A stretch of 64,000 bases of DNA, taken from an uncultured Pelagibacteraceae bacterium (GTDB lineage: Bacteria; Pseudomonadota; Alphaproteobacteria; Pelagibacterales; Pelagibacteraceae). The stretch is from contig CACNCN010000001.1 in NCBI GenBank assembly GCA_902618975.1, positions 1 to 64,000 on the forward strand, in the 5' to 3' direction. The notes under the pieces were generated by a model. It ran no database searches and was not told the origin of the DNA. It saw only the letters and a program-made list of their open reading frames with translations. Both the position numbers and the translations under genes were made by a program. Shown piece by piece: positions 1 to 64,000 of this stretch (position 1 is its first letter; each line of letters starts with the position of its first letter).

Positions 1-1233
1 ATTGGGAAAGATTTAAAATCAAATCAAAAAATGTTTAGATTGCTACAAGGCGATGTAGGTAGCGGTAAAACTCTTGTTGCATTAATTTCGAGTTATAATG
101 TTATTTATAGTGGCTTCCAAGTAGCATTAATGGCACCAACAGAAATTTTAGCAAACCAACATTTTAACCTAGCAAAAAAAATATTTGACGAAAAGATCAA
201 TTGTTCCTTACTAACAAGCAATACTTCTTATAAAGAGAGAAAAAAAATTATTGATGATTTAGAAAATAAAAGAATAGATATTTTATTTGGAACTCATTCT
301 CTATTTCAAGATAAAATAAAATTTAAAAAACTTGGTCTTATTATAATTGATGAACAACATAAATTTGGTGTGAAACAAAGGAAAAGATTATCAGATAAAG
401 GCGGTAAAGATTGTGATGTTTTAGTTATGTCAGCTACCCCGATACCAAGAACAATGACCATGACTATCTTTGGAGATATGGATACATCAATAATAAAAAA
501 TAAACCGAAATACCGCAAAAGCGTAATAACCTATAGCAAACCTGAAAATAAATTAAACGAAATAATTAGCTTTGCAACAAAACAAATTAAAAATGGAGGA
601 CAAATATTTTGGGTTTGTCCATTAATTGAAGAGTCAAAAAAAATAGATCATCAATCATCTATAAAGAGATATGAATATTTGAAAAAATTTTTCAAAAATA
701 AAATTGGTCTCTTGCATGGTTTAATGGATAAAGAAGATAAAGAAAAAATCCTAAATGATTTTTTAAATAAAAAAATTGATATTATTGTTTCCACAACTGT
801 TATTGAGGTTGGTATAGATTTTCCAAATGCAAATGTCATCGTTATAGAAAATGCTAATAAATTTGGTTTATCCCAATTACATCAATTGAGAGGTAGAGTT
901 GGCAGAGGTTTACGAGATTCTTATTGTATTCTAATGTTTAAATCACAATTAAGCAAAAATGCTATCAAAAGAATTAATATATTAAAAAAAAATAATGATG
1001 GTTTTAAAATATCTGAGGAAGATATGAAATTAAGAGGCTATGGAGATCTTCTTGGATTTAAACAAAGTGGATTAAAAAATTTTAAACTTGCTGACCCGGT
1101 TAAAAATGAAGAACTCTTTTATCTAGCAGAAAAAGAAATCAAAAAAATAGAAAAATATAATTTTAATATTGATAAATATAAGCCTTTGTTAAAGCTTTAT
1201 GACAAGGCTGATATATTAAATGATTTAGTTTAA
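1..1233 (+). CDS. recG: ATP-dependent DNA helicase RecG, C-terminal part (5' end outside window)
   Basis: Frame open from base 1; RLLQGDVGSGKT Walker A, DEQHKFGVKQR, SATPIPRT, QLRGRVGRG motifs of RecG. Confidence 0.95.
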   Translation: MGKDLKSNQKMFRLLQGDVGSGKTLVALISSYNVIYSGFQVALMAPTEILANQHFNLAKKIFDEKINCSLLTSNTSYKERKKIIDDLENKRIDILFGTHSLFQDKIKFKKLGLIIIDEQHKFGVKQRKRLSDKGGKDCDVLVMSATPIPRTMTMTIFGDMDTSIIKNKPKYRKSVITYSKPENKLNEIISFATKQIKNGGQIFWVCPLIEESKKIDHQSSIKRYEYLKKFFKNKIGLLHGLMDKEDKEKILNDFLNKKIDIIVSTTVIEVGIDFPNANVIVIENANKFGLSQLHQLRGRVGRGLRDSYCILMFKSQLSKNAIKRINILKKNNDGFKISEEDMKLRGYGDLLGFKQSGLKNFKLADPVKNEELFYLAEKEIKKIEKYNFNIDKYKPLLKLYDKADILNDLV

Positions 1234-1853
1234 CTTTTTTTTGGATTTGAAGTTCCTGCAGAAACTATAAATTTTGAAGCTTCTTCAAAAGTCATATCTA
1301 AATAAACAACTTCATTTTTAGGGAACATTAAGAGAAATCCACTTGTAGGATTTGGAGTTGTGGGTACAAATACATTAATTAGATTAGTGTTAGTTTTTTG
1401 AGATATTTCACCTCTATTTTCTTTAGTGGCAAAGCCAACTGCCCAACTTCCCTTTCTTGGGTATTCAATTAAAACCACACTTTTTTTACTTCCTCCTCTT
1501 GGAGCAAATGTTTCAGTCATTTGTCCAATTGCTGAATATATTGTTCTTAATATTGGAATTCTTTTTAATGTTTCGTTAACCAACTGTAATATTTTTTTTC
1601 CAATAAACGATAAAGACAACCATCCAATTATTGTAATAAATATTATCGATAATAGTATTTCGAGGCCAGGAATTGAAAAAGGAAGGTAGCTATTAGGATT
1701 TATTTCTTTAGGTATTAAATTTGATGATATAGATATGAAGAAGGTCGTTAAATATAAAGTTATGCCAATAGGTACTAAAACAACTATACCAGTGATAAAA
1801 TAATTTCGCAATCTTGCTAAAAATGATCTTTTTTTTTTTAAAATTTTTGCCAT
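1230..1853 (-). CDS. DUF502 family membrane protein
   Basis: Two N-terminal TM segments, PRKGSWAVGFATKE and VFVPTTPNPTSGFLLMFPK typical of DUF502 proteins. Confidence 0.85.
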   Translation of the reverse strand: MAKILKKKRSFLARLRNYFITGIVVLVPIGITLYLTTFFISISSNLIPKEINPNSYLPFSIPGLEILLSIIFITIIGWLSLSFIGKKILQLVNETLKRIPILRTIYSAIGQMTETFAPRGGSKKSVVLIEYPRKGSWAVGFATKENRGEISQKTNTNLINVFVPTTPNPTSGFLLMFPKNEVVYLDMTFEEASKFIVSAGTSNPKKS

Positions 1854-1892
1854 ATTGAATCTAATTAGTAACTATTATATTAAATCATTACA

Positions 1893-2714
1893 ATGAATAG
1901 AAGAAAATTTATAAACTTTGTAGGATGCGGTTGCTTGTCTTTAGGCCTTCATTCATGCACATCAACGCCTATAACAGACAGAAAACAACTAAAATTAATA
2001 CCTGAGCATAAACTAAATGCACAAGCTGCAAAAATATACGAAAAAGTAAAAGAAAAAGAGGAATTAAGTGATGATGCTAAAAAACTAGCTGAGATAAAAG
2101 AAATTGGAAAAAAAATAGAAAATTCAATTAGTAGATATTTCGATTCTCAAGGTATTGTAGACCCAACTATAGGTTTTGATTGGGAATATATTCTAATTAA
2201 AAATGATAAAGTTAAAAATGCCTGGTGTATGCCTGGGGGTAAAATAGCAGTGTATACAGGTATTTTGCCAATTACAAAAAATAATAATGGTTTGGCAGCG
2301 GTTATGGGACATGAAATTGCGCATGCTGTAGCCAAACATTCTGTTGAGAGAGCTAGCAGAGGTATATTGCTTAAAACTAGCACAAGCTTGATAGATATAT
2401 TTTCAGGAGGAAAATTATCTCAAGTTAATCGTGCTACAGGAATGGATACTGTAGGATTGTTATCTCAAATAGGTTTAATGAATCCATTCAATAGGAAGCA
2501 AGAAAGTGAAGCCGACTATTTGGGTATGATATTTTCCTCATTGTCAGGTTATGATATTAGAGAAACAGTTAAAATTTGGGAAAGAATGAAAGAAGCGAAT
2601 AAAGGCAAAGAACCCCCTGAATTTATGAGCACACATCCATCTTCATCAAACAGAATAGATCAGATAAACGAATGGATGAATCAAGTAATTATGGAATACC
2701 CACCTTTGGTTTAG
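1893..2714 (+). CDS. M48 family metallopeptidase, putative lipoprotein
   Basis: Lipobox-like GCGC/LHSC N-terminus, HEIAHAVAKH (HExxH) and ESEADYLG motifs. Confidence 0.9.
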   Translation: MNRRKFINFVGCGCLSLGLHSCTSTPITDRKQLKLIPEHKLNAQAAKIYEKVKEKEELSDDAKKLAEIKEIGKKIENSISRYFDSQGIVDPTIGFDWEYILIKNDKVKNAWCMPGGKIAVYTGILPITKNNNGLAAVMGHEIAHAVAKHSVERASRGILLKTSTSLIDIFSGGKLSQVNRATGMDTVGLLSQIGLMNPFNRKQESEADYLGMIFSSLSGYDIRETVKIWERMKEANKGKEPPEFMSTHPSSSNRIDQINEWMNQVIMEYPPLV

Positions 2715-2716
2715 AG

Positions 2717-2792
<76 letters not shown>

Positions 2793-2842
2793 ACAATGAA
2801 AGTTTTTTATAGTGATTTTTTTTATATTATCAATGTGAAATT

Positions 2843-3955
2843 TTATATCTTATTTAAATATTTCTTATAAAATTTAAGAAAAGTACCTCTTTTTATATTT
2901 TTTCTGATTTCGAACATTAATTCTTGATAAAAATTAACATTATTTAAAGTTAGAATCATAGATCCGAGCATTTCATTTGTATTAAACAAATGATTTAAAT
3001 AACTTTTAGAATACTTATTTAAATTAAATTTTTTTACATTTTCATCAATCGGCTCATTATCATGTTTGTACTTCGAATTTCTTATATTTATTCTTCCCTT
3101 CCATGTAAATGCTAAACCTGTCCGACCAGCTCTAGTAGGTAAAACACAATCAAACATATCAATACCACGCTTTACGGCTCCTAATATGTCTGATGGAGTG
3201 CCAACTCCCATCAAATATCTTGGTTTTTCCTTTGGTAAATGATTTTTTAAATGGTCTAAAACTTTAAACATTTCTTTTTGTGTATCTCCGACTGCCAAAC
3301 CACCTACAGCATAACCATCAAAGCCAATTTTTTTTAATTCACTTAATGATTTAATCCTTAAATCATTAAATAAACCTCCTTGAACAATTCCAAATAAAGC
3401 TTTTTTTTTATTAACACCAAATGCCTTTTTTGATCTTTTGGCCCAGTATGTTGATAAATCAACAGCCTTGGAAATGATATCATAATCTAAAGTTTTTTTA
3501 GGACACTCGTCTAAAACCATAACAATGTCAGAATTTAACTTTTTTTGAATTTCAATACTATGTTCTGGACTTAAAATAAATTTTTTACCATCTATATGTG
3601 AATTGAATACAGCACCTTTTTTTTTATCAATTTTATTAAGTTTAGATAAAGACATTATTTGATAACCACCAGAGTCTGTTAGGATTGGTAATTTGCAATT
3701 CATAAATTTATGGAGACCACCGGCTTTTTTTACACGTTCCTCACCAGGTCTAATCATCAAGTGATAAGTATTTGATAGAATTATTTGACTCCCTGTTTTT
3801 ATTATATCTTCAATAAATGCACCTTTAATCGTAGCTTGTGTTCCTACAGGCATAAAAACAGGAGTATCAATTTCACCTCTGTGGGTTGATATTTTTCCAA
3901 GCCGAGAAAAATTATCTACCTTTAAAACTTTAAAACTAAAGTTTTTAAGAGGCAT
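2843..3955 (-). CDS. tgt: queuine tRNA-ribosyltransferase
   Basis: LSNTYHLMIRPG, LTDSGGYQIMSLS, GGLAVGD, MGVGTPSDILGAVKRGIDMFDCVLPTR motifs. Confidence 0.96.
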   Translation of the reverse strand: MPLKNFSFKVLKVDNFSRLGKISTHRGEIDTPVFMPVGTQATIKGAFIEDIIKTGSQIILSNTYHLMIRPGEERVKKAGGLHKFMNCKLPILTDSGGYQIMSLSKLNKIDKKKGAVFNSHIDGKKFILSPEHSIEIQKKLNSDIVMVLDECPKKTLDYDIISKAVDLSTYWAKRSKKAFGVNKKKALFGIVQGGLFNDLRIKSLSELKKIGFDGYAVGGLAVGDTQKEMFKVLDHLKNHLPKEKPRYLMGVGTPSDILGAVKRGIDMFDCVLPTRAGRTGLAFTWKGRINIRNSKYKHDNEPIDENVKKFNLNKYSKSYLNHLFNTNEMLGSMILTLNNVNFYQELMFEIRKNIKRGTFLKFYKKYLNKI

Positions 3956-3963
3956 TTAAAAAT

Positions 3964-4524
3964 TTACTCTGATTTAAATGATACAATTTTATCAGGATCA
4001 GTAACAGCACCGTTATTATTTGAGTCACCTCTTTTTATCTTGTCAACAAACTCCATACCGCTGATAACTTTTCCAAATACAGTATACTGTCTATCTAAAA
4101 AAGGTGCTGCATCAAAACAAATAAAAAATTGACTATTTGCGCTGTTTGGGTCAGCTGATCTTGCCATTGATAGTGTTCCTCTTTCATGAGGTAAATTATT
4201 AAATTCAGATTTTAAATCAGGTAAATCCGATCCACCCATGCCTGCTCTTCTTAAATCATAATTATCTCCATCAACATTTCCAAATTTAACATCTCCAGTT
4301 TGCGCCATGAAACCTTCTATAACTCTATGAAATACAACACCGTCATACTTGCCTGAATTTGCTAATTCTTTAATTCTATTAACATGTTGCGGGGCTACAT
4401 CTGGAAAAAGCTCAATTTTCACATCACCGTCTTTTAGTTTTAAAATCATAATATTCTCCTTTGCATATAATTGATTGTTAAATAATAAAATTATAATAAA
4501 AAATGAAAATAAAATTTTATTCAT
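3964..4524 (-). CDS. ppiB: peptidyl-prolyl cis-trans isomerase, cyclophilin type, with signal peptide
   Basis: VFHRVIEGFMAQTGD, NSANSQFFIC, YTVFGKVISGM cyclophilin motifs. Confidence 0.92.
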   Translation of the reverse strand: MNKILFSFFIIILLFNNQLYAKENIMILKLKDGDVKIELFPDVAPQHVNRIKELANSGKYDGVVFHRVIEGFMAQTGDVKFGNVDGDNYDLRRAGMGGSDLPDLKSEFNNLPHERGTLSMARSADPNSANSQFFICFDAAPFLDRQYTVFGKVISGMEFVDKIKRGDSNNNGAVTDPDKIVSFKSE

Positions 4525-5011
4525 ACTTATTTTTTAATGCTTTTATAACACTTTTTGAAGTAAACTTTTTAAGATCTCCATTTAATTCTGCAATTTCTTT
4601 TACAAATCTTGAAGATATAATTTGATTCTCTACGTCAGACATTAAAAATATAGTTTCAATATTTTTATTTAGTTTTCTATTCATACCTGCTAATTGAAAC
4701 TCATATTCAAAATCTGATACTGCTCTTAAACCTCTCAGTATCAAATTTGATTTATATTTTTGACAAATTTTTGTGGTTAAATTATTAAAAGATATAACCT
4801 CAATTTTTTTTTTATTAAATTTAAGATCCTTAAAAAGAGCGTTTTTGACTAATTGAATTCTTTCTGATGAATCAAATAAATAATTTTTTGTACTACCATT
4901 TGAAACAGCAACGACTACCTTATCAATTATATTCAATGATTTCTTAATTACATCAATATGTCCATACGTTATTGGATCGAAAGTCCCTGGATAAATGGCT
5001 ATTTTTTTCAT
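4517..5011 (-). CDS. coaD: pantetheine-phosphate adenylyltransferase
   Basis: IYPGTFDPITYGHIDVI and LRGLRAVSDFEYEFQLAGMN motifs. Confidence 0.96.
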   Translation of the reverse strand: MKKIAIYPGTFDPITYGHIDVIKKSLNIIDKVVVAVSNGSTKNYLFDSSERIQLVKNALFKDLKFNKKKIEVISFNNLTTKICQKYKSNLILRGLRAVSDFEYEFQLAGMNRKLNKNIETIFLMSDVENQIISSRFVKEIAELNGDLKKFTSKSVIKALKNKYE

Positions 5012-7575
5012 TAAATTAAGTTATCATCAATTTTTGTTGCAGAAACAACTTTTTCGTCACCAGATAATTTAATAATTCTAACACCTTGCGTATTTCTACC
5101 TGCAACTCTAATTTCTTTGACTGCAGTTCTTATAACTCTGCCTTTATTGGTAGATATCAATATATCGTCTCCCTCAAATACAGGAAAAGTGGATGAAATA
5201 TTTCCATTTCTCTTTGAATTTACAATACCTATAATCCCTTTTCCTCCCCTATTGGTAACTCTAAAATCTTTATGTGTTGTTCTTTTACCAAATCCATTTT
5301 CAGAAATTGAAAGAATAAAATTTTGTGATGTATCACTATTTGATTTTCCGTTTTTTTCCGATTTTTTAAGACTATTAATAATTGATAATGATACTACATC
5401 GTCGTTATCTGCAAGATTAATTCCTCTAATTCCTTTTGAAGATCTTCCTTTAAAAATACGTAGTTTTGAGCTTTCAAATCTTATACATTTACCAAATTTA
5501 GTGTTTAAAATTATATCTTGATCATCTCTACATATTTTTACACCTATAATAATATCATCATTATCTAATTTCATTGCAATTTTACCTGATGCGTTAATAC
5601 TTGCAAAATCATCTAAACTATTTTTTCTTATTTTCCCTTTTTTTGTGGCAAAAATTATGTGCATTCCTTTAGTATCTGCATTTTCACCAGGAAAAGGCAT
5701 AATTGAGCTTATATTCTGATGATTTTTTAAAGGTAATATATTAAATAATGATTTACCCTTAGAGGATGATGACCCCTCAGGGATTTTCCATGCTTTTATT
5801 TTGTAAGCAAGACCTTCATTTGAAAAAAATAGTAAGGCTGTGTGTGTATCAACTGACAGTGTTTGAATAACAGAGTCTTCCTCTCGAGTTTTTATACCAG
5901 ATTTACCCTTCCCTCCTCTTTTTTGTTGTTTTACGGAACTTAGAGAACCTCTTTTTATATAACCCTTTAGCGTAACAGTAATTAAAACTGACTCTTTTTG
6001 AATAGTCTCTTCAATATCATAGTTTAATACAGCATCAATTATCTTAGTTCTTCTAGGTACAGAATATTTATTTTTAATTGATTCAAGTTCATTGCTTATG
6101 ACGCTTAAAAGTTCTTTTTTTGAGTTAATAATTTTTTTATATTTTTTAATTGATATTGATAATTCTCTTAATTCATTTTCTATTTCATTGATCCCTAAAG
6201 CAGTTAATTTTTGTAATCTTAAATCAAGTATAGAATTTACTTGTGACAAGGAAAGTGTATAAGTATTTTTTGATTTTGACACTTCAATGAGTTTAACTAA
6301 ATTTTGAGTTTTGGATATCTTCCATTTAATACTTATCAGAACTTTTTTTGCTTCCTCGGGATTTTTTGAAGATCTAATAATTTTTATAACTTTATCTAAA
6401 TTTTCAACACTTACAGATAATCCTATTAATATGTGGGCTCTTTCCTCAGCTTTTTTAAGATCATATTTTGTTTTCTTTATAACTACATCCTCTCTGAATT
6501 TTAAAAAATTTTCTAAAAATTCTTTGAGATTACAAATCTTAGGTTTCTTATCCACTATTGCTAAAGTATTAAAACCAAAAGACGACTCTATTGAAGTATA
6601 TTTGTAAAGCTGACGTTTAACAGTTTCGGGTTCAGTATTTCTTCTAAGATCTATAGCAACTCTTACACCTTCTCTATTTGACTCATCTCTTATATCACTT
6701 ATTCCCTCAATTTTTTTTTCTCTTATTAGTTCTACAATTCTCTCATTTAAATTAGATTTATTTATTTGATATGGGATGGAAGTTATGACAAGTCTATCCT
6801 TACCATTTTTTAAGTTTTCAACACTGATATCACCTCTAATTTTGAATGATCCCCTGCCAGTTTTGTAACCTTGTTTAACTATATCTTTACCAATAATAAC
6901 ACCACCAGTTGGAAAATCTGGTCCAGGTATATGTTTCATTAATTCGCTTAATTTAATATCTTTATTTTCAATTAGTGCTAATGTTCCACTAATAACTTCA
7001 CCAAGATTATGTGGCGGTATACTTGTAGCCATTCCAACCGCTATACCCCCTGCTCCATTGACTAGTAGATTTGGAAATTGAGAAGGTAATACCTCTGGTT
7101 CTTTTTCTGTTTCATCATAGTTACTTTTGAAATTTACAGTATCTTTTTCTATATCATCTATTATGTGTTGCGAAATTTTTGATAATCTAGTTTCAGTATA
7201 TCTCATTGCGGCAGCAGGATCGCCATCTATAGACCCGAAATTACCTTGTCCATCAATAAGTGGAAGGCTCATTGAAAAATCTTGTACCATTCTTACTAAA
7301 GCATCATACACTGCTTGATCTCCATGGGGATGATATTTACCAATCACATCACCAACTACTCTTGCAGATTTTCTAAATTGTTTAGACCAATCAAAACCAC
7401 CTTTGTACATTGCGTATAGAATTCTTCTATGTACTGGTTTTAAACCGTCTCTCACATCTGGAAGGGCCCTACTAACTATTACACTCATTGCATATGAAAG
7501 GTAAGACGAACTCATCTCGTCATACATTGAGATTTGTTTAATACTTTTATTGTTTACAATTTCAGATTTTTGCAT
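5011..7575 (-). CDS. gyrA: DNA gyrase subunit A
   Basis: [52 protein letters not shown] GyrA box. Confidence 0.97.
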
Positions 7576-7578
7576 TTT

Positions 7579-8025
7579 TTAAAAAGGAATGTCGTCATCC
7601 AAATCACTAGATACCTGAGATGTATCCTCAATTGCACTACTGCTTGGATTTTGAGGTATAGAATTATTTCCACCCGCGCCCAACATTGTTAAAGACGAAT
7701 TGTATCCTTGTATCACAATTTCTGTTGAGTATTTGTCTTGACCTGATTGCTCATCTTTCCATTTTCTTGTAGTTAGTTGACCCTCAACATATATTTGTGC
7801 ACCTTTTTTTAGATATTGCTGAACTACATTTACTAAACCTTCATTAAAAACAACAACCCTATGCCACTCGGTTTTCTCTTTCTTTTCTCCACTGTTTTTA
7901 TCTTTCCAACTTTGACTTGTGGCTAAACTTAGACGTGCAACACTTTTGCCGTTTACCATTTGTTTAATCTCTGGGTCTGCGCCCAATCGACCGATTAATA
8001 AAACTTTATTTAGACTTCCTGCCAT
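7579..8025 (-). CDS. ssb: single-stranded DNA-binding protein
   Basis: [15 protein letters not shown]-terminus, OB fold, acidic DDDIPF C-terminal tail. Confidence 0.96.
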
Positions 8026-8112
8026 AATATTTTAAAATATTGATATGAATAATTATATTTATATCACATTTTTATTGAATATTAATTTTATTAATTTAAA
8101 GCAACTATATTT

Positions 8113-10986
8113 ATGCAGAAAAAGATAGTTATTAAAGGCGCAAAAGAACACAATTTGAGAAATGTTTCTCTAGAAGTCCCTAAAGATAAATTTGTTGTAA
8201 TTACTGGTATATCTGGATCAGGAAAATCATCATTAGCTTTTGATACAATTTATGCTGAGGGACAAAGAAGATATGTTGAAAGTTTATCAGCATATGCAAG
8301 ACAGTTTTTAGACAAAATGAAAAAACCTAACGTTGATATGATAGAAGGTTTAAGTCCAGCCATTTCTATAGAACAAAAAAATGCACCAAAAAATCCTAGA
8401 TCAACGGTCGCAACAGTAACTGAGATATATGACTATATGAGAGTATTGTACGCTAGAGCAGGAATACCATTTTCGCCATTTACAGGAAAACCAATTGAGT
8501 CACAGACCATTACACAAATTGTTGACAAAATTAAAGAACTTCCAAAAAAATCCACAATTTTTCTGTACGCACCTGTTGTTCGAGGTAGAAAAGGTGAATA
8601 TAAAAAAGAAATATTATCTTACAAAAAAAGGGGTTTTAGAAAAATTAAAATTGATAATGCTTTATATGATATTGAAAATGTACCTGAATTAAACAAGAAA
8701 ATAAAACATGATATTTCTATATTAGTTGACAGAATAGTTCTAAATTCATCACTTGGCAACAGATTGGCTGAAGCTGTTGAAACATCGGTTAATTTATCTA
8801 ATGGTTTATTGTTTGTAGAATATGAAAATGAAACTTTACCAAAAAAATTTAGAAAAATAGAAAATTTAATATTTTCAACAAAATTTGCTTGTCCTGAAAG
8901 TGGATTTACGATCGAAGAAATAGAACCTAGGTTATTTTCTTTTAATAGTCCTTATGGGGCTTGCGAAGAGTGCGAAGGAATTGGTGTAAAACTAAATGTA
9001 GATCCCAAATTAGTTATACCAAATGAAAAAAAAACAATTGCAGAAGGTGCAATCGAGCCCTGGGCAAAGTCGTCATCTTTATATTATGCGCAAACTTTAG
9101 CTTCTATAGCAAAACATTATGATTTTTCATTGGATGAAAAATGGAATAAACTTTCAAAAAAAATTAAGGATGTAATTCTTTTTGGATCTGATGATGAAGA
9201 GATTAAATTTTCCTACGACGATGGTTATGAAAAATATTCTCATAAAAAAACTTTTGAAGGTGTAATCAACAATCTAGAAAGAAGATATTTAGAAACCGAT
9301 AGTGATTGGAAAAGAGACGAAATATCCCAGTATCAATCAGATACCGACTGTGAAAGATGTAATGGCCAAAGATTAAAAGAAGAAGCTCTATGTGTTAAAA
9401 TTAACGGGCTAAATATCAGTCAGGTAACAGAAAAATCTATCTTAGAAGCAAAAAACTGGTTTGACTCATTGCAAACAAAACTAGATAAACGTCAATTAAA
9501 AATTGCTGAACATATTTTAAAAGAAATAAATGAAAGACTTAATTTTCTTTTAAACGTTGGTCTTGATTATTTGACATTATCAAGGGAGTCAGGAACGTTA
9601 TCTGGTGGAGAGTCTCAAAGAATAAGATTAGCATCACAGATCGGCTCAGGTTTAACTGGAGTACTTTACGTATTAGACGAACCATCCATAGGACTACATC
9701 AAAAAGATAATATAAAATTAATAAATGCATTAAAAAGATTAAGGGATTTAGGAAATACAGTAGTAGTTGTAGAACATGATACCGAAACAATGGAAAATGC
9801 TGACCACATAATTGATCTTGGTCCTGAGGCCGGAAGTAAAGGAGGTATAGTGGTTGCTCAAGGAACTTATCAAGAGCTTTTAAAAGCAGATACAATTACT
9901 GGTAAATATTTATCTAACAAAAACTATATTCCAATACCTAAAAAAAGAAGATTAGCTAAAAATGGAAGATTTCTTCAAATTTTGAGTGCAAGTGGTAACA
10001 ATTTAAAAAATGTTAATTTAAAAATACCTTTTGGAACATTTACTTGCGTTACTGGTGTTTCAGGCAGTGGAAAATCAACATTGGTTTTGCAAACATTATA
10101 TAATGCTTTAAACCTAAGTTTGAATAATAATAAATCTAGAAAGATACCTAAACCTTTTAGAGGATTAAAGGGAATGGAGTTGATTGACAAAATAATAGAC
10201 ATTGATCAGTCACCTATCGGAAGAACACCTCGATCAAATCCTGCAACATATACTGGAGCATTCGGACCAATACGAGATTGGTTTACAAATCTTCCTGAGT
10301 CTAAAAGTAGAGGTTATAAACCTGGAAGATTTTCATTTAATGTAAAAGGTGGTAGATGCGAAGCATGTGAAGGAGACGGCGTTATAACTTATGAAATGCA
10401 TTTCCTTCCCGATGTATATATAACTTGTGATGAATGTAAAGGTAGCAGATATAACCGCGAAACTTTAGAAATAAAATTTAAAGATAAAAGTATTTCAGAC
10501 GTTTTGGAAATGACGGTAGATGAGGGTTGTGATTTTTTTGAAAATATATCAAATATTAGAAGTAAATTATTAACTTTAAAAAAAGTAGGACTTGGCTATA
10601 TAAAAATAGGCCAACAGGCCACTACTTTATCGGGGGGTGAGGCACAAAGAATAAAATTAGCTAAAGAACTGTCTAAGAGATCTACCGGAAGAACGATGTA
10701 TATTTTAGATGAACCTACAACGGGACTTCATCAACACGATATAAAAAAATTACTTGAAATTTTACACACTTTTGTTGCTACTGGAAATACTGTTGTAGTT
10801 ATTGAACATAATTTAGATGTTATAAAAACTGCAGATTACATAATTGATATGGGTCCAGACGGGGGTGTTAAAGGAGGCAACATTATAGCTGAGGGAAAAC
10901 CTGAAGAAATTGCCGATGTTAAAGATAGCTACACAGGTCAATTTTTAAAATCTTTATTAAATGGAAAAATTAAGAAAATTGCTTAA
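8113..10986 (+). CDS. uvrA: excinuclease ABC subunit A
   Basis: Two ABC ATPase modules ([23 protein letters not shown]), CxxC zinc fingers, [12 protein letters not shown] / [12 protein letters not shown]. Confidence 0.98.
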
Positions 10987-11885
10987 TTTTTATCTTTATC
11001 TTCTCTCAAAATTGTTTTTTGACTTACATTTAAAGAAACAAGCACAGGACAAGCAATATATATAGAGGAATAAGTCCCAAAAATAACTCCTAATATCATA
11101 GCAAATGAAAAACCTTTTAATATTTCTCCACCAAAAAGGTATATAGACAATAGAGCCAACAATGTAGTTAATGAAGTTATAATTGTACGTGATAAAGTTT
11201 CATTTATTGATGTATTTGATAATTCAAATATTTTAATATTTACATATCTACGTAGATTGTCTCTAACTCTGTCATAAATTACAACAGTATCATTCATAGA
11301 ATAACCAACTATAGTAAGTACAGCTGCTACAATTGACAAATTTATCTCTAATGAGAAGACCGAAAATATTCCTAAAGTTAAAATTACATCATGGAAAAGT
11401 GCAACAATAGCTCCTAAGGAGAATTGCCACTCAAATCTAATCCAAATATACAACAACATTGCAAATAAAGATAAACTAATAGCTATTACACCAGATCTAA
11501 GTAACTCCGAGCTTACTTTTGGACCAACATTTTCAACCCTTCTGAATTCCAATGAAGCGCTTAAATTATTTTTTAAAGAGGATTTTAGATCATTAATATA
11601 TGTTGCAGACTGGGTCTCGGGAGATTGAAATTTTATTATATAATCAGTATCATTACCAAATTGCTTAACTGTTACACCCTTTAAATTCATTTGATTAAAA
11701 CTATCTCTAATATTAGATATCGAGATATTATTATCATTGTTTCTTAACTCAATTAATGTTCCACCTTTAAAATCAACTCCAAAATTTAGCCCCTTAATTA
11801 TTAAAAATGCAATCGATATAATTATTAATACAGTAGATAGAACACTTGCACTTTTAAAGTATTTATTAAAATATATATGTTTCAT
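10983..11885 (-). CDS. secF: protein translocase subunit SecF
   Basis: [30 protein letters not shown] motifs; adjacent to secD. Confidence 0.96.
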
Positions 11886-13441
11886 TATATTAATTTTTCT
11901 TTTTCTTTATTTTTTACAACATATAAGGAAGTAAGAATTCTAGCTATAAAGTAAACAGAAAATAAAGTTGTTAATATCCCAACTCCCAATGTAATAGAAA
12001 AACCCTTAACTGGTCCAGATCCCATAAAAAACAATATTGTTGCAGCAATAAGTGTTGTGACATTCGCATCTAATATAGTTGTTCTAGATTTAGTATAACC
12101 AGAGTCAAAAGCTATAAGTTTATTATTTTCATCTTTTAATTCTTCTTTAATCCTCTCAAATATTAACACATTTGCATCAACAGCCATTCCAACTGTTAAA
12201 ATAATACCCGCTATACCGGGCAAAGTTAAAGTTGCTTGAAATAGTGTCAATATACCAATTAATAAAAATAAATTTACAATTAATGTAAAGTTAGCAATGA
12301 AACCAAAAATTTTGTATTTGTATATCATAAAAGATATTACTAATGTAAAACCAATTATTAATGAAATGACACCAGCTTTAATAGAATCTTTTCCTAAATC
12401 TGGACCTACTGTTCTCTCCTCAATTATTTCTAATGGTGCCGGCAAAGCACCAGATCTTAGTAATAGCGCTAAATCTGTCGCTGTTTGAAAAGTGAAATTC
12501 CCTGTTATTTGACCAGAGCCTCCTACTATTGCCTCACTTATAGTTGGAGCACTAATAATTTTATTATCTAGAATAATAGCTAACTGTTTACCTACTCCCG
12601 TAGTTGTTGCTTTTGCAAACTTTTTAGCACCCACTCTATCTAAATTAAATACAACAACTGTTTCATTAGTTTGATTATTCATACTGGGTTTTGCATCTGT
12701 AAGGTTTTCACCACTTATAATTATTCTCTTACTGATAATTTCATCTTTGCTATCGTCACCGTCGTATTTAATTTTTTCTGTTCCAAAAGTTTCTTCTTTT
12801 TTTTGAGACACAAATTGGAATGTTAAATTTGCTGTTTTACCTAATAAATTCTTAATTCTAGCAGGATCGTCGAGACCAGGTAATTCTACTAAAATCCTAT
12901 TATTGCCTCTTTTTACTATATTTGGTTCATTTGTTCCAAGTTCATCTACTCTTCGTCTAACAATTTCTATAGCTTGATCTAAAGACGAATTTTTTAAAAG
13001 TATTAAACCATAGTCTGAATATTTTAAAACAATATTATTATTTTCTATAAAAATATCAAATTCATGCGATTTAAAATTTGGATAGTAAGGATTAAATTCA
13101 CTATCATCGTCGTCCAATAACTTGATTAAGCTTTCCTTTGATTTATCATCTGTTGAAAATGTTATTTCATTATTTATAAGCACTAGGTTATTAAAAAAAA
13201 TATCTTCTTCTTTCATTAATTTTTTAAGTTCTAGAGACTTTGATTGTATTTTTTGAGTGATTACAGGATTATTATCAACTTCTAATAATAAATATGATCC
13301 ACCAAGAAGATCTAAACCTAAGTTAATTTTTCTTTTAAATATCTCGTCATCGAATTTTACAAAATTTGATAGAGTAAAATATGAAATTATTAATGATATA
13401 ATTAAAATTATAATTATTTTTATTTTTGAAAAGTATAACAT
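11885..13441 (-). CDS. secD: protein translocase subunit SecD
   Basis: LGLDLLGGSYLLLEVD, RVDELGTNEPNIVKRG, GMAVDANVLIFERIKEEL motifs. Confidence 0.97.
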   Translation of the reverse strand: MLYFSKIKIIIILIISLIISYFTLSNFVKFDDEIFKRKINLGLDLLGGSYLLLEVDNNPVITQKIQSKSLELKKLMKEEDIFFNNLVLINNEITFSTDDKSKESLIKLLDDDDSEFNPYYPNFKSHEFDIFIENNNIVLKYSDYGLILLKNSSLDQAIEIVRRRVDELGTNEPNIVKRGNNRILVELPGLDDPARIKNLLGKTANLTFQFVSQKKEETFGTEKIKYDGDDSKDEIISKRIIISGENLTDAKPSMNNQTNETVVVFNLDRVGAKKFAKATTTGVGKQLAIILDNKIISAPTISEAIVGGSGQITGNFTFQTATDLALLLRSGALPAPLEIIEERTVGPDLGKDSIKAGVISLIIGFTLVISFMIYKYKIFGFIANFTLIVNLFLLIGILTLFQATLTLPGIAGIILTVGMAVDANVLIFERIKEELKDENNKLIAFDSGYTKSRTTILDANVTTLIAATILFFMGSGPVKGFSITLGVGILTTLFSVYFIARILTSLYVVKNKEKEKLI

Positions 13442-13452
13442 TGATTTAAATG

Positions 13453-13740
13453 TTATTTTTTAATTTCTACTTTATTAGTTATTAACCCCTGAACACCGTT
13501 TGTACGTAAAATTTCTACAACTACATCGTCTGAAATTTTAACTTCAATTTTTTCATTATCAATTATTCTCTCGACTGTTCCAAGTATTCCGCCAGTTGTA
13601 ACTATTTTGTCTCCCCTTTTTAGCTCTTCTACCATTTTTTTGTGCTCTTTCGCTTTTCTTTGTTGTGGTCTAATTAAAAAGAAATAAAAAATAACGAAAA
13701 TTAATATAAGTGGTATAAACTGTCCTATAGCTGGATCCAT
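13453..13740 (-). CDS. yajC: preprotein translocase subunit YajC
   Basis: FFLIRPQQRKAKEHKKMVEELKRGDKIVTTGGI motif; upstream of secDF. Confidence 0.96.
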   Translation of the reverse strand: MDPAIGQFIPLILIFVIFYFFLIRPQQRKAKEHKKMVEELKRGDKIVTTGGILGTVERIIDNEKIEVKISDDVVVEILRTNGVQGLITNKVEIKK

Positions 13741-13791
13741 ATTGCCTCAATTTTATGATTTTTTATACTAATTAAATAATTAAGACAACTC

Positions 13792-15051
13792 TTAATTGAC
13801 TGAAATTTTATCTAAATTATTCATATAGGGTTTTAAGACTTCGGGTATTTCAATAGACCCATCGCTATTTTGATAATTCTCCATGATAGCAATTAATGTT
13901 CTTCCAACAGCAAGGCCACTTCCATTAAGTGTCCCAGGATTTAAAATTTCGTTACTTTTACCTTTATATCTAGTTTTCATTCTGTTTGATTGAAATGTTC
14001 CACAAGAAGAACAACTAGAAATTTCTCTATACTTATTTTCAGAAGGAAGCCAAACTTCTAAATCATAAGTTTTTTCTGCACTAAAACCCATATCACCAGT
14101 ACTTAAGATAATTTTCCTATAAGGTAATTTTAATTTATCAAGAACCATTGATGCACAATTCGTCATTCTCTCTAGTTCTTCTAAACATTTTTCTGGAGTC
14201 ACAATGCTAACTAGCTCAACTTTATGAAATTGATGCTGTCTAATCATGCCTTTTGTATCCTTTCCATAACTACCAGCTTCTTTCCTAAAACAAGGTGTAG
14301 ATGCAACCAAACGAATTGGTAAATCATTGATACTTAGCATTTGATTTTTTACCATATTGGTTAAGATAACCTCTGCTGTAGGAATTAAAAATTTTCTCTC
14401 ATTGCTGTCATCCAGCTTTAATTCAAATTGATCATTTTCAAATTTTGGCAACTGACCGGTTCCATACATTGAGTCAGAACTAGCTATTAATGGGGGAGAT
14501 ACTTCAACATAACCATTATGTTTTGTATGTAAATCAATCATAAAATTTGAAATTGCTCTTTCTAGCATAGCTAGTTGATTCTTTATAAATACAAACCTAG
14601 ATCCGGTAGTTTTTGTTGCTAAATCGAAATCTAACATATTTAACTTCTCTCCTAACTCAAAATGAGATTTCACTTTAAAATCAAAATTCCTAATCGAACC
14701 AACTGTATTAACAACTTTATTTGAATTTTCATCTTTGCCAATTGGTACATCTTCATGAGGTAAATTTGGTAAGTTAGATAAAATTTTATTTAGCTCATTT
14801 TGAATTTCTGATTGTTTTTTTGTTAAATTTTCAATTTCAATTGAAATTTCTTTTGATTTTTCAAACAAAGTTTTATCTTTTTTTTTTGATATCTCTTTTT
14901 TATCTCTTTCTAAGTTTTCTTTATCAGTAATTAGTTTTCTATTTATTTCATCTAAATTACTAATGATTTTATAATCTAAATCAACATTTCTAGTTTTAAT
15001 TTTTTTTATAAATAATTCGGAGTTTTTTCTAATAAATCTAATATTATGCAT
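13792..15051 (-). CDS. serS: serine--tRNA ligase (start taken at internal ATG MHNIRFIRKN)
   Basis: Class II motifs TPCFRKEAGSYGKDTKGMIRQHQFHKVE, EISSCSSCGTFQSNRM, NGSGLAVGRTLIAIMENYQ. Confidence 0.97.
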   Translation of the reverse strand: MHNIRFIRKNSELFIKKIKTRNVDLDYKIISNLDEINRKLITDKENLERDKKEISKKKDKTLFEKSKEISIEIENLTKKQSEIQNELNKILSNLPNLPHEDVPIGKDENSNKVVNTVGSIRNFDFKVKSHFELGEKLNMLDFDLATKTTGSRFVFIKNQLAMLERAISNFMIDLHTKHNGYVEVSPPLIASSDSMYGTGQLPKFENDQFELKLDDSNERKFLIPTAEVILTNMVKNQMLSINDLPIRLVASTPCFRKEAGSYGKDTKGMIRQHQFHKVELVSIVTPEKCLEELERMTNCASMVLDKLKLPYRKIILSTGDMGFSAEKTYDLEVWLPSENKYREISSCSSCGTFQSNRMKTRYKGKSNEILNPGTLNGSGLAVGRTLIAIMENYQNSDGSIEIPEVLKPYMNNLDKISVN

Positions 15052-15814
15052 TTTCCTCCTCTTTATTTTTAGTTTCAATTAATTTTACTGAAATAATTGA
15101 TATTTCGTACAATATTAACAATGGTATTGCTAATCCAATCTGCGTTATAGGATCAGGTGGTGTAAGAATAGCTGCTGCTGCAAAAATTATGACAATAACG
15201 AATTTACGCCTTTGTTTTAAAAAAATAGAATCAATTACTCCGATTCTAGCTAATAAACTAAGTACTACAGGCAATTGAAAACTTAAACCAAATGCAAAAA
15301 TCAATTTCATTACTAAAGATAGGTATTCATTTACTTTTGCCTCTAATTGTATTGGTAAATTTGTGTTTGTGCCTATGCTTTCAAATGATAAAAAGAAATT
15401 TATAGCTAGAGGCATAATCAAATAATAAACTAACATTCCACCCATTAAAAATAGTATAGGTGTAATAATTAAGTAAGGCATAATTGCTGATTTTTCGTGC
15501 TCATATAAACCAGGTGCTATAAACTTCCATATTTGAATTAATATAAAAGGACTTGTGAAAAAAAAAGCAGTAAAAAAAGATACTTTTAAATAAGTTAAAA
15601 ATGTTTCTTGAAGAGCTGTAAAAATTAATCTTCTATCAATTCCATCGTTTTTAACAGCATTAGCATACGGCTCTACTAAAAATCCATAAATATAATCTGA
15701 AAATAAATAGCAAATTACAAATAAACTAAATAAGAAAATTAAAGTATTAATTAATCTCTTTCTAAGTTCAACTAAATGGCTAAAAAAACCATTTTCATAA
15801 TTATCTTTAGACAT
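15044..15814 (-). CDS. tatC: Sec-independent protein translocase TatC
   Basis: SHLVELRKRLINTL, multiple TM, PxDPITQ...PLLILYEISI. Confidence 0.96.
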   Translation of the reverse strand: MSKDNYENGFFSHLVELRKRLINTLIFLFSLFVICYLFSDYIYGFLVEPYANAVKNDGIDRRLIFTALQETFLTYLKVSFFTAFFFTSPFILIQIWKFIAPGLYEHEKSAIMPYLIITPILFLMGGMLVYYLIMPLAINFFLSFESIGTNTNLPIQLEAKVNEYLSLVMKLIFAFGLSFQLPVVLSLLARIGVIDSIFLKQRRKFVIVIIFAAAAILTPPDPITQIGLAIPLLILYEISIISVKLIETKNKEEENA

Positions 15815-16040
15815 TATTATCTTCTTTTTTAACTACTTTTTCGTTTTTTTTATTTAAACTATCTGAATTATCTATATCTGTAATTTCTGTTACTTGTGAT
15901 TGAACATTTCCTATATATCTTTTTATAGAACCAACCCAGCCACCAATTTTTTTTATCATTACAGGAAAATCTTTTGGTCCAACAACTATAATTGCAATTG
16001 ATACTATTATTAATATCTCTAACCAGCCAATTTGTGGCAT
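15807..16040 (-). CDS. tatB: Sec-independent protein translocase TatB
   Basis: IGWLEILIIVSIAIIVVGPKDFPVMIKKIGGWVG; between tatA and tatC. Confidence 0.92.
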   Translation of the reverse strand: MPQIGWLEILIIVSIAIIVVGPKDFPVMIKKIGGWVGSIKRYIGNVQSQVTEITDIDNSDSLNKKNEKVVKKEDNNV

Positions 16041-16045
16041 TTGGA

Positions 16046-16258
16046 TTATTCTTTTTTATTATCGTCTTGGTTTTTTGTTTGTTCGGTTTCTGTTATATTT
16101 TTAGGTTGTGAGTCTTCCGTTGGATCGGAAGCCATACCTTTTTTAAAACTTTTGATACCTTTTGCAACATCACCCATTAAGCTAGAAATTTTACCTCTTC
16201 CAAACAATAAGACAATTAAAACAGCTACTATTGCAATTTGCCAAAAACCTATACTCAT
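16046..16258 (-). CDS. tatA: Sec-independent protein translocase TatA
   Basis: [37 protein letters not shown]. Confidence 0.94.
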
Positions 16259-16309
16259 ACAGTCTTATAACCTTAATATTTGAATAATGAAAGACACTTT
16301 TTTTATCGT

Positions 16310-16993
16310 TTAGTCATTTTTAAGTGTGCTGTTTAACATTTCATCGATATCTGAATATATATTCTCTTTTTTTTCCTCTTGTTTTTCTTGGTAAAATTTT
16401 CCTGTTCCAAAAATATTAGAGTCTACACTTGAAGTATCTATCAAGCCAGCAGTTCCAAGTTCATCAACGGTGGGAAGATCGGAGAGTTTTTGTAAACTAA
16501 AATGGTTTAAAAAATCCTCTGTAGTTCCATACTGTATTGGTTTACCAGGCACATCTTTTCTTCCAACAGGTTTAACCCAATTCAGCTCCATTAATATTTC
16601 AAGAGTGTTGGTTCCAAATGCTACACCTCTTATTTCCTCTATCTCTGCCCTAGTAACAGGTTGATGATATACAATAATGGATAAGGTCTCAACAGCAGCT
16701 TTTGATAGTTTTTTTTCAACAGTTTTTTGTTGAGACATGATAGAAGATAAGTCTTCTGAAGTTCTAAAAGACCATTTATTTGATATACAAATAAGATTTA
16801 TTCCCCTATTTTGATAAAACAGTTGCAACTTTTCTAAAGATTTTTTTACGTCAATTTTTTTGGTTATCTTAGTTTCTAAATCATTAATACTTAATGGTTC
16901 ATTAGAAGCAAATATTAATGCCTCTAGCTCTCTTTCAGTATCAGAAATTGTTGTAGGAAATTTTAATACATTATTTTTTTTAATTTTTTTCAT
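16310..16993 (-). CDS. scpB: segregation and condensation protein B
   Basis: ALIFASNEPLS, LETLSIIVYHQPVTRAEIEEIRGV, GRKDVPGKPIQYGTT motifs. Confidence 0.95.
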   Translation of the reverse strand: MKKIKKNNVLKFPTTISDTERELEALIFASNEPLSINDLETKITKKIDVKKSLEKLQLFYQNRGINLICISNKWSFRTSEDLSSIMSQQKTVEKKLSKAAVETLSIIVYHQPVTRAEIEEIRGVAFGTNTLEILMELNWVKPVGRKDVPGKPIQYGTTEDFLNHFSLQKLSDLPTVDELGTAGLIDTSSVDSNIFGTGKFYQEKQEEKKENIYSDIDEMLNSTLKND

Positions 16994-17723
16994 ATTCTTT
17001 TATAAATATTTCGTCATATAGATTGTTTTGCTTTATATTAATACTTCCCTCTTTAACTAGTTCTAAGCTTGCCGAAAAGATTCCTGCATTTCCTGTACGG
17101 ATCATTTGTTTATTTGAACTTATGGTTTTAGGAATAAAATTTTTGATATTTTTCCATTCTTTAATATCTCCAAAAAAATCTTTAATAGCTCTAATCCCAT
17201 CCTCTGTAGTAAAAACTGGAAGTTTTGGAATAGAAATCTTTTGAAAGTTTCTTGTTGTAATTATAAATGAGTATGTTTTTAAAATTTCATATAATGTCAA
17301 TGAATATTTACTTGTATAGGATGATCTAAAACCTCCTTTACCGCCTCTTAGAAAAATATCTCTGCCAAGTCTTTTTCGTTTAAGCATTTGATCTGAAAGT
17401 AATCTAATTAGTTCAAGTTTTTTTAGCTGTAACTTTAATTTTTCTGCGACTTCTAATGCTTTGAATTCTTCCTCCTCACTCTCAGGAAGTAACAATTTAG
17501 ACTTTAAATATAATAGCCAGGTAGCAATTAATAAATATTCTGATGCAAGTTCAAGATTAATATTTTTAGCATTAGTAATAAAATTATGAAATTGATCAGC
17601 TAATTTTGTTATAGAAATTTTTTCTAGGTTAACTTTTTGTGCTTTTGCAAGATCCAATAAAACATTTAGAGGTCCACTATATGTATTTAAATCAACTTTA
17701 AATTCGTTAGAATCAATATCCAT
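16980..17723 (-). CDS. scpA: segregation and condensation protein A
   Basis: YSGPLNVLLDLAKAQKVNLEKISI, EYLLIATWLLYLKSKLLLP motifs; adjacent to scpB. Confidence 0.94.
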   Translation of the reverse strand: MDIDSNEFKVDLNTYSGPLNVLLDLAKAQKVNLEKISITKLADQFHNFITNAKNINLELASEYLLIATWLLYLKSKLLLPESEEEEFKALEVAEKLKLQLKKLELIRLLSDQMLKRKRLGRDIFLRGGKGGFRSSYTSKYSLTLYEILKTYSFIITTRNFQKISIPKLPVFTTEDGIRAIKDFFGDIKEWKNIKNFIPKTISSNKQMIRTGNAGIFSASLELVKEGSINIKQNNLYDEIFIKEYEKN

Positions 17724-17732
17724 GTAATTATT

Positions 17733-18725
17733 TTAACTTAAATTTTTAAATATTTGGTAAGTTTTTTTTATTAAAAAATGATTTAATACTGGAGAATTAA
17801 CTGCAATAATTTTCATCTCTTTTAAATTGCCATTACAATGTAGCACTATATTACAGCCAGCAATAAAGGCCTTTTTTGCGTTAAGTTCAATATTACTAGT
17901 TAATGCTTTCATTGAAATATCATCTGATACTATAATATTTTTATAACCAATGCGTGTTCTTATTATATTTATGATTTTTTTTGATAAAGTTGCACAATTT
18001 TTATTGTCAATTTTTTCAAATAAAATATGACCTGTCATTGCCAGTAAAGTTTTCTTTCTTTTAAAGGTTAAAAAATCGTTTTTTAATAGATATTTTAAAT
18101 TCTTTTTAACAATAGGTAATCTTAAATGACTGTCAACTTTAGCTAGTCCATGACCAGGTATATGTTTTATTACTGTTTGAATATTATTTTTATGAAATTT
18201 GTCTATTACCAAATCACCTATTTTTGAAATTTTTTTTGGGTTAGATCCATATGATCTATCACCAACAATATTATGATATTTTTTTCTTCTAATATCCAAA
18301 ACAGGTGAAGTATTGATATTTATTCCAAGAGTTTTTAGCAAATAAGAAATTTGATTTATATAAACTTCTAAATAGTAATTTAATTTATTTTTGTTGTAAT
18401 CATAAATTTTTCCAAAAAAATCTGAGGAAAATAGAGAATTATCTATAATGTTTGTTAATCTTGAAACTCTACCACCTTCTTCGTCCACAAGAATTGGATA
18501 ATATGGATCTTCAAAAATATTTTTAATTTGTTTTGTTAATTTTATTGTTTGTTTGATATTTTTTATATTTCTTTTAAATAAAATTATTCCCCAAGGTTTA
18601 TATGTTCTCAAAAAATTGATTTCTTTTTTTTTAAGAAGGGGACCTTTTATACCACAAATAAAACTTCTACGTTTATTAATTTGTTTGGAGTAATTCCCAA
18701 AATTTATATTTTTTTTTATTTTCAT
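17733..18725 (-). CDS. nagZ: beta-N-acetylhexosaminidase, glycoside hydrolase family 3
   Basis: PILVDEEGGRVSRL, DRSYG, KHIPGHG, DDISMKAL motifs. Confidence 0.9.
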   Translation of the reverse strand: MKIKKNINFGNYSKQINKRRSFICGIKGPLLKKKEINFLRTYKPWGIILFKRNIKNIKQTIKLTKQIKNIFEDPYYPILVDEEGGRVSRLTNIIDNSLFSSDFFGKIYDYNKNKLNYYLEVYINQISYLLKTLGININTSPVLDIRRKKYHNIVGDRSYGSNPKKISKIGDLVIDKFHKNNIQTVIKHIPGHGLAKVDSHLRLPIVKKNLKYLLKNDFLTFKRKKTLLAMTGHILFEKIDNKNCATLSKKIINIIRTRIGYKNIIVSDDISMKALTSNIELNAKKAFIAGCNIVLHCNGNLKEMKIIAVNSPVLNHFLIKKTYQIFKNLS

Positions 18726-18936
18726 TTTGATTATTATTTACGTATTCTATAATATTATTAGTATCATTTTTTAAGACTGGTATATTTTCATCATTCAGTA
18801 TTAAATTATTATCAACATTATTCATTTTTCTATTATGTTTTAAAATATTTTTTTCAGAAAAATAATGCCTAGTCGTGAAAAATATAAAAAAGAATATAAT
18901 TAATATATACATTAAGTATTTGATTTCTTTAATCAT
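18676..18936 (-). CDS. small single-TM protein of unknown function
   Basis: 86-aa ORF, N-terminal hydrophobic segment YLMYILIIFFFIFFTT, Asn-rich tail; lies between argS and nagZ in operon orientation. Confidence 0.5.
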   Translation of the reverse strand: MIKEIKYLMYILIIFFFIFFTTRHYFSEKNILKHNRKMNNVDNNLILNDENIPVLKNDTNNIIEYVNNNQNENKKKYKFWELLQTN

Positions 18937-20663
18937 TACATTTGTTCAGGGGTATCAACACCCAAAATATCCATTCCTGATTTAATAACTGCTAATATAA
19001 TTCTTAAAAAAATTTCTTTTTCTTTAGATATTTTATTATCAACTATGAATCTAAATGAATGATCATCTTTGCCTAGATTCCAATAATGATGAAATTCTGC
19101 AGATAACTCATATAGATAAGTAGTTATACGATGTGGTTCTAATTTTTTGGTGGATATTTCAATACATTTTGGCCACTCAGAAATTTTTCTAAAAATCTTA
19201 ATTTCATTGTTGTTGAATTTTATTTTAGATTTATCAAATACTAAGGGATCTTTAATATTTTTATTTAAATTTCTAAAAACAGAAAATATTCTAGCGTAAC
19301 AATACTGAACATAATAAATTGGATTATCTTTTGATTTCTCTTTAACTTTCGAAAAATCGAAATCTAATTCTACATCGCTACTTCTGTTTAGCATTATAAA
19401 CCTGGTTGCATCTTTTCCAACCTCATTTAATAAATCTTCTACAGTAATATAATCACCTTTTCTTTTAGACATTTTAAATGGTTTTCCATCTTTGATTAAT
19501 TTTACAAGTTGGCTTACCTTACATATTAATTTTTTATTATTTCCAGATAGTGCTTCAACAAGAGACGAAATTCTTTTAATATAACCTGTGTGATCTGAAC
19601 CAAGAATATTAATTAATATATCATAACCTCTCTCTAGTTTATTATTATGATAAGCAGCGTCGCTTGCAAAATATGTCCATGATTTATCTGATTTTTGAAG
19701 TGCTCTATCTTTGTCATCACCAAATAATGTTGACTTGAATAACGTTTGTTCTCTAGTTTTATAGTTTTCTGATTGTTTTCTCTCAGGTGCTGAGATTGTA
19801 CCTTCATACAATAATTTTTTACTTTTTAATTTATTTATTACTTTTTCTACTTCATTGTTAGTTACTATAGATTTTTCACTTATAAATTGATCATGATTAA
19901 TTCCAAGTTTTATTAAATTTTTTTTAATAATTTCCAAAGACTCGTTTACTGATAAAACAGTTAACTCATCCTTAATTTTTTCAAAATCTTCAAATTTAAG
20001 GTTTTTGTTATTTTTTATAATACTATTTGCAATATCTACAAGATATTCACCTGGATATAAATCGGTGTTATTTAAAGGAAATGGTTCACCAAAAACTATT
20101 TCTCTTATTCTTAAATAAACAGATTTATTAAAGAAATTAATCTGGTTGCCATAATCATTAACATAATATTCTCTTATAACTTTGTGATTATTAAATTCTA
20201 ATAAATTTGACATAACATCTCCAAGTATTGCACCACGACAATGGCCAACATGAAGAGGTCCAGTAGGATTAGCTGATACGAATTCAATTAAATAGCTATT
20301 TTTAATTTCTTTTAGGTTTCTCCCAAATTTATCAGGTTTTATTAGTATTTGATTTACAAATTCATTCCAAAAATTATTTTTTAAACTAATATTTAAAAAT
20401 CCTGGTTTTTCAATTTTCACTTCTTCTATGTCCTCATTTTCTAATAGTAATTTCTTTATTTGTGCTCCTAAAATCATTGGGGATTTCTTATTAGACTTAC
20501 TTAAAAACATACATACATTTGATGATAAATCACAATTAAATTTACTAGGAGGTATCTCAACAGTAATGCCATCAAGATTTTCGGGTAATATTATTTTCTT
20601 ATTTTTGGCCTCTTGGGTTATTAATTTTTTAATAATTGATAAATAATGCTCAAAAATATTCAT
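18936..20663 (-). CDS. argS: arginine--tRNA ligase
   Basis: EFVSANPTGPLHVGHCRGA (HIGH), KMSKRKGDYIT, ALR anticodon-binding C-terminus. Confidence 0.96.
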   Translation of the reverse strand: MNIFEHYLSIIKKLITQEAKNKKIILPENLDGITVEIPPSKFNCDLSSNVCMFLSKSNKKSPMILGAQIKKLLLENEDIEEVKIEKPGFLNISLKNNFWNEFVNQILIKPDKFGRNLKEIKNSYLIEFVSANPTGPLHVGHCRGAILGDVMSNLLEFNNHKVIREYYVNDYGNQINFFNKSVYLRIREIVFGEPFPLNNTDLYPGEYLVDIANSIIKNNKNLKFEDFEKIKDELTVLSVNESLEIIKKNLIKLGINHDQFISEKSIVTNNEVEKVINKLKSKKLLYEGTISAPERKQSENYKTREQTLFKSTLFGDDKDRALQKSDKSWTYFASDAAYHNNKLERGYDILINILGSDHTGYIKRISSLVEALSGNNKKLICKVSQLVKLIKDGKPFKMSKRKGDYITVEDLLNEVGKDATRFIMLNRSSDVELDFDFSKVKEKSKDNPIYYVQYCYARIFSVFRNLNKNIKDPLVFDKSKIKFNNNEIKIFRKISEWPKCIEISTKKLEPHRITTYLYELSAEFHHYWNLGKDDHSFRFIVDNKISKEKEIFLRIILAVIKSGMDILGVDTPEQM

Positions 20664-21781
20664 TTGATATTATTGTATAAATTAATAGCAAATCGATCTG
20701 TCATGCCTGATATATAATTAGCAGATGCTCTATATTTGCATAGTTTAGTTCTGGTGATTTTAAAAAATTTATTTGGGTTTTTTGAAATTTTTTTAAATAA
20801 AAATTTTAAAATTTTTTTACCTTTGTTATTTTTTTTCATTACTTCTTTGTTATTATACATTTTATGTCTTAAAAATAATTTTGTTTCTTTCTCAATATTT
20901 TTAAATTTATCTGAAAAATCTATCAAATTTTTGTTTGAATTATAAACATCTTTAATTGATTTTATATCATTCTTTTTAAAATTAGTGATTGAATTATTAA
21001 TGAGATCATTAACCATTAAATTAATTGAGTCTCTTATAATTTGAAACAATAATTTTTTTTTATCATCACGAGCAATTTTTTTTTTATTATTTTCATATAT
21101 TTTTTTAAAAAATGATATTTCATTTAATTCTTGTAAACTAAATATATTTGCTGAGATTCCGTCTTGTATATCGTGGTTATTATATGCAATATTATCTGAT
21201 ATCGACGAAATTTGAGCTTCAAGTGAAGGATATTGTTTTAGGTTTATTTTTTTTAACAGTTTATTAATTCCTTTTATGCTTTTGATGTCATCATTAATGT
21301 TTGATATTGGTCCGTTGTGTTTTATTAATCCATCTAAAGTATCTATTGTTAAATTTAGTCCATTAAATCTTATATATTTATTTTCTAAATCCATAACAAT
21401 TCTTAAAGTTTGTATATTATGATCAAAACCACCGTATTTATTCATACATTCATTTAAGATGTCTTCACCAGCATGACCAAAAGGTGCATGACCTAAGTCA
21501 TGTGCGAGTGAAAGTGTTTCTGCCAGGTCATCATTTAATCCAAGATATTTACTAATTGATCTTGCAATCTGTGCTACTTCTATAGAATGTGTGATTCTTG
21601 TCCTGTAATGATCACCTATGGTATTTACAAACACTTGTGTTTTATGTTTAAGTCTTCTAAACGCACTGCTATGAATAATTCTATCTCTATCTCTTTGAAA
21701 GTCCGTTCTATAAATGTTTTTAGGTTCATGAACAAGTCTTCCTCTACATTTAAAAACACCTAATTTTGAGTAATTTTTCAT
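20660..21781 (-). CDS. deoxyguanosinetriphosphate triphosphohydrolase-like protein
   Basis: HSSAFRRLKHKTQV, TRITHSIEVAQIAR, LAHDLGHAPFGHAGE HD-domain motifs. Confidence 0.94.
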   Translation of the reverse strand: MKNYSKLGVFKCRGRLVHEPKNIYRTDFQRDRDRIIHSSAFRRLKHKTQVFVNTIGDHYRTRITHSIEVAQIARSISKYLGLNDDLAETLSLAHDLGHAPFGHAGEDILNECMNKYGGFDHNIQTLRIVMDLENKYIRFNGLNLTIDTLDGLIKHNGPISNINDDIKSIKGINKLLKKINLKQYPSLEAQISSISDNIAYNNHDIQDGISANIFSLQELNEISFFKKIYENNKKKIARDDKKKLLFQIIRDSINLMVNDLINNSITNFKKNDIKSIKDVYNSNKNLIDFSDKFKNIEKETKLFLRHKMYNNKEVMKKNNKGKKILKFLFKKISKNPNKFFKITRTKLCKYRASANYISGMTDRFAINLYNNIK

Positions 21782-21831
21782 ACTTTAAAGTTTAAATTTA
21801 TTAACTATATTAGTAATAACAGCGATAAATA

Positions 21832-22149
21832 ATGATTAAAGAAATTAAATTTACTGATAAAGCAATAAAACAGATCAACTTTTTGTTATCAAAAAAAGAC
21901 AAAGGTTCATTCTTCAGAATCGCTATAAAAGGTGGCGGTTGTTCAGGTTTTCAATATGATTTTTCATATGAAATTAAACCAGATGAGAATGATTTAATCC
22001 AAAATAACATTCTTATTGATAAACAATCAGCAAACATGCTTAAAGGCTCTGAAATTGACTATGTTGAAGAGTTAATAGGCGAGTCATTTAAAATAAGCAA
22101 CCCTCAAACAAAATCATCTTGTGGGTGTGGTGTTTCATTTTCACTTTAA
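21832..22149 (+). CDS. erpA: iron-sulfur cluster insertion protein, HesB/IscA/ErpA family
   Basis: GGGCSGFQY and SSCGCGVSFS conserved cysteines. Confidence 0.85.
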   Translation: MIKEIKFTDKAIKQINFLLSKKDKGSFFRIAIKGGGCSGFQYDFSYEIKPDENDLIQNNILIDKQSANMLKGSEIDYVEELIGESFKISNPQTKSSCGCGVSFSL

Positions 22150-22925
22150 TGATAATCAGCTCATGGAATGTTAATTCTATAAGAGCAAGAATTGAAAACG
22201 TTAAAAATTATCTAAATAAATTCTCACCTGACATCGTTTTTGTTCAAGAAATCAAAACTGAGGATAAAACATTTCCATATGATGAAATCAAATCTTTGGG
22301 TTACGAAAGTTATGTTTTTGGTCAAAAAAGTTATAATGGTGTAGCAATTTTATCCAAAAAAAAATTATCAAATGTAAAAAATGATATTATTAAAGACAAA
22401 AATAAACAATCTAGAATTATTACAGCAGATCTTAAGTATAAAAATAAGACTGTCAATTTAGTTAATGTTTATATTCCAAATGGTAATCCAGTAGACTCAG
22501 AGAAGTACATTTATAAAAAAAAATGGTTAGATAATTTTCTAAAATTAATAAAAACTTTTTTTAAAAAAAACCAAAATATAATTATTGGTGGTGATTTTAA
22601 TGTTATTCCTACAGCAGAAGATGTATATAATTCAAAAAGTTTTGAAAATGATGCATTATTTAAATTAGAAATAAGAAAGAAATTTAGAGAAATTCTAAAT
22701 ATTGGATTTAATGATACATATAGATTTTTTTATCCTGATACCGAAGATTATACGTTTTGGGATTACATGAGAGGTGCATGGCAAAAAAATAATGGTATGA
22801 GAATTGACCATTTCCTAGTATCAAATTCACTTATTAGAAATATTAAAGATATTAAAATTAACAAATATCCAAGGGGTAAGGAAAAACCGTCTGACCATAC
22901 CCCTATAGAAATTACTATTGATTAA
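22149..22925 (+). CDS. xthA: exodeoxyribonuclease III (start taken at MIISSWNVNS)
   Basis: SWNVNSIRARIENV, VQEIKTED, GGDFNVIPTAEDVY, RIDHFLVS, SDHTPIEI. Confidence 0.95.
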   Translation: MIISSWNVNSIRARIENVKNYLNKFSPDIVFVQEIKTEDKTFPYDEIKSLGYESYVFGQKSYNGVAILSKKKLSNVKNDIIKDKNKQSRIITADLKYKNKTVNLVNVYIPNGNPVDSEKYIYKKKWLDNFLKLIKTFFKKNQNIIIGGDFNVIPTAEDVYNSKSFENDALFKLEIRKKFREILNIGFNDTYRFFYPDTEDYTFWDYMRGAWQKNNGMRIDHFLVSNSLIRNIKDIKINKYPRGKEKPSDHTPIEITID

Positions 22926-22931
22926 ATCTAT

Positions 22932-23954
22932 TTATGAACAATCCTTTAAAGAATTAGACATGTCTTTTATAAGTTGAAAATACATGCTCTTGCCTTTATC
23001 TATATTTGCCCCTAATGGATCAAGAACACCGGTTTTAACACCTGTGTCACTTGCTATAGAATTTATTATATTAAGGTTAAACTGTGGTTCAGAAAAAATA
23101 CATTTTGCTTTTTCATGCTCTATTACTTCTCTAATTTCAGATAATTGCTCTGCACCAGGCATCACATCTGGATTAACTGTTAAAGCCCCAATTACATTTA
23201 TACCAAATCTTTTTTCAAAATATTGATAAGCGTCATGGAATACCACAAAGCTCGCATCTTTGTTAATTTCATTTTTTACTTCTTTTATAAGACCGTCTAA
23301 ATCTTTAAGAAGTTTTTTTGAATTAGCTTTATATACAGAACTATTATCTTTATCTATTTTGCTAAGTTGATTTGTTATTTTTTTTACAATTACTTTAGCA
23401 TTTGATGGATCAAGCCAAATGTGTGGGTCATACTCACCATGGGCATGTCCATGTTCATCATGTCCGTGATCATCGTGATCATCTTCCTTTTTACCATGTT
23501 CATCATGATCATCATGGTCGTCATGATCATCTTCTTTTTTGGCATGCTCATCATGACCATGTTCATCGTGATCATCGTGACCTTCGAAAATATTTTTTTC
23601 TCTAAATTTTAGTTTTTTTAAACCACTTTGATCTAACAATTCAAAAACAACAGCATTTTTTGGGATACTTTTTAATGCTGAAGGTAAAAAACTTTCTAAA
23701 TCCTCACCTACCCAAATAACCAGGTCAGCTTTTTGAAGCATTTTTGCATGAGATGGCTTTATTTGAAAATTATGTGGTGAAGCAACACCATCTATTATTA
23801 GATCTGGTTCTCCGACACCCTCCATAATATAACTAGTTAATGAGTGCAAAGGTTTTATAGATGTGACAACGTTAATGTCAGCTTTTAAAGGTGTCAAAAT
23901 TAATAATATGCCTGCTAATGGACCGAATAGTAATGATTTATAAATTTTTTTCAT
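22932..23954 (-). CDS. znuA: zinc ABC transporter substrate-binding protein with His/Asp-rich loop
   Basis: SIKPLHSLTSYIMEGVGEPDLII, long HDDHDEHGHDEH loop, YDPHIWLDP, next to Zur-like operators and znuCB. Confidence 0.95.
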   Translation of the reverse strand: MKKIYKSLLFGPLAGILLILTPLKADINVVTSIKPLHSLTSYIMEGVGEPDLIIDGVASPHNFQIKPSHAKMLQKADLVIWVGEDLESFLPSALKSIPKNAVVFELLDQSGLKKLKFREKNIFEGHDDHDEHGHDEHAKKEDDHDDHDDHDEHGKKEDDHDDHGHDEHGHAHGEYDPHIWLDPSNAKVIVKKITNQLSKIDKDNSSVYKANSKKLLKDLDGLIKEVKNEINKDASFVVFHDAYQYFEKRFGINVIGALTVNPDVMPGAEQLSEIREVIEHEKAKCIFSEPQFNLNIINSIASDTGVKTGVLDPLGANIDKGKSMYFQLIKDMSNSLKDCS

Positions 23955-23974
23955 ATAATATCTCCTTATAAATT

Positions 23975-24021
23975 TGTTATAATATAACAGTGTTATAATA
24001 TAACATTGTCATAATACAAGG
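23975..24021. promoter_or_regulatory. tandem Zur-box-like operators (two perfect 15-bp copies plus one degenerate)
   Basis: TGTTATAATATAACA at 23975-23989 and 23991-24005; TGTCATAATACAAGG at 24007-24021; 16-bp phasing; between znuA and znuCB-zur. Confidence 0.85.
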
Positions 24022-24029
24022 ATTTAATA

Positions 24030-24776
24030 GTGGAAAGTTCAGATAATTTATTAGTAAAAATGGAAAAGGCCGGGGTTTTTATAAATAATAAATGGTTGGT
24101 TAAAGATGTTTCCCTTGAAATAGAAAAGGGTAAAATAATTACATTAATAGGTCCAAATGGGTCTGGAAAAACAACTACTGCCAAAATGGCTTTGGGTTTA
24201 TATAAAAACATTAGCGGAAAAGTTGAAAAATTTACAAAAAAAATAGCTTATGTCCCTCAGAAAATCTCAATTGATTGGACTTTGCCTATAAGAGTATTTG
24301 ACTTTATGAATTTGACTTCGGATTTACAAGACCAAGAAATAAATGAAGCTTTAGAAATTACAGGTGCAAAACACCTTTTAAATAATGATTTGAAAAGTTT
24401 ATCTGGTGGTGAATTTCAAAGAGTTTTAATGGCACGAGCTGTAGCAAAAAAACCAGATTTATTAGTTTTAGATGAACCTGTACAAGGAGTAGATTTCACA
24501 GGAGAGATTGAACTATATGAATTAATAAAAAAAATATCTGAAACTTTGAAGTGTGGAATTTTACTGATATCTCATAATTTACACGTTGTTATGTCTAAAA
24601 CCGACCATGTAGTATGCCTTAATGGTCATGTCTGCTGTTCAGGAACACCCATTTCTGTTGCTAATAATAAAAAATATCAAGAATTATTTGGTGAAGATGT
24701 TTCAAAAATATTATCTATTTACGAGCATAAGCACGACCATAAACATGGTGTAGATGGATCAGTTGAGGAAAATTAA
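24030..24776 (+). CDS. znuC: zinc ABC transporter ATP-binding protein (GTG start)
   Basis: GPNGSGKTTTAKM, LSGGEFQRVLMARA, VLDEPVQGVD, His-rich C-terminus HKHDHKHG. Confidence 0.94.
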   Translation: MESSDNLLVKMEKAGVFINNKWLVKDVSLEIEKGKIITLIGPNGSGKTTTAKMALGLYKNISGKVEKFTKKIAYVPQKISIDWTLPIRVFDFMNLTSDLQDQEINEALEITGAKHLLNNDLKSLSGGEFQRVLMARAVAKKPDLLVLDEPVQGVDFTGEIELYELIKKISETLKCGILLISHNLHVVMSKTDHVVCLNGHVCCSGTPISVANNKKYQELFGEDVSKILSIYEHKHDHKHGVDGSVEEN

Positions 24777-24778
24777 AA

Positions 24779-25582
24779 ATGTTTGATGATTTTTTTATAA
24801 GAGCATTATTTGTAGGTATTGGTATGGCTCTAGTTACTGGACCTTTAGGTTGTTTTGTTGTTTGGAGGAGACTATCATTCTTTGGAGATACTTTAGCTCA
24901 CTCGGCTTTGCTAGGAATTACTATTGCATATACCATGGAAATTAATATTGCATTATCTGTTTTTATTGTTTCCTCATTAGTAGCTTTGATGTTGCTAAAA
25001 TTGGAGAAAACAACAAATTTACCAACTGATGCTTTATTAGGATTACTTGCCCACTCTTCTCTTGCAGTTGGGTTAGTTGTTATTGGATTAATAGCAACAA
25101 TTCGATTTGATTTAATGGGTTTATTATTTGGAGATATTTTAGCTGTGAATGTAAACGATATTATAATTGTATGGTTTGGTGGTGCATTAATTTTATTGGT
25201 TTTAAAATTAATATATAAACCGCTTTTTGCATCAACGGTTAATTACGAGCTTGCAGAAGCAGAGGGAATGAAACCAGAGAAAGTGAAGGCAATATTTACA
25301 TTGCTACTTGCAGCAATTATCGCGATTTCAATTAAAATGGTTGGATTATTATTAATAACTGGAATGCTTATTTTGCCTGCTGCAATTGCCAGAAATATAT
25401 CTTCAAATCCAAAAGGTATGGTAATTTATTCAGTTATTGCAGGTTTAATGTCTGTATTAATAGGTTTATTCAGTTCATTAGAAATAAATACACCTTCAGG
25501 CCCATCTATTATAACTGCTGGTTTAATATTGTTTGTTTTATCATTAATTAAAATTAAAAGGAGTTCTCAATTGAAAAGCTAA
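24779..25582 (+). CDS. znuB: zinc ABC transporter permease
   Basis: GPLGCFVVWRRLSFFGDTLAHSALLG, ABC-3 family membrane protein. Confidence 0.95.
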   Translation: MFDDFFIRALFVGIGMALVTGPLGCFVVWRRLSFFGDTLAHSALLGITIAYTMEINIALSVFIVSSLVALMLLKLEKTTNLPTDALLGLLAHSSLAVGLVVIGLIATIRFDLMGLLFGDILAVNVNDIIIVWFGGALILLVLKLIYKPLFASTVNYELAEAEGMKPEKVKAIFTLLLAAIIAISIKMVGLLLITGMLILPAAIARNISSNPKGMVIYSVIAGLMSVLIGLFSSLEINTPSGPSIITAGLILFVLSLIKIKRSSQLKS

Positions 25583-25589
25583 CTTTTCA

Positions 25590-26000
25590 TTGATAAAAGA
25601 AATTATGGCTCAAAAGCAAGGATATTTATCAAAAAATCAAAAAATAGTTTTGGATTATATTGAAAAAGCAAATCAGCCCTTAAAAGCATACTCAATTTTA
25701 TTTAATGTTCAAAAAAAAGGTCTTAAGGCTCCACCTCAAGTCTATAGAGCTTTAGATAGACTAGTTGAAATAGGTAAAGTACATAAAATTGAGAGTAAAA
25801 ATGCTTTTGTAGCTTGTAAAAACTCTAGTTGCACAATTTCTAATGCAACAGCCTTTTCTATCTGCGATGGTTGTGAAAAAGTTACTGAAATAAGTAACCC
25901 TAAATTATCTAAATATCTATCTGGTTTTCAGGACAATTCAGGTATGAAGTATAATAAATACAATCTTGAGTTCTTTGGATTATGTAAAAAGTGTAGATAA
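25590..26000 (+). CDS. zur: Fur-family transcriptional repressor Zur
   Basis: Fur-like winged helix PPQVYRALDRLVEIGKVHKIES; CxxC pairs (CDGC, CKKC); downstream of znuCB. Confidence 0.9.
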   Translation: MIKEIMAQKQGYLSKNQKIVLDYIEKANQPLKAYSILFNVQKKGLKAPPQVYRALDRLVEIGKVHKIESKNAFVACKNSSCTISNATAFSICDGCEKVTEISNPKLSKYLSGFQDNSGMKYNKYNLEFFGLCKKCR

Positions 26001-26058
26001 TCCTTTATTTTAATAAATTCTTAACATAACTGAAATAATATTAACGAAAGGAAATTTT

Positions 26059-26280
26059 ATGTTTGTAAAAAAATATCTAAAGTGGATTAGTACATTCTTA
26101 GTTTTAGTAGGAATACTTCTTACAAATTTAAATATATATCCGTTAAATATATATTTTCATGGATTAGGAGTTGTTGGATGGACTATTGCTGGATTTATGA
26201 GCAAAGATAAAGCAATTTTAACTAACTTTGGATTACAAATCCCATTGTTTGTAATTGGTATTTATAAAGTTATTTTTTAA
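26059..26280 (+). CDS. small membrane protein of unknown function
   Basis: 73 aa, two to three hydrophobic segments, GAAAGG-like RBS, abuts arsC start (stop ends 26280). Confidence 0.7.
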   Translation: MFVKKYLKWISTFLVLVGILLTNLNIYPLNIYFHGLGVVGWTIAGFMSKDKAILTNFGLQIPLFVIGIYKVIF

Positions 26281-26712
26281 ATGAAGAATATATTGTTCGT
26301 ATGCACAGGTAATTCAGCAAGAAGTATTATTGCTGAAAGTATAATAAATAACGAGTATGACGATATGTATAAAGGTTTTAGTGCTGGGAGTAATCCAACA
26401 GGAAAAATTAATGAAGATGTGAAGAATTACTTATTATCAAAACATTATGATCTTTCAAATTGTAGATCTAAAAATTTTAATGAATTTATCAAAAGTCAAA
26501 TTAAAATGGATTATGTTGTTACAGTTTGTAATAATGCCAATAATGAAGTCTGCCCTATTTGGCCAAATAAAGATCAGATAATTCATTGGGATATAGAGGA
26601 TCCTGTTAAATTACTTAATGAAACAAATGATTTAAATAAAAAAGATGAAATAATAGAAAAAGTTTACAACAATATTCATAAAAGAATAAAGGAACTTATA
26701 AATGAAAAATAA
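26281..26712 (+). CDS. arsC: arsenate reductase, low-molecular-weight phosphatase type
   Basis: VCTGNSARS (CX5R) N-terminus, DPV and HWDIEDP motifs. Confidence 0.9.
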   Translation: MKNILFVCTGNSARSIIAESIINNEYDDMYKGFSAGSNPTGKINEDVKNYLLSKHYDLSNCRSKNFNEFIKSQIKMDYVVTVCNNANNEVCPIWPNKDQIIHWDIEDPVKLLNETNDLNKKDEIIEKVYNNIHKRIKELINEK

Positions 26713-27361
26713 AAGCCGTTATTTCCTTGCTGAATTAATAGGGAGTTGTTTTTTAGTAATGATTATAGTTGGTTCGGGTTTAATGGCAGAAAACTTAACT
26801 GACGATGTTGCAGTAATGTTAATTGCAAACACTATAGCAACAGGAGCAGGTTTATTTGTGCTTATTACAGTATTTGCTGATGTATCAGGAGCTCACTTTA
26901 ATCCATTTGTAAGTATCGCAATGGCAATAACTGGCAAATTAAAAAGGAAACTATTACCCTACTATATCATTGCTCAATTGGTTGGTTGCTTAATTGGTGT
27001 TGGTTTAGCTAATTTCTTTTTTGAACATGAGATTTATGAATTATCTACTAAGTCAAGAGATGGGATTTATATATTCACATCTGAGGTAATAGCAACATTA
27101 GGACTTATAGTGATAATTTTTGGGGCTATGAAGTCAGGTAAAATTGCTGTTGCTGCTAGTGTTGGTCTATATATTACTGCTGGTTATTGGTTTACCTCCT
27201 CTACCTCTTTTGCAAATCCAGCTGTTGCAATTGCTAGAACATTTACAGAGTCTTTTACAGGTATTAGTTATCTAAACACTCCTTATTATATTTTAGCCGA
27301 GCTTGTAGGAATGTTAATTGCTGTATTTATTGTTAAAAAGTTATTTTTAGAAAAAAATTGA
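26702..27361 (+). CDS. MIP family aquaporin/aquaglyceroporin, probable AqpS-type arsenite channel
   Basis: AELIGSCFLVMIIVGSG, GAHFNPFVSIAMAITG, FANPAVAIARTF; overlaps arsC. Confidence 0.88.
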   Translation: MKNKSRYFLAELIGSCFLVMIIVGSGLMAENLTDDVAVMLIANTIATGAGLFVLITVFADVSGAHFNPFVSIAMAITGKLKRKLLPYYIIAQLVGCLIGVGLANFFFEHEIYELSTKSRDGIYIFTSEVIATLGLIVIIFGAMKSGKIAVAASVGLYITAGYWFTSSTSFANPAVAIARTFTESFTGISYLNTPYYILAELVGMLIAVFIVKKLFLEKN

Positions 27362-27849
27362 AAAATATAAAACTTACCAATCGAATAAGTTTAATTAACA
27401 AAAAATTTAAAAAAAAAGAGTTTTATCATTATCTTAAAACTTCTAATCTTTCATTAGTAATACCTAAGATTAAAGACAAATATGTAGTAGTTTCCCAAAA
27501 AAGAGTTCCAATTAACAAAATTAATTACGAGTTTCCTTCTGGCATAGTGGAAAAAAAGGAAACAACTCTGCAATCAGCACAAAAAGAATTAAGAGAAGAA
27601 ACAGGATATAGATCAAGATCAAAATTGACTAAAATAGTTAGTTTTTATACAGAGCCTGGACGACTAACTACTAAAATTACTGGTTATTACACAGAAGACT
27701 TAATTAAAATCTCGAAGCCAGAACAAGGTATTAGAATTCATCTTTTTAATCAAAGAGATATATTCAAATTAATATTAAATCAAAAATTCAATAATAGTTC
27801 TCATATAGCAATGTTTTTATATCTAATAACAATTCTTGAAAATCTATAA
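27358..27849 (+). CDS. NUDIX hydrolase (ADP-ribose pyrophosphatase-like), TTG start
   Basis: NUDIX box GIVEKKETTLQSAQKELREETGY. Confidence 0.85.
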   Translation: MKNIKLTNRISLINKKFKKKEFYHYLKTSNLSLVIPKIKDKYVVVSQKRVPINKINYEFPSGIVEKKETTLQSAQKELREETGYRSRSKLTKIVSFYTEPGRLTTKITGYYTEDLIKISKPEQGIRIHLFNQRDIFKLILNQKFNNSSHIAMFLYLITILENL

Positions 27850-27927
27850 ACCATAGGTTGTATCAAAATATCTTTTTAATTTAAGGATTATATGATTAAA
27901 TTAATTTCAAATAATTCGGAGGCAGTA

Positions 27928-28137
27928 ATGAGAAAAAAACTAAAAAAAAATGAAAAGAAAAAAACAAAGATATTAAGATCAATTGATAAACTTAAAAATA
28001 AAATAACAGCTAAAGAAAAAAAATTATCAAGCCTTAATATTAAAATTGCTGGTCTAGAAAAAAAGGTTGCAGAAAAAAAAGCAAAAAAAATTGCTAAGAA
28101 GAATGCAGAGCAATCTCCTGCATCTATAAATAATTAA
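27928..28137 (+). CDS. small Lys-rich coiled-coil protein of unknown function
   Basis: GGAGG 7 bp before ATG at 27928 (69 aa) favours this over the 27892 ATG; heptad-like basic sequence. Confidence 0.6.
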   Translation: MRKKLKKNEKKKTKILRSIDKLKNKITAKEKKLSSLNIKIAGLEKKVAEKKAKKIAKKNAEQSPASINN

Positions 28138-28148
28138 ATCCAAATCAT

Positions 28149-28182
28149 CTTTCTCCCTTCTCATTTAAGAGAAGGAAGAAAG
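28149..28182. other. imperfect 14-bp stem-loop in intergenic region
   Basis: CTTTCT-C-CCTTCTC / ATTTAA / GAGAAGG-A-AGAAAG; perfect 7-bp inner stem 28156-28162 with 28169-28175. Confidence 0.7.
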
Positions 28183-28300
28183 TAGTTAATTAACAAAATT
28201 TAAACGAGGGAAGAAGTAAAAATAGTTTAAATTTATAATTAAATTACAAAGATTAAGTTACAGAAATATTTACTTATTATTAAAGTTTAATTAATTTAGG

Positions 28301-29812
28301 TTATTTTGAATTATTTGAATAAATTATTCTTGGCTCTAAAAATAATTCTCTAGCAAGAGCTTTAAATCTTTTAGTAACTTGTTTTGAGATTATTTCTTGA
28401 TGTTGTGATGGAATTTTTAAAAATACAGCATTACCTCTTTTATACAATTTAAACTCTTCAAGAAATATCGTAGATATCGAGGTCAATGATTGTGAAAATC
28501 TCAATGCTGCTCCAACTTGTTTGCTTGAAAAAATTTCATTATTATTTAAAAAAGTTAGATACTCCATCTTTGGATTATACTTGATACTACAGTACCGCCA
28601 ATAACATGACAAAGCTAATTGTATTCTTTCTTTATGAGTCAATCTAAGTAAAGGAGTATTTATTGTTTCTTGAAATACCAATTCAGCTTTTTGAAATGCT
28701 CCTAATCCCCAATCCATATGACTTAATACACATGCCAGATATAATAATTTCTTATTAAAATGTTCATTGCCTTCAAAAACTGGATGAATAAAATCATAAT
28801 ATTTTTTATAGTTCGATCCTAGATCACCTCTTTTTTTTGCAATATTCTCAAGTGCTTTATAAAAAATTTCTGATTCTTTTACATCTTTAAAATAGTCAAT
28901 TGATAAAGAACCTTCACGCAAACCGCTTATAGAACAAATTATATTTCTTGGATTTGTAACTTTCATAATTTCATCAAGTATAATGCAACTATAAGGTAAA
29001 TACGCTGTTCTAGATTTTGAAATATACTCAACTGTTTTAAGTTTAGATTTATTAAAAGATGAAATTTTTTCAACAAACTTAGATAAAACATTGTTATCAA
29101 TACTATATTGATGAATTATATGTACCGGATGATTATTTTGAAAAAGATGTAATTTAAATAATGCTCGCCAGGTACCTCCAACTAAATATAGATTATTAAA
29201 TTTCTTTTTTGAAAGCCATTTTTCTTCTCTTAATAATTTTTTGATATATTTTGCTAAATTTCTTTTTTTAACTATAGGATTATTTAATAATCTTAAAACT
29301 CCAACAGGTAATGAGGTTTTATTAGTAACTATATTATTTTCAACTCGAGCTAATTCTAAACTTCCACCTCCAAGATCAGCAACTAATCCATTGACATTTT
29401 CAAAGCCTATTTTTACTCCCTCAGCTGAGCATTCAGCTTCTTCTTCACCAGATAATATATTAATCTTAGTTTTAAAAAGTTTTTCAACTTCATTAATAAA
29501 TGGTTTTGTATCAGTTGCTTCTCTTAAAACTGCTGTTGCAATGATTTTAAGATTTGTGATTTTTGAAACATTTAAAATTTCAGAGAATCTTTTTAAAACT
29601 TTTAAAGCATATTCGGTACCAGATCTGTGAAGTTTTTTGGATTTATCTAAATTTTTTCCAAGTTCACAAACTGCTTTTTCATTAAAAAAAGGCACACGAG
29701 AAGAACTGAAATCTTCATAAATTAGCATTCTTATAGAGTTTGATCCAATGTCTATTATAGCTAATTTTGCCTGATTTAATTTTAAACTATTTTTACTTTT
29801 AATTACTTCCAC
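28301..29812 (-). CDS. ppx: exopolyphosphatase (Ppx/GppA family)
   Basis: IDIGSNSIRMLIYE, ADLGGGSLELARV, C-terminal HD-like region. Confidence 0.92.
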   Translation of the reverse strand: MEVIKSKNSLKLNQAKLAIIDIGSNSIRMLIYEDFSSSRVPFFNEKAVCELGKNLDKSKKLHRSGTEYALKVLKRFSEILNVSKITNLKIIATAVLREATDTKPFINEVEKLFKTKINILSGEEEAECSAEGVKIGFENVNGLVADLGGGSLELARVENNIVTNKTSLPVGVLRLLNNPIVKKRNLAKYIKKLLREEKWLSKKKFNNLYLVGGTWRALFKLHLFQNNHPVHIIHQYSIDNNVLSKFVEKISSFNKSKLKTVEYISKSRTAYLPYSCIILDEIMKVTNPRNIICSISGLREGSLSIDYFKDVKESEIFYKALENIAKKRGDLGSNYKKYYDFIHPVFEGNEHFNKKLLYLACVLSHMDWGLGAFQKAELVFQETINTPLLRLTHKERIQLALSCYWRYCSIKYNPKMEYLTFLNNNEIFSSKQVGAALRFSQSLTSISTIFLEEFKLYKRGNAVFLKIPSQHQEIISKQVTKRFKALARELFLEPRIIYSNNSK

Positions 29813-31955
29813 TTTTAATCAATCTTAAGTGCAGTTGTTTAGGCTGCATTCTTAGTTTAGCTTTACCTCTTCCAGATAAGCTCGGATTATTCATAAAATA
29901 TTCATGAGCTGAAAAGGAATCGCTCTTACTATATTTAATTTTTTTATAATTACCATCAGCTTCAAGTTCCCAGCTCTGATTAGTATCAAGATAATTTGCC
30001 AACATTATTTGATCTAAGATCTGTTCATGAACAGTCTCATTTTCAATTGGGACTAGAAGTTCTACCCTTCGATTTAAATTTCTCGGCATTAAATCAGCTG
30101 ACGAAATATATACTTTTGCATTTCTATTAGGCATTTTTTTTGTACCATTACTAAAGCAGTAAATTCTAGAATGCTCTAAAAATCTTCCTATGATACTTTT
30201 TACAAATATGTTTTCTGATCTATCTTTTACTCCTGGTCTTAAACAACAAACACCCCTTACAAATAAATGAATTTTTACACCAGCATTCGAAGCTTCATAA
30301 AATTTATCAATAATTTCTGGATCTACTAAAGAGTTCATTTTTGCCCAAATAGCTGCAAATTTTCCATTTTTAGAATTTTTAATTTCAGCATCAATATTTT
30401 CATTTAAGGTTTGCCTCATATTTACTGGCGAAATAGAAATTTTATTTAAATTTTTTGGTTTTGCGTATCCTGTTACATAATTGAAAAACTTTTCAACATC
30501 TGATGCCATTTTCTTATCACAACTAAATAAAGACAAATCAGTATAAATTTTAGCATTTACTGGATGATAATTGCCAGTTCCTAAATGAAAATAAGTTTGT
30601 ATTTTACCCTGTTCTCTTCTTAAAACTAATGATGATTTTGCATGAGTTTTATATTTAGCAAAACCATAAACAATTTGAACACCTACTTTTTCTAAACTTC
30701 TTGATAGTTGAATATTAGCTTCCTCATCAAATCTAGCTTTAATTTCAATTAAAGCGGTAACTGTTTTTCCGTTTTCTGCAGCTGTTATTAAAGCTTTAAC
30801 AATAGGTGAGTCTAGAGTTGTTCTATATAGAGTTTGTTTTATAGCTATAACTTTTTTATCATTTGCTGCTTGGTTTAAAAATTCAATTACTGAGTCAAAT
30901 GTTTCGAAAGGATGATGAACAACTAAATCTTTCTTTTTAATAGTTTCAAAAAAATTATCATTATATTCTTTTAATCTTTCAACTTCTCTAGGTGTAAAAT
31001 GTTTAAATCTTAATTTTGGATTTTTTACTTTACATATTTGATCTATATCTTGAATTCCAACAAGGCCAGCAACATCATAAATATAGTCAGGATTTATATC
31101 TAATTTATTAGTTATAAATCTTATCAATTCGTTATCACTATTTTCAAGAACCTCTAAACGAACAATATCACCCGTTCTACGTCTTTTTAAAGCTAATTCA
31201 AAAGATCTAACCAAATCTTCTGCTTCCTCTTGAATCTCTACATCGCTGTCTCTTATTACTCTAAAAATCATTTTCTTTTCTAAATCATGATCTGGAAAAA
31301 TTTCATTAGCAAAAAAACTTATTACATCATCTAGAATCACAAATTTCTTATGATTTTTTGAAGACTCAATTTCAATAAATCTAGATAATGCTTTTGGTAT
31401 TACTATTATTGAGTTTAAAATCCTTTTTTTATTTTTTTTTCTTAACTTCATTACAATTGCTCTTCCTTGATTGATTATAAATGGAAATGGATGTGCAGGA
31501 TCAATTGCTGATGGTGTTAATAAAGGGTAAATCTCTTCTTTAAATATTTCTAAAAGTTTTTTTTTATCCTTAGTATTTAAATTAACTGGTTTAACTAAAT
31601 TGATATTATTTTTTTTTAATTCCATAATCAGTTGAATAAAAATTTTGTTCTGTTTTTTTAATAGTTTCTTAGTTTCAAGCACTACCTCATCCATTTGCTC
31701 TTCAGGTGTCAAACCATCAGAGCTTAGTGAGTCAACTTCTTGTTTTATTTGACTATATAACCCAGCTACACGGACCATAAAAAATTCATCTAGATTAGAC
31801 CCAGCAATTGATAAAAACTTTACTCTTTCATAAAGAGGATTTTCGATATTTTGCGCCTCTAAAAGTACTCTATCGTTGAATTTTAACCAAGAAAGCTCTC
31901 TATTTATATATTTAGATTTCAACTCTTCTTTATGTTGTTTTTTTAAAGCAGTCAT
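29799..31955 (-). CDS. ppk: polyphosphate kinase 1
   Basis: INRELSWLKFNDRVL, HHPFETFDSVIEFL, KYKTHAKSSLVLRRE, LVRGVCCLRPG motifs. Confidence 0.97.
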   Translation of the reverse strand: MTALKKQHKEELKSKYINRELSWLKFNDRVLLEAQNIENPLYERVKFLSIAGSNLDEFFMVRVAGLYSQIKQEVDSLSSDGLTPEEQMDEVVLETKKLLKKQNKIFIQLIMELKKNNINLVKPVNLNTKDKKKLLEIFKEEIYPLLTPSAIDPAHPFPFIINQGRAIVMKLRKKNKKRILNSIIVIPKALSRFIEIESSKNHKKFVILDDVISFFANEIFPDHDLEKKMIFRVIRDSDVEIQEEAEDLVRSFELALKRRRTGDIVRLEVLENSDNELIRFITNKLDINPDYIYDVAGLVGIQDIDQICKVKNPKLRFKHFTPREVERLKEYNDNFFETIKKKDLVVHHPFETFDSVIEFLNQAANDKKVIAIKQTLYRTTLDSPIVKALITAAENGKTVTALIEIKARFDEEANIQLSRSLEKVGVQIVYGFAKYKTHAKSSLVLRREQGKIQTYFHLGTGNYHPVNAKIYTDLSLFSCDKKMASDVEKFFNYVTGYAKPKNLNKISISPVNMRQTLNENIDAEIKNSKNGKFAAIWAKMNSLVDPEIIDKFYEASNAGVKIHLFVRGVCCLRPGVKDRSENIFVKSIIGRFLEHSRIYCFSNGTKKMPNRNAKVYISSADLMPRNLNRRVELLVPIENETVHEQILDQIMLANYLDTNQSWELEADGNYKKIKYSKSDSFSAHEYFMNNPSLSGRGKAKLRMQPKQLHLRLIKSGSN

Positions 31956-31968
31956 ATATTTAGATTTT

Positions 31969-32493
31969 ATGTATCAATTATACGTCATGAGACACGCAAA
32001 ATCTAGTTGGGATGATTTAAGTATTAATGATTTTGATAGACCACTTACTAAAAGAGGCAAGAAAAATGCAAAAATGATTTGTGAATTTTTTGTTAAAAAA
32101 AAATTTGAATTTGATTATGCATTAATTTCATCATCAAAAAGAACAAAAAAAACTTTTCAAATTTTATCCAAGAAAATTAATAAGCCAAAAAAAGTTAATT
32201 TTTCAAAAGATTTATATTTAGTTGATGAGAATGCAATTGTAAAAAAAATTAAAGAAATATCCAGTGAATATAAATCAATTTTGATTATAAACCATGAACC
32301 ATCAGTGAAAAATTTAGTACGAAATCTTACAAAAAATCATAATACGAATAATTTTAAACTAATGAATTATAAATTCCCAACAGCAGCATTTGCAAAAATT
32401 GAGTTTGATATTAAATCCTGGAATGAAGTCGAGAAAAAGGGAGTATTAAAAAAATTTATAAGACCCAAAGATCTTCAAGATTCTAAAGAATAA
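31969..32493 (+). CDS. sixA: phosphohistidine phosphatase SixA-like
   Basis: LYVMRHAKSSWDD (RHG motif), LTKRGKKNAKM, INHEPSVKNLV. Confidence 0.88.
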   Translation: MYQLYVMRHAKSSWDDLSINDFDRPLTKRGKKNAKMICEFFVKKKFEFDYALISSSKRTKKTFQILSKKINKPKKVNFSKDLYLVDENAIVKKIKEISSEYKSILIINHEPSVKNLVRNLTKNHNTNNFKLMNYKFPTAAFAKIEFDIKSWNEVEKKGVLKKFIRPKDLQDSKE

Positions 32494-33158
32494 CCAGCTG
32501 ATCTTACTGTTCTAATTAAAGGTTTTGTATTTTGTATATTAATTGCTTGTCTTAATCTTCTAATATGAACATCAACTGTTCTAGACTCAACATATATATT
32601 TTCTCCCCAAACATTGTTTAAGAGTTGTTCTCTTGAATAAACTCTTTTTGGATTTTTGATAAAAAAATCTAAGAGTTTAAATTCAGTTGGACCCAAAGTA
32701 ATTTCTTTATCTTTTCTATAAACTCTTTTTGTAATCCGATCTATTTTTAAATCAGTAAATTCTACAATGTCTGATGATGATTGAGGTTTAGATCTTCTCA
32801 ATAAAGATTTAATTCTAGCATTCAATTCTTTTTGACTAAAAGGTTTAGTTACATAATCATCTGCACCTGTATCAAATGCTTTTAATTTGTCTTCTTCCTC
32901 CCCTTTTGCAGTTAACATAATGACAGGAATATCATTAAACTTATTATCTTTTTTTAAGTTTTTACAAATTTCAACACCAGATAATTCTGGTAACATCCAA
33001 TCCATTAATATTAAATCTGGCTGTTTTAATTTTATTTGTTTAAGAGCATCTTCTCCATTTTCTGAATGACTGACTTTATAACCTTCTTTTTCAAGATTGT
33101 ACTTTAACAAACTAACAATTGATGCTTCATCTTCAGCTATGAAAACATGAGCTGACAT
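32475..33158 (-). CDS. phoB: phosphate regulon response regulator PhoB
   Basis: Receiver DWMLPELSG, winged-helix VWGENIYVESRTVDVHIRRLRQAI; next to phoU-pst. Confidence 0.95.
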   Translation of the reverse strand: MSAHVFIAEDEASIVSLLKYNLEKEGYKVSHSENGEDALKQIKLKQPDLILMDWMLPELSGVEICKNLKKDNKFNDIPVIMLTAKGEEEDKLKAFDTGADDYVTKPFSQKELNARIKSLLRRSKPQSSSDIVEFTDLKIDRITKRVYRKDKEITLGPTEFKLLDFFIKNPKRVYSREQLLNNVWGENIYVESRTVDVHIRRLRQAINIQNTKPLIRTVRSAGYSLES

Positions 33159-33161
33159 AAA

Positions 33162-33869
33162 TCATTTTTCTCCGGTTACAATTGGCTCTGTTCCCTTGGG
33201 TCTATCACCTTCTAAATATTCGCCTTTAACTAAATAATAAACTTGTTCTGCAACATTTGTAGTATGATCACCAATACGCTCTATGTTTTTAGTTACAAAC
33301 AATAAATGAGTTCCATCTTCTAAATTTTTTTCATTTTCTTTAAGATATTTTATAACTTCTTGCATACAAAGATTTGTTAGATCATCTATTTGCTCATCAC
33401 CTTCCCAAACATTTACTGCCATTGGCGCAGATCTTTCTAGATAAGCATCTAATGTTGATTTTAATTGTTTTTGAACATTGGTAGATACTCTATTCAATGA
33501 GTCTACCAAGTTCTTTGGAAGATTTTCGTTAAGCAAAAGTGTTCTCTTAGATATATTTTTTGCTAAATCACCTATTCTTTCTAAATCTGAAGACATTTTC
33601 AAAGCCGTTACTGTCTCTCTTAAATCAATTGCCATAGGTTGTCTTAAAGCAATTAAATTCACAACTTGCTGTTCAATTAAAGTCTCATATTTATCTATTT
33701 TTTGATCTTCTTGAATAACAGCTTCTGCAATATTGTTATCTCTTGTTGTAATGGCTTGAATTGCTTTACCTAAAGAAACTTCACATGCACTTCCCATTTT
33801 AATTATATTAGCATTAAGATTTTTTAGTTCTTCTTCGTAAGATTTGACTGTATGTGGTGCTTCAGACAT
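33162..33869 (-). CDS. phoU: phosphate transport system accessory protein PhoU
   Basis: RQPMAIDLRETVTALKMSSDLERIGDLAKNI, KNIERIGDHTTNVAE. Confidence 0.96.
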   Translation of the reverse strand: MSEAPHTVKSYEEELKNLNANIIKMGSACEVSLGKAIQAITTRDNNIAEAVIQEDQKIDKYETLIEQQVVNLIALRQPMAIDLRETVTALKMSSDLERIGDLAKNISKRTLLLNENLPKNLVDSLNRVSTNVQKQLKSTLDAYLERSAPMAVNVWEGDEQIDDLTNLCMQEVIKYLKENEKNLEDGTHLLFVTKNIERIGDHTTNVAEQVYYLVKGEYLEGDRPKGTEPIVTGEK

Positions 33870-34645
33870 TATCCAAACCTCCCTGTTATATAATCTTGCG
33901 TTTTTTTATTATCAGGATTCTTAAATATTTTATCAGTAGATCCATGTTCAATCAATTGTCCTAAATGAAAAAAACCTGTATTTTGAGAAACACGTGCTGC
34001 TTGAGCCATAGAATGAGTTACAATTATTATTGTGTGCTCTTTTTTTAACTCATCAATCAATTCTTCAATTTGCGCTGTTGCTATAGGATCTAATGCTGAA
34101 CAAGGCTCATCCATTAATATAACTTCTGGTCTTACAGAAATCGCTCTAGCAATACAAAGTCTTTGCTGTTGTCCTCCAGATAATCCAGTTCCAGGTTCAT
34201 GCAACCTATCTTTTACCTCTTCCCATAGTGCAGCCTTTTTCAAACTAGTTTCAACAATTTCATCCATTTCTTGTTTTGATTGAGCCATACCATGAATTGT
34301 TGGACCGTAAGATACATTTTCATATAAAGTTTTTGGGAAAGGATTGGGTTTTTGAAAAACCATACCAATTTTTTCTCTTAGTCTTACGACATCACAACTT
34401 TTATCATTGATATTAAAATCATTAATTAAAATTTCTCCTTTAACACTACAGATATCAATTACATCATTCATTCTATTAAGACATCTTAGGAAAGTTGATT
34501 TACCACAACCAGATGGACCAATTAATGCCGTTACTTGATTTTCCTCAATATCTAAACTTATATTATAGAGCGCTTGTTTTTTTCCATAAAAAACATCAAC
34601 ATCTTTTGCTTTAATCTTTATCATTTTAACTCCATTTTTTCTCAA
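33869..34645 (-). CDS. pstB: phosphate ABC transporter ATP-binding protein
   Basis: [47 protein letters not shown]. Confidence 0.97.
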
Positions 34646-35894
34646 ACTTATGTCTTATTATTTGGGCAAATAAATTCATTATTATTAAAAAGCCAAGTAA
34701 GACCATTATACATGCCGAAACTTTTTCTACAAATCCCCTTTCAGCACTTTCAGCCCAAATATAAATTTGAACTGGTAAGCTTGCAGCAGGATCCATGGGT
34801 GATCCAGGTATCGTGTTAACAAAAGCAACCATTCCAATTAAAATTAGGGGTGCAGTTTCTCCTAAGGCTTGAGCTAAACCAATTATTGTTCCTGATAACG
34901 TGCCAGGCATAGAAAGAGGAACTGTATGATGCATTGTGGTTTGCATCCGACTTGCTCCCATAGCAAGTGCTGCCTCTCTTATACTTGGTGGAACTGCTTT
35001 TAAAGATGCTCTAGCAGCTATAATTATTGTTGGTAAGGTCATTAAGGACAAAGTGATACCTCCAACTAATGGGGTAGACCTTGGTAATTGAAATATAGCC
35101 AATAAAACTCCTAATCCTAATAGACCAAAAACTATAGATGGAACCGCTGCTAAGTTGTTTATATTTACTTCAATAAAATCAGTAAATCTATTTTTAGGGG
35201 CAAATTCCTCAAGATAGATTGCCGCTAGAACCGCAACAGGAAAAGCTATCATTAAACAAACAAGTATAGAAAAAATTGAGCCCATAAATGAACTTGCTAT
35301 TCCAGCTAACTCAGCTTCTCTTGAGTCAGCATTTGTAAAAAAACTTATATTAAATTTACTTTCAACCTTACCATTTGCAACAAGTTGATCAAAAATTTTT
35401 AATTGATAATCGCTTACTCTTCTTTGGTCTTCAGGTAAATCTCTTGGATAATTTCCTTTAAAGACTTGGTCTAAATCATCTGAAGCAGTTAGATAAACTT
35501 CCTTTGTTTTTCCTATTAAATTAGGGTCATTTAAAAGTTCATTTTTAATTTCTTTTTCAAAAAAATAAGACACCATTCTCTTCAATTCATTTTCTTGATC
35601 TTCATTGGCTTTTGGATCTAAATCAGCCATTGATTTTAATGCTATATCGTAATAATCAGCGTCCTGTAAATCTTCTTTAGAAGGATTTTGGTCTAACATC
35701 ATTAATTCAGCATCGAAAGTTACTGGAACAATAAGCCATGTTTTTTGAAAAGCTGAATAGCCAGTTGAAAAAATTTTAAAAATAAAGATTGTTAAAAATA
35801 AAAGTGCCATAAAAATTGCACTCAGACCGTATAAGCGAAATCGCTGTTCAGCTTTATATCTTTTATTTAATAATTGTTCTTTATTTTTATTCAT
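34626..35894 (-). CDS. pstA: phosphate ABC transporter permease PstA
   Basis: [53 protein letters not shown]. Confidence 0.95.
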
Positions 35895-37272
35895 ATTTTT
35901 CTCTATATTTTTTAACTACTCTCAAGGCCACAATATTTAAACAAAGTGTTACTAAAAATAATGACATACCTAAAGCAAAAGCAGCTTGCGTTTTTGGGTC
36001 GCCAAAAGCTTGGTCACCAATTAGAATAACTACAATTTGAGCTGTAATCGTTGAAGTAGACTCTAAAGGATTTAAAGTTAAATTAGCAGCTAAACCAGAG
36101 GCCATAACAACTATCATTGTTTCTCCAATAGCTCTTGAAACACCAAGTAAAATAGATCCAACTATCCCCGGCAATGCCGCGGGAAAAATAACTCTCTTAA
36201 TTGTTTCTGATTTAGTTGCTCCCATAGCGTAACTTCCATCTCTTAAACTTTGAGGCACACTTGTAATTACATCGTCACTTAAACTTGAAATAAATGGTAT
36301 GATCATAATACCCATTACCCCTCCTGCTGCTAAAGCACTTTCAGCTGAAACTTCAAGACCCATTGAAGTTCCTAATTCTTTCAAAAATGGTCCAACAGTT
36401 AGGGCAGCAAAAAAACCATAAACAACTGTTGGTATACCAGCTAAAATTTCAATTAATGGTTTTGCATATTGTCTAACTTTAGTTGATGCATATTCAGCTA
36501 AATAAATTCCACTCATTAATCCAATTGGGATAGCAACGCACATAGCAATAAATGCAATAAAAAAAGTACCTGCAAAAATAGGGACTGCTCCAAAAGTATC
36601 TGAATACATTGTCGGATCTAAAGCCTCAGAAGAATCTCTAACAAAAGCTTTTGCTGGATACCAGTGAGTTCCAAAGACAAAATCAAATAATGGAATTACT
36701 TTAAAAAAATCTATGGTTTGAAATATAAGTGAAAAAACTATTCCAACAGTAGTTAATATTGCAGCTAAAGAAGCTGTAAATAAAACTGCGTTCAAAAATT
36801 TTTCAACTGGTTCTCTTGTTCTAGAATTAGATGAAATTCTTTTATATGCATAAGCAACAGAGGCAATAATTGCAGATAATACTATAACAACTTTTGAACT
36901 TTGAGCTATTGATCGAAGACTTAAATATTTTTCAGCTGAAGCCTCAATAAAAGGTGTAATTTCTCCAGTGAATTGACCTCGAGACAATGCTTTTGTTTTT
37001 TCGTATATTAAATTTAATTCATCATCAAGATAACCTTGATTTGAATAATCACTTAAGATTAATAGTTTTACAATTGTGGGCTCAAAAATTGCCCATAATG
37101 AAAAAATTATAAAGGCTGGTATTGCACACCAGATTGCAAGATAATAACCATAAAATTGTGGTAATGCGGTTAATCTTTTTTTTGTAGATTGAATTGTATA
37201 TGCTTTTTTGCGTCCAAAATAATAGCTTGTGAAACCTAGAAGAACAATAAATGTAAATAATATTAAGTTCAC
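35887..37272 (-). CDS. pstC: phosphate ABC transporter permease PstC
   Basis: LAGIPTVVYGFFAALTVGP, DGSYAMGATKSET, VSRAIGETMIVVMASG. Confidence 0.95.
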   Translation of the reverse strand: MNLILFTFIVLLGFTSYYFGRKKAYTIQSTKKRLTALPQFYGYYLAIWCAIPAFIIFSLWAIFEPTIVKLLILSDYSNQGYLDDELNLIYEKTKALSRGQFTGEITPFIEASAEKYLSLRSIAQSSKVVIVLSAIIASVAYAYKRISSNSRTREPVEKFLNAVLFTASLAAILTTVGIVFSLIFQTIDFFKVIPLFDFVFGTHWYPAKAFVRDSSEALDPTMYSDTFGAVPIFAGTFFIAFIAMCVAIPIGLMSGIYLAEYASTKVRQYAKPLIEILAGIPTVVYGFFAALTVGPFLKELGTSMGLEVSAESALAAGGVMGIMIIPFISSLSDDVITSVPQSLRDGSYAMGATKSETIKRVIFPAALPGIVGSILLGVSRAIGETMIVVMASGLAANLTLNPLESTSTITAQIVVILIGDQAFGDPKTQAAFALGMSLFLVTLCLNIVALRVVKKYREKYE

Positions 37273-37309
37273 AGAATCTCCTTAAGTGAGGACTTTACAC
37301 TTTTTATAA

Positions 37310-37339
37310 AAAAAGGGGTCTAAAAAGACCCCCTTTTTA
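37310..37339 (-). terminator. strong hairpin between pstS and pstC, probable attenuating terminator
   Basis: AAAAGGGGTC / TAAAAA / GACCCCCTTTTT; followed by T-run when read on minus strand. Confidence 0.85.
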
Positions 37340-37362
37340 ATCATTTGTTAACCGAGGAATAA

Positions 37363-38394
37363 TTAATCACCCATAGCAACTAGCTTCGTAGCATTAGTTC
37401 TAGTTGTTTTATACAACTTAGAGTCTAATGGCACTAAACCAATGTCTGCTAAGTAACCACCTTTTCCAATAGCTTTCTTAGTTGTGAATTCTTTCACAAA
37501 CTCATGTAAGCCTGGAATTACTCCAACGTGTGCTTTTTTCACGTAGAAGAATAAAGGTCTAGCAACAGCATAACTGTAGTCTTGAATAGACTTTAATGAC
37601 GGTTGTCCACCATCAATACTTGCTGCTTGCAATTTATCTTTTGCAGCTAAGAAATAACTGAAACCAAAGAAACCAAACATTTCTTTATCTTGAGTTAACT
37701 TTTGGATGATTAAACTATCGTTTTCTCCAACTTCAATAGCAGCACCATCTTCTCTGTAAAGTTTTTGAGGTTTTTTGTATTTTTTATTTCCAGCTTCAAA
37801 ACCAGCTTTATAAAGAGCTTTAGCTTCTTTAGTCATACCTTTTTTCATTACTAAAGAATTCCAAGCATCTCTAGTTCCTGATGTTCCTGGTGGGATCATC
37901 ACTGAAATTTTTTGTTTTGGTAAGCTAGGGTCAATTTGGTCCCAAGTTTTATAAATATTTGGAACTAATTTACCATCAACAACTGTATGAGCAGCAAGTG
38001 CTAAATATAATTGTTCTTTAGTAAAGTTTACTGGTTTTGCATCTTTGCTGTAAGCTAATGTAATACCATCGTTACCAATTACGATCTCAACGATATCATT
38101 AACACCATTTTTCTTACATAGAGCTTTTTCTTTATCTTTCATAGCTCTTGATGCGTTTGTAATATCTGGATGTTGTTCACCTACACCAGCACAGAATAGT
38201 TTAGCTCCACCACCAGTACCAGTAGACTCGATCACAGGAGTTTTAAATCCTGAACCACCAAATCTTTCAGCAACAACTGTTGCGTAAGGGAATACCGTAG
38301 AGGAACCAACTATCTTAATTTGATCTCTTGCTTGAGCAACAGTTGCTATTGATAAAGCAACTAAAGAAGCGATCACTATAGTTAGTTTTTTCAT
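37363..38394 (-). CDS. pstS: phosphate ABC transporter substrate-binding protein
   Basis: IKIVGSSTVFPYATVVAE, STGTGGGAKLFC, PPGTSGTRDAW; heads pst operon. Confidence 0.96.
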   Translation of the reverse strand: MKKLTIVIASLVALSIATVAQARDQIKIVGSSTVFPYATVVAERFGGSGFKTPVIESTGTGGGAKLFCAGVGEQHPDITNASRAMKDKEKALCKKNGVNDIVEIVIGNDGITLAYSKDAKPVNFTKEQLYLALAAHTVVDGKLVPNIYKTWDQIDPSLPKQKISVMIPPGTSGTRDAWNSLVMKKGMTKEAKALYKAGFEAGNKKYKKPQKLYREDGAAIEVGENDSLIIQKLTQDKEMFGFFGFSYFLAAKDKLQAASIDGGQPSLKSIQDYSYAVARPLFFYVKKAHVGVIPGLHEFVKEFTTKKAIGKGGYLADIGLVPLDSKLYKTTRTNATKLVAMGD

Positions 38395-38466
38395 TATATT
38401 TAATCCTTTCGTTATTAATTAATATATAAAGGTGAGTGACTCGTACAAATTAATTGAATCTTTAAT

Positions 38467-38493
38467 ATTACAGAATTGTTACACTTTTGTTAA
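38467..38493 (-). promoter_or_regulatory. Pho-box-like site upstream of pstS
   Basis: Minus strand TTAACAAAAGTGTAACAATTCTGTAAT; TGTAA units spaced 11 bp as in PhoB binding sites. Confidence 0.75.
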
Positions 38494-38505
38494 AAAGATA
38501 ACTTT

Positions 38506-39114
38506 TTAGTTGTAATTCATTGAGATTATAATCTCATCATTTTCTGTTTCTAAACCACCTTTACAAGAAACAGGGTTAACTTTATCTTTAAAAGCAAGCT
38601 CAGTTGTAGGTCTCAAAATAACTTCAAGTTTCACTAAATTAACTAATTCTTCTAAGACGCTTTGATCGTATCGCCATCTTGGCCATGTGCTTGGAGTAGA
38701 AAAAACAGATGTTAAATAACTAGTTGCCATAGTAAACCTATAATTACTTAAATTTTCGTTTCTCAACAAATGATCTCTTACTGAATTAAATATATTTCTA
38801 CATCTAAATGAGTCTGACATATAATTCTCTTTTTTTAAATTTTCATTTACTGGGATTGAAACAATTAAATCTACTGTATTTCTCCAATAGGAACTGACAA
38901 CATCCATATATATATCTTCATAAGGCACATCTTTATGTTTCTTTACAGCGGGATAAGAACTCTTTAAGTCCTCTTCTAATCTAAAAATACCTATGTCAAA
39001 AACTGTTAATTGCTGAGTACGTAAAAGAGTAGAAAGGTCTTTTGAATATACACTAGTTGTGAAAAACAAGATTAAATAAAAAAATATTAAAATATTTTTG
39101 AGTATTTTAAACAT
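38506..39114 (-). CDS. secreted protein of unknown function
   Basis: 202 aa, signal peptide ILIFFYLILFFTTSVYSKD; located between pstS and phoR. Confidence 0.75.
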   Translation of the reverse strand: MFKILKNILIFFYLILFFTTSVYSKDLSTLLRTQQLTVFDIGIFRLEEDLKSSYPAVKKHKDVPYEDIYMDVVSSYWRNTVDLIVSIPVNENLKKENYMSDSFRCRNIFNSVRDHLLRNENLSNYRFTMATSYLTSVFSTPSTWPRWRYDQSVLEELVNLVKLEVILRPTTELAFKDKVNPVSCKGGLETENDEIIISMNYN

Positions 39115-39209
39115 TATAAAAACTTAAATAAAATCTTTACACGAATCAATCAAAGAAATGTTAAAGTTTTCTCAAATAAGGGTTGTAAAATGAAGTTTTT
39201 TTTAAATTG

Positions 39210-40352
39210 TTATTTCGAAGGCAAATATATTTTAATTTCAGTACCTTTACCAACCTCTGAAAGAATCTCAAAATCACCTCTGTGTTGAGTAATTATGTGT
39301 TTAACAATAGCTAATCCTAAACCAGTTCCACCAACTTTATTACTTTGTTCTGTGTCAACCCTGTAAAATCTTTCTGTAACACGCGAAATGTGTTCATGTG
39401 GAATGCCATAACCTTCATCTTTAATACTAATCATTATATTCTTTTCTAATAGTTTGTTACTATTTTCATTTTTAGAAATATATATATTTTTATTTTCTGG
39501 AGAATATTTTATTGAATTATCCAAAAGATTAGAAAAAACTGTATTTAATCTTTTTTCATCACCTATAACAATTGATGTATTTGTTAATTGATTTTTAACA
39601 GTTATATTTTTCTTTTTTAAAACAATTTCAAAATTACTAATAATAGTTTCAAAGAGTTCATTAATATTTACTATTGAAGTAGGTCTTATATGTTCATCAA
39701 GTTCAATCCGTGTAAGAATTAATAGATCATTAATTAAACTTTCCATCCTTGTTGATTGTTCAGATAAAATTTTCATAAATTTTTTTTTAGCCTTTTCATC
39801 ATCAGACGCTGGGCCCTCAATTGTTTCTAGTGATCCTTTGATTGCCATTAAAGGTGTTCTTAATTCATGGCTTACATTTGCTACAAAATCAGTTTTAAAT
39901 TTTTGTGCTTTTGTAATTTCAGTAAAATCTTTTAAAAATAACACAACAGAGTCTGGTTCAGTAAATAAATGAGTTGGGCCAGGAATAATATAAATTTTAT
40001 AGAATTGATATGATGGGAGGTCTATTTCAACATCGATATTTTTTGTTTTATTTTCTACGATAGCTTTTTCAATATTTTCTATTAATTCTGGTTTTCGAAT
40101 TATAGAAGATATGTTTTTATCAATTAAATTACTTCCAAATCTTTTTAATGCACTTGGATTGGCATATTTAATTATGTTAAATTTATTTAATGCAAAAAAT
40201 TGATCTTCAAGCTCATCAATAATTACTCTTTTTGTTTTTTCTTCTCTTTTATTAACTATTGTAGCGGTATTTATTGATTTATTTTTTTTTTGATTAAGTA
40301 AATAGAGAAGATAAACTATCACAACTATAAGTAGAATGACGAAATATTCCAT
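39210..40352 (-). CDS. phoR: phosphate regulon sensor histidine kinase PhoR
   Basis: N-terminal TM, PAS, DFVANVSHELRTPLMAIKGSLETI, GYGIPHEHISRVTERFYRVD, GGTGLGLAIVKHI. Confidence 0.92.
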   Translation of the reverse strand: MEYFVILLIVVIVYLLYLLNQKKNKSINTATIVNKREEKTKRVIIDELEDQFFALNKFNIIKYANPSALKRFGSNLIDKNISSIIRKPELIENIEKAIVENKTKNIDVEIDLPSYQFYKIYIIPGPTHLFTEPDSVVLFLKDFTEITKAQKFKTDFVANVSHELRTPLMAIKGSLETIEGPASDDEKAKKKFMKILSEQSTRMESLINDLLILTRIELDEHIRPTSIVNINELFETIISNFEIVLKKKNITVKNQLTNTSIVIGDEKRLNTVFSNLLDNSIKYSPENKNIYISKNENSNKLLEKNIMISIKDEGYGIPHEHISRVTERFYRVDTEQSNKVGGTGLGLAIVKHIITQHRGDFEILSEVGKGTEIKIYLPSK

Positions 40353-40417
40353 AAATTTAGATGGCTTAATTTTGCATCATTACACTTTTTAATGCAAATA
40401 AATTAAGAAAAAATTAA

Positions 40418-41425
40418 CTAATGATTTGGTGAAATATTGTTAAAAAATATTTTTGCTGTTTCTTCCCAAGTGAATTTTTTTGCAAATTCAAGACAATCAT
40501 TTCTATTAACTTTCAAAGCTTTATGTGCTGATACTTTAAGATCATCATCTAAACAATTTATTTTGGATCCTTCAAATATATCTTTAGGACCTGGAACAGG
40601 ATACGCAGCAACAGGTGTTCCACAATTTAAAGCTTCTGTAACTACAATTCCAAATGTATCTGTTTTACTTGGGAAAACAAAAACATCAGAGGATGCAAAA
40701 TGTGATGCTAATTCACCATTTGTTTTTTCTCCTAAAAAAATATCTTTAGGGAATTCTTTTTTCAATTTTTTTAAATCAGGTCCTTTTCCTATAATTATCT
40801 TTGTACCTTCTAAATCACATTCTAAGAAAGCTCTTATGTTTTTTTCAACTGCAACTCTTCCAACATAAATCCAAATAGGTCTTTTATGAGGTAAATCAAT
40901 TTTTTTAGGGTTCTTAAAAGCTCCATGATTTCCTCCTCTAGTCCAAGTAATCATTTTATTGTCATCTATACCTATATCGATTAATTCTTTTCTCATAGAC
41001 TCTGTAGTTACTAAAATTCTCTCAGCCTTATTATGAAAATTTGCTAAGAATTTTTCAGCCCATTTTGCTGGTATAATAGGAAAGTAAAGTTTTAGATATT
41101 TATCAAATCTTGTATGGAAACTCGTAGTAAACTTTAGATTATTTTTTAAACAATATCTTCTTGCCATAGTGCCTATCGGGCCTTCGGTAGCGATATGAAT
41201 TGCATCTGGATTGATTTTCTTTATTAAACTACCAACTCTGGGCCATACATTTATAGACAACCTAATTTCATTATATTTCGGCATCGGAAAAGTAAAAAAT
41301 AAGTCAGGTGTAATATATTCTATTCTATGACCTTGTTCTTTTAATATATTGCCTGTTTCATGTAAGGTTCTTACAACACCATTTACTTGGGGAAAATATG
41401 CATCTGTAGCAATTAAAATTTTCAT
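40418..41425 (-). CDS. GT4 family glycosyltransferase, probable glycolipid synthase (Agt-like) of the PlcP lipid-remodelling pair
   Basis: DAYFPQVNGVVRTLHETG, YVGRVAVEKN, FPSKTDTFGIVVTEALNCGTPVAAYPV; adjacent to plcP-like gene. Confidence 0.88.
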   Translation of the reverse strand: MKILIATDAYFPQVNGVVRTLHETGNILKEQGHRIEYITPDLFFTFPMPKYNEIRLSINVWPRVGSLIKKINPDAIHIATEGPIGTMARRYCLKNNLKFTTSFHTRFDKYLKLYFPIIPAKWAEKFLANFHNKAERILVTTESMRKELIDIGIDDNKMITWTRGGNHGAFKNPKKIDLPHKRPIWIYVGRVAVEKNIRAFLECDLEGTKIIIGKGPDLKKLKKEFPKDIFLGEKTNGELASHFASSDVFVFPSKTDTFGIVVTEALNCGTPVAAYPVPGPKDIFEGSKINCLDDDLKVSAHKALKVNRNDCLEFAKKFTWEETAKIFFNNISPNH

Positions 41426-41428
41426 TAA

Positions 41429-42241
41429 TTATGAAGCTTTTTTTAATTCTTCAGTTTTAATTGGTTCAATTTTTTCTTTATCGTCTAAATATTGTTCTCT
41501 TATTTTGTCCCAATATAATATTTCAAAACTACCATCATAATTTTCGGCTAATGCAGTGCAGGACTCAACCCAGTCTCCACAATTTAAATAATTGACCCCA
41601 TTAAAATCTCTATCCTCAGCATGATGGATGTGGCCACAAATAATTCCATCAAATTTTTTTCTTTTTGCATAATCTGAAAGTGTTTTTTCATATTCACCAA
41701 TATATTTAACTGCATTTTTGACTTTATACTTTAAAAATTTTGCAAGAGACCAATATTCTTTTCCTCTCAATCTTCTAAAAAAATTAATTATTACATTTAA
41801 TTTTAATAGTAAATTATAGGCTATTGATCCAAGTTTAGATAACCATTTAGCATGTTTCATAACACCATCCCAAGCATCACCATGAACAACAACATATTTT
41901 TTTCCTGCATTTGTTTCATGAATAACTCTATTAACCATATGGATGTCACCAAAATGCATTGGAATAAATTTTCTTAACATTTCGTCATGATTACCCATAA
42001 TGTAGAAAACTTTAGTACCATGCCTAGCTTTTCTTAAAATTTTTTGGATTACATCATTATGTTCTTGAGGCCAAAAAAAGCTTTTTTGCATTTCCCAGAT
42101 ATCTATAATGTCCCCTACAAGATAAAGATTTTCGGATCTTGAGTTTTTAAAAAACTCTAAAAGTTTTTTTGCCTGACAACCCTTGGTACCTAAATGAACA
42201 TCAGAAATAAATATACTTTTATATTTAAGTAAATTAGCCAT
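41429..42241 (-). CDS. plcP: metallophosphoesterase, PlcP-type phospholipase C (UDP-2,3-diacylglucosamine diphosphatase-like family)
   Basis: ISDVHLGTKGCQAKKLLEF, LVGDIIDIWEM, GNHDEML, VVHGDAWDGVMKHAKW, CGHIHHAE; paired with GT4 gene. Confidence 0.85.
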   Translation of the reverse strand: MANLLKYKSIFISDVHLGTKGCQAKKLLEFFKNSRSENLYLVGDIIDIWEMQKSFFWPQEHNDVIQKILRKARHGTKVFYIMGNHDEMLRKFIPMHFGDIHMVNRVIHETNAGKKYVVVHGDAWDGVMKHAKWLSKLGSIAYNLLLKLNVIINFFRRLRGKEYWSLAKFLKYKVKNAVKYIGEYEKTLSDYAKRKKFDGIICGHIHHAEDRDFNGVNYLNCGDWVESCTALAENYDGSFEILYWDKIREQYLDDKEKIEPIKTEELKKAS

Positions 42242-42254
42242 TTAAAAACCTATA

Positions 42255-42274
42255 TTTTAATACAACTGTAACAC
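42255..42274 (+). promoter_or_regulatory. Pho-box-like site oriented toward the lipid kinase gene
   Basis: TTTTAATACAACTGTAACAC; resembles plcP site TTTTAACAAATTTGTAACAT. Confidence 0.5.
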
Positions 42275-42301
42275 GAATCATGTATTTCTTATTTCATCTA
42301 A

Positions 42302-42321
42302 ATGTTACAAATTTGTTAAAA
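42302..42321 (-). promoter_or_regulatory. Pho-box-like site upstream of plcP
   Basis: Minus strand TTTTAACAAATTTGTAACAT, nearly identical to the site at 43679-43698. Confidence 0.7.
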
Positions 42322-42339
42322 ATTTTTTAAGGATTAATT

Positions 42340-43224
42340 ATGTTATGTTGTTTGATTTATAATTTGAATTCTTCCTCTGGAAGAAAATCTAAATTCATAA
42401 ATAGGATTTTATCTAAGTTAAAAGAGAATATTTCTGTAGACTACTTTGAGACTAAAACAATAAATCAAGCTAAGAAAATTTTCAAAAATTTTAATCAAAA
42501 AAATTATGATCGACTAATAGTAGCTGGTGGTGATGGTTCAGTTTCTTTTGCAATTAATGAATTAATTAAAAATAATTTTAATTTTAAAGACGATTTTGCC
42601 ATAGGTTATATTCCTGCTGGTACTGCTAATTTGCTTCAAGCTGAATTATCAATGAATAAAAAAATTGATGATATAGTCAATATATTGGTTTCTAATAATT
42701 ATAAATCCTCTAATCTTGTAAAAATTAACGAGAATTATTTCTTTTTAATGGCTGGTATAGGATGGGATGCAAAAATTGTTCATTCAATTAATTCAAAAAT
42801 TAAAAAGTTTCTAGGTAAAATTATATTTGGTATCAAAGGTTTTCAATATTTCTTGTTTATGAATAATAAAAAATTAAATGTCACTTTTGATGATCAATTT
42901 TATCAAGCAGACTGGATATTATCTTCAAATACCAAATATTACGCTGGACATCATAAAATAAATAAAACAAATATTTTTGAAGATAAATTAGTCACCTATA
43001 TATTTAAAGATTTGACTAGGATTAGTTTATTATATTCAATATTTTTAATAATTCTTAATGGTGATTTAAGTAAAAATAAAAATGTTATTACTACTTATGC
43101 ACAAAACATTACAATTGATGGAAATGATTTGATGCCTGTTCAAATTGATGGAGATAATTTTGGCTCACATAAAAAAATTCATTTAAATCTATCAAATAAA
43201 AAAGTGAATTTTCTTGTAAAATAA
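42340..43224 (+). CDS. diacylglycerol/lipid kinase family protein (DAGK catalytic domain)
   Basis: VAGGDGSVSFAINELIKN, GYIPAGTANLLQAEL, PVQIDGDNFG. Confidence 0.88.
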   Translation: MLCCLIYNLNSSSGRKSKFINRILSKLKENISVDYFETKTINQAKKIFKNFNQKNYDRLIVAGGDGSVSFAINELIKNNFNFKDDFAIGYIPAGTANLLQAELSMNKKIDDIVNILVSNNYKSSNLVKINENYFFLMAGIGWDAKIVHSINSKIKKFLGKIIFGIKGFQYFLFMNNKKLNVTFDDQFYQADWILSSNTKYYAGHHKINKTNIFEDKLVTYIFKDLTRISLLYSIFLIILNGDLSKNKNVITTYAQNITIDGNDLMPVQIDGDNFGSHKKIHLNLSNKKVNFLVK

Positions 43225-43659
43225 TTATTTTACTCTTCCATAAACATCTTGGTATCTGACTATATCAGTTTCTTTTAAAATTGAGCCTACTTGTGCTTCA
43301 ATTATTTTTACTGGTTTTTTATATGGGTTTTCTATTCTATGGATTGCACCTAATGGTATAAAAATAGTTTCATCAGGTTTCATGGTAAAATATTTTTTAT
43401 TTAACTTTGTTTGAAATCTTTTACTGGCTGAACTATTGCTAAATATTATTTCCTTGGATTTGTTTAGAATTATAATTCCTTCTGGAATGTAATTTAAAAG
43501 ATTATAAATAGTTTCTCTATATTTCTTACTTTTGTCTTCATCTAACTTATTATCTTCAATGTTAACTTCAGTATTAATATCTAAGACTCTTTCTTTTTTT
43601 AAAAGAAAAAATAACAAAACAGTTATTATGACTAACAAAACAAATGTTAAAAGTTCCAT
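43225..43659 (-). CDS. chimeric ORF: TM + PAS-like N-terminus (PhoR-like) joined to ManC-like cupin C-terminal tail
   Basis: N-term MELLTFVLLVIITVLLFFLLKK, ILNKSKEIIFSNSSASKRF; C-term IPLGAIHRIENPYKKPVKIIEAQVGSILKETDIVRYQDVYGRVK matches the manC product tail. Confidence 0.7.
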   Translation of the reverse strand: MELLTFVLLVIITVLLFFLLKKERVLDINTEVNIEDNKLDEDKSKKYRETIYNLLNYIPEGIIILNKSKEIIFSNSSASKRFQTKLNKKYFTMKPDETIFIPLGAIHRIENPYKKPVKIIEAQVGSILKETDIVRYQDVYGRVK

Positions 43660-43678
43660 ATAAAATTATCTCATTCAA

Positions 43679-43698
43679 ATGTTACAGATTTGTTAAAA
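43679..43698 (-). promoter_or_regulatory. Pho-box-like site directly upstream of the chimeric ORF
   Basis: Minus strand TTTTAACAAATCTGTAACAT. Confidence 0.7.
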
Positions 43699-43701
43699 TA
43701 T

Positions 43702-44040
43702 CTAAGAACTTACTTTTCCTAAATAATTTACTAGAATAACACCTATAATTATTAAGATTATACCAATAGTTCCATAAATATTAGGCAATTGATTATATTT
43801 TAAAATACCAAATATCGTTACTGCTGTAATTGTTATTCCTCCATATGTTGCATAAGTAAAACCTACTGGAATTATATTCATTGCTTTAGATAAGCAAAAT
43901 AGACATAAAATAATTGAGAACACACAAAAAATAGTTGGATAAATATTTGTAAAGCCATTAGTAGTTTTTAAAAAACCATTAGCAGCAATTCCTAAAATAA
44001 TTGCTAGAAATAAAAAAATATAACCCGAAATTAAATTCAT
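43702..44040 (-). CDS. small multidrug resistance (SMR)-family transporter
   Basis: 112 aa, four TM, GFTYATYGGITITAVTIFGILKYNQ. Confidence 0.75.
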   Translation of the reverse strand: MNLISGYIFLFLAIILGIAANGFLKTTNGFTNIYPTIFCVFSIILCLFCLSKAMNIIPVGFTYATYGGITITAVTIFGILKYNQLPNIYGTIGIILIIIGVILVNYLGKVSS

Positions 44041-44043
44041 GAT

Positions 44044-45246
44044 TTAACCTACTCTTCCATATATGTCTTGATATCTTACAATATCGGTTTCTTTTAGAAT
44101 AGATCCTTTCTGAATTTCTAAAATTTTTACGTTAATTTTTAATGGATTTTCTATTCTGTGAATAGCACCCTTTGGAATATATATAGATTCATTTACAGAT
44201 TTTGATAATTTTTTCTTATTTAATGTAATTAAAGGTTTACCTTGGGTAATTAACCAGTGCTCAGATCGATGATGATGTTTTTGTAGACTTAATATACCTT
44301 TTGATTTTACATTTAATTCTTTAACTAAGAAATTTTTACCTCTGAATAAGTTGGTATAACTACCCCATGGTCTATAAAAAATATTCTTTTTTTTGAAATA
44401 TTTTGATTTATTTTTATTAAAGATTTTTGAAATTTCTTTCCAACTACCTAGGTCAGACCAAGGAATATCCAATTTTATAGCATTAATGTTTTTTGATTTT
44501 TCAAGGATTGCATAATCAAAAGATTTTTCAACTGACTTAATAAATTCCGATTTGTTTAAATAATAAGTATTATTTTTGTATTTTGATTTATTTACCGAAA
44601 GTAAGCAGCTCTTATAAGTTTTTGGTTGATATTTTTTAAAATTATTAATTATCGAGTCTTTCCTTAAAAAAAACATACCCGAATTCCAGTAACCTTTTTT
44701 ATTTATGACCTGTTTAGCTTTTAAAATTTTAGGCTTTTCTATAAACTTTGAAACTTTATTAATATTTTTAATCTTTTTTGTTAAAAAGTAACCATATTCA
44801 CTTGATGGATTGTTAGGTTTAATCCCAAATATAAATATATTTTTATCGTCTAGATTTTTAACATTGTTTTTAATTGATCTATTAAAAATACTTGTTTTTT
44901 CAATTAAATGATCTGCAGCAAAATACATTAGAGATTGTTTTAATGGAATATCTTTAATCAATGCAGAAGAAAGTATTGCTGGAGCTGTATTCTTTTTAGC
45001 TGGCTCAAGCACAATTTTAAATTTCTTTATTTTAGAATTTTTTAAAGATCTTCTAACTTGTGATAAATATTTGTTATTAGTGCTTATGATGGGATGATCG
45101 AAGATCGGATTTTTAATCCTTTCTAATGTTTTTTCCATCAGGTTCCATCCTCCAAAGTCAATAAACTGCTTTGGTTGATGGTGTTTTTTATCTTCCCACA
45201 GTCGAGTGCCTGCTCCACCACACAAAATAACTGGTCTAATTTTCAT
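44044..45246 (-). CDS. manC: mannose-1-phosphate guanylyltransferase (ManC/CpsB type)
   Basis: VILCGGAGTRLWEDKKHHQPKQF, RPWGSYTNL, HHHRSEHWLI, IPKGAIHRIENP cupin tail. Confidence 0.9.
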   Translation of the reverse strand: MKIRPVILCGGAGTRLWEDKKHHQPKQFIDFGGWNLMEKTLERIKNPIFDHPIISTNNKYLSQVRRSLKNSKIKKFKIVLEPAKKNTAPAILSSALIKDIPLKQSLMYFAADHLIEKTSIFNRSIKNNVKNLDDKNIFIFGIKPNNPSSEYGYFLTKKIKNINKVSKFIEKPKILKAKQVINKKGYWNSGMFFLRKDSIINNFKKYQPKTYKSCLLSVNKSKYKNNTYYLNKSEFIKSVEKSFDYAILEKSKNINAIKLDIPWSDLGSWKEISKIFNKNKSKYFKKKNIFYRPWGSYTNLFRGKNFLVKELNVKSKGILSLQKHHHRSEHWLITQGKPLITLNKKKLSKSVNESIYIPKGAIHRIENPLKINVKILEIQKGSILKETDIVRYQDIYGRVG

Positions 45247-46964
45247 TAAATATCAGCGTAAACTTTTACTTCGTTTTTTGCTCCTGGATGTGTTGGTGCT
45301 CCTAGATATGCAGGTCCAACAGTTTGTGCATATTTCCAAAGAGTTCCATTACCAAAGTTAATTTTCTTTGGTTTCCATTTTTTCTTTCTTTTCGATAGTT
45401 CTTTTTTTGATAATCTTACGTTAATAGTTCCTTTTTTAGCATCTATATCAATTACATCACCATTACGTAAAAGTGCTATTGGACCGCCTATAGAGGCCTC
45501 AGGACCTACATGACCGATACAAAAGCCCCTAGTAGCACCAGAAAACCTTCCGTCAGTTATAAGTGCAACTTTTTCACCTTTTCCTTGGCCGTAAATAGCT
45601 CCAGTTGTTTGAAGCATTTCTCTCATACCTGGTCCACCTCTTGGTCCTTCGTATCTAATAATTATGATGTCGCCATCTTTGTATTGTTTTTTTTGAACAG
45701 CTTTAAATGCAGCTTCCTCAGTATCAAAACATCTTGCTCTTCCTGTAAATTGTAATTTTTTAAGTCCTGCAACTTTAACAATTGCACCTTCGGGTGCTAA
45801 ATTTCCTTTTAATCCAACTACACCTCCATCTGGAGATAATGGATTATTATGTTTTCTCATTACCTTTTGTTTTAAATTAAATTTAACTTTTTTTAAATTT
45901 TCTCTCATTGTTTTACCAGTTACAGTTAAACAATCTCCATGTATGTATCCACCATCCATTAAAGTTTTTAATAACATTGGTACTCCTCCTGCTTGCCACA
46001 TATCTTTTGCAACATATCTTCCACCCGGTTTAAGATCAGCAAGATAAGGAGTTTTTTTAAAAATTTTTGCTACATCCATTAAATCAAATTTAATACCAAC
46101 TTCATTTGCAATTGCTGGCAAATGTAATGCTGCGTTTGTTGAACCGCCTGTTGCTGCTACTATTGTAGCTGCATTTTCTAAAGCTTTTCTTGTAACTATA
46201 TCTCTTGGTCTGATATTTTTCTTAAGCAAGTTCATTACAGCTTTTCCACTTAACATTGCGTACTTGTCTCTTTGCTCATAAGGAGCTGGTGTTCCTGCTG
46301 AATAAGGTAATGCTAGTCCAATTGCTTCTGAAACACATGCCATAGTATTTGCTGTAAATTGTCCACCACAGGCTCCTGAACTCGGACAAGCTTTTAATTC
46401 AAGTTTTCTTAATGCGTGTGCTGACATTTTACCTGAAGAATATTTTCCTACACCTTCAAATACATCAACTACAGTCACGTCTTTACCATTAAATCTTCCA
46501 GGCAAGATAGATCCACCGTAAATAAAAACGCTTGGCACATTCAACCTAACCATCGCCATCATTAGACCTGGTAACGATTTATCACATCCAGCAACGCCAA
46601 CTAATGCATCATAACAATGACCTCTTACAGTTAATTCTGTTGAATCTGCAATTACGTCTCTTGAAATTAATGACGATTTCATACCTTCATGGCCCATCGC
46701 AATTCCATCAGTTACAGTAATTGTACAAAATTCTCTTGGGGTTCCGCCGTTGCTTTTTACTCCTTTTTTAACTGATTGTGCCTGCCTCATTAAGGCAATA
46801 TTGCATGGTGCTGCTTCATTCCAAGTTGAAACTACTCCTATAAAAGGTTTTGCAACATCTTTTTCGGTTAAATCCATTGCATAATAAAATGATCTTTGTG
46901 GTGCTTTATCAGGTCCTACTGATGTATGTCTGCTAGGTAATTTTTTTTTATTAAATTTTAACAT
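45246..46964 (-). CDS. ilvD: dihydroxy-acid dehydratase
   Basis: [47 protein letters not shown]. Confidence 0.97.
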
Positions 46965-49588
46965 TATAGATTTTGAATTATTAATGAAATTTTCTTAACA
47001 TCATTTTTTAAATTATTATAGTTATTTTTTTCTTGTTCAACAACAGTTTTGGGAGCCCTATCTACGAAATTTTTATTTTGTAACCTTTTATTAATGCCTT
47101 CCATTTCCGAATTATATTTATTTTGTTTTTTTATAAGATTTTCTTTAATGATTTTAAGATCTATATTTTCTTCAAAATAAACCTTAATTATATCACCACC
47201 AATTACCATTGTTGCTGAAGGTTTGTCCAAATCTTTATTGAAAAAATTATTTACTCTAGCTATTTTTTTTAAAATATTTTCGTTTTTTTCATAAAAATTG
47301 GATTTTTTATTCTTTAAACTGCCTAATGATACATCAACAAATGTGCCAGGACTTATATTTAGCTCGTTTTTAAAAGATCTAAGAGAAGAGGTAAAATTGA
47401 TAATATTTTCAACATTTTTTATTTCATTATTTTTTATAGGTTTTTCATTGATCCAATTAGAAAACATAAGGTAATTTTTACCTGATTTATCCAGCTTATT
47501 TTTTAGCCATATTTCTTCAGTTACAAACGGTATGAATGGGTGCATAAGAATTAATATTTGGGTGAAAATGAAACCAGAAACATCCTGTGTTTCTTTAACT
47601 TTTTTCTTATCATTTGAGTAAAGAATAGTTTTCGAAAGCTCTAAATACCAATCACAATAAGAATTCCATACAAACTGATAAATAAGTCTAGATGCCTCAT
47701 CGAATCTATATTCTTTTATTTTTGCCTCTACATTTTTTTTTACATTTACTAATTCATTAAAAATCCAATTATTAATGTTTATATTAATTTTTTTTGGTTT
47801 TTTTTCGGAAAAAATACATTTATTTTGAATTAGAAAATTATTTGCGTTCCATAATTTATTTAAAAGATTTCTGTATCCTTTAACTCTGTCTTCAGATAAC
47901 TTTACATCTCTACCTGGTGAAGCCATCGAAAGAAGAGTAAATCTTAAGGCATCAGCACTATATTTGTTAATTAATTCTAAAGGATCAATTACATTCCCTT
48001 TAGATTTAGACATTTTCTGTCCTTTCTCATCTCTTACTAAAGCGTGCACGTATATATCTTTAAACGGCTCTTTATTCAAAAATTCCATACTAAGCATCAT
48101 CATTCTTGCAACCCAAAAAAATATTATATCAAACCCTGTAACTAAAACTGTAGTAGGATAAAATTTAGTTAAATAATCATTTTTCTTTGGCCAACCAAGT
48201 GTTGCAAAAGGCCAAAGGCCAGATGAAAACCAAGTATCTAGAACATCAGGATCCCTAAAAATACTTACATCTTTTTTATAATATTTTTTTGCTAATTTTT
48301 TTGCGTTGTCCTCATTTTCTGCAACAAATATTTTTTTATCTGGTCCATACCACGCAGGTATTTGATGACCCCACCATAGCTGTCTAGATACACACCAAGG
48401 TTCAATATTATCCATCCATTGAAAATATGTCTTAGACCAATTCGTTGGAAAAAAATTAGTCTTCTTTGACTTTACTATTTTTTTTGCCTTGTTTGATAAT
48501 TTTTTTGCATCAGCAAACCATTGCTCTGTTAAATAAGGTTCTATTATTGAATTTGATCTATCCCCATATGGAACTTTATTTTTAATATCTTCTTCTTTAA
48601 CAAATAAGTTTTTATTTTTTAATTCTAATAATATTTTTTTACGAGCCTCAAATCGATCTAATCCAATATATTCTTTTGGTGCATTGGTATTAATTTTTCC
48701 ATCTTCAGTAAATATATTAATTATTTCAAGTTTATTTCTTATACCAACTTCATAATCATTAAAATCGTGAGCTGGAGTTATTTTAACAGCTCCAGTACCT
48801 TGTTCAGGATCAGCATAATCATCAGCTATAATTTTTATTTTTTTTTCTACAATTGGTAAAATTATATTTTTTGACACTAAATTTTTGTATCTTTTATCTT
48901 TAGGATTTACAGCTACAGCTGTATCACCCAACATAGTCTCGGGTCTTGTTGTGGCAATGGTGATAAAATTTTCACTATTTTCTAATGGATATTTAATATG
49001 ATACAATTTTGAATTTACTTCTCTCTGATCTACTTCTAAATCAGATATTGCTGTTTTAAGAACAGTATCCCAATTTACTAATTTTTTTGATTTATAAATC
49101 AGCCCTTTTTTGTAAAGATCAACGAATACTTTTATTACAGATTTTGAGAGATTTTCGTCCATAGTGAAAGCATTCCTTGACCAGTCACACGAACAGCCCA
49201 ATTTCTTCAATTGATTAATAATTATATCTCCATATTGATTTTTCCACTCCCAAACTTTACCAATGAATTTCTCGCGACCTAAATCATGCTTGCTTGAACC
49301 TTCTTTTTCTAACTTTTTTTCTACAAGTGCTTGAGTGGCAATACCTGCATGATCAGTTCCAGGCTGCCATAAAGTTTCGTAATTATTCATTCTATGAAAC
49401 CTTGTTAATAGGTCCTGAATTGAATTATTTAAAGCATGACCCATATGTAGATTTCCTGTTACATTTGGTGGTGGAATAACTATAGAAAATTTCTTCTTAT
49501 TTTTTTTTGGTTTAAAGAGTCTATTCTTTTCCCAATATGAATAAATTTTATCTTCTACCTCAGAATGATTATAATTATTTCCGCTCAT
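46964..49588 (-). CDS. valS: valine--tRNA ligase
   Basis: [45 protein letters not shown]. Confidence 0.97.
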
Positions 49589-49708
49589 GAAATATGTATT
49601 TTATAAATTAATCTAGTGAATAAACAAAGTTCTAATTTTACGCTAAAAATAATGGACTAATTCAAAAACAGTTATATAAGCTATTTAAGGGTAATTAATT
49701 ATTCATAC

Positions 49709-49782
49709 GGCAACGTGGCGGAATGGTTACGCAGAGGATTGCAAATCCTTGTATCCCGGTTCGATTCCGGGCGTTGCCTCCA
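49709..49782 (+). tRNA. tRNA-Cys(GCA)
   Basis: GGCAACG/CGTTGCC acceptor, anticodon loop TTGCAAA, GGTTCGATTCC T arm, encoded CCA. Confidence 0.96.
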
Positions 49783-49833
49783 AAAATAATGGTTGTTTTA
49801 AAATAAAAAAAAAGTAAGTTTTGATTTTAATAT

Positions 49834-49909
49834 TCCTCGGTAGCTCAGTTGGTAGAGCAGTTGACTGTTAATCAATTGGTCGCAGGTTCGAGTCCTGCCC
49901 GAGGAGCCA
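49834..49909 (+). tRNA. tRNA-Asn(GTT)
   Basis: TCCTCGG/CCGAGGA acceptor, anticodon loop CTGTTAA, GGTTCGAGTCC T arm, encoded CCA. Confidence 0.96.
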
Positions 49910-49910
49910 A

Positions 49911-50285
49911 TTAAACTGCTTTAGATACGAAATTTCCTGACTGTTGAAGTGTTTTAGTAAACTTTATTTTCTGATCCTGTGTCATTTCAGAATAAATTTT
50001 ACTTAGAAAATTATAATTAACTTGTAAATGACCTTCTTTAGTTTTTTCTAAATTTAATAGATATTCTGAAAAATCCTCAAAAAAATAATTTATGGGTACT
50101 TTTAAATAATTAGATAATTGTAAAAGTCTAATAGAACTAACTCCGTTAGTTCCTTTTTCGTACTTTTGTATTTGTTGAAATGTTACATTAATAGCTTTGG
50201 CTACTTTTGTTTGTGTAAGACCCAAAGCTAATCTTCTTAGTTTAAGTTTATTACCTAAATGCTTATTGAAATTTTCTTCCATCAA
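49911..50285 (-). CDS. XRE-family helix-turn-helix regulator
   Basis: LGNKLKLRRLALGLTQTKVAKAINVTFQQIQKYEKGTNGVSSIRLLQLSNYL. Confidence 0.9.
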   Translation of the reverse strand: MMEENFNKHLGNKLKLRRLALGLTQTKVAKAINVTFQQIQKYEKGTNGVSSIRLLQLSNYLKVPINYFFEDFSEYLLNLEKTKEGHLQVNYNFLSKIYSEMTQDQKIKFTKTLQQSGNFVSKAV

Positions 50286-50426
50286 AGACCCCTCTTTAAT
50301 TAAATATATTCTTAAGTTAATCTAAAACAAAAAGATATTTCAAGTAAAATAATTTATAAAAAAATAATTTTTTTTAAATTTTTATAAACCTGTCAAGTAA
50401 CTTTTTAACATTTTAGATTAGATTCA

Positions 50427-51161
50427 TTATAAAATTTGGCTTAAAAATAGCTTTGTTCTATCGCTTTTAGGATTTGCAAAAAATTCTTTTGTTTCAGCCT
50501 TTTCGACAATCATGCCTTCATCCATAAAAATTACTTCATCTGCAACTTCTTTAGCAAACCCCATTTCATGGGTAACTACTATCATAGTCATTCCGCCCTT
50601 TGCTAAATTAACCATTGCATCTAAAACCTCTTTAATCATTTCTGGGTCTAAAGCAGATGTTGGTTCATCAAAAAGCATTATTTTAGGTTCCATACAAAGT
50701 GCTCTTGCAATCGCACATCGTTGTTGTTGACCACCTGAGAGTTGACCAGGAAATTTACTTGCTTGGTCAGAAATTTGTACTTTTTCCAGTTCATTCATCG
50801 CTAATTCTTCTGCTTTTTTTTTGGGCATTTTTCTCACCCAGATTGGAGCAAGCGTGCAATTGTCTAAAATTGATAAATGAGGAAATAAATTAAATTGTTG
50901 AAACACCATGCCAACTTCAGCCCTAATCTGCTCAATATTTTTTGTATTTTCGTTTAATTCAGTGCCATCTACTATTATATTTCCCTTTTGATGCTCTTCT
51001 AATCTATTTATACATCTGATTAAGGTTGATTTGCCTGATCCTGACGGTCCACATACAACAATTTTCTTATTTTTTTCAACCTCTAAGTTTATATCTTTTA
51101 AAACTTGAAAATCTCCAAACCATTTATTCATGTTTTGTATTTTTATAATTGCCTCAGACAT
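50427..51161 (-). CDS. aapP: amino acid ABC transporter ATP-binding protein
   Basis: [52 protein letters not shown]. Confidence 0.93.
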
Positions 51162-51166
51162 AAATT

Positions 51167-52438
51167 TTATCTTTCTGTTTTATATTTCGCCTCTAAATTA
51201 TAACTATATTTACTCATAGCATAACAAATTATCCAAAAAATTATAGAAGCAAATATATAGCCTTCCATTGCAAAACCGAGCCATTTTGGATTTGTTTTTG
51301 CTAATGCAAGCATTCCCGCAATCTCAGCTAAACCAACAACGAAAATAAGAGGTGTATCTTTTACTAAAGCTAAGAAAGTATTACATATGCCAGGAATTAC
51401 TAATTTTAATGCCTGTGGAAGTATTACAAATATATGCATTTTCCAATATCCCATACCTAAAGATTTTGCAGCATCATACTGACCTCTTGGTAAAGACTGT
51501 AGTCCACCTCTTATAACCTCTGCGCAATATGCACCTTCAAAAAGTGTTATTGCAATAATAACTCTTACTAATTTATCCATGAAAAAATCTTCAGGCAAAA
51601 ACATTGGAAACATAACAGATGACATAAATAGTACTGTAATAAGAGGTACACCTCTCCAAAACTCGATATATCCGATAGATATGTATCTGACCGCTGGTAA
51701 ACTCGATCTTCTACCGAGAGCTAAAATCATACCTAATGGGAAACAAAATATTAAACAGAAAAAAGATACTATAAACGTCAGTGATAAACCTCCCCATGCA
51801 CCTGTTTCAATCCACTCAAGTCCAAAATAACCGCCAGATATTAAGTAGTAAATTATTAAAAAAGCCATAATTGGATAAATAAAAACATAATAAAGTGCTA
51901 AATATTTCTTCATTTTTTCTGTGGCGAATAATCCAAATGTTCCTAAGGCAATTACTAAAATAAAAGCAGTATTAATTCTCCAATGCTGTTCATTGGGATA
52001 CATTCCATACATAAATCTTCTGAACCAAACCTTAATATATGTCCAACATGCACCAGATCCTGTACAAGCGTCTTTACTATCTCCAGATATGTTGGCATCT
52101 AGTATCATCCAGCTTAATGATGGTGGCAATGCCTTTATTACTAAAAAAATAATTACTAAAGTTAGTATTGCATTAAAGGTGGTTGTATTAATATTTTTGT
52201 TCAAAATATCTAAATATTTGTTACCAGAGTACTCTATTCTAATTAAATGAAATCCAATCAACCCAATTATAAGAGGGCTGAAAAAACTTATTTTTGAAGG
52301 TAAAAATGACAATAAATTTATTTTAAAAAATGAATTTAAAAGAACATCTAAAATACTTATAGTAACCAGAAGTAGACCTGAGGCTACAACAGTTTGTATG
52401 TTACTTCTATCAGATTTTAAAAAGGTAAATTTGTTCAT
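51167..52438 (-). CDS. aapM: general L-amino acid ABC transporter permease
   Basis: [53 protein letters not shown]; operon context. Confidence 0.9.
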
Positions 52439-53811
52439 TATTTTTCTTTAATCTCTATTGATTTGTTATACCAATTCATTAATGCGGCTATTGCTAAACT
52501 TATAGATAAATAAGTTAACATGGTTATAGACACTATTTCTATAGCTCTACCCGTTTGCATTAAAGCAGTACCAGCAAAAACCAAAACTAAATCTGGATAA
52601 GCTATTGCAGCTGCTAAAGAGGAATTTTTTGTTAAGTTCAAATATTGATTTGTTGTTGGTGGAATTATTATTCTCAAAGCTTGAGGCATTATAACTAATT
52701 TAAGAACCTGGTTAGTATTAAGCCCTAAAGAAGCTGCAGCTTCTTTCTGTCCTTTGCTAATCCCTTGAATACCAGCCCTAACACACTCAGCTACAAAAGT
52801 TGCTGTATAAAGTGATAACGCTAATGTTAAAGCAATTAATTCAGGTGGTACCGCTATTCCACCATCATATATATATGAAGTTGCTGATAGTTGTTTTAAT
52901 ACAGGTATTTCAAAATTTAGTGAAACTCCACCCACTAAAAAAGTTAATGCAGGTAAAACTATTAAAATTATAAGAGATATATAAAAAACTGGTAGTTGCT
53001 TTCCTTCCGTGTCTCTTAATTTTACAGCATAATATCTTATTAAAATAATAGAAATAATTGCAGCAATTACTGAGTAAACAAATACATTTAAATTATTCCA
53101 CAAGAAAGCTGGCATGTAATATCCTTTTATCGTCAAATATGTGACACCAAATAATGGACTAGCATCTTGAGGTAATGGCAGTGCTCTTAACGCTGCATAA
53201 TACCAGAAAAAAATTTGTAATAGTAATGGAATATTTCTAAAAAATTCTACATACCAAGCGGCAGTATTTCTAATTAAAAAATTTGGCGATAATCTTGCAA
53301 TACCAACTATAACACCAATAATTGTGCAAAAGATTATTCCTAGAAAAGCTACTAGAAGAGTATTTAGCAAAGCTACAACATATGCCCACCAATAAGGATC
53401 CTGACCATCATAATCCATTAAACTAAATTGCATATCAAAAGATGCTTCTTGTTGTAAAAAACTAAATCCAAAATCAATCCCTCTATTTTCCATATTCATT
53501 TGAGCATTAAATGTGAAAAATAAAAAAATAAGAACAACTAAAGACAAACATATAAATTGAGGTGAATAATATTTAATCCTTGTAGTTCCAAAATTTTCAA
53601 GGGACATACTAACTTTTGACTCTTTTAAAAAAATTCCACCAATTGAAAAAAATATAACAGGTGTAAATACTAAAATTGGGTTTGCAATTTCGTAATAATC
53701 TTCTGTTAAATCGCTAAAAATATTACCATAAAAAATTTTTACAAATAAATCAGCAAAACCGATAAAAAAAAATAAGTAAGCTAGTAATCTAAATTTCATT
53801 TTTAGGCACAA
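52438..53811 (-). CDS. aapQ: general L-amino acid ABC transporter permease
   Basis: WYVEFFRNIPLLLQIFFWYYA, RAGIQGISKGQKEAAASLGLN; operon context. Confidence 0.9.
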   Translation of the reverse strand: MCLKMKFRLLAYLFFFIGFADLFVKIFYGNIFSDLTEDYYEIANPILVFTPVIFFSIGGIFLKESKVSMSLENFGTTRIKYYSPQFICLSLVVLIFLFFTFNAQMNMENRGIDFGFSFLQQEASFDMQFSLMDYDGQDPYWWAYVVALLNTLLVAFLGIIFCTIIGVIVGIARLSPNFLIRNTAAWYVEFFRNIPLLLQIFFWYYAALRALPLPQDASPLFGVTYLTIKGYYMPAFLWNNLNVFVYSVIAAIISIILIRYYAVKLRDTEGKQLPVFYISLIILIVLPALTFLVGGVSLNFEIPVLKQLSATSYIYDGGIAVPPELIALTLALSLYTATFVAECVRAGIQGISKGQKEAAASLGLNTNQVLKLVIMPQALRIIIPPTTNQYLNLTKNSSLAAAIAYPDLVLVFAGTALMQTGRAIEIVSITMLTYLSISLAIAALMNWYNKSIEIKEK

Positions 53812-53813
53812 TA

Positions 53814-53846
53814 AAAAAAAGGGCTAGAAAAATCTAGCCCTTTTTA
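53814..53846 (-). terminator. intrinsic terminator/attenuator between aapJ and aapQ
   Basis: AAAAGGGCTAGA / AAAA / TCTAGCCCTTTTT perfect stem with T-run on minus strand. Confidence 0.88.
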
Positions 53847-53863
53847 AACTTATTTAACAAGCC

Positions 53864-54904
53864 TTATCTTGCTGGTGGTACGTATAAAATTCCACCTTTT
53901 GTCCAAAGCTCATTTGGACCTCTGTCTGGTAAAATTCCCGGATCAGCAATATTTCTTTTATAGCTTTCACCGTAGTTACCAACTTGCTTGATAATTCTTA
54001 AACTCCACTCGTTATCTAGACCAAAAGCAGCTCCTAATTCTCCTTCTGCACCAACTAATCTTTTAATAGCTGGATTGTCAGAAGTTTTCATTGAGTCTGC
54101 ATTAGCAGAAGTAATACCATATTCCTCTGCCTCGATCATAGTGTTTAAAGACCATCTCACAATGTCTTCCCATACTGAGTCACCTTGTCTAACAACTGGA
54201 CCTAAAGGTTCCTTTGAAATAGTTTCTGGTAAAACAATATGCTCATCTGGATTGCTCATTTTTGTTCTTTGAGCAGCTAGTCCAGATTTATCAGTTGTGT
54301 AAGTATCACATCTACCTGCATCATAAGCAGCAACAACCTCATCAGCTTTTTCGAAAGCTACTGGCTCATATGAAATACCTTTTGAATTAAAAAAGTCTCT
54401 CATGTTAAGCTCTGTTGTTGTACCTATATTTGTACAAGCAGAAATACCGTCTTTAAACTGGTTTGTAGACGTAATTCCTGAACTTTTTCTTACCATAAAA
54501 CCTTGTCCATCATAAAAGTTTACACCAACAAAAGTTAGACCAATGTCAGCATCTCTTGAAAGAGTCCAAGTAGTGTTTCTTGATAAAACATCTATTTCCC
54601 CAGAAGTTAAGGCAGTAAATCTCTCTTTGGCGCTTAGTGGAGTGAATTTTACTTTATTCGCGTCACCTAATACCGCAGCAGCTACTGCTCTACATACATC
54701 AACATCAACACCTGTCCAGTTACCAGATGCATCAGCATTTGAGAAACCTGGAAGACCTTGTGAAACACCACATCTCACAAAACCTTTTTTTTGAGTGTTT
54801 TTTAATGTTTTTGACTTTTTTGCAGCCATTGTTTCTGTTGAAAATGCAAATAGCACTGCCAACATCGCTACAAAAGAAGTTAATTGTTTAATTAATTTGA
54901 ACAT
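53864..54904 (-). CDS. aapJ: general L-amino acid ABC transporter substrate-binding protein
   Basis: Signal peptide, FVRCGVSQGLPGFSNADASGNWTGVDVDVCRAVAAAVLGD, SRNTTWTLSRD. Confidence 0.95.
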   Translation of the reverse strand: MFKLIKQLTSFVAMLAVLFAFSTETMAAKKSKTLKNTQKKGFVRCGVSQGLPGFSNADASGNWTGVDVDVCRAVAAAVLGDANKVKFTPLSAKERFTALTSGEIDVLSRNTTWTLSRDADIGLTFVGVNFYDGQGFMVRKSSGITSTNQFKDGISACTNIGTTTELNMRDFFNSKGISYEPVAFEKADEVVAAYDAGRCDTYTTDKSGLAAQRTKMSNPDEHIVLPETISKEPLGPVVRQGDSVWEDIVRWSLNTMIEAEEYGITSANADSMKTSDNPAIKRLVGAEGELGAAFGLDNEWSLRIIKQVGNYGESYKRNIADPGILPDRGPNELWTKGGILYVPPAR

Positions 54905-54941
54905 TATTTATTCCTCTTTGTGTTCGTTTATTTGTTAACAA

Positions 54942-54966
54942 ATATTCAAAAGTTTATTTTGAATAT
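54942..54966. other. perfect inverted repeat upstream of aapJ
   Basis: ATATTCAAAA / GTTTA / TTTTGAATAT, 10-bp arms; preceded by palindrome TTTGTTAACAAA at 54931-54942. Confidence 0.85.
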
Positions 54967-55089
54967 CTGTAGTAAAGCAGAAACTTAAATGGTCATCAAT
55001 AACAAATTTGCCCTATTTTCTTTGGTAAATTTAAATTTAATATATTTTTAACAGTTTTTTGTTTTTAGAATGTTTATAATTATCAAAGA

Positions 55090-55166
55090 TGGCGCGCCCT
55101 GAAGGATTCGAACCTCCGACCCACGGTTTAGAAAACCGTTGCTCTATCCAGCTGAGCTAAGGGCGC
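55090..55166 (-). tRNA. tRNA-Arg(TCT)
   Basis: Reverse complement GCGCCCT/AGGGCGC acceptor, anticodon loop TTTCTAA, GGTTCGAATCC T arm, encoded CCA. Confidence 0.96.
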
Positions 55167-55190
55167 AATAAACCTATTTATAGTACTAAT

Positions 55191-56597
55191 TTAGTTTTTG
55201 AAAAGATATTTTTTTATGAGAATAATCAAAGTTATAAATTCAACTCTACCGATAATCATAAAACAAATCAAAGAGACCTTGGCTGAAATATTCAAATTTG
55301 AAAAATTAAAGTCTTGAAGCGCGTACAAACTGGAATTAACAGTATTCATTATTGTTAGTAAACCAAGTTTAATGGAATTCTCAAATTTAATACCAGATAA
55401 AGATAACAAAAAGGTAATTGTTGTTAAAGAAATTACAAAAATTAAAATACTTAAAAAATACTTATTTATAACATCGTAATCAACTTTATCTTTTCCAAAC
55501 ATAACTTTATTTATCAATATTTGTTTCGGTTTGCTGTGAGATAAAAGCTCATTTAAGGAAAATTTAATTAATGTAAGTATTTTAAAAAATCTTAAACCAG
55601 AACTCGTAGAGAAAAAAGAACCACCAATTATTACTAATATTAAATATAAAAATGATAACCTATTACTATCTTCATAATAAAAAATACCAATATTTGATAC
55701 AGAACTTGTAATAGACAACAATAGTAAAGAAAAATTTTTGTCGCTAAAAAAAATAAAAAAAATTGAAATTATAAATAATAAATACAATAATAGGTAAAAA
55801 TCCTCAGTAAAAAAATTTAAATATTTATTTTTTAAAAAGACTAAATTGTAAATTAAAAATAGACTAAAAAATGATAATAAAAAAGTTAATGAAAACATAA
55901 TAATCTTAAAATCATTTTTTAATAAATAATTTATTTCATTAATTGGTTTAAAACCCCCAGATGAAATAATTGTTAATGCAAAATTCAATGCATCAAAATT
56001 ACGTAAATTAATAAATTTCAATATTAAGAAAATAAAAAATGTTAAAAATACATATATAAGTACTATTTTAAAGGACTGTTTAAGAAATTCGGACGAATTA
56101 AATGTTATAAAATTTGTAAATAAATTTTTTAACTTATTATCGAACAAATCAATCAATAATATAATACAGAATAAAAAATATAATCCTCCAATCCATTGTG
56201 AGGTTGAACGCCACAATATTAAACTTGAGTCGATATGTTTAATATTTTCAAAAATTGTAAATCCTGTAGAGGTAAAACCTGAAATAGCCTCAAAATAACT
56301 GTCTATAAAAGTTATATTATAGATGCTGAAATAATAAGGAAAGGAAATTAAAACAGGTAATATTAAATAACCTAAAACTACTGTAAATATCTTTTGATAA
56401 ATAGTTATTTTTTTAAAATTAAATGATTTATAAAAAACTAATATTAATCCTAAAAATAAAGATGATATTAAAGTTGGTAAGTAACTGCTGACATTTAAAT
56501 ATAAATTGAAATAGTATGAATAGATTATATTAACAAAAGATAATAAGCTTATTAATAAAAGAAATGATCCAGTGAAAACAAATATGTACCTTGACAT
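55191..56597 (-). CDS. trkH: TrkH-family potassium uptake protein
   Basis: FEAISGFTSTGFTIFENI, LWRSTSQWIGGLYFL, ISSGGFKPINEI, GGSFFSTSSGLRFFKIL selectivity-loop repeats. Confidence 0.9.
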   Translation of the reverse strand: MSRYIFVFTGSFLLLISLLSFVNIIYSYYFNLYLNVSSYLPTLISSLFLGLILVFYKSFNFKKITIYQKIFTVVLGYLILPVLISFPYYFSIYNITFIDSYFEAISGFTSTGFTIFENIKHIDSSLILWRSTSQWIGGLYFLFCIILLIDLFDNKLKNLFTNFITFNSSEFLKQSFKIVLIYVFLTFFIFLILKFINLRNFDALNFALTIISSGGFKPINEINYLLKNDFKIIMFSLTFLLSFFSLFLIYNLVFLKNKYLNFFTEDFYLLLYLLFIISIFFIFFSDKNFSLLLLSITSSVSNIGIFYYEDSNRLSFLYLILVIIGGSFFSTSSGLRFFKILTLIKFSLNELLSHSKPKQILINKVMFGKDKVDYDVINKYFLSILIFVISLTTITFLLSLSGIKFENSIKLGLLTIMNTVNSSLYALQDFNFSNLNISAKVSLICFMIIGRVEFITLIILIKKYLFKN

Positions 56598-56607
56598 TAA
56601 TTAAAAT

Positions 56608-57981
56608 TTATATGGAGCTTATACGAAACATGCTCTCTACAAACGGTATTTGATCACTTTTAGATAAAAAAACTACTGTATCGCCCTTCTCAAATTTAAA
56701 ATTAGATCTAGGAATTAAAATTTCTTCTTTTCTTAATATAGCTCCAATTCTTATTTCTTCTGGTAAATTTGCATTTTTTAATTCTTTATTTATTAATTCA
56801 GAAGTTTCAATAATATCAGCCTCAATTACCTCATATTCACCATTTAAAATTGTATGGGCTGTTTCTATCGTGCCTTTATGGACATGTTTTAAAATTGTAG
56901 AAACAGTATCCATTCTAGGATCGATTAAATCATCAATCTTAAGAGAGGATTTAAGTAATGAATAGTTTGGTTTATTAATAAGTGCCATAGTTCTTTTATT
57001 TTTTGCAAATTTCTCAACTAATACACTTACCATAAGGTTATCCTCATCATCATTAGTTAACGCAACTACAGTTTCAACTTCTTGAATATTAGCTTCCTCT
57101 AAAATATCCTCGTCTAAACCATTCCCATTTATTACTATCGAATTATTTAATTCATTAGCAATATATTCAGCTCTTGATTTACTTTTTTCAATAACTTTAA
57201 TTCTAATATCTTCTACTGAGTTTTCTAAATTTTTTGCAAGATTGAAACCAATATTACCACCACCTATTATTAATAACTTGTTTGATATTTTTTCCTCGTG
57301 GCCAAATGCAACAAGTGTTTCTCGCATTTGTATAGAGTTAATTATTACAAGTGCTTTATCGTTAATTTTCATGGTGTCATTTTTTTTTAAAAATATAAAT
57401 TGTTCATCTCTAATAACTCCAAAAATATTTGCATTTAATTTTGGATATTTTTTAGTAATTTCATTTAATTTAGTATTGATTAACGGACAACTCTCTTCCA
57501 CTAGAATTTCTAATAATCTTATTTTGTTGTCGGCAAATGGAATATTATCTAGGGCTCCTGGGGCTTCTAATTTTCGTTGTATTGATTTTGCTATTTCTAA
57601 TTCTGGAGAAATAACAAAATCTATTGGAACATTTTGTAAATTAAATAATGATGAAAATTTAGGATCTAAGTACTCTTGAGATCGTATTCTTGCTATTTTT
57701 TTTGGAACTTTAAAAAGTGAATAGGCTATTTGACATATCAACATATTAATCTCATCATTTTTAGTAACAGCGATTATCATATCAGCATCCTTCGTATTCG
57801 CTTTTTCAAGAACTATTGGGGATGTTGCTATACCAACTATTGCTTTTACATCTAATGTTTCATTTATTTTTTGTATATCATCTGATGATTGATCGATTAT
57901 TGTAACAGAGTGATTTTGTTGTATCAATAATTTCGATATTGTGTAGCCTACCCTGCCAGCTCCACATATTATAATATTCAT
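56608..57981 (-). CDS. trkA: Trk system potassium transporter TrkA
   Basis: Two RCK/TrkA-N halves: IIICGAGRVGYTISKLL and LLIIGGGNIGFNLAKNLE, TrkA-C domains. Confidence 0.94.
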   Translation of the reverse strand: MNIIICGAGRVGYTISKLLIQQNHSVTIIDQSSDDIQKINETLDVKAIVGIATSPIVLEKANTKDADMIIAVTKNDEINMLICQIAYSLFKVPKKIARIRSQEYLDPKFSSLFNLQNVPIDFVISPELEIAKSIQRKLEAPGALDNIPFADNKIRLLEILVEESCPLINTKLNEITKKYPKLNANIFGVIRDEQFIFLKKNDTMKINDKALVIINSIQMRETLVAFGHEEKISNKLLIIGGGNIGFNLAKNLENSVEDIRIKVIEKSKSRAEYIANELNNSIVINGNGLDEDILEEANIQEVETVVALTNDDEDNLMVSVLVEKFAKNKRTMALINKPNYSLLKSSLKIDDLIDPRMDTVSTILKHVHKGTIETAHTILNGEYEVIEADIIETSELINKELKNANLPEEIRIGAILRKEEILIPRSNFKFEKGDTVVFLSKSDQIPFVESMFRISSI

Positions 57982-59337
57982 TTAGTTTAAATCCTTTACA
58001 CCTAATAATTTTAGCTTTCTATGCAGTGCTGATCTTTCCATTCCTACAAATTTAGCTGTTTTAGATATATTGCCACCAAACTTTTTTAACTGCGTAGTTA
58101 AATACTCTTTTTCAAAATTTTCTCTAGCTTCTCTTAATGGTACAGACAAATTTTCAGATATAGAAAAATTGTCTTCTGTAGAACTTGATAGTGATTCTTT
58201 TATTACATCTATTATCTTATTTTCATTATTCCCTGCATCTAAAATTGCAATTCTTTCAATTAAGTTCCTTAATTCTCTTACATTTCCAGGCCAACTATAA
58301 TTTAATAAATAACTATTATCGGAAATTATAAATTCTTTCCTATTATAATTTTTACATATTTCGTTAATAAAATATTCAACAAGCAAGGGAATATCTTCAC
58401 TTCTTTTATTTAGAGGATCAATATTAATATTGAAAACATTTAATCTATGAAAAAGATCTTCTCTAAAGTTGCCATTAAGTATTTCCTTTTTTATATCTTT
58501 ACTAGTAGAGCAAATAATTCGCACATCAACATTTATATCATGATTACCATTTAATCTTTTAAACTTTTGATCAATTACAACCCTTAAAATTTTAGATTGT
58601 GTTTCTAAAGGTATTTCTGTTACCTCATCAATTAATAAAAAACCACCAGATGCTTTTTCAAGAGCTCCATATGATATGGATCCATCGGTTTTCTCTTTAC
58701 CAAATAGTTCCTCTTCATATTTTCTTATATCCAATAAAGCTCCATTGATTATTATAAATGGACCATTAGCTCTTTTTGATTTTTTGTGTATTTTTCTAGC
58801 AATTAATTCTTTTCCAGATCCAGTTGGCCCACTAATAAAAATTCTGCTATCTGATGATGCAAGTTTATTTATTTGTTCTTTTATGGAAGTAACATTACTG
58901 CTGACACCAATTAAATCGAATGAGTGAAATAATCTTGAACGAAGACTTTTATTTTCATTTTTCAGCTTAATATTTTCTGAAGCTCTGTTAACAAAATTTA
59001 CTAATCTTTCTTTATCAAAAGGTTTTTGAATAAATTCAAAAGCTCCAGATTTAAGAGATTTAATTGCCATTTCAATATTAGCATGGCCTGAGATAATTAT
59101 AACAGGAATATCTTTATTTTTTAATTTAATATGATTTAATAATTCTATACCATCATTTTCACTTTTATCTAATTTTACATCTATGATTGCTATGTCAGGT
59201 AATTTTTTATCAATTTCAGTCAAAGCTTGATTATAATTAGCCGCCAAACGCGTCTTATAACCAGTTTCTGATAAAATTTCTTCTAATATAATCCTTATCT
59301 CAGCGTTATCATCGATAATTAGTATTTCTGTTGACAT
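57982..59337 (-). CDS. ntrX: NtrX-type response regulator (receiver + AAA+ + Fis HTH)
   Basis: EILIIDDNAEIR, ISGPTGSGKELIARKIH, LLIDEVTEIPLETQSKILRV, HTH NISKTAKFVGMERSALHRKLKLLG; adjacent to ntrY. Confidence 0.92.
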   Translation of the reverse strand: MSTEILIIDDNAEIRIILEEILSETGYKTRLAANYNQALTEIDKKLPDIAIIDVKLDKSENDGIELLNHIKLKNKDIPVIIISGHANIEMAIKSLKSGAFEFIQKPFDKERLVNFVNRASENIKLKNENKSLRSRLFHSFDLIGVSSNVTSIKEQINKLASSDSRIFISGPTGSGKELIARKIHKKSKRANGPFIIINGALLDIRKYEEELFGKEKTDGSISYGALEKASGGFLLIDEVTEIPLETQSKILRVVIDQKFKRLNGNHDINVDVRIICSTSKDIKKEILNGNFREDLFHRLNVFNINIDPLNKRSEDIPLLVEYFINEICKNYNRKEFIISDNSYLLNYSWPGNVRELRNLIERIAILDAGNNENKIIDVIKESLSSSTEDNFSISENLSVPLREARENFEKEYLTTQLKKFGGNISKTAKFVGMERSALHRKLKLLGVKDLN

Positions 59338-59340
59338 AAT

Positions 59341-61110
59341 TTAAATTGAGAAAAATAACTCTACTTTAGCTCCTTTTGTTGTATTTGATAATTTTAATGA
59401 TCCATTATGATCTAATATAATTTTATTAACTATTGATAAACCTAGTCCAGATCCATTTTTTTTTGTTGTATAATATGGTTTTAATAAATCCTTTTTATTT
59501 AAATTCAATAAACCAATGCCATTATCTCTAATTAAAATAAGTATATAGTCTCTTCGAGAGATTATTTCTATATCTATTAATCCAGTAAAATCAACATTTT
59601 TGGACTGCTTTTCGTTAATACTTTCGATTGAATTTTTTATAATGTTAAATAAAGCCCTGTTTATTTGTTCATGATCGCATTCCATGTGCAATTCATTTTT
59701 TTGATTTGTATCAAAGTTAAATTTTACTTGAGAGTTTAATTTACCTAGAAGTTTAATATTATTATTTATAATTTTAATTAAATCATTTTTTTTGAATAAA
59801 GGTTTTGGCATTCTAGCAAAATCAGAGAATTCATTAACAAGATTTTCTATCTGATTAATTTGATTTAAAATTATATTTAAATTGGTTTCAAATTTTTTTT
59901 TATTTTCACCATCTAAATTATGTGTATATTTTGATCTTAAATTATCTATAGTCAGTTGAATAGGTGTTAAAGGATTTTTAATTTCATGAGCTAATTTCCT
60001 AGCAACAGTACTCCATGCTTCATGACGTTCCGAATTTAATAGTTTTTCCTGCTGGTTTTTGAGTTTATCTATCATATCATTGAAATTTTTATTTAATACC
60101 TCAATTTCTTTATCAGATTTTAATTCAGGAACTTTTATATCTAAGTTTCCCATACCTATTTCATTTGAAGCTGTTATTAAATTATTGATAGAAATAAAAA
60201 ATCTTGAGGAAAATCGGATGGCTATAGTAATTGATAGAAATAACAATAATGCAACAATAATGATATAAATTAATGCAAAGGAGATTTTTATACCTGTATT
60301 TTGATCATCTACTGTATAATAAAAATTTACTGCTTCTTCGGACTCGGTCAAGTATTTTGAAATATCCTCATCAATAAATTTAACAACGTATAAAAAATTA
60401 TTATTATAAGATGGTAGTTTTATAATTGCTGCAGATTTATTTTCAAATGCATTTATAATTTTTAGAGGTCTATCATCATTTAAAACTAATTTTAATGCCT
60501 CGTCTTCAACTGGTATATATCCAGTGTTAGAGGATGATAGTATAACATTCTTTTCAGAGTCTATGATATGTATTTGATCCAATCCTCTTATTAATCTTTG
60601 ATTATTTATAAATGTTTGAAAATTATTTTTATTTTTAATGAAATTAAGATTTTGATTTATATCGTAGGCAACAATTACAGCATCTGACTCAATTTTATTT
60701 CTTTTTTCCTCAACATATCTTTTTGCTATTTCGTAAGAATTGTTCACAGCAGTAGTAATTTTTTTATCAAAATATTTTTCAAGGGCAAAAGAAAACAAGA
60801 ATAAAGAAAAAATTGAAATTAGAATAGATGGTATCAATGTAAAAAGGGAAAAAAAAATAATATATTTTCTATTAGCTATAGAGCCTCTGACATTAATATT
60901 TTGTTTAATGGAATTTTTTGTTTCTAAAAAGATAATTGTAAAAAATATAAGTAATAAAGAAATATCTAAAAATAATAGATATTTTAGATTTTCGTCAGAT
61001 AAACTGATAAAACTTTTTTCAATAAATGTTAAAAATGTAATAAAACCAAGCAATAAAGTGATTAAAAAAATTACTATCAAAAATAAGTTTCTTTTTATAA
61101 ATCCCCACAT
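59341..61110 (-). CDS. ntrY: NtrY-type sensor histidine kinase
   Basis: Membrane N-terminus, HAMP, VARKLAHEIKNPLTPIQLTIDNLR, GSGLGLSIVNKII. Confidence 0.92.
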   Translation of the reverse strand: MWGFIKRNLFLIVIFLITLLLGFITFLTFIEKSFISLSDENLKYLLFLDISLLLIFFTIIFLETKNSIKQNINVRGSIANRKYIIFFSLFTLIPSILISIFSLFLFSFALEKYFDKKITTAVNNSYEIAKRYVEEKRNKIESDAVIVAYDINQNLNFIKNKNNFQTFINNQRLIRGLDQIHIIDSEKNVILSSSNTGYIPVEDEALKLVLNDDRPLKIINAFENKSAAIIKLPSYNNNFLYVVKFIDEDISKYLTESEEAVNFYYTVDDQNTGIKISFALIYIIIVALLLFLSITIAIRFSSRFFISINNLITASNEIGMGNLDIKVPELKSDKEIEVLNKNFNDMIDKLKNQQEKLLNSERHEAWSTVARKLAHEIKNPLTPIQLTIDNLRSKYTHNLDGENKKKFETNLNIILNQINQIENLVNEFSDFARMPKPLFKKNDLIKIINNNIKLLGKLNSQVKFNFDTNQKNELHMECDHEQINRALFNIIKNSIESINEKQSKNVDFTGLIDIEIISRRDYILILIRDNGIGLLNLNKKDLLKPYYTTKKNGSGLGLSIVNKIILDHNGSLKLSNTTKGAKVELFFSI

Positions 61111-61144
61111 AAATTAAAATTATATATATTAAAAAATAAAATAC

Positions 61145-62260
61145 ATGAATAATTACTTTATCATTTTAGCTGCTGGAAATAGTACTAGATTTAATTCAAA
61201 AATACCCAAACAATTTATAAGTTACAAAGGGCTTATGTTATTTGAGCACTCGGTAAACAAAGCAATTAAAAGCAATATTTTTGACAAAATAATTTTGGTA
61301 ATAAACAAAAAACATTCAAAATACTTAAAAAATTATAAAAATGACAAAGTAGTAATTATTTATGGAGGTAGAGAAAGATATTTATCCTCTTTAAAGTCCT
61401 TAAAATATATTCAAAATAAAAAACCAAAAAATGTTTATATTCATGATGCTGCAAGGCCTAACTTTTCAAGTAAACTATTATTTAGAATAAAAAAAGCTTT
61501 AAAAAAATATAATGCTGTTGTTCCGTTTTTAAAACCCATTAATACAATTAAAATCAAAGAAAATAAAAAAATTATAAATTTTGATAGAAATAATATTTAT
61601 GAAATACAAACACCCCAATGTTTTAATTTTAAGATTTTAAATAAATTGTCAAAGGCTAATAACAAATTTATTACAGATGAGTGTTCGTTATTTTTAAATA
61701 AAAACATTAAAGTAAATTTTATTAAAGGTGAGTTTATAAACAGAAAAATTACATCAGAAAATGATCTAGAATTTATTAAAAAAACATATTATGGAATAGG
61801 TTTTGATGTTCACAGACTAGTTCCTAACAGAAAGTTATATCTAGGTGGAATTGTAATTAAATCAAAACTTGGTACCTTGGGTCATTCTGATGGTGATCCA
61901 GTTTTACATGCTATTACTGATGCTATATTAGGAGCATGTAGGCAAGGTGATATTGGACAAAAATTTTCTGATAAAAAAAAAAAATATAAAAATATAAGAT
62001 CAACTATATTATTAGAAAAGGTTGTTAAAGAGGTCAAAAAAAATAATTACTTTATAAATAATCTTGATATCAATATAATTACTCAAACTCCAAAAATATC
62101 AAATTATAAAAAAAAAATAATTAAATCCATTGCTTCAATTTGTGATATACAATTAAATAAAATAAATATTAAAGGTAAAACAACCGAAAAACTTGGACTA
62201 ATTGGTAAAGAAAAAGCTATAGCATGTGAGGTGATTGTCTCTATTTCGCAATATGATTAA
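61145..62260 (+). CDS. ispDF: bifunctional 2-C-methyl-D-erythritol 4-phosphate cytidylyltransferase / 2,4-cyclodiphosphate synthase
   Basis: IspD LAAGNSTRFNSKIPKQF and VYIHDAARPN; IspF GIGFDVHRL, LGHSDGDPVLHAITDAILGA. Confidence 0.95.
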   Translation: MNNYFIILAAGNSTRFNSKIPKQFISYKGLMLFEHSVNKAIKSNIFDKIILVINKKHSKYLKNYKNDKVVIIYGGRERYLSSLKSLKYIQNKKPKNVYIHDAARPNFSSKLLFRIKKALKKYNAVVPFLKPINTIKIKENKKIINFDRNNIYEIQTPQCFNFKILNKLSKANNKFITDECSLFLNKNIKVNFIKGEFINRKITSENDLEFIKKTYYGIGFDVHRLVPNRKLYLGGIVIKSKLGTLGHSDGDPVLHAITDAILGACRQGDIGQKFSDKKKKYKNIRSTILLEKVVKEVKKNNYFINNLDINIITQTPKISNYKKKIIKSIASICDIQLNKINIKGKTTEKLGLIGKEKAIACEVIVSISQYD

Positions 62261-62747
62261 TAATTTTCATTTTTTATTCGTATCATTATTTGGCATTGGA
62301 AAAATAAGCAAAATACCTGGTAGTATCGCATCTCTAGCAACTACTATATTTCTTTTTTTTTTATTTCATATATTAAATATCTCACCTAATATTATATTGG
62401 TTTGTATTCTAATAATATTTTTTTTTTCGATTTACTCTATAAGCGTATTTATTAAAAATCTAGATGATAAGGATCCTAAAGTAATTGTCATAGATGAATT
62501 TATTGGCCAATCAATTCCAATATGTCTTTATGAAATTGCACATGAAACAACTAATGACACTGGTCAAGTGTTAACTTTTTATTTCATAATGTTTATTTTA
62601 TTTAGAATATTTGATATCACAAAACCGTATCCTGTAAGCTATTATGATAAAAAATTTAAAAATAGCTTTGGTGTAGTCATGGACGATGTTTGTGCAGGAT
62701 TATACGTAGTGGGTATTTTAGTATTGTATATGGTAATAACATCGTGA
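62253..62747 (+). CDS. pgpA: phosphatidylglycerophosphatase A (start taken at MINNFHF)
   Basis: GIGKISKIPGSIASLA, IVIDEFIGQSIP, RIFDITKPYPVSYYDKK, GVVMDDVCAGLY. Confidence 0.92.
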   Translation: MINNFHFLFVSLFGIGKISKIPGSIASLATTIFLFFLFHILNISPNIILVCILIIFFFSIYSISVFIKNLDDKDPKVIVIDEFIGQSIPICLYEIAHETTNDTGQVLTFYFIMFILFRIFDITKPYPVSYYDKKFKNSFGVVMDDVCAGLYVVGILVLYMVITS

Positions 62748-63217
62748 AAAATCTTTCAAAAAAAATTGTTAGAATATTGATAAAAAAAAAATTAAAAATT
62801 TCTTTTGCAGAATCTTGTACTGGTGGATTACTTTCAAATTCTATTACATCAATTAGTGGCTCCTCTAAAATATTTACTTTAGGATTAGTTACTTATTCAA
62901 ATCAAGCTAAGATTGGTATTCTTAACGTTCCAAAAAATATATTAAATCGTCATGGAGCAGTAAGTTTTGAAACTTGCCTTGCTATGGTAAAAAATCTTAG
63001 TAAAATAAGTAAAACCAATATATGTGTATCAGTTACAGGTATTGCTGGCCCCAAAGGGGGGACAAAAGAAAAACCAGTAGGTTTAGTTTATATAGGTATC
63101 AAAAAAGGTAGTAAAATCCTTGTTAAAAAACATCTATTTAAAAACAAGAAAAGAAACTTAATACAAAAAGCAACGGTTATTCAAGCATTAAAGTTAATTT
63201 TAAGTATTACTAAATAA
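62745..63217 (+). CDS. CinA C-terminal domain protein (nicotinamide-nucleotide amidase), probable GTG start
   Basis: ISFAESCTGGLLSNSITSISGSSKIF, VSVTGIAGPKGGTKEKPVGLVYIGI. Confidence 0.9.
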
Positions 63218-63649
63218 ATCCTCTGCTCTTTTTTGAAAAGCATCTGCTATTTTATTAAGTCCATATTGAAATGATTTAGTCATTAATATATTTAAGAATT
63301 TATTTTTTAATTCAAAGTCAACCTCAAATGATACTTCAGTAGCATTTTCTTTTTGATTAAAGCTCCATTTGTTTTCCAAATACTTTAAGGGTCCGTCTAT
63401 ATTGGTGACATTTATAATATCATTTTTTTTGTTATATCTAACGTCGCTTTTATAGGTATCTTGAAAAATTCCTTTTCCAATTGTCAAATCTGCAATAATA
63501 AATATTATATCTCCTTTCTCATAGCGTTCGTAAACTTTTGAATTTATACAATAAGGAATAAAAGTTGGATATTTATCTATATCTAAAACTAAACTTATTA
63601 AATTTTCTTTTTCTGTTTCAATTATTCTTCTGACTGAAGCTTGGGGCAT
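63200..63649 (-). CDS. RatA/COQ10-type START-domain protein
   Basis: [50 protein letters not shown]. Confidence 0.88.
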
Positions 63650-64000
63650 TTAAGATTAATCTTTGTTCTTTTAATTTTTTAAAATCTTCATCAGCATGAT
63701 AAGAAGACCTTGTTAATGGTGTAGATGAAACTAATAAAAAACCCTTAGATTTAGCTATGTCTCCTAATTCTTTAAATTCATTTGGATGATAGTACTTATC
63801 AAGTGGATGATGCTTAGGGGATGGTTGCAAATATTGACCAATTGTCAAAAAATCTACTTTCGCAGAAATTAAATCATCCATGACTTGAATAATTTCATCT
63901 TTTTTTTCACCCAAACCAACCATTATTCCTGATTTAGTGAAAATATTTTTATTAATTTCTTTTGATTTTTTTAAAAGTTCCAAAGAAGCAAAGTATCTTG
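63618..64000 (-). CDS. lipA: lipoyl synthase, C-terminal part (5' end outside window)
   Basis: [58 protein letters not shown]. Confidence 0.93.

Follow-up and report, generated by a model that had tools for sequence, protein, structure and literature searches.

The 75-bp gap enclosed by the divergent start codons of znuA and znuC (positions 23955-24029) in a 64,000-nucleotide stretch of DNA from a SAR11 ocean bacterium (Pelagibacteraceae), hereafter called the window, is very probably a shared Zur operator with two boxes, on both of which zinc-loaded Zur would sit and repress both promoters, while a degenerate third repeat would have no operator role. The box pair lies in the predicted promoter region of the zinc-uptake genes (Table 1), and its assignment as a Zur operator is well supported by sequence comparison.

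Table 1. Genes and repeats of the znu region (positions in the window).
Feature	Position	Strand	Sequence or family evidence	Remarks
znuA, periplasmic zinc-binding protein	22932..23954	-	NCBIfam NF007091 278.5 bits, above cut-off; PF01297	
Zur box 1 (predicted)	23975..23989	.	TGTTATAATATAACA, perfect 7-1-7 palindrome	kept in all znu-bearing SAR11 relatives examined
Zur box 2 (predicted)	23991..24005	.	TGTTATAATATAACA	TGTAATAATATAACA in most of the genus, 18 bp from box 1
Degenerate third repeat	24007..24021	.	TGTCATAATACAAGG, 11/15 match	non-conserved, and not counted as an operator; 3' part is the conserved CAAG element
znuC, zinc ABC transporter ATPase	24030..24776	+	best NCBIfam family NF007090 269 bits (cut-off 306); PF00005	
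znuB, zinc ABC transporter permease	24779..25582	+	best NCBIfam family NF007089 224 bits (cut-off 284); PF00950	
zur, Fur-family zinc-uptake repressor	25590..26000	+	best NCBIfam family Zur NF008646 71 bits (cut-off 167); PF01475	

The proteobacterial Zur-box inverted repeat TGTTATA-N-TATAACA (7-1-7) is found without mismatch at 23975 and 23991, and TGTTATAATATAACA equals the central 15 bp of the consensus published for proteobacteria, GAAATGTTATA-N-TATAACATTTC (PMC4219657). The two boxes follow each other with a period of 16 bp, which leaves a 1-bp spacer. An earlier note on this DNA had reported two exact copies of TGTTATAATATAACA, a third copy at 11/15 matches and an array of 47 bp within the 75-bp gap, and all of these were recovered as sequence at the positions given in Table 1. 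The TGTTATAATATAACA pair is the sole exact 15-mer tandem at an offset of 15-25 bp in the window, and boxes 1 and 2 are its only perfect 7-1-7 palindromes to lie 15-25 bp from each other; in 40 windows simulated under a first-order Markov model, the expected numbers were 0 and 0.025 per window, respectively. Taken singly, perfect 7-1-7 palindromes are frequent (18 observed vs 16.3 expected), so that the signal resides in the identical tandem pair and in its conservation among relatives. TATAAT is likewise frequent in the window (78 occurrences on the plus strand and 88 on the minus strand, at 28% G+C) and by itself carries no signal.

The GTG start codon of znuC at 24030 aligns with the ATG starts of its relatives. 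The three plus-strand genes almost abut, so that zur, which closes the znuC-znuB-zur operon, is probably transcribed together with znuCB. A long His/Asp-rich loop with DDHDDHDEHGKK-like repeats was observed in znuA (23402-23605 of the window); such a loop is typical of zinc-binding ZnuA proteins, and its length differs among relatives. In a published survey, znuA was present in about half of the SAR11 genomes and had a Fur-family gene in its region in every case (PMC4771312). No published account of SAR11 Zur boxes was found in the literature searched.

In 26 of 37 genomes of the genus, znuC, zur and the box pair were all found, and the other 11 had none of the three; as many of these genomes are incomplete and the three elements lie together, this co-occurrence reflects linkage and joint loss and is not independent evidence. 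The expectation of phased box copies in relatives held for the genus, all 26 znu-bearing genomes having two boxes (that is, at least two Zur boxes in one promoter region), and failed for the sister family, which has a single box. Of the 80 rows in a ZnuC tree, 38 had two boxes at 18 bp, 23 two boxes at 16 bp, and 19 one box, the latter comprising all 17 sister-family rows and two outgroups. All rows with 16 bp fall in a single clade (SH-aLRT 95); the row closest to it, L071, has 18 bp. The simplest history suggested by this tree starts from a single box, continues with a pair at 18 bp and ends with the loss of 2 bp to give 16 bp, a direction that hangs on the two long-branched outgroups. In a wider set, a near-perfect box pair (16-24 bp apart) was detected in 175 of 300 genus genomes, with the 16-bp form in only 11, and the 18-bp tandem pair was detected across the class in 1 of 289 genomes, that one being SAR11.

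Spacer bases vary among relatives (eight different trinucleotides in the 18-bp group, three different single bases in the 16-bp group), as do the distances from the boxes to the flanking genes, whereas spacer length never varies within a clade. The spacing therefore appears to be under constraint, even though its value differs between clades, and this constraint may come from Zur-Zur contact or from promoter geometry. These comparisons support the proposal of a predicted Zur-type operator array with more than one box at fixed spacing, common to the divergent znuA and znuC; they give no support to a 16-bp period (1.5 turns) that would hold in general, given the 18 bp of most of the genus, the single box of the sister family, and the 21-bp spacing of the boxes of a SaoD/DsrE-family gene in some SAR11 (see below).

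From the sequence, gene context, co-occurrence, conservation, spacing history and Zur residues, we infer Zur binding, repression, dimer number and cooperativity as follows. When zinc is sufficient, zinc-loaded Zur dimers would bind the two 15-bp boxes and cover both divergent promoters, with repression of znuA on one side and of znuC-znuB-zur on the other; with zur in the repressed operon, Zur would limit its own synthesis. When zinc falls, Zur would be released and uptake derepressed. The second box would most likely confer tighter or steeper repression. In a review of Zur regulons, double boxes are considered most likely independent and a means of tighter repression, and their significance is called unclear (PMC6103462).

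The name Zur is based here on context, contact residues and fold, and not on the NCBIfam Zur model, whose equivalog cut-off was not reached by the window protein (71 vs 167 bits), although this is still its best family. The AlphaFold model (mean pLDDT 82) gave as best matches holo-XcZur (7dh8) and the EcZur-DNA complex (4mtd). The base-contacting residues of E. coli Zur at its box, Tyr45 and Arg65, have equivalents in 21 of 21 aligned Zur proteins (Y34 and R53 in the window Zur). Equivalents of the structural-site Cys4 and of the regulatory residues His77, Cys88 and Glu111 (E. coli numbers) are also present, and the regulatory-site His96 seems, from the alignment, to be replaced by Cys81. C76 and C81 were observed in 18 of 18 aligned SAR11 Zur proteins, and His at the His96 position in three other alphaproteobacteria; a changed zinc affinity is a possible consequence of the apparent His96 to Cys replacement.

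In E. coli, two Zur dimers load on one such box, joined by Asp49-Arg52 salt bridges, and protect about 31 bp (PMC4219657). According to the residue alignment this link is not present in the window Zur, which has F/Q at the two positions; the two-box genus has F or Y with Q or K, and the sister family with its single box has S with Q, K or N. As Asp49/Arg52 are missing from the Zur of one-box SAR11 too, the second box is not explained by loss of the link alone. SAR11 Zur may have exchanged the salt bridge for another dimer-dimer contact across two tandem boxes (16 or 18 bp), a rather unlikely scheme that points to the position of E. coli Asp49, where two-box lineages have a hydrophobic Phe and one-box lineages Ser, at present one contrast between two families; if it were true, box duplication and the Zur interface would have coevolved. 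It is also unlikely, and slightly more so, that each box receives an E. coli-type dimer of dimers, giving four dimers per pair: E. coli does place two dimers on one TGTTATA-N-TATAACA core box (PMC4219657), but with about 31 protected bp for each assembly, centres 16 bp apart should clash. Given the missing Asp49/Arg52 link and the lack of room at 16 bp for two 31-bp dimers of dimers, each box is more likely to be occupied by one dimer.

The earlier note had described a triple array, and here the comparison of relatives went against it. The third repeat reads TGTCATAATACAAGG (11/15) in the window, L054, L072 and L144, TGTTATAATACAAGG (12/15, left half intact) in L053 and L141, and TTTCAAAATACAAGG (9/15) in L051, L052 and L135, all these strains having ZnuC 98-99% identical to that of the window (99% in the last three); strains with 94%-identical ZnuC have no match worth the name, and the third copy is missing in the other relatives examined. 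A search of 397 genomes of the order returned no triple box array. The right part of the repeat is a CAAG motif located in most relatives 4-12 bp from the last box. With a probability of about 0.001-0.003 for an 11/15 match at one fixed phase (simple composition models), the repeat is somewhat better than random, yet it is not conserved, and it is best read as chance or as an incipient partial repeat. A true three-site phased array, with three Zur dimers loading cooperatively at 16-bp intervals, could draw on this low probability, on the 12/15 copies and on the trimer-of-dimers Zur-DNA structure known for Streptomyces coelicolor (7vo0), but it is made improbable by the 9/15 copies of near-identical strains, the unmatched 94%-identical ones, the absence of triples in the order and the conserved CAAG motif in its right half. 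As a candidate operator, the third box was rejected in view of the strain polymorphism and the failed search for triples.

Binding of the pair not by the znu-linked Zur but by one of two other Fur-family proteins, responsive to iron or some other metal, would accord with the three Fur-family genes found in the genome and with the 7-1-7 boxes that SAR11 iron-uptake genes also carry (PMC4771312). We consider it very improbable, as the box, znu and zur are lost together, the two other Fur-family genes are on a different contig, and the Zur-specific Tyr and Arg are retained; Tyr45 is described as contacting the central TATA and as a residue that marks Gram-negative Zur but not Fur, and by this TATA the Zur box of E. 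coli is said to differ from the box of Fur. Least probable of all is a second box that is a functionless neutral duplication made by replication slippage in AT-rich DNA, for although the two window boxes are identical and AT-rich palindromes are common by chance, two boxes occur throughout the genus, with a stable different second box (TGTAATAATATAACA) and fixed spacing.

Both perfect copies had been said to contain TATAAT and perhaps to double as -10 elements in both directions. TATAAT is present on the plus strand only, and the minus strand has TATATT, TATTAT or TATAAC there. A standard promoter scan found no promoter in the box array, and -35/-10 elements were not placed consistently by a comparative scan over about 80 loci. 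Overlap of Zur operators with the -10 region is known from several Caulobacter promoters (PMC4176598), which makes a box serving as -10 in one direction reasonable, and doubling as the -10 of one gene is plausible by this analogy.

Further candidate Zur targets were observed elsewhere. In some SAR11, near znu or at another location, a SaoD/DsrE-family gene (NF040913, about 196-200 bits) is closely preceded by perfect or near-perfect Zur boxes, which lie next to a TTGACA/TTGACT -35-like hexamer; there are two boxes with a 21-bp spacing at L131:1501-1935, L158:1402-1833 and L159:1480-1911, and a single one at L054:4541-4956, L091:1733-2148 and L134. This gene, absent from the znu region of the window, is a probable further Zur target in some SAR11. 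In L054 (AG-907-A13) and L091 (AG-896-M10), the zur gene is only 79% identical to that of the window, against 98-100% for znuC, and is followed by the SaoD/DsrE-family gene, which suggests that the zur segment was locally replaced; each znu box of L054 has one changed base. In the genome of the window, the three remaining matches with at most 2 mismatches fall within unrelated coding sequences or at their margins, namely those of the DNA polymerase III alpha subunit, of a transaldolase-like gene (close to its end) and of an aroQ-like gene (at its end, ahead of a biotin-carrier gene). Because control patterns matched equally often, the three were treated as chance.

The two-box znu operator proposed here would provide a testable zinc-regulation switch for very abundant ocean bacteria with few transcriptional controls. 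The natural series of one box, two at 18 bp and two at 16 bp, together with the matching Zur proteins, would make the purpose of a double box measurable.

Among known systems, the Caulobacter znuK/znuGHI region (PMC4176598) has a very similar box, GATGTTATATCATAACAAT, between divergent zinc-uptake genes and overlapping the -10; it is a single box with other transporter genes, whereas SAR11 have two boxes between znuA and znuC. The E. coli znuABC operator (PMC4219657, PDB 4mtd) shares with SAR11 the core palindrome, the divergent znuA/znuCB arrangement and a homologous regulator, but two cooperative dimers occupy one core box there via Asp49-Arg52, in contrast to the two boxes of SAR11 and a Zur without both residues. 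Two Zur boxes per regulatory region are also found at S. coelicolor znuA and B. subtilis yciC (PMC6103462) and at P. aeruginosa czcR (PMC9827704), the two boxes of the last being bound independently (PMC9827704); these belong to other phyla or genes and are without the rigid 16/18-bp tandem of SAR11. The zur/znuA promoter of Paracoccus denitrificans (PMC5387054) is, like that of SAR11, an alphaproteobacterial divergent zinc-uptake promoter with two 15-bp Zur motifs, both bound by Zur in a zinc-dependent manner, and it gave the tightest Zur binding among the promoters tested (PMC5387054). Its motifs, unlike in sequence, are located 2-16 bp ahead of zur and 36-50 bp ahead of znuA, whereas the window boxes are identical with a 1-bp spacer. 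As predicted from these sequences, the SAR11 znuA/znuC region is a well-conserved addition to the known multi-box Zur promoters.
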